From positions 1 through 36,692 of the IMG/VR virus record IMGVR_UViG_3300003702_000022: a stretch of DNA of 36,692 bases; one strand, 5' to 3'. The notes under the pieces were generated by a model. It made no database searches, was not told the origin of the DNA, and saw only the letters and a list, made by a program, of their open reading frames with translations. A program made the position numbers and the translations under genes. Source of the stretch: a virus. This document shows positions 1 to 36,692 of this stretch, piece after piece (position 1 is the first letter of the stretch; every line of letters begins with the position of its first letter).

Positions 1-3000
1 CGTTCCTTGGACGATATCTTCAGAGGCGGGATCGAATTGCTTGTAGTTTTCTTGTTCGAGGAGGTCGGGATTGCCATATTCATCTGTCTCCATTACGGCC
101 AGAACCTTGAACGAATCAAGATACTTGCCGGGAAGTAATTCCCTAACAGCCTGCTGTATTTCAGCAGGATCTATGTTCTTTGTGTACTCACCTGGAATCA
201 GGTGAAGCATAACTCCAGTTGGAGTTGCTTCTCCAATGAATCCACCAACCGTATCTCCATCTGAATCCTTGAATTGGTCAGCGAAAACCTTAACCAAATC
301 GCTCATTACCCACATGGCATCATTGCCTGTGACTCCATGTATCCATGTAGATATCTGTTCAGCGAATTGTCTCTGCGGTACCTCTTCCGGAATGGATATC
401 GGAGATTCTGTTTCGATACGCCTTCGTGCATCCGCTACTGATTCCTGATCATCCAGAAGAACGAACTGCGTATTGCCCATTGCGTACTGATTAAACTCAA
501 TACCAAGGAGGGCAGCGACTTGTCTCCGCTGAAGAGCGGTTAGCCTTACGGGCCGACCTCCCTTTGTTGTAGCAGTGAAGGGGATCCTGATATTGGGAGA
601 TACATCGCGTTCCCAAGTACCAAAGGAATCTGTCGTTACTCGGTGAAGGTTTACCTTTTCTCCGACGATTGCACTGAACAAGTCTTCTAGAATGCTTGGC
701 TTCTTGTCCTTGCCCTTACCCTTCTTGGCGGCCAACTCTCGCATCGTTGACCTATGTATCCTGTTGTAATCATCAAGGGCACGCCTAGCACTCTTCTTGC
801 TGGCTACACCCCTACCCTCATCGGGCAACCTGTCAAAGTTTTCCCGTAGCTTGAAAGCGACTGATGCAGCTTCCACGGAGGCTGGATGCATTCCGCCACC
901 AACTTCCATCGTTTCCGTTCTGGTATGGAGCCGGTGCCTCTCTCGGGCTGGCTGTAGTCCTGCAACAAGGCGAGGCTGTCTAAGGAAGGTATCGTCTATT
1001 CCAGCAGCACCTCCTGGAATGTTTCCACCAAATCCATTACTTACCAAACGATTCACTAGAGATTGATAGACAAGAGCGTAGTCTTCTGGGCCAGTGGCTT
1101 GCCCTTCATCCATTCGATAATTAACCCATAGCAACGCCTGCACCTGCCATGGATTAAATGGCCTCGTATTTATGTCTGGCATTTCGCTAATGGAAGCATT
1201 CTCCAGTTCAGTTAACTGGGTAATCCAATCGGCCAAAAGGAAATAGGTAGTTGCATTGATGTCTGTCCCTTCCAACCCGAACGTCCTTGCCATCATCGTA
1301 TCGATAACAGGAATATGCTTATCCCCATTAACGCCAGCCATCCTCTGGAGAGTTCCAGCGTAGTTCTCGAACTTCAATCCATTGACTTCATTCTCGGCAA
1401 GGGCCCTTCTGACTGAACCGGGATTGATAACGCCAGTGAGAATGGGACTTCCCTGCTTTCCGAGTTCCTCGTCTAGGGCGTATACATTCCTCATGTCCTC
1501 GGAAATAATTGCAACTGCCTTTGCGAAGTTATCTCCCGGCCTCGCTTGAGCAGATGTAGCGGCAATGAGATTGATGAACCTCTGCTTGAATCCACGAGAC
1601 AGCCCAGTACCGCCAAAGAAGATTCCAGAGAGTTCGTACCAATACCTAGCTGCATCAGGCAATCCAAATGAAGCATTGATGAAATCCATACTTGGAGGAG
1701 TGATGGTCAAGCCTCTCTTCTGCAAGTACTCCTCTGGCTTATACCCGAGCGCCTCCAGCTTCCTATAGCTATTCCAAAGAAAGCCACCCTTCCCGGTCCT
1801 TGGATCGCCATAGATAAGTTTCTGTAGAACGCCGGGAGTTCCTGCGTACTTGGCTACCAACGCAGAGCCGGGACCACGAGGCTGATCCTCAAAGGGAGAA
1901 GTCAACTGACCCCAAACGGATCTCACGTATTTCAGAGTGGAATCAACGCTCACTGGTTCGCGAACGGAATCAGGAATTAATTGATTGAACTCCTCTGGAG
2001 TTGGATTGAAACGTGCCTGCTTATCAAGTTCCCTTGTATTGATTGGGAATCTACCTGCATAATAAGCTTCGTCTATTGCATTGGTTTCATCCTGATCCCA
2101 GAACTCACCGCTCCTGTCTACATACCCAACCGTATAATCATTGACGCTCTTTCTTGCAGGATCTCCTTCGGACCAGAAGACCCTTGAAAGAAGTTCTCCG
2201 AAATCCTCTCCGTTATCCGAGACGAAGATATCGTTAGTTCTCTTGTCCCTTACGGATCGAACGAAGCTATCGGTATCGGGATACCCAATGCCAGTTGCCT
2301 TGGCGTATCGTGAAGAAGAAATCCGACTCCTTACATCCGAAGGAAGGGAGTCGTAGGTTGGCATATTGAAAATAGGATCAACTGCCCGGGATTCCTTGAC
2401 AGGGAAAAGCCTTTCGGATGCTGCTAGATCTGCACCTCTAAGAAGATATCCATTGGTACCCCGGAAGTACTGCCTCTCGACATCGAGTACCACACTTAGT
2501 CGTGATTCTTCCGGGTCGTATCTGGGCCCGAAGCGGGGGGGAGGCAGAATCCTTCCCTCGCTTTCATACCAACCTACTGTCTTTCCGCGATTTATGGCCG
2601 GGTAGTATCTCCTGAGCCCACTATCAGTAAAGCTCAAGGACTCCGCCAATGCATCAAGTCTTTTTGAATAGAATTTTTCGAGAGACCCAGTCGCCGCTGA
2701 CCATTCAATGAAGTCCGGCTGCTCCTTACGAATAAAATCCTGAAGCGTATCTACTACAGTTCCAATTACCTTGAACGGGAAAGTTCTATCAAGAGAAGAG
2801 GCAAGCTCGAACTTGTCTTCTCCAAATTTATCCTCACCCATGGCAATGATGGCGGGGCTATGCTGATCTCCCTCACCTCCAATAACGAATTGCACAGAGG
2901 CAATCGTCTTTCCTCTCATTGGATCCGCAAGCGACTCGAAATCCTCATCTCCTCTCGCCACGCGATATGCCGCATAGAGATCTATCTCAACCGTCAGCGG

Positions 3001-6000
3001 AATTACCCACTGCCCCTTTACGAATATGTCTGCATATGATGCATAGCTAGCTACGGGATCTCCGGGCTCAACATCCACTCCGGCAGTACCAAAATGCTTA
3101 ATTCTGTCCCATTCCCACTTAACTGGTTTGGCTGAATACTTAACCAGTTCCGAGATAGGCATCTCATCAAGGAACTCTTCGGCATTCGCTCCTTCAGGGA
3201 TCTCTGGCTCCAGCCTACTAACGAGCCTTGAGTCTCGGTCGGGAGGAAGATCCTCCCTATCGATCCCACCGGATACCAAGGTAATCTTGTTGGACGTATC
3301 CCTATTCTTTAATTCGGACTCGTCTTTCTTTCTCCGTAGCTGGGAAATCTTCTGTTGCCAGAACGTACTGTTGATGTCCTTGATCGTTCTGATTATTGGC
3401 TTTCCATCAGCCACGCGTTCTCTGCCTGCAATGTCTCCTGACTCGATAGCCTCGAATACTTCATCGGCTGACTTGAATTCATTTACAACGAGGAAGTTGA
3501 GGAACTTCGTCATGAAGTTCTTCAGTCGATCCAAGAGAGTACGAGGGGTACCAGACACTCCCTTGCCAGTCTTCATGTAGGACCGGAAGGCTTCGGCAAT
3601 AGCCTCCTCGTAGATCTCGTCAGGATTTGCGGCCTTATCCCTGTAGGAAGCTCTTGCAACGTCGAAAAATGTAGCGCCATTGGGGTCGCCAGGGATCTTC
3701 TTGTTCTCTACGTAATCCTTTAGGACAGTCCATTCCTTCTCTGTGAACAGATCGAGTGATCGGACATCATGAAGGAGTTCATGATTTACAACATCAATAA
3801 GCACATTGATCTGGTCTTCGATTGGACGTGATGGATCGATACGATCAAGGGCTAGAGTGATCCCCTCTACAGGATTGTGGACACCCTCTACTGGAAATTC
3901 TTCTTCCGTCTTCTCGCCGGTATTTGGGTCTATCCCTTTTCTTGTTCCCCTAAGAACATTCGCCAGACGTAAACGAATTCCCGCCAATCCCATACCAGAC
4001 AGGGCATCTTCAACTCCTGCGGCAAGCTGCTCCCTCCAAGAGATCTCCTCATCAAGGGTTTCGCCCTTGATGAGCTTCCTATTGATCAGCCTGGGCTTAA
4101 TCTTTGCGGCATCTTCTTTGACCAAGGCCGCTACCCTTTCCTCAAAAGGAAGGGGACCAATGCGATCCTTGTTGTACTTTTCTTTCTTCCGATTTGCTTC
4201 GTGCTGGTTCTTTACAAAGTCAATCGTCTCTTGAAAAGTATCACCACGGGCATCCGTTCCAGTCTCACGTATCTCTACCCCGCGCTTTGCCACGGAGGAG
4301 GTCGTGTACTTGGGGGCGGACTCGACAATCTCGACCTTGGATCCGGGTACCTGCCTCAGTGCGCGAGTCTTCGCCTTTCGGACAGTGGCCCTCGGATCCT
4401 TACTGTCGAGCGGCTTCTTGTAGGCCCCGATGACCTCGCCATCTTGGTAAAGTAGATACTCCGTATTGTTATCTTGCATATCCTTCGCAAGAACACGAGC
4501 ATCTCTTACGTTCATTCTCCCACCAATGATCGATCCCTTTTCATTGTGAATAAAGAATCCCTTACCAGAGACAGTAGAGAGTTCTCTCTTCTCAAGAATG
4601 GAAGAGATGGTTATCGGGAAGTGCTGAGTACCCCTCTGCTCTGCATCCCCCCTATCGATCATGTCTTTACGAATTGTACGGGTAAGAACAGGATTAACCC
4701 TTCCCCTTCCCATAACCGCTTCGATAATGTCCTTTGTGATCATCGGGGTCGGTCGGCCAGTGCCCTTGTCTACTCTATTGCGAGCCCTCTCCAGTATCTC
4801 CCTGTACTGCTGTTCGTTATATCGCTTCTTTTCCGGAAGAAGCTTTCCATTCTTTCGGACGGCATCTCCGCGAGCGATGGCTTCGTTTCTAATCCCACGA
4901 GCGACAGCGGTATCTTCCGGGGAATTGGTGAGCTTCAAGGTATCGAGAATGCTTTTGACGGTAAGGTTTCGTGCGGCCACAGCGGCAGCGCCCGGTATCA
5001 CCGGACCAGTCAGCGGACCCCATTGACTTTGTATGGTCTTCCCGGGCCTGTCTGGCCTCTTGCTTCTAGGACGGTGTGCATTGAGGGCTTCTTCATACTC
5101 ACTATCAATGAACGCCGAAAGACTTACGCGCTTGAATTGCTTTGAGAACTTGAGTACTGCCTCATAGACATCCCTTTTCTGGTCGGGATCCATTCTGTCT
5201 ATGTGGGCTTCGCCTTTAGTAATCAAATTCCCTTCTTCATCTCTTTTTTCTGTAATGCGTTTCGAGAAAGCCATGAAGGCAAGGTCATTGCTCCAGTTGA
5301 TGTTCCTTCCTTGCGCTGCGTCATGGATATCCTTGGGAGTGACGGGTCTATTTCCAATACGAGCTAGCGCCTCTTGCAGGGCATCCTCGTCTACGGAAGA
5401 GAGATCGATGCCAAGCCTTCGTCTCTGAAGCTCCTCTTCGTTTCCAGAGGCAATCAGTTGCTGCTCTTCCCGAAGGCTCCTCTGGACTTGCCCATCGACA
5501 ATATTTCGTATCTCTTCCTCACCCTTGAGATCCTCTTCGTAGTCTTCCTGAGCCTTGCGCGCACCGGAATACTGCGCGGCAGTGCTGGCTGCACCGTAAG
5601 CGGTACCGGCAACACCACCTGCAATGCCTGCGTAAACAACTTCCTTTACGTTTTCTGCATCAGATGGGGAGATGGAAAGGCCCGCTTGGGCTCGTTCTAG
5701 AATGGTCTGGGCCATTTCTGTGGGGATCTCGCTACTCGCATCAAGGGCTTGACGTTTAATGAATTTCGAGATGCTTTGAGCGGCAGCCCTCTGGACTGCG
5801 CCACGAGTAGGATCCATCAATGCAACGAAGACATACTCAAGGGCTGCTTGAGCAGGGGCGGCCATAGCTGCATTGGCAATCTCAAGATCTTCGGGTGACG
5901 TAGCACCCTCTTCTACCTGCCGAGATAGATTGTCCGCAAAGAAGAGGGGAACCATTGAACCGGCACCCATCGCGTGACCAAAGATCTTTCTGGTTCTACC

Positions 6001-6504
6001 GCTCGGACCTGCGGAAACACCGGCACGAAGAGCCGGAATCTTCCGTGCTGCCGTAGTCGCGAGTGCTCCTTGACCAAGGCGATTGGCTATTGCCATGCTT
6101 GCAATGTAAGGAAGGGTTTGTCCAGTTACGTCCTTGAGGTAACCCCATCCTTCATCCATCGAACCAACTAGACCCTCTTCTTCCCACGCCTTCCTTACGT
6201 CATCGAATGTAACCGGATTTGGGTTTGCATCAGAGGCCCATCTCTCGGCTTCCTGAAGAGACTTGATACCCTCTTCGTACTTCTCTTCATCTCCAAGCAT
6301 CGAGCCGAGAACGAGATCCGGCATTGCCCCGAGCCTACCGACAGCACCCTTGAGTCCTGATTCGGCAGCGGCCCAGAAGCCAGAAGGAGCCTCCGGAAAA
6401 AGTTCCGGACGCTCCTTGATGACAACAGATCTAGCCTGCTCAAATGTTACGTCATCCGGATAGGTCTGACGTGTTCCATCCGGAAGCCTTAGATCCCACG
6501 GCAT
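1..6504 (-). CDS. Giant polyvalent internal virion protein with HExxH metallopeptidase motif (partial, 3' end outside window)
   Basis: I translated the minus strand from the ATG at 6504 and found it open to the left edge, giving at least 2168 codons with no stop. The N-terminus (residues 2-10, ...LRLPDGT) resembles the short LPDGT leader common at the start of phage-ejected proteins. Residues about 130-330 are Ala/Gly-rich with several hydrophobic stretches. An HELLH zinc-binding motif lies at residues 908-912 (3769-3783), followed by an acidic helix with EEAIAEAF at about 950, a plausible third-ligand region. Residues about 1170-1305 resemble the small GNAT-like phage domain (VIGTVVDTLQDFI...). 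Residues about 1603-1795 resemble a domain seen in other polyvalent proteins (LIAATSAQ..., PVID.MMAR.FG, WQVQALLWV). By family knowledge such proteins are packaged in the capsid and injected. It is the last gene of the late operon visible here. Domain names come from memory; catalytic activity is untested. Confidence 0.85.
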   Translation of the reverse strand, partial: MPWDLRLPDGTRQTYPDDVTFEQARSVVIKERPELFPEAPSGFWAAAESGLKGAVGRLGAMPDLVLGSMLGDEEKYEEGIKSLQEAERWASDANPNPVTFDDVRKAWEEEGLVGSMDEGWGYLKDVTGQTLPYIASMAIANRLGQGALATTAARKIPALRAGVSAGPSGRTRKIFGHAMGAGSMVPLFFADNLSRQVEEGATSPEDLEIANAAMAAPAQAALEYVFVALMDPTRGAVQRAAAQSISKFIKRQALDASSEIPTEMAQTILERAQAGLSISPSDAENVKEVVYAGIAGGVAGTAYGAASTAAQYSGARKAQEDYEEDLKGEEEIRNIVDGQVQRSLREEQQLIASGNEEELQRRRLGIDLSSVDEDALQEALARIGNRPVTPKDIHDAAQGRNINWSNDLAFMAFSKRITEKRDEEGNLITKGEAHIDRMDPDQKRDVYEAVLKFSKQFKRVSLSAFIDSEYEEALNAHRPRSKRPDRPGKTIQSQWGPLTGPVIPGAAAVAARNLTVKSILDTLKLTNSPEDTAVARGIRNEAIARGDAVRKNGKLLPEKKRYNEQQYREILERARNRVDKGTGRPTPMITKDIIEAVMGRGRVNPVLTRTIRKDMIDRGDAEQRGTQHFPITISSILEKRELSTVSGKGFFIHNEKGSIIGGRMNVRDARVLAKDMQDNNTEYLLYQDGEVIGAYKKPLDSKDPRATVRKAKTRALRQVPGSKVEIVESAPKYTTSSVAKRGVEIRETGTDARGDTFQETIDFVKNQHEANRKKEKYNKDRIGPLPFEERVAALVKEDAAKIKPRLINRKLIKGETLDEEISWREQLAAGVEDALSGMGLAGIRLRLANVLRGTRKGIDPNTGEKTEEEFPVEGVHNPVEGITLALDRIDPSRPIEDQINVLIDVVNHELLHDVRSLDLFTEKEWTVLKDYVENKKIPGDPNGATFFDVARASYRDKAANPDEIYEEAIAEAFRSYMKTGKGVSGTPRTLLDRLKNFMTKFLNFLVVNEFKSADEVFEAIESGDIAGRERVADGKPIIRTIKDINSTFWQQKISQLRRKKDESELKNRDTSNKITLVSGGIDREDLPPDRDSRLVSRLEPEIPEGANAEEFLDEMPISELVKYSAKPVKWEWDRIKHFGTAGVDVEPGDPVASYASYADIFVKGQWVIPLTVEIDLYAAYRVARGDEDFESLADPMRGKTIASVQFVIGGEGDQHSPAIIAMGEDKFGEDKFELASSLDRTFPFKVIGTVVDTLQDFIRKEQPDFIEWSAATGSLEKFYSKRLDALAESLSFTDSGLRRYYPAINRGKTVGWYESEGRILPPPRFGPRYDPEESRLSVVLDVERQYFRGTNGYLLRGADLAASERLFPVKESRAVDPIFNMPTYDSLPSDVRSRISSSRYAKATGIGYPDTDSFVRSVRDKRTNDIFVSDNGEDFGELLSRVFWSEGDPARKSVNDYTVGYVDRSGEFWDQDETNAIDEAYYAGRFPINTRELDKQARFNPTPEEFNQLIPDSVREPVSVDSTLKYVRSVWGQLTSPFEDQPRGPGSALVAKYAGTPGVLQKLIYGDPRTGKGGFLWNSYRKLEALGYKPEEYLQKRGLTITPPSMDFINASFGLPDAARYWYELSGIFFGGTGLSRGFKQRFINLIAATSAQARPGDNFAKAVAIISEDMRNVYALDEELGKQGSPILTGVINPGSVRRALAENEVNGLKFENYAGTLQRMAGVNGDKHIPVIDTMMARTFGLEGTDINATTYFLLADWITQLTELENASISEMPDINTRPFNPWQVQALLWVNYRMDEGQATGPEDYALVYQSLVNRLVSNGFGGNIPGGAAGIDDTFLRQPRLVAGLQPARERHRLHTRTETMEVGGGMHPASVEAASVAFKLRENFDRLPDEGRGVASKKSARRALDDYNRIHRSTMRELAAKKGKGKDKKPSILEDLFSAIVGEKVNLHRVTTDSFGTWERDVSPNIRIPFTATTKGGRPVRLTALQRRQVAALLGIEFNQYAMGNTQFVLLDDQESVADARRRIETESPISIPEEVPQRQFAEQISTWIHGVTGNDAMWVMSDLVKVFADQFKDSDGDTVGGFIGEATPTGVMLHLIPGEYTKNIDPAEIQQAVRELLPGKYLDSFKVLAVMETDEYGNPDLLEQENYKQFDPASEDIVQGT

Positions 6505-6526
6505 GGGTTATTGCAACCTTGAATTT

Positions 6527-8065
6527 CTATTGAGTTTCCTGTCCAGATGTATCGATTCCACGAACCGGGTTCATTGGCGAGGCTCCTTGGGTAGGTCTGC
6601 CAACAAGCCCGCCATACGGATTTAGTACCATTTCATTCATCATGCTGTACACCTCGTAGGTATGTTCCCACTGCTCTGCTTCGCTCATATTATTGGTGAT
6701 ATCCCCGTTCTCAATTAGCTGTTGCTTCAGCTTGAGAAGATCAACGGGCTTACCCCCTAACGCAGCAGAGGCACGGGCCGCCATTCCCGTGTAGTCCAAC
6801 CTTCGACTTGCCAATTCATAAGTGGCCTCGCGAGCTAGGGAACTCTCTCGTCGGATATCCATCTGCTCTGGAACCTGAAGAGCGTTCCGGAAACCAGCCG
6901 TCACAGCATCGAGTGTATCTCCGGTGCTTTGGCCCATGCCAACACCGAACTGACCAACAGTCTGGAAGGCTTGCTCCCACGGGCCGGGGGCCGTTTCGCG
7001 AATTCTTTCTTGCCAAGAACGAACGCCAGAATCCTGGGCAGGCTGACCACCTGCACCTCCAACATCTTGTGCGCCCAACTGGGAAGCGGCAATCAGTGCC
7101 TGAGTTTCCAATTTCTTTCTTTCTTCGTCTTTTTCTTCATCTTCTTTTCCTCCGAAGTACCAATCTGCTCCAAGGCCAGCACCAGCAAGCGCCATCACGG
7201 GATGACGACGGAGAAATCCTCCCTTCTTCGCTACGCCTGCACTAGCGTCTGCGGCTACCTTTCCAAGGGTGGGTGCGCTCTTGGAGCCTCCGGCTAGAAG
7301 ACCTGCCGCAAGTGCATTGGGGATACCGGATCCGCCAGCGGGAAGACTGGCCGCAGCCGCACTCCCGGCTGCACTCCCAGCCGCACCTTCAGCGGCAGCC
7401 GGGGCACCACCACCAAGCCATTTGGGCAACTTGGGCATCGCCTTCATGAGCCTAATCGCCCAAGGTGCGCCAGCGGCAGCCGCAGAAGAGATAGCTCCCC
7501 ACATTAAAGGCGACGCCTCGGGAAGTCCCGTCTGGGGGTTAATCGAAGTACCCATCTGATTGATCTCCTTCGGGCCTACGTGCATGAGTTGGGTGTCCCC
7601 ACCACGCCCCATATGGGCCAAGCGTCTAGCATTGGGCCGAACCGGCCCTCCACGCTGGAATCCACCGAGCATCTGAGGAGGCATTTGAGGAGGCATCTGG
7701 GGTGGCATTTGAGGTGGCATCTGGGGCATCCGGGGCGGCATAGGAGCGCCACCCATCGGAGGGCCCTGTGGTCCCATTGGGGGGCCTTGCGGAGGCATCT
7801 GTGGCCCCTGCGGGCCCATCGGAGTGCCCTGTGGGCCTCCGCCCGGGATCCCAGACGCACGCGCCACGTACTCCTCCACCACGTTCCGGGGACCACGATC
7901 CTGCTCTGCGTTATAAGCCGCTTCGGCAGATCGCATCTCTTCCCGACGCTTGAGTTCGTCCGCAGCCATCCATGTACGGGGATCTCCCGACTTGGCGCGT
8001 CGAACGACATCTCCCTGCGGGAGATTACGAAGAAGTTCTTGATAGTCTAGTAGTGTTATCGCCAT
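6527..8065 (-). CDS. Pro/Gln/Met-repeat internal virion protein with GRGGD...TGLPE motif
   Basis: 512 aa, ATG start, ending 22 nt before the giant gene. Residues 1-70 are charged and helical. Residues 74-132 are low-complexity GPQGPxM and PPQM repeats. Residues 153-183 carry the signature GRGGDxxLMHVxxxExNQM followed by TSINPxTGLPEA. The same signature appears in the LysM protein at 13817-16057, so the two are partly paralogous. An Ala/Gly-rich stretch (190-300) includes a possible membrane-interacting segment around 289-303, then an acidic/basic linker (EDEEKDEERKK) and a helical tail. I infer a capsid-internal or ejection role from its place among the large internal proteins. No enzymatic domain is visible. 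Confidence 0.8.
   Translation of the reverse strand: MAITLLDYQELLRNLPQGDVVRRAKSGDPRTWMAADELKRREEMRSAEAAYNAEQDRGPRNVVEEYVARASGIPGGGPQGTPMGPQGPQMPPQGPPMGPQGPPMGGAPMPPRMPQMPPQMPPQMPPQMPPQMLGGFQRGGPVRPNARRLAHMGRGGDTQLMHVGPKEINQMGTSINPQTGLPEASPLMWGAISSAAAAGAPWAIRLMKAMPKLPKWLGGGAPAAAEGAAGSAAGSAAAASLPAGGSGIPNALAAGLLAGGSKSAPTLGKVAADASAGVAKKGGFLRRHPVMALAGAGLGADWYFGGKEDEEKDEERKKLETQALIAASQLGAQDVGGAGGQPAQDSGVRSWQERIRETAPGPWEQAFQTVGQFGVGMGQSTGDTLDAVTAGFRNALQVPEQMDIRRESSLAREATYELASRRLDYTGMAARASAALGGKPVDLLKLKQQLIENGDITNNMSEAEQWEHTYEVYSMMNEMVLNPYGGLVGRPTQGASPMNPVRGIDTSGQETQ
7670..7846 (-). repeat. Tandem low-complexity repeat coding GPQGPxM / PPQM units
   Basis: Degenerate tandem units of 12-15 nt encode residues 74-132 of the 512-aa protein. 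On the plus strand they read as runs of gaggaggcat and ggtggcat variants. Five consecutive MPPQ-type units sit at the 3' side. Such a tract can change length by slippage. It is coding sequence, not a CRISPR array. Confidence 0.85.
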
Positions 8066-8068
8066 GGT

Positions 8069-8974
8069 TTAGCCCCAATCCGCACCGGCAGCGGCGCTTC
8101 CGATAGCACCGATACCGCTCAAGATAGCACCAGCCGTTCTAGCCCCACTACCACCCTGTGCGCCGGTCTGTACCTGCATCTGATCCGCAGCAAGCGGAAC
8201 TCCATGCAGCATTGATCCGTACCAACTCAGCATCTTTCGCTCGTAGGATTCTTGTTCAAGGAAGTCGCTGTAGGCAATATCCATTGCCTTCTGCTCTAGT
8301 TCTCGGCGACCTGCACCCATTGCCTCAAGGGCATTCAGTCTCTCGAATGCCTGAGCCTGCTGTGTCTTCGCCAAGGATTGTGATTGCTGGGCAATCCATT
8401 GCTGCATCTGGGCTCCACCCTCTAGTGCAGTGCGATCTGCTTGGAATCCAGCCTGAGCCTGTTCCCATGCCCGCTGGCGACCCATGACCTCCGCGTCGTG
8501 AAGAGCCTGCATCTTGTTCTGGGTGCCAAGAGCAAGTTGCTCCATCTGCCCGGAACCACCGTATGCTTCTGCACCAACACCCCCAAGACGGGTACGTGTT
8601 AGCTGCTTGTCCCAATCCGAAGCCAGACGACGCTTCTCTACATCAAGCACGTTTTCAAAGAATGGGGATGAGTACTGAGCGTAAGCATCGGATCCCCACA
8701 TCGGGACATTCCGTGCGTACTTACTAGCCTCACCTAGCGCACCGGCTGCAATGCCAAGACCGGGCCTTTCGCCCTGCTGGTAAAGCTGTCGAATGCCCCT
8801 CTGGGAGCGAAGTTCATCCGGGCCATACGGTGTCAACCTCTTCCCACCGTATTTCTGGAACGGCCTACGGCTCGCACGCGACGACCGGGACATCAAGTCC
8901 TTATAGAACGGGGCTACTTCCTTGGGAAGTTCTTGCCTAGTACTTTGCGTTGCCGGGGATCCACCACCACCCAT
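8069..8974 (-). CDS. Conserved Gln/Ala-rich coiled-coil virion protein
   Basis: 301 aa, ATG start, 3 nt upstream of the next gene. The N-terminus (MGGGGS) is followed by a basic segment (KDLMSRSSRASRRPF). Residues about 100-245 are a long Gln/Ala/Glu-rich helix (FFENVLDVEKRRLASDW..., AYGGSGQMEQLALG). The tail contains YGSMLHGVPLAA and a Gly/Ala-rich hydrophobic end. I recall this arrangement (N/D-V-.-D-.-.-K-R, GGSRQ-like, SMLxGVP) from many marine podovirus-like genomes as an uncharacterised structural protein, probably an internal core or ejection component. No database check was possible. Its position between the GNAT-like and Pro/Gln repeat genes fits this. Confidence 0.78.
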   Translation of the reverse strand: MGGGGSPATQSTRQELPKEVAPFYKDLMSRSSRASRRPFQKYGGKRLTPYGPDELRSQRGIRQLYQQGERPGLGIAAGALGEASKYARNVPMWGSDAYAQYSSPFFENVLDVEKRRLASDWDKQLTRTRLGGVGAEAYGGSGQMEQLALGTQNKMQALHDAEVMGRQRAWEQAQAGFQADRTALEGGAQMQQWIAQQSQSLAKTQQAQAFERLNALEAMGAGRRELEQKAMDIAYSDFLEQESYERKMLSWYGSMLHGVPLAADQMQVQTGAQGGSGARTAGAILSGIGAIGSAAAGADWG

Positions 8975-8975
8975 A

Positions 8976-9398
8976 TCAAATCTCCTTCTCTACGACGACC
9001 GAGGTTTGCTTAAACCCATAGGGTTCAAGTGACCTAGACCATCCTTTTCTACCCTCGACCCTCATCACATCGCAGTAATTGAGTCGAGCAAAATTCTCTA
9101 GTTCTTTCATGCTTTCGTACAGGTATTCGTCCAAGCCATCACCCTTGATCCCACCGGCACAGGCCACGATTTCCATGATCTTTTTCTGTGGGGTTTCCCA
9201 GACTTGGGTCACGAGAACGCCAATGATTTCGTTCTCTTTATTGGCAACGATCCAGAGTTGTTGCTCCTCGGATTGAATTCTCTTTCCAATATCATCAACC
9301 GTGTACTTTCCGTTTGATCTCTTCTCGAAGCGAAGTAAATGCTCCTTGGCCTCGTCCCAGACCACATGAAAATAATGCTTCGGTACGGAAGTGATCAC
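8976..9398 (-). CDS. GNAT-like N-acetyltransferase-fold phage protein
   Basis: 140 aa, starting with GTG at 9398. A strong AGGAG lies 5 nt upstream, so the GTG is well supported. The fold signs are those of a short GNAT: a helix with DDIGKRIQ, then LWIVANKENEIIGVLVTQV (beta-strands 2-4), a helix around DEYLYESMKELENFARLN, and CDVMRVEGRKGWSRSLEPYGF near the C-terminus. The usual acetyl-CoA loop (R/Q-x-x-G-x-G/A) is replaced by ACAGGIKGDGLDEYL, so catalysis is uncertain. Similar small proteins sit beside internal virion genes in marine podoviruses. Function may be structural rather than enzymatic. Confidence 0.72.
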   Translation of the reverse strand: MITSVPKHYFHVVWDEAKEHLLRFEKRSNGKYTVDDIGKRIQSEEQQLWIVANKENEIIGVLVTQVWETPQKKIMEIVACAGGIKGDGLDEYLYESMKELENFARLNYCDVMRVEGRKGWSRSLEPYGFKQTSVVVEKEI

Positions 9399-9406
9399 TG
9401 GATCTC

Positions 9407-12400
9407 CTATGCGGGAAGGACTTCCTCTTCATTGATGGGACCGGGCTGCTCCGGAACTCCCGTCTTATCCACTCGGACACGACTCATCATACTGTCTAGC
9501 TTGCCCGCACCGTTTTCGTTATTGCCATCCCCCAAATGGGAGACGACATCGGCAGGTACCACGAACTCTCCACTAGAAAGCGCGGCAGGCTGGTTTCCGT
9601 CTATCATGGCAGGGATCGTATCAGCCAATCCTCCACCCTCTCCGGGCACGTAGGTCGAAGTCGGACCACCGGATGTCTGAACCATGCGAGCCAGCTTCAT
9701 CAGCAGTTCTTCGCCGTACTTTTCTATCGCCCGATTGATGGCTTCCTGCGGACTGGGATGCATTCCCATGAATGCATCTACCGCCTCCTGAAGAATGGGA
9801 TCCTGCTGAACGAGTGACTCAAGTTGTGACACGCCAGACGGCGCACTGAAAGCACCAATACCAAGGGACTCAGGAGGTGCCGCTGCCTGTGTTGCTCCGG
9901 CATTTACAATTCCGCCGTCGAAGTAGGGAAGTACCCTACCACCAGCAAAATTCCCTCCACCATCACCGCCCCTTGTCGGGGCAGCAATGCGGTCGCTCAT
10001 GTCATGTTCGTAGAACATGAACCCAGCAGTCTCAGGGCTCCATCCAGTTTCTCCACTAGGATCAACCTCTCCAGTTGTCCCATAGCTACCACCGTAGTAC
10101 ATATTCAAATAGTCAACGTCCCCGGCGACCATACTGCCTGACCACGAGGGCATGATATTGAGACTATTGACGAACGACTCGTATTGAGACGCAGCATTCT
10201 GCTGAAATGCCAAAGTCTGAACGGCAGTTTGACCAAGATCCAGAACGTTGTACTCCGGACGTACTCCAGCCCGACCCGAATCCAAGAATGAAGAAAATGA
10301 CGGAGCCTCTACATCGACGGCTGCATCGTCATGCGACAGAAGGTAATCCTCGTAGGCGGGAATGAACAGACTCAACGCACCCCACATAGCCTGTGCGCTA
10401 CTTCCGTCGTTGTAGTACAGAGGGGTATTGTCATCCTCTACCCATTTTCCTCCATAGTCATACCAATCCTCTCCCTCGTCCCAGTTGATCAGATTTTCAG
10501 GTGAAGATGCATATAGCTGGTCAGGGCCGACAGTTTTATTGAACTCAGAGAAGAACTCATTCATATCAAATGAACTTGTTCCGTAACTGGATCCACCTAT
10601 ATCTCCAAAGTTATTGATTGGCGAAACGGATCCAAAGTCTGGAACAGCTAGGGAATTTCCCATCTCATCTGTGTAAATGTTAATTGACTTATATGTAGGA
10701 CTCGATGTTTGTCGGTTGTAACCTTGGCCCGTGTAGCCAGATCCATATTCGTAAGTTGCCACGGAAGTTTGCTTAGAGTCACCTGTAACGTAACGGACAT
10801 TTCCTAGATTCGTTGAAATGCCCACTAAATCCGCTTCACTTACATCGAATGGCAGAGGAACTGAACGAATATTATCCTCACCAACCCAATCATCGTAATG
10901 ATTTAGGAAGTAATTCCACGCAGTCCTAGAGAATGCACCATAGGTGCCGCGAGTCACAGAGTCTGAATCAAATTCAGATACCAGATCATGCTTATCTTCA
11001 GACTTATGCCCACCATAGAACTTGTCCCCAGAGGCTGGAACTACCGACTCAAGACCTATCGCCGCTCTCGACGTATCTGTTGGCCGTAGGTATATTCCGA
11101 CATCATCTCGGTCATAGCCTTTCCTTTTCTTGTAGTCGGGATCATCGTAAAAGATAGCCAACGGATCAAGATTACTATTTCCTTCAATCATCCACTTGAT
11201 GAAATCAGTAAACCCAACGGGCTCAGTCTGCAAATGGATGGACACATCTCTATCGATGTCCGAATCATCCTGCCATTCTGGAGAAAAGCTCCCATCCCTG
11301 TCGGTAAATGACTTTGCTTTCCTAACGAAGGCAACATCCTTACCGTCCACAGTTTTCCGTTCCATCTCTCGAACGGCAATCAAGTCCGTATTCTTGCCCC
11401 TGTCGGCCATGAGTTGCTGGAGTGCGAGCCTTCTGTTTGCACCAATACTCTGCCACCATGCATAATTCGGTTCCGCTCCTGCGTACTCGCCAAAGTCAAT
11501 GGTGCCCGGTTCGGAGTCAATGGTCGGAAAAACAATGTCCACAGCCCATGCAGGCAGGTAGAACTTTGTGACATCGTTTGACGTGCGGTAAAGATCACCC
11601 TCCGGATTGTCGTATGTAGTCATTCCGGTATCGAGGTCATCACGGTCTGCCATATCCAATAGGATCTGCTTATTAGCTGAACTCAAGCCCATCCAGTAGG
11701 CGACCGGATCTACTGCGGCACCCTCTATCGAAGCAGCGTCTGCAACGAAATTCGGTATATCAACTTTGTTGCCTGATCTGCCGGATAAATTCCCAAGTTG
11801 CACTCCAGCGGCACTGTTGGATGAACCAATTAGAGCGTCCATGATATTGTCGCGCTTTAGGCCACTCGTCTCGATGTCAGAAACAGGGGAAAAGAGAGTA
11901 GTAAATGCATTTGGAACTGTGGGCTGGAAGGGGTTAATGAATCCATTCTTCGGAGGCAACTCAGTAGAATCGTTTGTCGCTCCATCAATGGCTTCACCAG
12001 AGTTATCGGCGTCTGCGGCAGGAGTATTGATTACGCTAGTTCCCGGCGCGGTTGCATCAAGAATGCCACCAGTACCCTCCTCCTCTTCTCCCTCTTCTCC
12101 CTCATCCGTTTTATCTGTACCAGCGAAGTCACCAGCGGAGGCTCCAGACAGGATACTGAGGACACTCGCTAGGTCCGTATCATATCCAGCGTTCTTGAGG
12201 AGTGTTACGAGTTCGTTCGCGTAGGGGCCCAGTGAATCGGCTAGATCTTCAACCCTCTGCCCATGCTCCGCAGTTCCCATGAACTTACTACCGGCCTTCT
12301 GGGCTGCGAGATAATAATCGGGGGAAATTCTTTCCCATTCGGCCCCGTAGTAGTTATAGGCATCCATTATATCCTGAACGTATTCGGCAGATTCAGAAGC

Positions 12401-13801
12401 AGTAAGGGATTGCTGATACTTAAACATATCAACGGTGTCATCTGGGTTGAGGGCATCTCGTTCTTCTGCATCATCGCGAACGAAGGTGAAGAATTGCTCT
12501 GACTGCTTGAATATTTCCTTGTCCTCTGCGGAAATATCTATAATGTCAGGATAGACCTTGGTATCAATTCCCCATGTCTGTCCGAACGGGCTCGATACAG
12601 CAAAGGGCTCCGGGTCTCCGTACTGAATACCAGTTGCGTATGGGCCTGTACCAGCAACATCAACGGGATCATGCTCACCCGTCTGGAACCAAGGATCCGC
12701 ATCGGGAATTGCGATATCCGCACCCGGAGTCCATGAAATGGGTTCGCCGGGACGACGATCACCCGGATTGTCTATGGATTCCTGTCGCTCTTTCAAATAA
12801 TCAAGATTTAGATTATCCTTATATTTTACATCGCGCAGCCATTGCTCGTACTGGGGTCCGTAGGCCCAGAAATCTGCACTTGGGTCATCGCTAAACAACT
12901 CCGCAAATGATTGCTGGTCCGTCTGCTCAACGACATCCTCCTCTGTCTCGCCTGCGACAACACCAGCGGCAAGATCTTCAACGGCCTGCCAGTCTGCCGG
13001 GTCGATATATCCCTCTTCGTTTCTCCCAATCGGAACGTATTCAAGGAATGCCTCAACGAAAGGATCCCCACTTAGGAGTTTGCCCTGATCGAGACGATCA
13101 AGGATACCATTTGCGATATCTTCACTAATCCCCATTCCACGTAGTTTGTCACGAAGATCAAACAACGATTTGCCCTGCATGAGGTTGTACCAGTCGGAGC
13201 CGAAGGGCTCCCCGGCTGCCGCACTGATGTCGTATTCACCCTGTAGGTAATCAAGCTGGGCTTGATCTTCTGCGGAATCTCCCCAGCCCACTTCGGGTTG
13301 AACCGGAGGTGCATCGTATGACCATGGCCCAAACGGAGCGCCCGTTACCGGGTCGTAACCCGTATCGTAGGAAAGTTCTGCTGCCCCCCTTTGGGTAGCA
13401 CCACCGGGACGAACGAATTCTTGGAATTGGGCTGCCTGCGGAGAGAACGGATCCAGCGTCGTGATCCCTCCTGAGCCTGACAAACTCTGAAGCAATTCCC
13501 ACATACGGGGATCTTGCGAATATTGGGAATAAAGATCTTTTGAGATACCAGCCGATTCCAGCATTTCTCCGTATTCATCTTCAACCGTTCGTCGTCCAGA
13601 ATAGGGATCCAATCCAGAAAGTTGTGAATACACATCCCAATCGGTTTGTGTCCAGTCCTGCGGCCCTTCCCCTACCCATTTCTCGAACGGATCAATGCTT
13701 TGGTAAACACCTTGGTCATCGGCCAAGCCGAAGGTGTAATCACCAGCATCATCCGTATATTGAGTGGGATCGAAGTCAATAATATCTTCAGTCGTATCCA
13801 T
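9407..13801 (-). CDS. Very large acidic virion protein with C-terminal IPAMIDGxxPAAL...PADVVSHLG motif
   Basis: 1464 aa, ATG start with AAGGA 8 nt upstream. Most of the length is rich in Asp, Glu, Gly, Ser and Tyr with few Lys, and no catalytic domain is recognisable. The Glu-rich stretch EGEEGEEEEG lies near residue 575. Near the C-terminus come FAGGRVLPYFDGGIV and then, at about residues 1385-1426, the signature IPAMIDGxQPAALSxGEFV followed by PADVVSHLGDG. I remember this signature at the end of large predicted virion proteins of many aquatic phages. A short GKLDSMMSRVRVDKTG tail follows. Its size and position suggest an internal capsid/ejection protein. A tape measure is unlikely because the neck genes are of short-tail type. 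Confidence 0.8.
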   Translation of the reverse strand: MDTTEDIIDFDPTQYTDDAGDYTFGLADDQGVYQSIDPFEKWVGEGPQDWTQTDWDVYSQLSGLDPYSGRRTVEDEYGEMLESAGISKDLYSQYSQDPRMWELLQSLSGSGGITTLDPFSPQAAQFQEFVRPGGATQRGAAELSYDTGYDPVTGAPFGPWSYDAPPVQPEVGWGDSAEDQAQLDYLQGEYDISAAAGEPFGSDWYNLMQGKSLFDLRDKLRGMGISEDIANGILDRLDQGKLLSGDPFVEAFLEYVPIGRNEEGYIDPADWQAVEDLAAGVVAGETEEDVVEQTDQQSFAELFSDDPSADFWAYGPQYEQWLRDVKYKDNLNLDYLKERQESIDNPGDRRPGEPISWTPGADIAIPDADPWFQTGEHDPVDVAGTGPYATGIQYGDPEPFAVSSPFGQTWGIDTKVYPDIIDISAEDKEIFKQSEQFFTFVRDDAEERDALNPDDTVDMFKYQQSLTASESAEYVQDIMDAYNYYGAEWERISPDYYLAAQKAGSKFMGTAEHGQRVEDLADSLGPYANELVTLLKNAGYDTDLASVLSILSGASAGDFAGTDKTDEGEEGEEEEGTGGILDATAPGTSVINTPAADADNSGEAIDGATNDSTELPPKNGFINPFQPTVPNAFTTLFSPVSDIETSGLKRDNIMDALIGSSNSAAGVQLGNLSGRSGNKVDIPNFVADAASIEGAAVDPVAYWMGLSSANKQILLDMADRDDLDTGMTTYDNPEGDLYRTSNDVTKFYLPAWAVDIVFPTIDSEPGTIDFGEYAGAEPNYAWWQSIGANRRLALQQLMADRGKNTDLIAVREMERKTVDGKDVAFVRKAKSFTDRDGSFSPEWQDDSDIDRDVSIHLQTEPVGFTDFIKWMIEGNSNLDPLAIFYDDPDYKKRKGYDRDDVGIYLRPTDTSRAAIGLESVVPASGDKFYGGHKSEDKHDLVSEFDSDSVTRGTYGAFSRTAWNYFLNHYDDWVGEDNIRSVPLPFDVSEADLVGISTNLGNVRYVTGDSKQTSVATYEYGSGYTGQGYNRQTSSPTYKSINIYTDEMGNSLAVPDFGSVSPINNFGDIGGSSYGTSSFDMNEFFSEFNKTVGPDQLYASSPENLINWDEGEDWYDYGGKWVEDDNTPLYYNDGSSAQAMWGALSLFIPAYEDYLLSHDDAAVDVEAPSFSSFLDSGRAGVRPEYNVLDLGQTAVQTLAFQQNAASQYESFVNSLNIMPSWSGSMVAGDVDYLNMYYGGSYGTTGEVDPSGETGWSPETAGFMFYEHDMSDRIAAPTRGGDGGGNFAGGRVLPYFDGGIVNAGATQAAAPPESLGIGAFSAPSGVSQLESLVQQDPILQEAVDAFMGMHPSPQEAINRAIEKYGEELLMKLARMVQTSGGPTSTYVPGEGGGLADTIPAMIDGNQPAALSSGEFVVPADVVSHLGDGNNENGAGKLDSMMSRVRVDKTGVPEQPGPINEEEVLPA

Positions 13802-13816
13802 GATTTCTATCCTTGG

Positions 13817-16057
13817 TTACGCAATCTCGGAACCCATGAATCGTTTCTTCTTACTAGGATCACGCCTGAACGTCGGCGGTAGTCCGGTCTGCTCGAAGAT
13901 GCTGGGGATTCCTTGAGTTTCTTGTGCGGGAGGCGGCTGAATCATCGAGCCCAGCCCTCCGCTCTGCGCGGGAGGAGCTTGGGTTCTGCCCGGAATGGCA
14001 CCCGGCTGACCGGCTATATCCGCATCCGATTCTCCCGGCTCATCAGACCCCGGATCCCTTGGATCCTTTGGCTGCGTGTACTGACCCTTCTGCGGGGTCT
14101 GAGGAGCGGCTATTCCGCCGCCACCCTGTTCGCCACTAGAGGATAGGGCTGACCCAGCAGCACTAACGCCAGCCATGATTACCGGGATAAGCGCCGCCCA
14201 AGGAAACGCTTCAGGAAGACCTGTCTCGGGGTTGATGCTGGTAGCCATCTGGTTCACTTCATCCTTGTTGACGTGCATCAACATGGAGTCTCCACCTCGG
14301 CCAAGACCTGCAAGTCCTTGTGCCTGAGATGCCTGCGGGCCACGTCCTAGATTCCCTTGCGGGAATGGATTCATCGGAGCCAGCATCTGCTGGCGCTGCG
14401 CGAACCCACCCAGACCACCAGCCTGCGGCTGCTGTTGCATTCCACGGGCCTGCGGCTGCTGTGCTGCGGGCAGCACGTCGGGGGGACCGCCTACGCGGCC
14501 ACCTCCAAAGAACTGCTCCACTTCACCCATGGAGTAGTCATCACCACCGACCCCCATGCCTGAATCATCCTGTAGGTATCCACCACCGGGAGGTTCTTCC
14601 CAAGGTTGAGGTTCTGCCCAAGGTGGCATAGGTTCAGTTTCATAGGGGCCTTCTCGTTGCCACAGAGGTTCGTTCCATCGCTGAACGTACTGACCAAAGT
14701 CAGTAAGAAGATTACTTTCTACCTGTTCCCCTGAATTATATCGCCGGTAGAAGTCTCCGTAGTCACCGGGAGTTATTTCGGCTCTTTGCCCGAAATCCCA
14801 CGGGTCGCCGGGATTTACTCCATAAGGATAAGTGTCATTATCCGGTACTGGGACGGCACCACCGCCGCCTGCCGGAGGTGCGTTCCATCGCTGAACGTAC
14901 TGACCAAAGTCAGAAAGATTTCTTGATTGACGTACTTCTGGTGCATTCCATTTCTTAATAAAGTCACCGTAGTCACCGGGCACCGGGTCGTTCTGCCATA
15001 CATTCCAGTTGGGGCCTATATCCGGAATATTTAAAGACTCAAGGTACTCTTGATAGGCCAAGGACATCGCGTCCTCCGGAGGCGTTAATACCGAGCCACC
15101 GTGCGGGAAACCCTGAGCCACAGCCGTTGGCTGCGCCTGTATCCCTTGAGTCACGCCCGGGAAAAGGTTTAGATTGCTAGCAAGCACCTGTTGGGCAGAA
15201 GATTGTGCCGGAGCCTGTAGCACCGGAGGCTGGTACAGAGACTGAGGCGGTAATACCGAGCCACCGTGTTGGAATCTATTTCCGCCACGAATCCCTCCGC
15301 TACGGATTTGCTTCATTGCGTTCTGATACGCTGACTGAGCAACTCCACCACCACCACCCGGAGAAACGGGGCCTCCCCCTCGGAATTGCCTACGGTTCAG
15401 GAAAGACTCCATCCATTGCCCACCAACACCCGGGGCCATGGGCTTCTTTCCCCCGCCGTGACCACCGGGACCACCTATACCACCCGGACCACCGGGACCA
15501 CCGGGACGACCACCCGGCTGGGGACGACCCATGGCACCCTGCATTCCCGGGGGCTTCATCATGGACGCAATACCGCCCTTCGGGCGGAACGGTCCACCCC
15601 CTCCACCCTTTCCGTAGATCTTCCTCATTCGCTTTGCTGCGCCACGCTGAGACTGAAGAGCCTGAGAGGGCATCCTCTTTGTACTGGGACGCGGGGCACT
15701 TTGAATGAGGCTCTTATCCCTCATTCCAGTATCGGGAAGACCCGAACCCATGAAGGGCAGCTTCCGCCTATCGGGTCGCTGCGGACGCTGCACAGGTTCG
15801 TGAACCGGACCACCCTCTTGGAACTGAGGCGGAGCCCCTAGATTCAATGGAGCCGGAGGCGGCCCCAAGTTCATACCAGTCGGGGCAGCCGCAGGTCTCT
15901 CCGGACCTGTCGGCTCAACAGGGATCTCCAAGCGATCCCCTGCACGAATGGGATTGTCTTCGGACAGATAATTGACAGCAGCGATCTGCTGCGGATCAGC
16001 GCCAGTCTTGCTGGCAATGTCCATTATGGTTTCATTTTGTTTAACAACGTATTCCAT
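13817..16057 (-). CDS. LysM-containing, collagen-like internal virion protein
   Basis: 746 aa, ATG start. Residues 1-46 form a LysM domain (YVVKQNETIMDIASKTGADP..., ending RAGDRLEIP), which binds peptidoglycan or chitin. The rest is modular: Pro/Gly-rich linkers; a collagen-like GGPGGPGG tract (181-203); repeated GGxV peptides (EGGPV at 81, GGGPV at 227, HGGSV at 264 and 319); a duplicated PGDYGDF...FGQYVQRWN unit (359-398 and 429-468); and the GRGGDxxLMHV...TGLPE signature (586-616) followed by a hydrophobic Ala/Gly segment (618-640). No hydrolase domain is visible, so I infer cell-wall targeting during DNA ejection rather than cleavage. The GRGGD segment is shared with the protein at 6527-8065. 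Confidence 0.82.
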   Translation of the reverse strand: MEYVVKQNETIMDIASKTGADPQQIAAVNYLSEDNPIRAGDRLEIPVEPTGPERPAAAPTGMNLGPPPAPLNLGAPPQFQEGGPVHEPVQRPQRPDRRKLPFMGSGLPDTGMRDKSLIQSAPRPSTKRMPSQALQSQRGAAKRMRKIYGKGGGGGPFRPKGGIASMMKPPGMQGAMGRPQPGGRPGGPGGPGGIGGPGGHGGGKKPMAPGVGGQWMESFLNRRQFRGGGPVSPGGGGGVAQSAYQNAMKQIRSGGIRGGNRFQHGGSVLPPQSLYQPPVLQAPAQSSAQQVLASNLNLFPGVTQGIQAQPTAVAQGFPHGGSVLTPPEDAMSLAYQEYLESLNIPDIGPNWNVWQNDPVPGDYGDFIKKWNAPEVRQSRNLSDFGQYVQRWNAPPAGGGGAVPVPDNDTYPYGVNPGDPWDFGQRAEITPGDYGDFYRRYNSGEQVESNLLTDFGQYVQRWNEPLWQREGPYETEPMPPWAEPQPWEEPPGGGYLQDDSGMGVGGDDYSMGEVEQFFGGGRVGGPPDVLPAAQQPQARGMQQQPQAGGLGGFAQRQQMLAPMNPFPQGNLGRGPQASQAQGLAGLGRGGDSMLMHVNKDEVNQMATSINPETGLPEAFPWAALIPVIMAGVSAAGSALSSSGEQGGGGIAAPQTPQKGQYTQPKDPRDPGSDEPGESDADIAGQPGAIPGRTQAPPAQSGGLGSMIQPPPAQETQGIPSIFEQTGLPPTFRRDPSKKKRFMGSEIA
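14671..14913. repeat. 33-bp exact direct repeat inside the LysM gene
   Basis: An identical 33-bp sequence occurs at 14671-14703 and 14881-14913, 210 bp apart. It encodes the FGQYVQRWN part of the duplicated PGDYGDF unit. The flanks are similar at protein level only. This indicates an intragenic duplication of about 70 codons, later held nearly identical in its core. Confidence 0.95.
15086..15268. repeat. 18-bp exact direct repeat encoding HGGSV
   Basis: The same 18 bp occurs at 15086-15103 and 15251-15268 in the LysM gene. Both copies code for HGGSVL on the minus strand. This is part of the recurring GGxV peptide family in this virus. Confidence 0.9.
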
Positions 16058-16059
16058 GT

Positions 16060-16425
16060 TTATGTCAACTCCGAGCCAAAGATAAAGATATTCACGGCTG
16101 CCGGATCTGCCTTTGCCTCAATCTTATCTCCAGTAGAAAGCGTGATTCCGGGCGAAATGATTTTCGTTTGATTTGATGACAGAGCAAAGGTGTCAAAGAT
16201 ATTATAGATATCGGTGATATCTCCACCTGTAATGCCCTTCGGTACAACACGTATGTCTACATTTGACGCAGCAGTTCCCGTTTCGCAAAGGATGATCGAC
16301 CCGATCACCGCTTGCGGAATGGGACCAGTGGCATTGTCCGGACCAATCAAGTCGGCGACAACATAGATATCCGTATATGAAGTAGTAAGGGCTTTGTTTC
16401 CCAGTATCCGAAGGAACTCAGCCAT
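16060..16425 (-). CDS. Small beta-rich virion protein
   Basis: 121 aa, ATG start, 2 nt before the LysM gene. Alternating short hydrophobic strands and turns run throughout (YTDIYVVADL, AVIGSIILCETG, NVDIRVVPKG, LSTGDKIEAKADPAAVNIFIFGSEL). This pattern matches small phage beta-sandwich proteins that decorate capsids or tails and end in an xxVxIxxFGSE-type strand. The structural role is inferred from the fold pattern and neighbours; the exact location in the virion is unknown. Confidence 0.7.
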   Translation of the reverse strand: MAEFLRILGNKALTTSYTDIYVVADLIGPDNATGPIPQAVIGSIILCETGTAASNVDIRVVPKGITGGDITDIYNIFDTFALSSNQTKIISPGITLSTGDKIEAKADPAAVNIFIFGSELT

Positions 16426-16446
16426 TCTATATTGTCCCCAAAGACA

Positions 16447-16653
16447 TCATCGATCCCTTATCTCCTCTAGGGCTACAAGCATGGCATCTAGTTCGTCGTC
16501 CAGCGTGACCGTTAGTCCACCTAGAATTTCCCGTATACCCAGAAGTTTCAATCTCTGGGATTCAGTCAGATTTGTCTCGTCTTTCATATCCAGAAGGACT
16601 GTATCTGATAACGACTTTTCCATAACGAGTATGTCTTTAGCCGTATAAGCCAT
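16447..16653 (-). CDS. Small helical protein of unknown function
   Basis: 68 aa. The ATG at 16653 overlaps the stop of the preceding gene (TAATG), so translation is probably coupled. The sequence is mostly helical and acidic (MEKSLSDTVLLDMKDE, TESQRLKLLGIREIL, DDELDAMLVALEEI). I see no motif or membrane segment. It may be a small chaperone or accessory of the adjacent tail proteins, but nothing in the sequence proves this. Confidence 0.6.
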   Translation of the reverse strand: MAYTAKDILVMEKSLSDTVLLDMKDETNLTESQRLKLLGIREILGGLTVTLDDELDAMLVALEEIRDR

Positions 16654-17363
16654 TACCCACTAACCAAACTTGAGATAGCCAAGTTAACTCCATCCGCTTG
16701 AGTCCCGAGGTACGCAAAAGTCACAGCCACACCTAGAACATCGATTCCGTACTGGACTTTAATTTTATCTCCAGCATCTAGCTCTACAATCGTAGCACCC
16801 GACATTCGGGGAAACCGATAGATATAACCTCCGGTAACGAAATTTCCGTAAGCGTTCTCGCCTATTGCGGAACCAGAAACTGCGCTAAATCCACCGCCCG
16901 TATCCTTCGCCAACCTTAGGTAGAGAAAATAATACCTTGCGTAACATTTCGTCTCAAAACTGCCTCCGTACTGGAACAAGAATTTTCCAGTAACATTCCC
17001 GGTGTATTCTATTTCCCCTGTAGAGGCGTCCTCTGAAAAGTTGCTTGATACTAAATTCCCATAACCATCCGTAAGGTCGTACCATGTCAAGTTCTCAGGG
17101 AACGTCATCTGGCCGTAGCTAATGGCCTGATTTCCTGAGAAGTAAGCCGGGAAATCTTCGGGGTATGATTTGATATCCCCATCGGAGATGATTGAGTTCT
17201 CCCTAAGAGCAGACTTAGCGAACTCATTGGAACGAGCGCCTCTCAGTAAGGCAATCTGATTCTCAAGGCTCTTGATCGACCTATCGACATCCCCCCTGAA
17301 CTCTGATTCATTATTGGGATCGTAATGACCAACGGCCCTAGATAGGCGCGGAGAGATCGGCAT
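16653..17363 (-). CDS. Tail-associated protein with C-terminal beta domain, function unknown
   Basis: 236 aa, ATG start, 2 nt after the nozzle-like gene. The N-terminus has a short helix (ESEFRGDVDRSIKSLENQIALLRG) that could trimerise. It is followed by a beta-rich body and a C-terminal block (IYRFPRMSGATIVELDAGDKIKVQYGIDVLGVAVTFAYLG) that resembles the last strands of C1q/TNF-like jelly rolls, including the 'L-x-A-G-D-x-I-x-V' strand. I infer a trimeric receptor-binding or tail-tip accessory. The family was not identified. Confidence 0.65.
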   Translation of the reverse strand: MPISPRLSRAVGHYDPNNESEFRGDVDRSIKSLENQIALLRGARSNEFAKSALRENSIISDGDIKSYPEDFPAYFSGNQAISYGQMTFPENLTWYDLTDGYGNLVSSNFSEDASTGEIEYTGNVTGKFLFQYGGSFETKCYARYYFLYLRLAKDTGGGFSAVSGSAIGENAYGNFVTGGYIYRFPRMSGATIVELDAGDKIKVQYGIDVLGVAVTFAYLGTQADGVNLAISSLVSG

Positions 17364-17365
17364 TC

Positions 17366-19882
17366 CTACCGCCTTCCGTCTGGCCTGATGTCTAGTCTCG
17401 TGTCACCCAATCTCCATCCCACGTTCGTTCCGGTGGATTCAAACCTCACCGCAATCTGCCTACCTCGAACGCGAACGTAGTCTTGCGTGGTTGTATCCGT
17501 GATGGCCGATGAGGACGGTGAGGAATCTTCGGCATCATTTGGGAAATCCTTCTTTTTGATCTGGATGGTCAAGTCGTTTCCATCTAGGAACAGTACATCG
17601 GGAATGATTCTTGAGATGAATGAGAAGTGATCACCGTCGTCGAGATCGAAATACCCAGACTCGATGAACGATGTCATCGCAGTATCTACCTCTTCCCAGC
17701 CAGTCTCCTGCTCGTAAATCTTGGATGTATTGTCGTCAGAGCTATAAATTGCAGCCGCCTGCGGCTTCTCCCTCAACCCCGAATCACTCCATGCTGTTCT
17801 CTCCATGGTTCCAATAGTCCATAGATCCTCTGAGTAGTTATAGGTTACGTACCGATCAGGCTCTAGTGATTCCCCGGACGGATAGAAGAATGTAATCTCG
17901 TTAAATTCATTATTGCTCGCCGAGAAGATCACCTCACGCTGCGAGTAGTTCAGGTCTCCAAAGACATAGTTCAATACGCTGCACGGAATCGCGGAGATGG
18001 TTCCGTTGTAAACGTAGAAGTTCCGGTCGCCCATCCAGTAGATGGAATCCGCCGAAGCCACGTAGGCCAGAGGCCCCATGATCGAGATATTGCTCGCCAG
18101 TTCCGAAAATCTAAAGACTCCGTACTCGCTCTCGGGACCAAGCCAATCCATCTTGTAGATGGCAGCGTCCGTCCAGATCAAGACCTCCATCTTGGAACGG
18201 CAAGCGCCAATTATTTCTGATCCAGTGGAGAGAATCTGGTACCCGGAAATGCCGGGTCGATGCGTATCCAAGTGATCCCAAGATCCCGGGTAGAGATCAG
18301 ATGACCAACGGACCATCATCGGATTGAATATTCCGCCATAGTCGGAACACCCGAACGCAACAACCTGCCTGCTATTTGGATAAACCATTATCTGCCGAAC
18401 CTTAGTAGGTGCCGCACTTACCGCATCCGTGGAGTCTGTGATCGAATAGTCCGGATCGAAGTGAGAACCGATTGTATTCAGCGGCATCGCCTGCGCGAAC
18501 GCAACATTAAGGTTTATCTGCGCTCCCGCTGTGGAGGGACTTCTGTTTGGGATACCTTCCGTTATCTTCTGCGAGATATCCCAGTAATACGGTGTTCCAT
18601 CTCTTGGGCACAGAACCAAGTCCTCCCCGTAGTTGTCGATAGACCAGATGCGAATCGCATCGGTCGTTGTCGCGGTATCTCCCCAGCCATCAGCACCCCA
18701 TCCTCCAGCGCCCCACCCGGATGCCCCCAAGTAACTCACGATACCGGAGTTGATATCGTGAAGGATGTAGGTGAGTCCGGCAGCAACGAAGTCAACCTTA
18801 TCAACGCTTATAGTGGCACCCGGTACAACAGTATGGGGGGCGGCAACGGAACCAAACTCGCCCCTCGCGCTTACAGTAAGACTAGCGCCACTAACGCTTG
18901 CAATCTTTATGTACTCATCTTCAATCTTTACATAAAAGTTAGTGCCACTAAAAACCGAACTCGTCACAACGATAGGGCTTGTGGATACTGTTATAGATGT
19001 ACTCAAATTAGATGTGATAGTGGACGCTCCGGAATCCCCGATCTCTATCTCGTAGTTATCGTCATCGAGGCTTCGGCCTACCCGGAATCCATCGGTTGTC
19101 AGGAAGTCATCATCGTCCACTGTTCCATCGCTAACCGCAGCACCCAACTGCAAGAAGGTGACGTAATCACCTGAGATGCAGCCATGATCTTCCTGACGGA
19201 TCAGGACGGTGGCCGAACCATTCACTAGACCAATGGGGCCACCGAGACTCGCCGTAGTGGGGGCGCTCCTGACCTCTGCCTTGGGGATCCTCTCAATGGT
19301 TGGTCCCTTGGCAGTCGTGGAGTTGTAACTGTGCTTTTGCTCCGTAGAATCCAAGTAGCCACGAGTGACGGTTAGGGTATCGGGGTCCGCCCCGGCATTC
19401 GTTCCAGATACATACACGTACTCAAACGGACCACCTACATCGTCCGCTCCAGATACACCCCCATCTGCATTGGAGACAACCGGAGAAGAAATCCTTCCGA
19501 CATCTCCGATTATCCATCCCTTTGCAACAACGTCCCCATTGGTAATAGAGACCGTTACACCAGAAGTCGTTATCCCAGTAGTTAGATACGAAAGTCCATA
19601 TTCATACGAAGGGGTGATGTCATAGATATCCCCGCCAAGCTCAACGTAGATGCGGGAGTTAGTGCAGATCCCCAAGTAGTTATTCTTGAGAAGACTTGAC
19701 CAGTTATGGAGTGAACGGCATACGCCAAAGACGGTACTAGCAGAACGCTCTATCCAGCCACCGATCTTTTCGGCTCGCCCCTTGCGGAATCGAACCTTGT
19801 CGCAGTTGTACCAACCCCCCTCTGCGGAGTATCCCGTTCCCTCTCTATCGATTCCGGCCTTGAGGTTGAGCTTCCTGAGCAT
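17366..19882 (-). CDS. Tail nozzle / DNA-stabilisation-like protein (T7 gp12 / P22 gp10 role)
   Basis: I place the start at the ATG at 19882 (838 aa). It overlaps the upstream stop as TAATG and is preceded by GAGGAG. A longer reading from 19936 would add 18 residues unlike the family's usual start. The N-terminus (LRKLNLKAGIDREGTGY, GGWYNCDKVRFRKGRAEKIGGW) is a signature I recall from marine podovirus tail proteins. The middle is rich in Trp and Gly blades (VRWSSDLYPGSWDHLDTH, MEVLIWTDAAIYKMDWLG, DSIYWMGDRNFYVYNG), consistent with a beta-propeller. The C-terminus ends GRQIAVRFESTG...GWRLGDTRLDIRPDGRR. It probably forms the nozzle below the adaptors. The assignment rests on remembered family resemblance and context. 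Confidence 0.78.
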   Translation of the reverse strand: MLRKLNLKAGIDREGTGYSAEGGWYNCDKVRFRKGRAEKIGGWIERSASTVFGVCRSLHNWSSLLKNNYLGICTNSRIYVELGGDIYDITPSYEYGLSYLTTGITTSGVTVSITNGDVVAKGWIIGDVGRISSPVVSNADGGVSGADDVGGPFEYVYVSGTNAGADPDTLTVTRGYLDSTEQKHSYNSTTAKGPTIERIPKAEVRSAPTTASLGGPIGLVNGSATVLIRQEDHGCISGDYVTFLQLGAAVSDGTVDDDDFLTTDGFRVGRSLDDDNYEIEIGDSGASTITSNLSTSITVSTSPIVVTSSVFSGTNFYVKIEDEYIKIASVSGASLTVSARGEFGSVAAPHTVVPGATISVDKVDFVAAGLTYILHDINSGIVSYLGASGWGAGGWGADGWGDTATTTDAIRIWSIDNYGEDLVLCPRDGTPYYWDISQKITEGIPNRSPSTAGAQINLNVAFAQAMPLNTIGSHFDPDYSITDSTDAVSAAPTKVRQIMVYPNSRQVVAFGCSDYGGIFNPMMVRWSSDLYPGSWDHLDTHRPGISGYQILSTGSEIIGACRSKMEVLIWTDAAIYKMDWLGPESEYGVFRFSELASNISIMGPLAYVASADSIYWMGDRNFYVYNGTISAIPCSVLNYVFGDLNYSQREVIFSASNNEFNEITFFYPSGESLEPDRYVTYNYSEDLWTIGTMERTAWSDSGLREKPQAAAIYSSDDNTSKIYEQETGWEEVDTAMTSFIESGYFDLDDGDHFSFISRIIPDVLFLDGNDLTIQIKKKDFPNDAEDSSPSSSAITDTTTQDYVRVRGRQIAVRFESTGTNVGWRLGDTRLDIRPDGRR

Positions 19883-21144
19883 TACCGCACCAGCCACTCC
19901 TCGGTAACAGCAGACACGTCCCGTAGCTTTCGCCATGACGGATGAACCGGCGCACCCTTTCGGATGTGGATTCTTCCTGTCATTCCAATGACCGCCCAGT
20001 CAGATCGGGCCATTCGGGGGATGTACTCCCGGCTTTCTTCAAAGTCGGGATTGATCGTTGCCGTGGGCTTCTCGTCTACAGTGTGGGTTACGACGCGACC
20101 GAAGCCATCCTTGAGGAACTTGTTATCCCAATGGGCCCACGCCGCATTGCCGATCATGCAGGCGGTGCCGCTCACGGCACCAACGACATCTTCGGGATCA
20201 TCGCTGCTCGTTGCGGGACGAACCCCACCAGATAAGCCCCCATCCACCACAACTGTCAGGCCGATACGATCCTCTGCTTCGGGATTGCCATCGGACCACT
20301 CGAACATATCCGCATAGTCAGCGGCTTGAACGGTAGTATTCTGTGCATAGATCGTACCCGCACCATTAACCCTGAATTGGTTTACCGTATTGGCATCTGC
20401 CTTAATGAAATTAAACCCGGCATCAGCGGCATCCGTGGTCGTTAAATGAAGAGCATTGCCCGTATAAGTTGCATTTGTATTGTTGACCGTTAGTACATTA
20501 TTGGACGTATGATCAGAGTTGACATGAAGTTTATCGTTCGCCATGTCCCCGTATATAAACTGCAGGGTGCTTTTGTCATTGTTATGGTTCTCATAGTCAA
20601 TGATTAGGATACTGTCTTCCTCAACATCGCTAGAGCCGACATCATAGCCGATAAGTATATTCTTACTTTGGGTCGAAACGCCAGAGCCAGCATAAAAGCC
20701 AATTGCCGTGTTATAGTCTCCCTCGATAAAGCCGTTACAAGCCCTGAATCCAATTCCTACATTTCCAGTACCCGTGCAACTATCGCCCGCCTGCGAACCA
20801 ACGAAAACATTATTGTCCGCGGACGTTATTGTCGCCCCTGCTCGGTACCCGATAAACACGCTGTTCACTGCACCGGCTACACTATCACCGGCAAGGGAAC
20901 CAATGAACACATCCTGTATCTGCGTCGTTGTTCCAACGGCAGGTTTGCCAGCATCCTTACCAATGGCGACTGTATTCGCTCCGAAATAATTTGAGTCCGA
21001 GTCCGCATCAAGAACGAACTCAGGAGCAGTTCCGCTTAGTTGACCCTTACTTCTCGGAACGAGACGGAGGCCATTGCAATTAAGCATACTGGTCGCGGGC
21101 CAAACGTAACTATTGGCTGGCGTGGAGTCGATGTAGGTAACCAA
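19882..21144 (-). CDS. Tail fibre/spike C-terminal part with head repeats and Peptidase_G2 autochaperone domain
   Basis: 420 aa from a TTG at 21144; no ATG or ribosome site supports this start, and the frame is open further upstream to 21249. Residues 53-175 contain about five degenerate repeats of the form NxxxG..AG..xxxGxxNVFIG, like trimeric adhesin head repeats. Residues about 271-420 match the Peptidase_G2 (intramolecular chaperone) domain: DYADMFEWSDGNPEAEDRIG, then VVGAVSG, EYIPRMARSDWAVIGMTGRIHI. By family knowledge this domain trimerises the fibre and then cuts itself off. The N-terminal anchor is encoded by the ORF at 21150-21578 in another frame, so the two are probably one gene (see frameshift feature). 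Confidence 0.8.
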   Translation of the reverse strand: MVTYIDSTPANSYVWPATSMLNCNGLRLVPRSKGQLSGTAPEFVLDADSDSNYFGANTVAIGKDAGKPAVGTTTQIQDVFIGSLAGDSVAGAVNSVFIGYRAGATITSADNNVFVGSQAGDSCTGTGNVGIGFRACNGFIEGDYNTAIGFYAGSGVSTQSKNILIGYDVGSSDVEEDSILIIDYENHNNDKSTLQFIYGDMANDKLHVNSDHTSNNVLTVNNTNATYTGNALHLTTTDAADAGFNFIKADANTVNQFRVNGAGTIYAQNTTVQAADYADMFEWSDGNPEAEDRIGLTVVVDGGLSGGVRPATSSDDPEDVVGAVSGTACMIGNAAWAHWDNKFLKDGFGRVVTHTVDEKPTATINPDFEESREYIPRMARSDWAVIGMTGRIHIRKGAPVHPSWRKLRDVSAVTEEWLVR

Positions 21145-21149
21145 CGGGA

Positions 21150-21249
21150 CTACATCACCCGGCTGTAACTCGAAGCATTTCGCAACAGTATCCGCGCTAC
21201 CGATGTACCGTTTAGGGCCCAGAAGAAACGCGGGGGGTAGGTCTGCGTC
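21150..21249 (-). other. Frame overlap with apparent -1 frameshift between the two tail-fibre ORFs
   Basis: The upstream frame runs to TAG at 21152-21150. The downstream (-1) frame is open from just after TGA at 21252-21250, so both are open over 100 nt. Reading the -1 frame here gives GSADTVAKCFELQPGDVVPL directly followed by VTYIDSTP of the downstream ORF, a natural beta-rich continuation. Two candidate sites exist: a run of six C on the minus strand (21237-21232), read as C-CCC-CCG, and a GG pair (21201-21200), where loss of one G would explain the break. Programmed slippage, natural mutation and assembly error cannot be told apart from sequence alone. Confidence 0.7.
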
Positions 21250-21578
21250 TCACCCTGAATTCGGACGTTGAAATTTGCCGCTGGTGGATTAGCTCCAGTG
21301 CCAACCGAGAACTTAACGAACGGTGCGCGTGCCTCACTACCGGAAGCAAGAGCTTCCGAACTATCATCAAGGGTCCATGTCAACGTACCAGTAACGCTGT
21401 CTATGGCCGTACCACTATTCCACCCAGAATAGTCATCATCAACTGCAACCTCGGAATACTGCGTCAGGCACTGGTCAACCTTCTTGAGATTATTATTGGT
21501 CGAATCCCCCCACGTACCAGCCTGTGCGCCGGTAGGGATAAGCTCGAATCCAGTTCCTGTTGAGTAACTTGAGGGCAT
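21150..21578 (-). CDS. Tail fibre N-terminal (virion-anchoring) part
   Basis: 142 aa, ATG start, 3 nt after the upstream gene. The opening YSTGTGFELIPTGAQAGTWG followed by DSTNNNLKKVDQ is the tail-fibre N-terminal motif found across many aquatic phages, which attaches the fibre to the tail. A beta-sandwich follows (TLTWTLDDSSEA, PFVKFSVGTG, PAANFNVRIQG, RFFWALNGTS). The ORF then stops abruptly after RNASSYSRVM. The domain end and receptor-binding part lie in the -1 frame downstream, so this is best viewed as the 5' part of one fibre gene. Confidence 0.8.
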   Translation of the reverse strand: MPSSYSTGTGFELIPTGAQAGTWGDSTNNNLKKVDQCLTQYSEVAVDDDYSGWNSGTAIDSVTGTLTWTLDDSSEALASGSEARAPFVKFSVGTGANPPAANFNVRIQGETQTYPPRFFWALNGTSVARILLRNASSYSRVM

Positions 21579-21581
21579 CTT

Positions 21582-22220
21582 TTACTTGATCCTTATGATC
21601 GCATCATTCACGTCAGCGGTTGGGAACTTGACGGTAAAGGTTGAGGCAGACGGCGAAATTGCCAATCCAAAATCCAAGACGGCAATCGACTTGTTGCTCT
21701 GCGTCGAGTTGTAGATCAAGGCACCACGAGTCTCGAACGATGCGCTCAACCACACCGTATCTACGAAGTCGATGAAAAACGTACTGCCACTTTGGGAAAT
21801 TCCATTGCTTACAAGTATATTTCCACCAGCAATGTAATCTCCAAAAGTAAGTTCTACGCCAGTCCCGCTCCCCACCACTGCTGTTGAAAGCTCAATGTCA
21901 GATGAATTAGTAAGCGTCTTTACGGTCGTTCCCGCAACGATTTCTGGATTACCACTCACGGACGTACCCACGGTAATCCCTGATGTCACCTCGGGTAAAA
22001 CAACGCTTACCAATCCAGCCAAGGCATCCCATGTACAAGTTCTAGTTACGGTACTCGCTGCACTGCTTACTTCATTGGTGGCTGAGTACACCGTTGTCGC
22101 CGGGGTAATGTCCGCATCCTCGGTGTAGAGCGCGATCTTCATCGTGTCTGTACTGAGGTCGTGAACTCCCTCTAGGAGTTGCTCCTTGAACGAATTCGTC
22201 AGGCCAGCAATGACAGCCAT
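21582..22220 (-). CDS. Small tail/virion protein carrying an inserted TRTCT-type repeat module
   Basis: 212 aa. The ATG at 22220 overlaps the upstream stop (TAATG). The frame protein is a family I recall from marine phages: FKEQLLEGVHDLSTDTMKIALY at the start, and WLSASFETRGALIYN, KSIAVLDFG, FTVKFPTAD at the end. Residues about 54-128 interrupt it with TRTCTWDALAG...VTSGITVGTSVSG..IVAGTTVKTL...ELTFGD, which the usual family lacks. The same module occurs twice in the next upstream gene (22220-23335). I infer a beta-sandwich insertion on an exposed loop. Confidence 0.75.
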   Translation of the reverse strand: MAVIAGLTNSFKEQLLEGVHDLSTDTMKIALYTEDADITPATTVYSATNEVSSAASTVTRTCTWDALAGLVSVVLPEVTSGITVGTSVSGNPEIVAGTTVKTLTNSSDIELSTAVVGSGTGVELTFGDYIAGGNILVSNGISQSGSTFFIDFVDTVWLSASFETRGALIYNSTQSNKSIAVLDFGLAISPSASTFTVKFPTADVNDAIIRIK

Positions 22221-23335
22221 TACGCAGCCTTCTGGCGAGTCCGGAAGCCAGTTCGATAATTCCCCTGCTCCGTCATAACGAGCGTTTGGAGAGCTTCCTT
22301 GAACTTGGCATCGTAAAGCTGCATCAAGTCGGCCTCACCCTTCAGGAAGGTGTACGCCTCCACCAAGCAGGCATAGAGCAATGCATTGGTGGCATGGGTA
22401 CTGAGCCACGTAAGATTGTTGCCGAATGTCAGTTCAGTACCTGAACTGCTGGCTGTCGCAACCTCTGAAAGGGTTACCGCCTCGGCACCGAAGGTGATCT
22501 CCGCAGAGCCAGCGCCCTCACCCACGGCAGACATGGTGAGCGTATCGGTATCCGTAATTCCCGCTATCGTCGTGCCCGCGGTAATGTTTGTTCCGCTTAT
22601 CGGATCCCCAAAGCTCAGACCTGCGGTCGATCCAGATGTAAGTTCGAGCGTCGTGTTTGTAGCCGTCGTACAAGTACGAGTCGTAGCTGTAGACCCAATC
22701 CCTGCCACTGTCGTACCGGATGCAATTCCCGTTCCTGTCACCGAAGAACCAATCGCAATACCAGCGGTAGTTCCGGAATCAAGCTGAACGGTAATCGTTT
22801 CGTCAAGCGTGCAGGTTCTAGTAGTGGAGCTTGCATCTGCCGTGATCAACGAATCGGGCTCAAAGAAGTAGAGAATCTCGTAATCGAACGCACCGCTCGC
22901 AATCGGAGCAAACGCAAAGGTTCCAGTGTTCAATGGCGGAGAAGCCTGAGCGTCATTGTAAAACGCATAGTACTTCGGTGTCCCCGTCGCACTATCTACG
23001 GGGGCATACTCCTGAAGGAAGTTGTAATCCTTCAGGAGAAGATAAGACCATGCATTGCCCGCTACGTCCGCACCAGCCCGGATCCTGAAATAGATCGGGG
23101 CAATGGGGCCCGTTACGGAATCGTCAACCGTGACCGAAGTTCCGGATACAGCGAGATCGCCCGTGGTGGACTTCGTATTGTAGTTGGCGATCTGGACGAC
23201 GTAGTTGATCCGCTCTTCGGCCTGACGAATGATGGCATTGATCTGCCCCGTGCCATCTCCCGTGGCACTGCCCCAGTTGGTGTTCTGGGTGTATTCGTTG
23301 ATGGCTTCCTTGAGCGCGGTCAGCGTAAAGGACAC
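22220..23335 (-). CDS. Neck/adaptor protein with two inserted TRTCT-type repeat modules
   Basis: 371 aa from a GTG at 23335, 2 nt after the preceding stop (TAAAAGTG). The frame protein (residues 1-169 and 307-371) looks like the phage adaptor family: LTALKEAINEYTQNTNWG, INAIIRQAEERI, LLLKDYNFLQEYAPV, TPKYYAFY, then LTWLSTHATNALLYACLVEAYTFLKGE...YDAKFKEALQTL. Between them, residues 171-306 hold two modules beginning TTRTCT (171 and 218), each with a SGxTAGxxxG..xxGTxIxxGTTxAGI core, plus an extra ELTFG end. The modules are in a loop just before the conserved C-terminal helices. It acts between portal/adaptor and tail by inference. Confidence 0.78.
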   Translation of the reverse strand: MSFTLTALKEAINEYTQNTNWGSATGDGTGQINAIIRQAEERINYVVQIANYNTKSTTGDLAVSGTSVTVDDSVTGPIAPIYFRIRAGADVAGNAWSYLLLKDYNFLQEYAPVDSATGTPKYYAFYNDAQASPPLNTGTFAFAPIASGAFDYEILYFFEPDSLITADASSTTRTCTLDETITVQLDSGTTAGIAIGSSVTGTGIASGTTVAGIGSTATTRTCTTATNTTLELTSGSTAGLSFGDPISGTNITAGTTIAGITDTDTLTMSAVGEGAGSAEITFGAEAVTLSEVATASSSGTELTFGNNLTWLSTHATNALLYACLVEAYTFLKGEADLMQLYDAKFKEALQTLVMTEQGNYRTGFRTRQKAA

Positions 23336-23337
23336 TT

Positions 23338-23853
23338 TTAGGTATTAACCTTGAAGTACTGCGGGCGCGCAGCGCCGCTTCCTCTTGCGACGACATATCC
23401 CTTGGGTGCCTTGACGGAGCCACCCTTACTAAAAGACTTCTTTAGGCCAGAACGGAGGCTTTCCTCTAAGACCTTCCCAGACTTCTTGAGATCTTTCTTC
23501 GTCTTCGACTCTACCTTCTTTAAGGTCTTCTTTGTCTTCTTGCTTTCAGACTTCAGCGTCTTGCCCGCCCCCTTGATTCCTCTCTCAACTTTCTCACCGA
23601 TCTTTTTTCCGATATGCGTTACATATTTGGGAACACCAAGGATTTTGTCCTCCGGAGATAACTCCCTCCGACCTGTCACCTTTCGTACCTTACTGGTAGT
23701 GGCACGTTTCTTACTCTTCTTCTTAGATCCCTTTACAGAGCTTCCCTTCGCATAGCCACGCTCGACTTTCACGCCAGTTGCACTCGCTTCGGCGGCAGCC
23801 GCCTCTTTTCCAGCGGGCGTGTAGGCAAAGTGTTTCTTTCCAACCTTCGGCAT
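23338..23853 (-). CDS. Lys-rich, histone-like virion protein
   Basis: 171 aa, ATG start. The N-terminus PKVGKKHFAYTPAGKEAAAAEA is a recurrent opening of small basic phage proteins. The centre is extremely Lys/Ser-rich (KGSKKKSKKRATTSKVRKVTGRR; KSESKKTKKTLKKVESKTKKDLKKSGK), like eukaryotic or bacterial H1-type tails. The end carries the GGxV peptide (SKGGSVKAPKGYVVARGSGAARPQYF). I infer DNA or RNA binding in the packaged core; no folded domain is evident. Confidence 0.72.
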   Translation of the reverse strand: MPKVGKKHFAYTPAGKEAAAAEASATGVKVERGYAKGSSVKGSKKKSKKRATTSKVRKVTGRRELSPEDKILGVPKYVTHIGKKIGEKVERGIKGAGKTLKSESKKTKKTLKKVESKTKKDLKKSGKVLEESLRSGLKKSFSKGGSVKAPKGYVVARGSGAARPQYFKVNT

Positions 23854-23862
23854 AAATTTCTC

Positions 23863-24174
23863 CTAGCTCACTTCTCCGTGAGGGTTTCCTACTGATCCTC
23901 TGAGTTCCATTCCTCGAACGGGGTCAAATGCAGAAAGGCTACGGCTTTCTGCTGCGCCCTGATCAGGACGAGGATCCCTGAGAGCCTGAGCATCTGTGAT
24001 GGGAAATCTCCCAAGCAGATTCTGAGGCTGGTCAGGATCCCAGCATTGAGGACAGACCTTGAGGTTGATCTGGAACTCATTGACTGTCTCTTTCCTGAGT
24101 TCATGTAGCGGGTACTGGAAACCACATCGATCACAGTCTCCAATGGCCTTCTTGCCTACTGCGTAGGCGCTCAT
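23863..24174 (-). CDS. Zinc-ribbon protein
   Basis: 103 aa. Its ATG overlaps the stop of the adaptor gene by 4 nt (ATGA), implying coupled translation. Cys14-x2-Cys17 (CDRCGFQYP) and Cys41-x2-Cys44 (CPQCWDPDQPQ) form a four-Cys zinc ribbon. The C-terminal half is disordered, Pro/Arg-rich. Similar small ribbons sit next to gp4-like adaptors in aquatic phages as I recall. A structural or DNA-contacting role at the neck is possible, but function is unknown. Confidence 0.75.
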   Translation of the reverse strand: MSAYAVGKKAIGDCDRCGFQYPLHELRKETVNEFQINLKVCPQCWDPDQPQNLLGRFPITDAQALRDPRPDQGAAESRSLSAFDPVRGMELRGSVGNPHGEVS

Positions 24175-24896
24175 GTGAAAGTGTATCCGCCCGGGTAGAA
24201 CCTGATCGGAGCCTTCTCCCTGTCTTCGTCGGCAGCAAAGGCGAACTGTTCTTCATAAGCCTGCTTGAGTAGCTGGACTCTATCTGCGGACTCGGGCCGC
24301 TTGAGAGCAATGTTGTACGCAAGACCGGCAACCAGAGCGGGCCAGAACCGATCAGGAACGTCGGCATCGTATGTGCCTCCCGGTCCTGTATCCGTCATGC
24401 GCCTGATCCGGTAATAGATAATCTTGTACTTGGACGAGCTTTCAGGAACGGGCCACACACTGATCGTGGTGCTTCCCTGAAGACGATTTATGTAAACCTG
24501 TACAGGCTTCGCCTGCGTAAGTTTGTTTGGAATACCCGCATAGGTATCCCTAGAGATGCGACCCATTTCATAATCAACCTGAGTCGCGGTATTTCCATCG
24601 TTCTCTCGGAGGAGAACCTCAAGAACTGCAAGCGTTCCACTACGAAGAGTGTACGTAGCCGTCCCTTCAACCAATGGTTCCGTACCAGTTCCGTCTCCCG
24701 CCGAGTCGTAGGTAAGCTCCTCGACCGTCCAGAGGTTGATACCCCGGTTCTGCCATTCGAGCATCATCAGGTCGAGAGAGCGCCGTGCGGTACGGAGATC
24801 GTACCCGGACTGCATCTCCAGACCGGCACGCTCGTAGGCTTCCTCTACGATCTCGCCTACATCGGGTAGGAAATCTGTTGCAGCGTTAACAGCCAT
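24171..24896 (-). CDS. Head-to-tail adaptor (P22 gp4 / T7 gp11-like)
   Basis: 241 aa, ATG start abutting the preceding stop. The N-terminal helical pair (VGEIVEEAYERAGLEMQSGYDLRTARRSLDLMMLEWQNRGINLWTVEE) is the hallmark of phage adaptors that dock under the portal. A beta domain follows (TATYTLRSGTLAVLEVLL, PVQVYINRLQGSTTISVWPVPES, YKIIYYRIRRM). The C-terminal helices (RFWPALVAGLAYNIALKRPESADRVQLLKQAYEEQFAFAADEDREKAPIRF) complete the fold. Motif order and length match the gp4-like family I know from marine podoviruses. Confidence 0.85.
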   Translation of the reverse strand: MAVNAATDFLPDVGEIVEEAYERAGLEMQSGYDLRTARRSLDLMMLEWQNRGINLWTVEELTYDSAGDGTGTEPLVEGTATYTLRSGTLAVLEVLLRENDGNTATQVDYEMGRISRDTYAGIPNKLTQAKPVQVYINRLQGSTTISVWPVPESSSKYKIIYYRIRRMTDTGPGGTYDADVPDRFWPALVAGLAYNIALKRPESADRVQLLKQAYEEQFAFAADEDREKAPIRFYPGGYTFT

Positions 24897-25445
24897 CTAC
24901 TGCCTTCCCGGCTTCCCGTTTACTTCATTTTGAATCATAACAGCACTCTCGTCTGGCCTGCGTAAATCTCTCGGCAAGCGAGCCCAACTTAGAATTTCCT
25001 GAAGTTGATCATCGGTAAGTTCTTCCGGATTGGTATATGAAGAAAGAATCCCGATAAAGTTATTCACAACATCATCAGCGGAATTCTGGAGAATCTGCAT
25101 GAGTCCAAGTCGCTTGGCCGGAGAACCTAATTGACTGATGTCACCACCAAGGATCGACTTCCTCAAGTTATTTAATTCATGGCCGAGACCGCCAAACCAT
25201 GCGGCATTCGCCCCTACATTTGGATCCATGGCAGATCTTCTCATACCCATTACGTGACGAAACCTATCCGCTTCAGGGGAAGCGGTATCACCGTACATTT
25301 CTCCTCCCTCAAGGAGGGATTTCTCCATGTAATCCCGGGTAGCAGTCAATGATTCGGGAAGGTACGGGCTCTCTTCGTCAAGCGAGAAAATGCTTTTCGC
25401 CATATTGAGATAATCCCCCCAGCCCCCTCCGTTGCCATTGCCCAT
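24897..25445 (-). CDS. Protein with DxxRH...HE...DxxNN pattern; possible hydrolase
   Basis: 182 aa, ATG start, directly abutting the adaptor gene. The fold is predicted helical. Conserved-looking polar residues are arranged as D60-R63/H64 (ADRFRHVMG), H89-E90 (GLGHELNN) and D125-N128-N129 (DDVVNNFIG). I recall this DxxRH / HE / DxxNN order from uncharacterised phage and bacterial proteins suspected of being hydrolases. A single-TM gene lies just upstream (25633-25917), so a lysis-related role is conceivable. I did not find a known lysozyme, amidase or peptidase motif, so the role stays open. Confidence 0.65.
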   Translation of the reverse strand: MGNGNGGGWGDYLNMAKSIFSLDEESPYLPESLTATRDYMEKSLLEGGEMYGDTASPEADRFRHVMGMRRSAMDPNVGANAAWFGGLGHELNNLRKSILGGDISQLGSPAKRLGLMQILQNSADDVVNNFIGILSSYTNPEELTDDQLQEILSWARLPRDLRRPDESAVMIQNEVNGKPGRQ

Positions 25446-25447
25446 GG

Positions 25448-25633
25448 CTACTTCCTTCGCATCTTCCCGAGGGTCTTAGCCAAACGCGCTCGCTGGCCCG
25501 TCTTTCCGGACTTCTTAGCAGCAGTTGCCAGCATCTTGGCGGGAATCTTCTTCCCCTTCTTAACGCCAAGTTCCTTACGAAGTGCGCCGGGTTTCTTGAT
25601 TGCGTCCTGAATCCAGTTCTTCTTCGCAGGCAT
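25448..25633 (-). CDS. Small basic protein (IKKPGALRKxLGVKKG family)
   Basis: 61 aa. I choose the ATG at 25633, which overlaps the preceding stop (TGATG); the in-frame TTG one codon earlier is less likely. The sequence NWIQDAIKKPGALRKELGV, then KKGKKIPAKMLATAAKK and GQRARLAKTLGKMRRK, is strongly basic and helical and belongs to a small protein type seen in many phage genomes. Probably binds nucleic acid in the virion or host; no function has been shown to my knowledge. Confidence 0.75.
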   Translation of the reverse strand: MPAKKNWIQDAIKKPGALRKELGVKKGKKIPAKMLATAAKKSGKTGQRARLAKTLGKMRRK

Positions 25634-25917
25634 CAATTCATCTCTCGAATGGCACTGAGGATGGTTTCCGTATAAGCCCTCTGCTCAACGCGAATCTCCC
25701 TCACTTCTATCTTTACCTCGTCAAGGATCTCTTTGTTCCTTGCCACTTCTGTAACGACACGCTCTACGCGGATCTGAATTTCGCTGACATCTCTTTCGTC
25801 AGCAGCAGCAGCGTGCTTCGGCTCACCAATATGGGTGAATAGGAGAATTAAAACTCCACCAACAGCCGATGCGAAGATGGTTAATGTTGACCAAAATGTC
25901 ATCGACTGAATCCCCAT
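25633..25917 (-). CDS. Single-TM, coiled-coil membrane protein (holin/spanin candidate)
   Basis: 94 aa. I take the ATG at 25917, 1 nt past the upstream TGA, rather than the longer upstream frame, which would overlap the preceding gene. Residues about 7-29 (TFWSTLTIFASAVGGVLILLFTHIG) form one membrane helix. Residues 40-94 form an amphipathic coiled coil (EIQIRVERVVTEVARNKEIL, EVKIEVREIRVEQRA). The architecture parallels the plus-strand protein at 35615-35911. It could be a holin or i-spanin-like lysis protein or a virion membrane anchor. There is no lipobox. Confidence 0.65.
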   Translation of the reverse strand: MGIQSMTFWSTLTIFASAVGGVLILLFTHIGEPKHAAAADERDVSEIQIRVERVVTEVARNKEILDEVKIEVREIRVEQRAYTETILSAIREMN

Positions 25918-25918
25918 A

Positions 25919-26215
25919 TCACGTCTGGTAGATCGCTGTAATACCAACGATTTGACTGCCGGTAGTTGTGATATGAAGCCCATCCTCGCATAGAATGTAA
26001 GTACCAGAAGGTAAAATAAACTTCGCTCTCGCGCTCCCGCCGCTGGTCGTAAGGGTAAATAGGACAGTAGAAGATCCGCTAGTCCCATTCCTAACTGCAA
26101 CCGTATTTACACCACTAGCACTTCGGACTAGATCGCAACCAAGAAACTTAGTCCTTTGAGTAGTGACCTGCGTTGTGGTTGCCGATGTTATGTGTACGGA
26201 CTGAATCGGTCCCAT
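25919..26215 (-). CDS. Small beta-rich structural protein
   Basis: 98 aa, ATG start with GAGGA about 6 nt upstream, the first gene after the terminator at 26241-26269. The sequence is Thr/Ser-rich with alternating strands (QSVHITSATTTQVTTQRTKFLGCDLV, NTVAVRNGTSGSSTVLFTL, ARAKFILPSGTYILCEDGLHITTTGSQIVGITAIY). The pattern is that of small capsid-surface or fibre-tip beta sandwiches found in aquatic phages. Structural role inferred. Confidence 0.68.
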   Translation of the reverse strand: MGPIQSVHITSATTTQVTTQRTKFLGCDLVRSASGVNTVAVRNGTSGSSTVLFTLTTSGGSARAKFILPSGTYILCEDGLHITTTGSQIVGITAIYQT

Positions 26216-26240
26216 AATAATCCTCGCTTAATGCGCGGTA

Positions 26241-26269
26241 AAAGAAAGGGGGCACCCGAAGGTGCCCCC
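26241..26269 (-). terminator. Rho-independent terminator (UUCG tetraloop)
   Basis: A perfect 9-bp stem (arms 26248-26256 and 26261-26269) encloses a TTCG loop on the minus strand, closed by C-G. It is followed on that strand by TTTCTTTT. It lies 8-36 nt after the gene at 26277-26726 and ends that transcript. Confidence 0.9.
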
Positions 26270-26276
26270 AGTGGTA

Positions 26277-26726
26277 TTACGACAGGTTGTTGTTCTGGAT
26301 GTACTCAACAGTCAGAACTCCAACTCCACTGCCAGCAGCTATCGAAGTATAAGAAATTCTTACGTCTGTCGTTCCGACATCGCGCCAGTTGGCGATAGTT
26401 GCAGTATCCGCCGAGCAAGAAGTTGGCCCACCGATAGAACTTACGGAAAGGCCATCTACGAACATATCCTCGTCTGAACTATCTCCAATATCCAACGTAT
26501 TTGTTCCGCCATCCCAAGCGGTAGTAACTAAAACAATAATGTTCACAATCTGACTATTTGCGGGAATTACAATAGTAGATTCAGTCTCGCCGGTAATTTC
26601 CGTGATTCCAATAGATTGCGTCATAAGAACAGAACCAATATTGGCAACGTTAGTTCCAAGAGTAGTTCCTGTCGTATTTGAAATAGTGCCAGTCTTAACC
26701 GGCCCACTAAAGGTTGTTACGCCCAT
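26277..26726 (-). CDS. Capsid-associated beta-rich protein (decoration/head fibre-like)
   Basis: 149 aa, ATG start with GAGG 8 nt upstream. It stands alone between two terminators. The N-terminus (MGVTTFSGPVKTGTISNTTG) is typical of small marine phage head proteins. The rest is a beta sandwich (ESTIVIPANSQIVNIIVLVTTAWDGG, TLDIGDSSDEDMFVDGLSV, DVRISYTSIAAGSGVGVLTVEYIQ). The isolated transcription unit directly after the capsid gene suggests it is needed in high copy. Function inferred from context. Confidence 0.72.
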   Translation of the reverse strand: MGVTTFSGPVKTGTISNTTGTTLGTNVANIGSVLMTQSIGITEITGETESTIVIPANSQIVNIIVLVTTAWDGGTNTLDIGDSSDEDMFVDGLSVSSIGGPTSCSADTATIANWRDVGTTDVRISYTSIAAGSGVGVLTVEYIQNNNLS

Positions 26727-26800
26727 TTTGTATACCTCGATGCACGCATCTAAGCCTGACAGTCCGCGTGCTGTCGTTTAAGTCTGTCAGGTTTGGTGAA
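26727..26800 (-). promoter_or_regulatory. Leader region with inverted repeats between MCP terminator and next gene
   Basis: The stretch contains an 8-bp inverted repeat (CCTGACAG at 26755-26762 and its complement at 26784-26791, 21-nt spacer) and a short palindrome GATGC-AC-GCATC (26739-26750). A TTAAACG element like those near the right edge also lies between the arms on the minus strand. It would be a 5' leader for the gene at 26277-26726. I see no convincing sigma70 boxes, so a phage-specific promoter or read-through control is possible. Confidence 0.5.
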
Positions 26801-26846
26801 AAACAGAAAGGGGAACCGGCGCTCCCTCTAGATACACCGGCTCCCC
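26801..26846 (-). terminator. Rho-independent terminator after the major capsid gene
   Basis: A 10-bp stem with one mismatch (arms 26810-26819 and 26837-26846) has a 17-nt loop. On the minus strand it is followed by TTTCTGTTTTTC. It starts 20 nt after the capsid stop codon, so it limits read-through downstream of the most abundant gene. Confidence 0.8.
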
Positions 26847-26865
26847 CATCTATGAAACCGCGAAC

Positions 26866-27777
26866 CTACGCGGCTCCACTACTCCCGTAAATACCGAGAG
26901 GATCGCTAGCGCCGAAGCTATAGCGTTCCCGAGCCTTGTACCGGACATTTCCGGTATCGAAGTCTCCGTCCATCGAAGTGGTCAGTGCAGCACGGGTAAA
27001 GTGCTTCATGCCATTCGGGACATCGGTAATAAGGAACCAATCGTCCGTGCTGGTGATGAAGTGATTAACACGCCATCCATCAGGGATCGTACCATTGGTC
27101 CGCAGGGCATTGATGTCGTTGTCTGCGGTCCCGGCCCGGAGTTCCGAGTCGAGAACACGAGTGGCAACAAACATATTATTTGGCGCAATGATCAGCTTAC
27201 GAGGACGTGCTGCAATGAGCAGTCCTCGCTGATCCGTAAACGCCGCGATGTCAATGACCGCTTGTTCGAGAGAGGTCTCATTGAGATCGCTCATCGTACC
27301 CGGGACATTGCTGTTGGTTCCACCACTAACGAGGGGGTGCGAGTCACTAAACAGTGCAACCCCATCTCCACTGGAGAAAGCAGTGCTGAACCCATTAACC
27401 AACGGGAAAGCACCCTTTACGTTCTTGGTGTATGCCATGCCCCTTGCGAGGGCCTTTGTGTAGCGAGCCGAAAGCGAATCGTAGAGGTTGTCCTCAATGG
27501 CTTCTTCGGTAACGGAGAAGCCCATCGCAATCGTCTCATGGTTGTAACGAGCAGTGAAAGCCTCTTGGGCGGTATCGTAAGCGATAGCCGACCCTTCAGT
27601 CTTTACAGGGGCCTGTCCGAAGCCAGAAAGCTGCACTTCTTCCTCAAAGGCCCGCTCCGAAGATTCAGTTTCGTAAATCTCCGAAGTCTCGTCCTCGTAT
27701 TGTTCGTACTCCAACCCAAACAGGGCATTAAGCCCGGGAAGGAGTTCCTTCATCATTTGTGATCGTGAAATCGCCAT
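26866..27777 (-). CDS. Major capsid protein (Mu gpT-like, HK97 fold)
   Basis: 303 aa, ATG start. The N-terminal arm (MMKELLPGLNALFGLEYEQY) is followed by the E-rich FEEEVQLSGFGQAPVKTEG, the conserved YDTAQEAFTARYNHETIAMGFSVTEEAIEDNLYDSLSARY, and ALARGMAYTKNVKGA. The C-terminal half (EQAVIDIAAFTDQRGLLIAARPRKLIIAP, WFLITDVPNGMKHFTRAALTTSMDGDFDTGNVRYKARERYSFG) is the gpT-like capsid signature. No separate protease is fused. It forms the capsid shell with scaffold (28948-29928). It has the strongest ribosome-binding site in the window and its own terminator, consistent with very high expression. Confidence 0.92.
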   Translation of the reverse strand: MAISRSQMMKELLPGLNALFGLEYEQYEDETSEIYETESSERAFEEEVQLSGFGQAPVKTEGSAIAYDTAQEAFTARYNHETIAMGFSVTEEAIEDNLYDSLSARYTKALARGMAYTKNVKGAFPLVNGFSTAFSSGDGVALFSDSHPLVSGGTNSNVPGTMSDLNETSLEQAVIDIAAFTDQRGLLIAARPRKLIIAPNNMFVATRVLDSELRAGTADNDINALRTNGTIPDGWRVNHFITSTDDWFLITDVPNGMKHFTRAALTTSMDGDFDTGNVRYKARERYSFGASDPLGIYGSSGAA

Positions 27778-27787
27778 GATCTATTTA

Positions 27788-27793
27788 CCTCCT
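27788..27793 (-). promoter_or_regulatory. Consensus Shine-Dalgarno of the major capsid gene
   Basis: AGGAGG sits 10 nt upstream of the ATG at 27777, the best match to the anti-SD in this window. It lies in the 20-nt gap after the preceding gene. Confidence 0.85.
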
Positions 27794-27797
27794 ATCC

Positions 27798-28391
27798 CTA
27801 CGCTAGTCCAGCGTTAAGAAGTTGAAGTGTTGCGGGATCAAGCTGAACAATTGCATGGGTGTACGTTGTGGCGGCAGCCTCCATAAGCGGATTACTGCCG
27901 TTCTCATTGCTAACCCCAACAATTCTCACACGGGCAGTGACGGCAAGCGTATCATTTTCCATCGTGATACCACTATTGCCGGTTGTCGCATTGCCTGCAT
28001 TGGTGGTGTCAAAGTCAGCACTTGCACCAATGTCTGCCTGAGTGATGGTCGCATTCGCGCCAGCACCGTCCGTAACTCTAATGATATATTCTTGGAACAG
28101 ACTCGTATAAACATAGGCAATGCTGTCATCTCTTGTGATGTCAACATTGTACTTGTTTGTATAAACACGTTCCCCATCAGAGTTGGTGTATTCCACACCG
28201 GAAAGAACACCTACAATGTTCACGGCTGCATCGGCATTGTTTACCGTAACAGAACCTGCGGCTTCCATCTGGATCGTATCACCCTGAAACAGGTCATCAC
28301 CTTCGGCACTAGCAATCTTGAAGCCTTGGATGATAGGTTCACCAGAATTTAGCCCGCCAATATAGGGACGAAGCCCCCCATAAATAGCCAT
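27798..28391 (-). CDS. Capsid-associated / decoration-like protein
   Basis: 197 aa, ATG start with GGAG about 9 nt upstream, directly upstream of the capsid gene. It opens MAIYGGLRPYIGGLNSGEPIIQGFKIAS and continues as a beta-rich domain (GDTIQMEAAGSVTVN, VNIVGVLSGVEYTNSDGERVYTNKY, SIAYVYTSLFQEYIIRV), ending THAIVQLDPATLQLLNAG. This type of protein routinely precedes gpT-like capsid genes in aquatic phages as I remember. I infer capsid decoration or assembly. Confidence 0.75.
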   Translation of the reverse strand: MAIYGGLRPYIGGLNSGEPIIQGFKIASAEGDDLFQGDTIQMEAAGSVTVNNADAAVNIVGVLSGVEYTNSDGERVYTNKYNVDITRDDSIAYVYTSLFQEYIIRVTDGAGANATITQADIGASADFDTTNAGNATTGNSGITMENDTLAVTARVRIVGVSNENGSNPLMEAAATTYTHAIVQLDPATLQLLNAGLA

Positions 28392-28409
28392 TTTAAATTC
28401 TCCAATTTT

Positions 28410-28429
28410 ATTCAGGCGACGACCTGAAT
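28410..28429 (-). other. Hairpin in the leader of the decoration-like gene
   Basis: Perfect 7-bp stem ATTCAGG / CCTGAAT with a 6-nt loop, 18 nt upstream of the ATG at 28391 and just before its ribosome site. It is not followed by a T-run on the minus strand, so it is more likely an mRNA stabiliser or translation element than a terminator. Confidence 0.6.
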
Positions 28430-28442
28430 AGGAGACCTTCCC

Positions 28443-28955
28443 CTAAGAGCCGTCGCCAAACGTGACACGAGTCTTCCGCTCCGAAGGGAGCAAAGGCATT
28501 CTCGCGTCACTCTCACGCATATAGCTACTATCCACGGCTTCCATCTGCTTGTCGGCCTGATCGGCGAAGTACTTGCGCTTTGCAATCATTCGCTCCTCTG
28601 AGTTCTTGCAAAGCATCAAACCACCCACAACCATATTCCCCTCGAATCGATTATCGACATCGGGAAATACCTGTAGCTCCGGGTAGTCTTCAAGTTTGCA
28701 GGGAACCCAGCCTTCTCGCAGTTTCTGCGAAATGTTGCGGTTATCCGCCTCACCTCGCATCGATACGCGAACCCACCGAAATACCCAACCCTTTTCAGGA
28801 GCGGGTGTCGGAAGGAGCGTAGCGGGAGACCATGGTTCGTCTCTAGTTGAGGTGTCTCGACAATCGAGACTCCTCGGTGTGCGCGAGTCCTGTTCCTCGA
28901 TTGCTTCGACATCTTCGATGTTAGAGACCTTTTGGGTCTCTTCGATATCAGCCAT
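28443..28955 (-). CDS. Conserved small head protein of unknown function
   Basis: 170 aa, ATG start, overlapping the scaffold gene by 8 nt. An acidic disordered N-terminus (EETQKVSNIEDVEAIEEQ) leads to VFRWVRVSMRGEADNRNISQKLREGWVPCKLEDYPEL, then GNMVVGGLMLCKNSEERMIAKRKYFADQADKQM and SDARMPLLPSERKTRVTFG. This arrangement recurs between scaffold and capsid genes of marine podovirus-like genomes. A role in capsid assembly is inferred from position. Confidence 0.72.
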   Translation of the reverse strand: MADIEETQKVSNIEDVEAIEEQDSRTPRSLDCRDTSTRDEPWSPATLLPTPAPEKGWVFRWVRVSMRGEADNRNISQKLREGWVPCKLEDYPELQVFPDVDNRFEGNMVVGGLMLCKNSEERMIAKRKYFADQADKQMEAVDSSYMRESDARMPLLPSERKTRVTFGDGS

Positions 28956-29928
28956 TGGCTTTCTCCAGTTCTAGGACTTGCCGAGCATACTGCTCAGGGG
29001 AAACTCCAAGCCGTTTCGCGAGGCGTACTTGGGTGGCCGTCAGTTGGACTTTGCGGGGGGCTGCACCATTACTACGGGTAGAAGGTGCCACCACAGCCGG
29101 GGGTCTTCGAGGGGATCCCTTTCGACGGCTATCGACTTGCGGTACTTCCGCTTCGACCGTCCCCTCAAATTTTTCAGGAAATCTTTCTCTCATCTTTTCA
29201 TCAATGCGACGGTAATAAGCGTCGGATGAGGGATTCAGTCCCTCTTGACCTACCAAGGTGTCATGGACACCGTATGCAAAAGAAGTCATCTCTCGGTCGT
29301 TATTGAACCAAGAATTCTTTTGAGCCCAGCTAGCCGCCTTCGGATCAGGTTGCGCCCTTTGTGCTGGTTGTCTCTGGGGCGGACGGATTGCGCTTTCAGG
29401 AGCCGTTACCGGGGCATATTCCTCTGCCTTCTTTGCATCGTAGGAAGCAACGTTCATTGCTTCTTGCGCCTGCACGATGGCTTCGGAGTCCCCCTCCTCT
29501 AGTGCCTTTCTGTAAGTGCCCTTGGCTGACTCGATGTCAGAGTTTGCACGGGCCTTTACTTCATCAATTAAAAGTTTCTCTCCGTGATTCAGTAGCTGCC
29601 TAAGCTGTTGATTTTCATTATGGACGCTCTTGGCGTAGCCGACAGCTTCATTCTGAAGCCTTTCGCCTTGCTCACGCTTCCTGCGTTCCTCATGGAATTC
29701 ATACCTAAGTTTGTTGATGCGCTTCTGAACGGACTTACTGACGTTCTGTAGCTCTTCGTCGTGATCGCTATCTGTCCCTTGCCGGGGAGAAACCCTGTCC
29801 CCCTCCGGACGATCATCGATGACCTCAACCTCCAAGTCAGGAACCTCTTCCCTGAACTCAAAGGCTGTTGCGGAGGGTTCCCCCTCCGATCCAAGCGGAT
29901 TTGATACGAGTTCTTCTTGTTCACTCAT
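28948..29928 (-). CDS. Scaffolding protein
   Basis: 326 aa, ATG start overlapping the GroES stop (ATGA). The N-terminal 65 residues are acidic. Residues about 65-175 form a long charged coiled coil (VQKRINKLRYEFHEERRKREQGERLQ...NENQQLRQLLNHGEKLL, ANSDIESAKGTYRKALEEGDSEAIVQAQEAM). A Pro/Gln-rich linker follows, then a helix-rich end (WAQKNSWFNNDREMTSFAYGVHDTLV, TATQVRLAKRLGVSPEQYARQV). Composition, coiled coil and location just before the capsid group all fit a scaffold. No protease triad is visible. Confidence 0.85.
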   Translation of the reverse strand: MSEQEELVSNPLGSEGEPSATAFEFREEVPDLEVEVIDDRPEGDRVSPRQGTDSDHDEELQNVSKSVQKRINKLRYEFHEERRKREQGERLQNEAVGYAKSVHNENQQLRQLLNHGEKLLIDEVKARANSDIESAKGTYRKALEEGDSEAIVQAQEAMNVASYDAKKAEEYAPVTAPESAIRPPQRQPAQRAQPDPKAASWAQKNSWFNNDREMTSFAYGVHDTLVGQEGLNPSSDAYYRRIDEKMRERFPEKFEGTVEAEVPQVDSRRKGSPRRPPAVVAPSTRSNGAAPRKVQLTATQVRLAKRLGVSPEQYARQVLELEKANG

Positions 29929-30326
29929 ACGACTTTAACCACGCCTCTCGGGTCAGACACGACAGCTTCAACCGTATCGTCGTTGATCAGTCTGAATTCC
30001 TGCCCGCGAACGCTGATGCGCGTACCACTGTACGAACGCATCAGGATGTACTCACCGGGAAAACACCATGCTCCAGTAGGAAACTTCTTGCGGTCCTTGT
30101 AGGCGAGATCTCCCACCTTCAGAACGAGGCCGACAATACTGCCGACCGTTTCATACTGAAGCACCTCTTCGGGCTTGTAGATCCCTGCCTCTGTCTTGAT
30201 CTCCGCCTTTGGAAGAGCAATGAGAATCTTCCAACCCCTCGGGTCGGGAAGTTTCTCTCCAACAGATTTCAGAATCTCCCTGTAATCCTCCTGATCGTGA
30301 TCTTCTGCGACTGCGGCTTGCGCCAT
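29925..30326 (-). CDS. Phage GroES-like co-chaperonin
   Basis: 133 aa, ATG start. Residues 28-52 (DPRGWKILIALPKAEIKTEAGIYKPEE) have the GroES strand plus mobile-loop pattern. SIVGLVLKVGDLAYKDRKKFPTGAWCFPGEYILMRSYSG and VRGQEFRLINDDTVEAVVSDP follow the co-chaperonin order (GxVxxVG..., P.G.xVxF..Y.G, ....RLINDDEVLAVI). It probably caps the host GroEL chamber to fold the capsid protein, as T4 gp31 does. It is translationally coupled to scaffold (ATGA overlap) and lies four genes before the capsid gene, so chaperone and client share a transcript. Confidence 0.88.
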   Translation of the reverse strand: MAQAAVAEDHDQEDYREILKSVGEKLPDPRGWKILIALPKAEIKTEAGIYKPEEVLQYETVGSIVGLVLKVGDLAYKDRKKFPTGAWCFPGEYILMRSYSGTRISVRGQEFRLINDDTVEAVVSDPRGVVKVV

Positions 30327-30392
30327 GTCTTTCCTCGTTATTGCAGTGACTTAAAGGGGCCACCGTTCCCATGCGCCCACTACGGGCGAAAA

Positions 30393-31304
30393 TTAAACGA
30401 TACGTCCTCGACCGTGGCCGCGCTTTGCGATGCCGACACCGCGAACCTTGCCGCCGTGTGCATATCCAGATTTCTTAACGGAGCCACCCCCTTTGTTACC
30501 AAACAGTCTCCTGCTGAAGAATGGCTTATCTTCCTCTGTCTTAGGTGCGGTCGCAGGCTTAGCTGCGGCGGCCTTCTTCGCTGCCGCAGCTTTCTCTGCG
30601 GCCAATCGCGCTGCCTCAGTTTCCTTCTGTAATGCACTTATATTCTTGGCAGACTCAAGACTCTTTGCATCCCGCATTTCCTTACGCATACGAGAACGGG
30701 GCCTTGCCCCTCGCTTCGTCGTCGGCGAAGTACTGGGGCCCGGACCAGAGGTCCGATGCTTCGCAGCAATCTTCTTCGTTGCCGCGGGAGTCTTCTTCAG
30801 CGCACCGCTGATGGACTCTCCTATAGCAGTCCAAGCACTGGATCCCTTGGTATCGGACTTGGTATCGGGCTTGAGCTTAGACTTGTCATGGGTCAAGAGA
30901 ATACTTCTCGTCTTGCCCGTCTTGGGATCGGTCCAATCAGCCTTCGCGCCCTCGCCTTTTTCCTTGTACTGTCGGCCAAACCAAGTATTGAAAGATTCAG
31001 TCTTACCGTTGGTCTTCTTACCGTTGGCCTTGGCAGGAGTGGTCTTAGCAGGAGTCTTAACAGTGGTAGCCTTGGCAGGAGTAGTCTTAGCAGGAGTAGT
31101 CTTAGCAGGAGTATCGGAAAGCATCGCCCGGTACTTCTTTGCATCGGCTAGGACACCACTATCCCGATCCTTCTTGATGCTTACCCCAACTACCCCGTAC
31201 TCACCGCTCTCTTGGCGAGACTCCGCGGCCTTAATGCGCTTTTGGTTATTCTTCAACCATTTGGTCGCTCTCTCTTCGGCGGTTCGTTGTTTTATTCTAG
31301 GCAT
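30393..31304 (-). CDS. H1-like basic virion protein with AKTTP repeats
   Basis: 303 aa using the ATG at 31304, which overlaps the previous gene's stop by 8 nt and has AAAGG upstream; a longer reading from 31370 is less likely. Residues 1-40 are helical and basic (KQRTAEERATKWLKNNQKRIKAAESR). Residues 65-93 are Ala-Lys-Thr-Pro repeats like histone H1 tails. Later segments are Lys/Ala-rich (ALKKTPAATKKIAAKHR; ARLAAEKAAAAKKAAAAKP). The C-terminus has GGGSVKKSGYAHGGKVRGVGIAKRG, a known phage terminal motif type. I infer DNA binding or condensation. It sits between portal and GroES genes. Confidence 0.75.
   Translation of the reverse strand: MPRIKQRTAEERATKWLKNNQKRIKAAESRQESGEYGVVGVSIKKDRDSGVLADAKKYRAMLSDTPAKTTPAKTTPAKATTVKTPAKTTPAKANGKKTNGKTESFNTWFGRQYKEKGEGAKADWTDPKTGKTRSILLTHDKSKLKPDTKSDTKGSSAWTAIGESISGALKKTPAATKKIAAKHRTSGPGPSTSPTTKRGARPRSRMRKEMRDAKSLESAKNISALQKETEAARLAAEKAAAAKKAAAAKPATAPKTEEDKPFFSRRLFGNKGGGSVKKSGYAHGGKVRGVGIAKRGHGRGRIV
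31026..31112 (-). repeat. Tandem repeat encoding AKTTP units
   Basis: Repeats of about 15 nt (e.g. agtcttagcaggagt on the plus strand) encode residues 65-93 of the H1-like protein as (A-K-T-T-P) variants. The tract is low-complexity and prone to length change. Confidence 0.85.
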
Positions 31305-31494
31305 CTTCAGACCTTTCGATTCGTTCCATGATGTCGAGGAACTCCCTCTCTGCCAAGGCGAGTCCTTCAATTATCCCGACCCGGTATCGGTAGTCCGCAA
31401 AGTCCTGAGCGGAGCCGACTGCTAGGTCGTCTGTTTTGTTGTTCATAATGTCGCGAAGCGCCTTGCGGTAGGCTTCGCTCCAACTCATTGCCAC
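31297..31494 (-). CDS. Small conserved portal-neighbour protein
   Basis: 65 aa starting at GTG (31494). AAGGAG, inside the portal's last codons, lies 6 nt upstream, so I prefer this to the ATG two codons later. The sequence is helical: SWSEAYRKALRDIMNN, then DFADYRYRVGIIEGLALAEREFLDIMERI. The DYRYRVGxIEGL element is familiar from small proteins adjacent to marine phage portals. It may help portal or capsid assembly; function unknown. Confidence 0.72.
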   Translation of the reverse strand: MAMSWSEAYRKALRDIMNNKTDDLAVGSAQDFADYRYRVGIIEGLALAEREFLDIMERIERSEDA

Positions 31495-31497
31495 GAA

Positions 31498-33939
31498 CTA
31501 CTCCTTGGATAAATCTCGTGCGGCCTTGATGGCGACCTCAGCGATCTTAGTTGCTGTGCGTGCGCCTTCGGCGGCATCCTTGGCCGTCCGATCACGCTCC
31601 TTCGCACTGAGCTTTTTCTCTTCCATCTGGGAAGTCACGTCCAACTTGGAGATATCACTCGTGAGTTCCAGTACGGACTTCAGGGTGGCTGTCTCCTTGT
31701 TGGCTGCAATGCGCTCCCTCTCGATGGCATTCCTCATCTTGGCCTTCTCCAGATCTGCGGCGATCTTGGCGGCATCCGCCTTGGATCGCTCATCGATCTG
31801 AGCCTTCTTGAGTTCGAGTTCGCGCTCCTGCTGCTGAATGACCGGATCCTTCATCTTCTCCATCTGCTCTTCTAGTTCCGCTTCCGCAACGTCTCGTCCA
31901 AGCAACCTTGCGGCTGCCTCGGCAACGAGCCCGGAGAGGCGAACCTCGATGTCCTTGGGCAGCGGTTCGTCCGGAGGCGGAAGCTGTACGCCCAGTTCCT
32001 GTTCGATCTTTCCTCGGTAAAGGAATGCCAAGTGTTCCATGACATGGGAAGAAAGTTCTCCCTCGATGGCCTTTGCCTTCGGAGAGCGTTCGATCATCTC
32101 GATGATCTTGGGATCTTCCGCAGCCGACATATGAACCTGAATGTGTGCCTCGTGATCCTGCCAGAGGTACGCCTTCACCGGATCTCCAGTCAATATGTTC
32201 ATGTTCTCCGATACCGGATCCAACGCCTTGATGTCGTCCTCTGTGGGAACTATCTCGTCCGCGTCAGGAATTCCCAGAACCTGCAACATCTGCCGATGCA
32301 GAAGCGAGAGTTCGTATAGCTGGGGAGCGGTACTTGCCAACTGGAGAGCCGCTTGGTACTGCATAATCCGCTGGGCCATGGTAGAGGAATTCGGATCGCT
32401 AACCGGGACCACATCGATCTTATCATCGAAGTCCTCCGCCTTGACTACTTCCGTTCCGTCTACCTCCCACTCGTAATCTTCGGGAAGGTAGTCACGAATG
32501 ATCCCCGATAGGATCTTGAATTCCTTCTTCATTGAGTAATGAATGCGTGCTTGAATTGCATTCATCACCTTCATGGAACGCTCGATAATCGCCAGCGTTG
32601 TCCCAACTGGAGCGTTCTGATTCATGTCCGCCACCTTCATATCGGTGATCGACGCAAATCTCCTCCCCTCCTCCACGATGTTCTGCAACAACTGGTGCAA
32701 TACGTTGGAGGGTTCCTTGTACGGTAGGAAGGTAATGTTGTCGCTGATCGCTCCGCCGGGAACATCTACATCGCGAAACTCTCCCGGCATGATCGGAGAG
32801 TCGTCCCCCTTGATTCGGAGTCCCCGGGCCTTCAGGCCGCCCGGTAGGTTCGAGAGAGTTCCCGCATCGACAAGCTGTCGTAGAAGTGAGGTTGCTGATT
32901 TTGCGATCCCTCCGATCAAGTGAATCAAGCCGAAGCCATAGAAACCAAACCCCGGCAGGTATTCGTAGTGGACAAAGTGCTGGACGACGTAGGGAAGCGC
33001 AATCTCAGTAGGCTCCCCGTCCTTCGTATCCTCGAACCCCGTTAGATCCCAGTCCGCATGGACTTCCAAGAGGGTGTATCGATCATCGTTGTCATACGAC
33101 GGTGAATCTCCTGTGAGTTCGTCGTACTTCTCTTGGATATCTCCATGATCCGGGTAGGGCTGGCTTATATCTACATCCAAGTAGAGACCGGACACCTGCA
33201 ACTTTCGGATCTGGTTCTTGCTCATCTTCATTACATGAGTAATGCGCTCCGCCATTTCCAAGGAGGGAGCGCCGTAGGAAAAAACCACCAGATCTTCTGC
33301 CGGAATGAACATTGAGCAAGGACGGCCCATGCTTGGATCCCAGTAGACCTTTCGGAAGGCACTTCCTGCCAACGGCAGGTTGAAGAGCATCTTCTCGGTC
33401 TCGGATCGGTACTCGTTCATTTCCTCCGTGATCAGGTAGTTCATGTACTCCTTCACACGGATCGCTTGCTTTTCCTTCTTTTCGGTCATCTTCCCAATGA
33501 TCTCGGTCTTTACGGGACCGGCATTGGGAAAGATCTCGCTGATGGTCTGCGACTGGAATCGGACCACCGCTTCAGTCAACACGGGGTGAACCACTCCGCA
33601 CGCACCGGGCCACGGTGTCGTGCGATCTTGAATCTTGAGACCTAACTGATCCAACCCCTTTATGTAGGTTCGTTCCCAATCTTGCCGGGAATTACGATCC
33701 GCAAGAAAACTTCCGATCAGTTCACTCGCCATGTGCCGCAGGCATTTCTCGTCACAGTACTCAGCGAGATTGGAGTCGAACGGAATATCATCAGGAACGC
33801 CTAGTTCCGGTTCACCGAAATCAATGATCATCGCACCGTCGCCTACGGGACCGGACTCCGCAATCGTGATCTCGATGGGAGACTCCTTCTCCTCAAGGAG
33901 AGATTGCGCGAGCGGACTCATGGGACGTTCGATTGCCAT
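31498..33939 (-). CDS. Portal protein (P22 gp1-like)
   Basis: 813 aa, ATG start with AGGA 8 nt upstream. Conserved portal elements include WERTYIKGLDQLG (88-100), DRTTPWPGACGVVHPVLTEAVVRFQSQTISEIFP (105-138), VKEYMNYLITEEMNEYRSETEKML, LAGSAFRKVYWDP, the wing/clip region LPYVVQHFVHYEYLPGFGFYGFGLIHLIGGIAKSATSLLRQLVDAGTLSNLPGG and NAPVGTTLAIIERSMKVMNAIQARIHYSMKKEF. The C-terminal 130 residues (from about 685) are a long Lys/Glu/Ala coiled coil, as expected for the barrel of P22-like portals. It forms the dodecameric DNA channel and works with TerL immediately upstream. Confidence 0.92.
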   Translation of the reverse strand: MAIERPMSPLAQSLLEEKESPIEITIAESGPVGDGAMIIDFGEPELGVPDDIPFDSNLAEYCDEKCLRHMASELIGSFLADRNSRQDWERTYIKGLDQLGLKIQDRTTPWPGACGVVHPVLTEAVVRFQSQTISEIFPNAGPVKTEIIGKMTEKKEKQAIRVKEYMNYLITEEMNEYRSETEKMLFNLPLAGSAFRKVYWDPSMGRPCSMFIPAEDLVVFSYGAPSLEMAERITHVMKMSKNQIRKLQVSGLYLDVDISQPYPDHGDIQEKYDELTGDSPSYDNDDRYTLLEVHADWDLTGFEDTKDGEPTEIALPYVVQHFVHYEYLPGFGFYGFGLIHLIGGIAKSATSLLRQLVDAGTLSNLPGGLKARGLRIKGDDSPIMPGEFRDVDVPGGAISDNITFLPYKEPSNVLHQLLQNIVEEGRRFASITDMKVADMNQNAPVGTTLAIIERSMKVMNAIQARIHYSMKKEFKILSGIIRDYLPEDYEWEVDGTEVVKAEDFDDKIDVVPVSDPNSSTMAQRIMQYQAALQLASTAPQLYELSLLHRQMLQVLGIPDADEIVPTEDDIKALDPVSENMNILTGDPVKAYLWQDHEAHIQVHMSAAEDPKIIEMIERSPKAKAIEGELSSHVMEHLAFLYRGKIEQELGVQLPPPDEPLPKDIEVRLSGLVAEAAARLLGRDVAEAELEEQMEKMKDPVIQQQERELELKKAQIDERSKADAAKIAADLEKAKMRNAIERERIAANKETATLKSVLELTSDISKLDVTSQMEEKKLSAKERDRTAKDAAEGARTATKIAEVAIKAARDLSKE

Positions 33940-33947
33940 ATAGCTTC

Positions 33948-35453
33948 CTAGTAATACGCCACGGCTTCACGCGGCACGAACTCATCGTTTTCATCCGACT
34001 TGAGAGTAAGGAACCCTCCCTGCCGGAATCGGATCAAGGCTTGGGTAGAAGAGTCCACCAAGTCATCATGTGCCGCGGCTCCGGGGAACCCGGCAAACTG
34101 TTCGATCACTTCCTCTGCGAACCTTTTGCGCGGCGCCCATACAATGCCAGAAGAAAACATATCCGCCACGGCATTCACCCGGGCCACCTTATCGTTGCCA
34201 CGAGAGGGACTGTACTCAGAAACCGGAATGCCCATGGCGCGTAACTCAAAGATCAATGGAGTCCCCGCGGCCTTGGACTCCACGATGCACGCATCTGGCT
34301 TCCACTGTTGATATTCCTCGTAGGCACGCTTCTTGAGTTCTGGGAACTCCATGCGTTTCTGGAAGGCATTGAGCAGGATGATATTCGTGCCCACCTCACC
34401 GCCTGCACCGGATTCGTGGGTAAAGACACCCCATGTGGTACACGCGGAATAATCCGCACGTTGCGTTTTCAGGAACGCTGTGTCCCATGATTGGATGATG
34501 AATTCACAGGGTGGGGGATCTGCCTGCTCCCACTTTCTCCACCAGTCGCGCTTGATGATCGCAGCTTCGTCAGCGGTCGGATCTTGCTGGTATTGAGCCG
34601 ACCACTTCGCAGCAGGGATCGCAGCCCGAATTTTTTCTAGTTCCTCAAGGGACCAGTATTCGGGCCATGTAGAGCGACCGGAGTCGAGGATGGCTGGGAA
34701 CTCTATGACCTCCCATTCATCACTCCCTTCCCGTTCGGTCATCGCTTGTACGAGATGCCCAGTTAGGTCGCGCTGAGACCACCGAGTCATCACCAAGCAG
34801 ATGGCTCCTCCGGGCTGGAGACGCTGCCGGGGGCCTGAGGTGTACCACTCGTAGACGCGGTCGAAGACTGCTGTATCTCCGAGTTGAGCGTCTTGTTCCG
34901 AGTGGGGATCGTCAATAATGAACAGATCCGCACCTTTGCCCGTTACGGCACCACCCACACCAATGGCGAAGTATTCTCCGCCATGGTTGGTGTTCCACCG
35001 GCCTGCGGCCTTGGAGTCGGAGCGAAGGGACACTCCGGGGAACACCTTTTTAAAATCTTCGGAACCGACAAGGTTCCGGACCTTTCTCCCGAAGCCCACG
35101 GACAGTTCTGCTGTGTGGGCGGTTTGAATGACCTTCTTATCCGGATATCTGCCCAAGAACCAAGCGGGCAGGATATACGAAGCAAACTCTGATTTTGTGT
35201 GCCGGGGCGGCATATTGATGATCAGCCGCTTGAGATCGCCGTTTACGATCCTCTCGAACGCCTCGGCCATGATCCGGTGATGCGCGCCTTCGATAAAGGC
35301 AGGCCACACGCTCCTCACGAAATCCAAGAAGTCGTTCTTGGATTTCTTCCTGGATCGAAGCTCATCGAGTCGATCCATGATATCCAGCACTTCCCGTAAC
35401 TCTTCCGCAGGAAGGTTCCCTAGCTGCGGGAGCACGGTGGCGGTACTAGACAA
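33948..35453 (-). CDS. terL: Terminase large subunit
   Basis: 501 aa, read from a TTG at 35453; no ATG precedes it in frame, and the upstream GGGGGGAT is a weak ribosome site, so the exact start is uncertain. The ATPase has Walker A at 82-89 (PPRHTKSE), Walker B at 177-182 (LFIIDD preceding PHSE) and a coupling motif at 222-225 (MTRW). The RNase H-like nuclease has acidic residues D324 (IQSWDTAF), E392 (CIVESKAAG) and D463/D464 (AHDDLVDS). It packages DNA through the portal encoded next. No terminase small subunit is recognisable in the window; it may lie to the right or be too divergent. It is the first gene of the late operon after the divergent promoter. Confidence 0.93.
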   Translation of the reverse strand: MSSTATVLPQLGNLPAEELREVLDIMDRLDELRSRKKSKNDFLDFVRSVWPAFIEGAHHRIMAEAFERIVNGDLKRLIINMPPRHTKSEFASYILPAWFLGRYPDKKVIQTAHTAELSVGFGRKVRNLVGSEDFKKVFPGVSLRSDSKAAGRWNTNHGGEYFAIGVGGAVTGKGADLFIIDDPHSEQDAQLGDTAVFDRVYEWYTSGPRQRLQPGGAICLVMTRWSQRDLTGHLVQAMTEREGSDEWEVIEFPAILDSGRSTWPEYWSLEELEKIRAAIPAAKWSAQYQQDPTADEAAIIKRDWWRKWEQADPPPCEFIIQSWDTAFLKTQRADYSACTTWGVFTHESGAGGEVGTNIILLNAFQKRMEFPELKKRAYEEYQQWKPDACIVESKAAGTPLIFELRAMGIPVSEYSPSRGNDKVARVNAVADMFSSGIVWAPRKRFAEEVIEQFAGFPGAAAHDDLVDSSTQALIRFRQGGFLTLKSDENDEFVPREAVAYY

Positions 35454-35480
35454 GGATATCCCCCCAAAGAGAACGACGAC

Positions 35481-35499
35481 GTAGCCCCCATCTGGCTAC
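35481..35499 (-). other. Hairpin in the terL leader
   Basis: 6-bp perfect stem GTAGCC / GGCTAC with a 7-nt loop, 27-45 nt upstream of the terL start. It is not followed by a T-run. It could affect translation of the late mRNA from its first gene. Confidence 0.45.
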
Positions 35500-35514
35500 A
35501 CCGCCGCAAGTCTA

Positions 35515-35557
35515 TTCATACAGTTACTTGACAGATCCGTCAAATTCATCGTTAAAT
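35515..35557. promoter_or_regulatory. Divergent sigma70-like promoter pair with face-to-face -35 boxes
   Basis: Minus strand: TTGACG (35543-35538), 17-nt spacer, TATGAA (35520-35515), driving terL and the late genes. Plus strand: TTGACA (35528-35533), 18-nt spacer, TTAAAT (35552-35557), or GTTAAA at 17 nt, driving the gene at 35615. The two -35 boxes form an inverted repeat TTGAC-n6-GTCAA, so one regulator bound there could control both directions. The minus-strand boxes match consensus better. No transcript data exist. Confidence 0.6.
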
Positions 35558-35566
35558 CATTAATGA
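35557..35566. promoter_or_regulatory. 10-bp perfect palindrome (possible operator)
   Basis: TCATTAATGA is self-complementary and lies at or just after the plus-strand -10 region, where an operator would block initiation. Short AT palindromes can arise by chance. Confidence 0.35.
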
Positions 35567-35587
35567 TGTAAAATACGCAGCAACTAC

Positions 35588-35603
35588 TGCGGCTTAAGCC
35601 GCA
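35588..35603. other. 16-bp perfect palindrome before the plus-strand gene
   Basis: TGCGGCTTAAGCCGCA is a perfect palindrome ending 11 nt before the ATG at 35615 and abutting its ribosome site (AAAGGGA). In RNA it would form a stem over the leader; in DNA it is a candidate protein-binding site. Confidence 0.6.
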
Positions 35604-35614
35604 AAGGGAAAATC

Positions 35615-35911
35615 ATGGATCAGGGCATCGGGGTTCTGATAGCTGAGATGGGATTCCCTATTGCTGCTGCTGTAGGGGTAGCTGCTGCTATCTGGGCCAT
35701 CGTCCGGTGGTTGATGACCAACCTTCACGGGGAGGTACAGGAGATTCAGGTCAAGCTGGACTCGACCCAGAAGGAGCAATACGACATTCTGGTCAAGCTT
35801 ATCGACCGTATACGAGCCCTGGAGGACAGCGTGACACGAACAGAGATCGTGGTACGGACGACTCACAACCTAGAACAGCAATGGGATCGGGTAGGGAGAT
35901 CCAAGGATTAG
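35615..35911 (+). CDS. Small membrane/coiled-coil protein, holin-like (YvrJ/UviB-type N-terminus)
   Basis: 98 aa on the plus strand, ATG with AAAGGGA about 7 nt upstream. Residues about 8-36 (LIAEMGFPIAAAVGVAAAIWAIVRWL) form one membrane helix beginning with the GFPIA element seen in YvrJ and UviB/BhlA-like holin-type proteins. Residues 38-90 are a coiled coil (GEVQEIQVKLDSTQKEQYDILVKLIDRIRALEDSVTR). Its strand differs from the late operon, and it is fed by the plus-side half of the divergent promoter. Its stop overlaps the stop of the convergent methyltransferase gene by 3 nt. A holin role is plausible but unproven. Confidence 0.72.
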   Translation: MDQGIGVLIAEMGFPIAAAVGVAAAIWAIVRWLMTNLHGEVQEIQVKLDSTQKEQYDILVKLIDRIRALEDSVTRTEIVVRTTHNLEQQWDRVGRSKD

Positions 35912-36564
35912 CCCTTATTGGCCTCATACACGGCCCTTGCGAACCCTGCGGGGGTAGCACTCCGGAAGTTCTTTCTCTGGGGACCGGGACCAGCTTTGTG
36001 GATCCTATCGTCCGGATCCCCCAATAGATGATTCCGGTACGGCTCAGGCATCACGAATCCTCCCCCGGTCCATAGGCACGTCTTCTTGGTGAAGTTATCC
36101 TCCTCGGCATAGCCTGTGTACTCGTGGGGAGAGAATGAGTAGTCAGGCTTGCGCCAGTAGGTGGATATGGTGGATACGGGGTTCTCGATCATGTAGGGAG
36201 CCCCGGAAGCCTCACAAACCTCCGCAGCGGTGGCGAATAGGGCTATGGCCTCCTCCAGTGCCCGGAGTCCCTTCCCTTTGAACCAGCGGGCTCCTGAGAC
36301 CGCTAGGTGATCACAGGGTGGAAATGCCGATATAAAGGCCACTCGGCCCTGGATATCCTCTGGTATCTCCCACCCACCACGTATATCCGCCCCGATCCTG
36401 TGGATCGGTGCATATCCGAAGTCGGCCTCATCTCTGTCCAAGCCGGGTAAATGCTGGATATCAACGATCCATGCCTCATATCCGTTCTCGGCCCATGGGA
36501 GTGCCATGGTTCCGCTGTTATCGAATAGAGATATGACGACCTTGCAGGTTTGGCTGTAATGCAT
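35908..36564 (-). CDS. Cytosine-C5 DNA methyltransferase-like protein (short)
   Basis: 218 aa, ATG start without a clear ribosome site. Motif-I-like VISLFDNSGTM (10-20) for S-adenosylmethionine, a PPC motif at 82-84 with candidate nucleophile Cys84 (SAFPPCDHLAVSGARWF), and an ENP motif at 127-129 (YMIENPVSTIS) match the C5-methyltransferase order. It is shorter than typical (often 300 aa or more), and the target-recognition part is reduced to about 70 residues (KTCLWTGGGFVMPEP...). The end RSATPAGFARAVYEA may act as the last motif. Similar short proteins occur in aquatic phages. It may modify phage DNA against restriction. Activity is inferred only. Confidence 0.78.
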   Translation of the reverse strand: MHYSQTCKVVISLFDNSGTMALPWAENGYEAWIVDIQHLPGLDRDEADFGYAPIHRIGADIRGGWEIPEDIQGRVAFISAFPPCDHLAVSGARWFKGKGLRALEEAIALFATAAEVCEASGAPYMIENPVSTISTYWRKPDYSFSPHEYTGYAEEDNFTKKTCLWTGGGFVMPEPYRNHLLGDPDDRIHKAGPGPQRKNFRSATPAGFARAVYEANKG

Positions 36565-36573
36565 TATGCATAT

Positions 36574-36588
36574 GTACGTTAAACGTAC
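36574..36588. repeat. Inverted repeat GTACGTT-A-AACGTAC
   Basis: Perfect 7-bp arms around a single A, 10 nt upstream of the methyltransferase ATG. It contains the first TTAAACGT copy of the neighbouring cluster and could be an operator of that gene. Confidence 0.7.
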
Positions 36589-36678
36589 TAATGAAGTTAA
36601 ATGTACATTTACCTTAAACGTTTAACTTAAACGTTTTATGTACAAAATTACCCCTACGGGGTAATTTAAACGTTTAAA
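36579..36678. repeat. Cluster of four TTAAACGT iteron-like copies
   Basis: TTAAACGT occurs at 36579, 36614, 36627 and 36666 within 100 bp. Copy 2 is inside the perfect palindrome TTAAACGTTTAA (36614-36625) and copy 4 inside TTTAAACGTTTAAA (36665-36678). The region is AT-rich and non-coding (36565-36692). Such spacing suits repressor operators, a phage promoter region or origin iterons; the data do not decide. The window ends here. Confidence 0.75.
36645..36667. terminator. Perfect 10-bp hairpin, possibly bidirectional terminator
   Basis: AAATTACCCC / GGGGTAATTT with a 3-nt TAC loop; the A- and T-rich arm ends can serve as T-tracts on either strand. It separates the genes at left from whatever lies right of the window. 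It overlaps the last TTAAACGT palindrome. Confidence 0.6.
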
Positions 36679-36692
36679 GATCATGCTCCCTT

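Follow-up and report, generated by a model that had tools for sequence, protein, structure and literature searches.

The main finding of this study is that a promiscuous barrel module of about 70 residues appears to have entered, in frame, surface loops in two adjacent neck/tail genes of a phage and, within the head-to-tail adaptor, to be nested in a second copy of itself. The window, by which we mean the whole stretch of DNA analysed, is a 36.7-kb virus record that we read as belonging to a tailed virus of bacteria. A probability of roughly 75% is given to this reading as a whole, including the proposals that the modules had already diverged when they arrived and that they act as passive decoration or in weak adhesion.

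Gene A (22220-23335, minus strand) encodes 371 amino acids, 139 of which form the insert. The description of this protein as adaptor-like was borne out: PF24175 (SU10_adaptor) was matched by 38 of 41 relatives (best 7.7e-39), and the family profile matched the solved adaptors 7z47 (SU10; 4.7e-17), 9nwi (6.4e-11) and 8zkk (9.7e-5). Judged by these profile matches, gene A is an SU10-type head-to-tail adaptor, and its insert lies between the last strand of the adaptor beta domain and the next helix. We note that third-position G+C at fourfold sites was 0.70 in the adaptor core against 0.50 in other structural genes. Gene B (21582-22220, minus strand; 212 amino acids) belongs to the phrog_644 family (E 8e-13) and carries an insert of about 75 residues; from its genomic context it is likely to be a virion protein. 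The structural model of B was weak (mean pLDDT 55), with the best fold matches tied at Z 6.2-6.3. Among them was the GP4 fibre-tail adaptor (Z 6.2 over 101 residues, level with an HFTV1 tail chain), which received no support from B in a sequence search of solved structures; the only matches from that search were antibody chains, which were taken as noise. Elsewhere in the window a second SU10_adaptor match (24171-24896, minus strand; 1.2e-13) indicates that the phage has two adaptor-like genes, and the protein at 19882-21144 (minus strand) has a Peptidase_G2 autoproteolytic domain (8e-28) and resembles pre-neck appendage proteins. A nozzle-like protein (17366-19936, minus strand; 9nwi_Y E 3.6e-12; phrog_3287) extends about 330 residues beyond the length of its family profile; its extra segments resemble other small modules, and two of them are mutually similar around a TRG/ARGE...H motif.

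The earlier note had described three copies of a repeat headed by TRTCT, two in A and one in B. These copies are real: the motif occurs at aa 172 and aa 219 of A and at aa 59 of B, and all pairwise protein scores exceeded the maximum of 500 shuffles (130 versus 67 for A1 and A2, the first and second copies in A; 78 versus 55 for A1 and B; 93 versus 67 for A2 and B). A profile built independently, from 36 module copies found in other phages and zero window sequences, matched A (E 1.3e-11), its relative L004 (E 4.7e-7) and B (E 2e-4), in which the module spans 21834..22061 on the minus strand (aa 54-129) and reached E 4e-7 with the refined profile. A weak match of the independent profile to the gene at 21150-21578 (E 0.07) was gone with the refined profile and was rejected. 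TRTCT itself did not hold up as a special header, being the ordinary first strand of the module, and the exact form was common only to the three window copies among the module copies collected. Two copies are indeed present in A, but they are not in tandem, as A1 comprises only the first two thirds of the module and a tail follows A2.

Profile coverage in A followed the same pattern, A1 accounting for positions 4-48, A2 for almost the entire model and a third short piece for positions 50-73. The first part of the outer module (22679..22822, minus strand; aa 172-219) starts TTRTCT, contains strands 1-4 and scored 28.9 bits alone. It is followed by the inner complete module (22478..22678, minus strand; aa 220-286, with edges accurate to within a few residues), which gave the best summed excision score, and by the last part of the outer module (22418..22477, minus strand; aa 287-306), containing strands 5-6. 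Excision of aa 220-286 left a single continuous match of 54 bits, against 45 bits for the inner copy. None of 300 shuffled tails matched the score of the real tail, and with the junction fixed none of 551 other window segments equalled it. On sequence grounds, A thus contains one complete module (aa 220-286) inside another (172-219 plus 287-306), with the junction at the strand 4/5 turn. A second, weaker case of a module within a module was found at L144 2-1909 (+), scoring 29.5 bits where shuffles reached at most 22.4, in a scan of 230 ORFs, and the nozzle-like L153 5978-8032 (+) has a different, tail-fibre-type segment interrupting its module close to that turn.

The module region was modelled by itself, as joint alignments of whole proteins and modules put the modules in the wrong place. 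The inner A copy was predicted as six strands with pLDDT of about 85-94; the predictions resolved neither the outer A module nor the B module. The suggestion that the repeats form separate beta-sandwich domains was thus half right: the best-modelled copy has a self-contained predicted fold, but this is a six-stranded barrel and not a sandwich. Arthrobacter phage Bridgette supplied the nearest solved relative by profile, its capsid decoration protein (E 5.3e-7 across 74 residues), and the inner A copy matched the same protein in Foldseek (8.1e-4, 34% identity) and in structural alignment (Z 9.5, rmsd 3.3, 75 residues; runner-up Z 7.2). From profile and model together, the module is homologous to the Bridgette protein and, for the inner A copy, has the same predicted fold. 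Neighbours at Z of about 6-7 (Uba1, ATP synthase, the lambda tail tip, the Mystique tail tube and the phi92 tailspike) were set aside as sharing only a common small-barrel arrangement.

Neither Pfam nor NCBIfam gave a credible match to the module itself, and no description of it as a family was found in the open-access literature. A tblastn search of named phages with one window module gave zero matches, and scanning viral contigs with a single copy gave zero relatives, so that a consensus motif was required. With this motif, bacterial and archaeal genomes yielded 113 stretches, and the refined pool held at least 427 module copies, in at least 116 viral and 93 cellular-contig ORFs. Among the matches listed, 23 of 62 distinct viral carriers matched the nozzle-like phrog_3287 and six a baseplate wedge family; other viral carriers matched tail fibre, head closure, minor tail, cement and crAss muzzle families. 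Three giant frames on bacterial contigs (L293, L263 and L217) are autotransporter passengers with several modules beside PATR repeats, which suggests that phage virions and surface proteins of bacteria have exchanged modules. The module represents a widespread and so far uncatalogued domain family, reused by phages and bacteria, with a putative role at surfaces. As the family has no Pfam model even though a solved relative exists, routine annotation misses it. A bolder and still tentative extension is that the module is a self-nesting growth unit, with the strand 4/5 turn as docking site, by which phages might enlarge neck and tail surfaces through module-in-module insertion, and that it may be a general currency between virions and autotransporter adhesins. 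The self-nesting part of this idea draws on the window adaptor, more weakly on L144, and on L153 with its different inner module.

The comparison of relatives took in 197 distinct proteins of the A family and 198 distinct ones of the B family, and counted internal inserts of at least 20 residues. Such inserts were found at two positions in nine proteins of the A family and at one position in two proteins of the B family; these frequencies are lower bounds, because relatives were retained by best match, which favours uninterrupted proteins. The module was present at the A loop of the window in the window protein only, and the exact A and B sites carried it in the window only. Both inserts are absent from the closest relative, L002, whose A core is 87-89% identical, and the B insert is also absent from nearly all other relatives; L003 lacks the A insert and carries a different insert in B. 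The core columns of insert-free relatives align across the gap, which confirms that the host families remain continuous once the inserts are taken out and agrees with the proposal that a mobile beta domain entered two families, each of them whole in its absence. A second loop of A carries the module in seven proteins (L004, L419 and five forming one clade), and in the B homologue of L329 it occupies a different loop, after the first helix. On the adaptor tree, carriers of the module fall in four or more separate places, and at least four loops across the A and B homologues take it, two of which also take unrelated modules. An adaptor homologue, L047 1418-2347 (+), has an unrelated insert of about 93 residues at the A site of the window, the matches of which lie in large virion and tail proteins, and the insert at the B site in L003 5726-6307 (+) is CBM5/12-like (Pfam E 8e-4, below the curated cut-off).

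We propose that a promiscuous Bridgette-type module entered surface loops of two adjacent neck/tail genes in frame. The strand 4/5 turn of the outer adaptor module houses a complete second one, and the outer module is itself accommodated between the beta domain and the helix. The SU10 adaptor is a dodecamer placed between portal and nozzle, with radially protruding loops on its fibre-dock domain (PMC9509320). If the window adaptor is likewise dodecameric, about 24 barrels would ring the neck with the core fold unchanged; from the adaptor architecture, exposure of the modules at the neck is plausible. There they may act as passive decoration or in weak adhesion to the cell surface, as suggested by the Bridgette homologue, the other carriers, and Ig-like and other decoration proteins (PMC7602432). 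Another possibility, which we rate as a serious if lesser contender, is that the modules are near-neutral passengers, phage genes tolerating a stable small domain in a loop without any selected surface function. The patchy, rare presence in both families would fit this; that the module recurs across many families of virion proteins, forms a decoration protein of its own and turns up in autotransporter passengers suggests use, although this is not decisive. Natural before/after pairs for testing the role of the domain on the virion are available in the nested copy and in close relatives that lack the insert.

As to origin, the earlier note had favoured duplication between the neighbouring genes, and the data lend no support to a recent event of this kind. 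The window copies are only 38-43% identical to one another, compared with 87-89% between the A core and that of its insert-free relative, and A1 and A2 have best matches outside the window, among unrelated phage and bacterial copies, that are about as close. Duplication within the genome, with the module entering A or B and then being copied to the neighbour, would need very fast divergence, because the A core has diverged by only about 12% from the insert-free relative. At the DNA level, too, the A and B copies show no clear resemblance, their similarity being near chance, with 7-8% of 300 shuffles equalling the score. The confinement of TRTCT to the three window copies, among those collected, and the narrow lead of A2 as the closest match to B in a set of 496 copies are consistent with duplication, which we nonetheless consider unlikely; the shared TRTCT could perhaps reflect one donor. 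We favour arrival of already diverged modules through recombination with other phages or hosts over recent copying between the genes. A recent foreign origin was not apparent from codon usage, the inserts having third-position G+C of 0.52 and 0.44 at fourfold sites, which is normal against 0.50 for the genome. That the segments are ancestral in both families and were lost in the relatives is highly improbable, parallel loss being a general possibility for which nothing further was found, whereas the module is confined to the window at these exact sites among 197 and 198 distinct relatives and the core columns align through the gap.

Promiscuous phage surface domains are already known, mainly Ig-like, and Ig-like domains of phage structural proteins were reportedly treated by Fraser and colleagues in 2006. 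Ig-like phage domains are usually added domains, whereas the window modules are internal loop insertions. The two share the property of being small promiscuous beta domains added to many virion protein families, but the window module is a predicted small barrel; neither it nor the window proteins gave an Ig-family match, and the fold neighbours listed were small barrels. Ig-like domains occur on many virion families and are thought to act at surfaces (reviewed in PMC7602432). The Bridgette decoration protein (PDB 8eci chain 1) resembles the module in sequence profile and predicted fold; it is, however, a separate capsid protein, while the module is an internal insert in neck genes and in one case nested in itself. 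The SU10-type adaptor (PF24175, PDB 7z47) corresponds to the core of gene A, and the known adaptors in the alignment are without its insert. Domain gain, loss and exchange between close relatives, including in neck passage proteins, have been described (Smug et al., 2023; PMC10684548), and the window provides a comparable example of such shuffling, although the recent cases presented in that study are mostly terminal swaps and the present one is internal, with diverged copies and nested.
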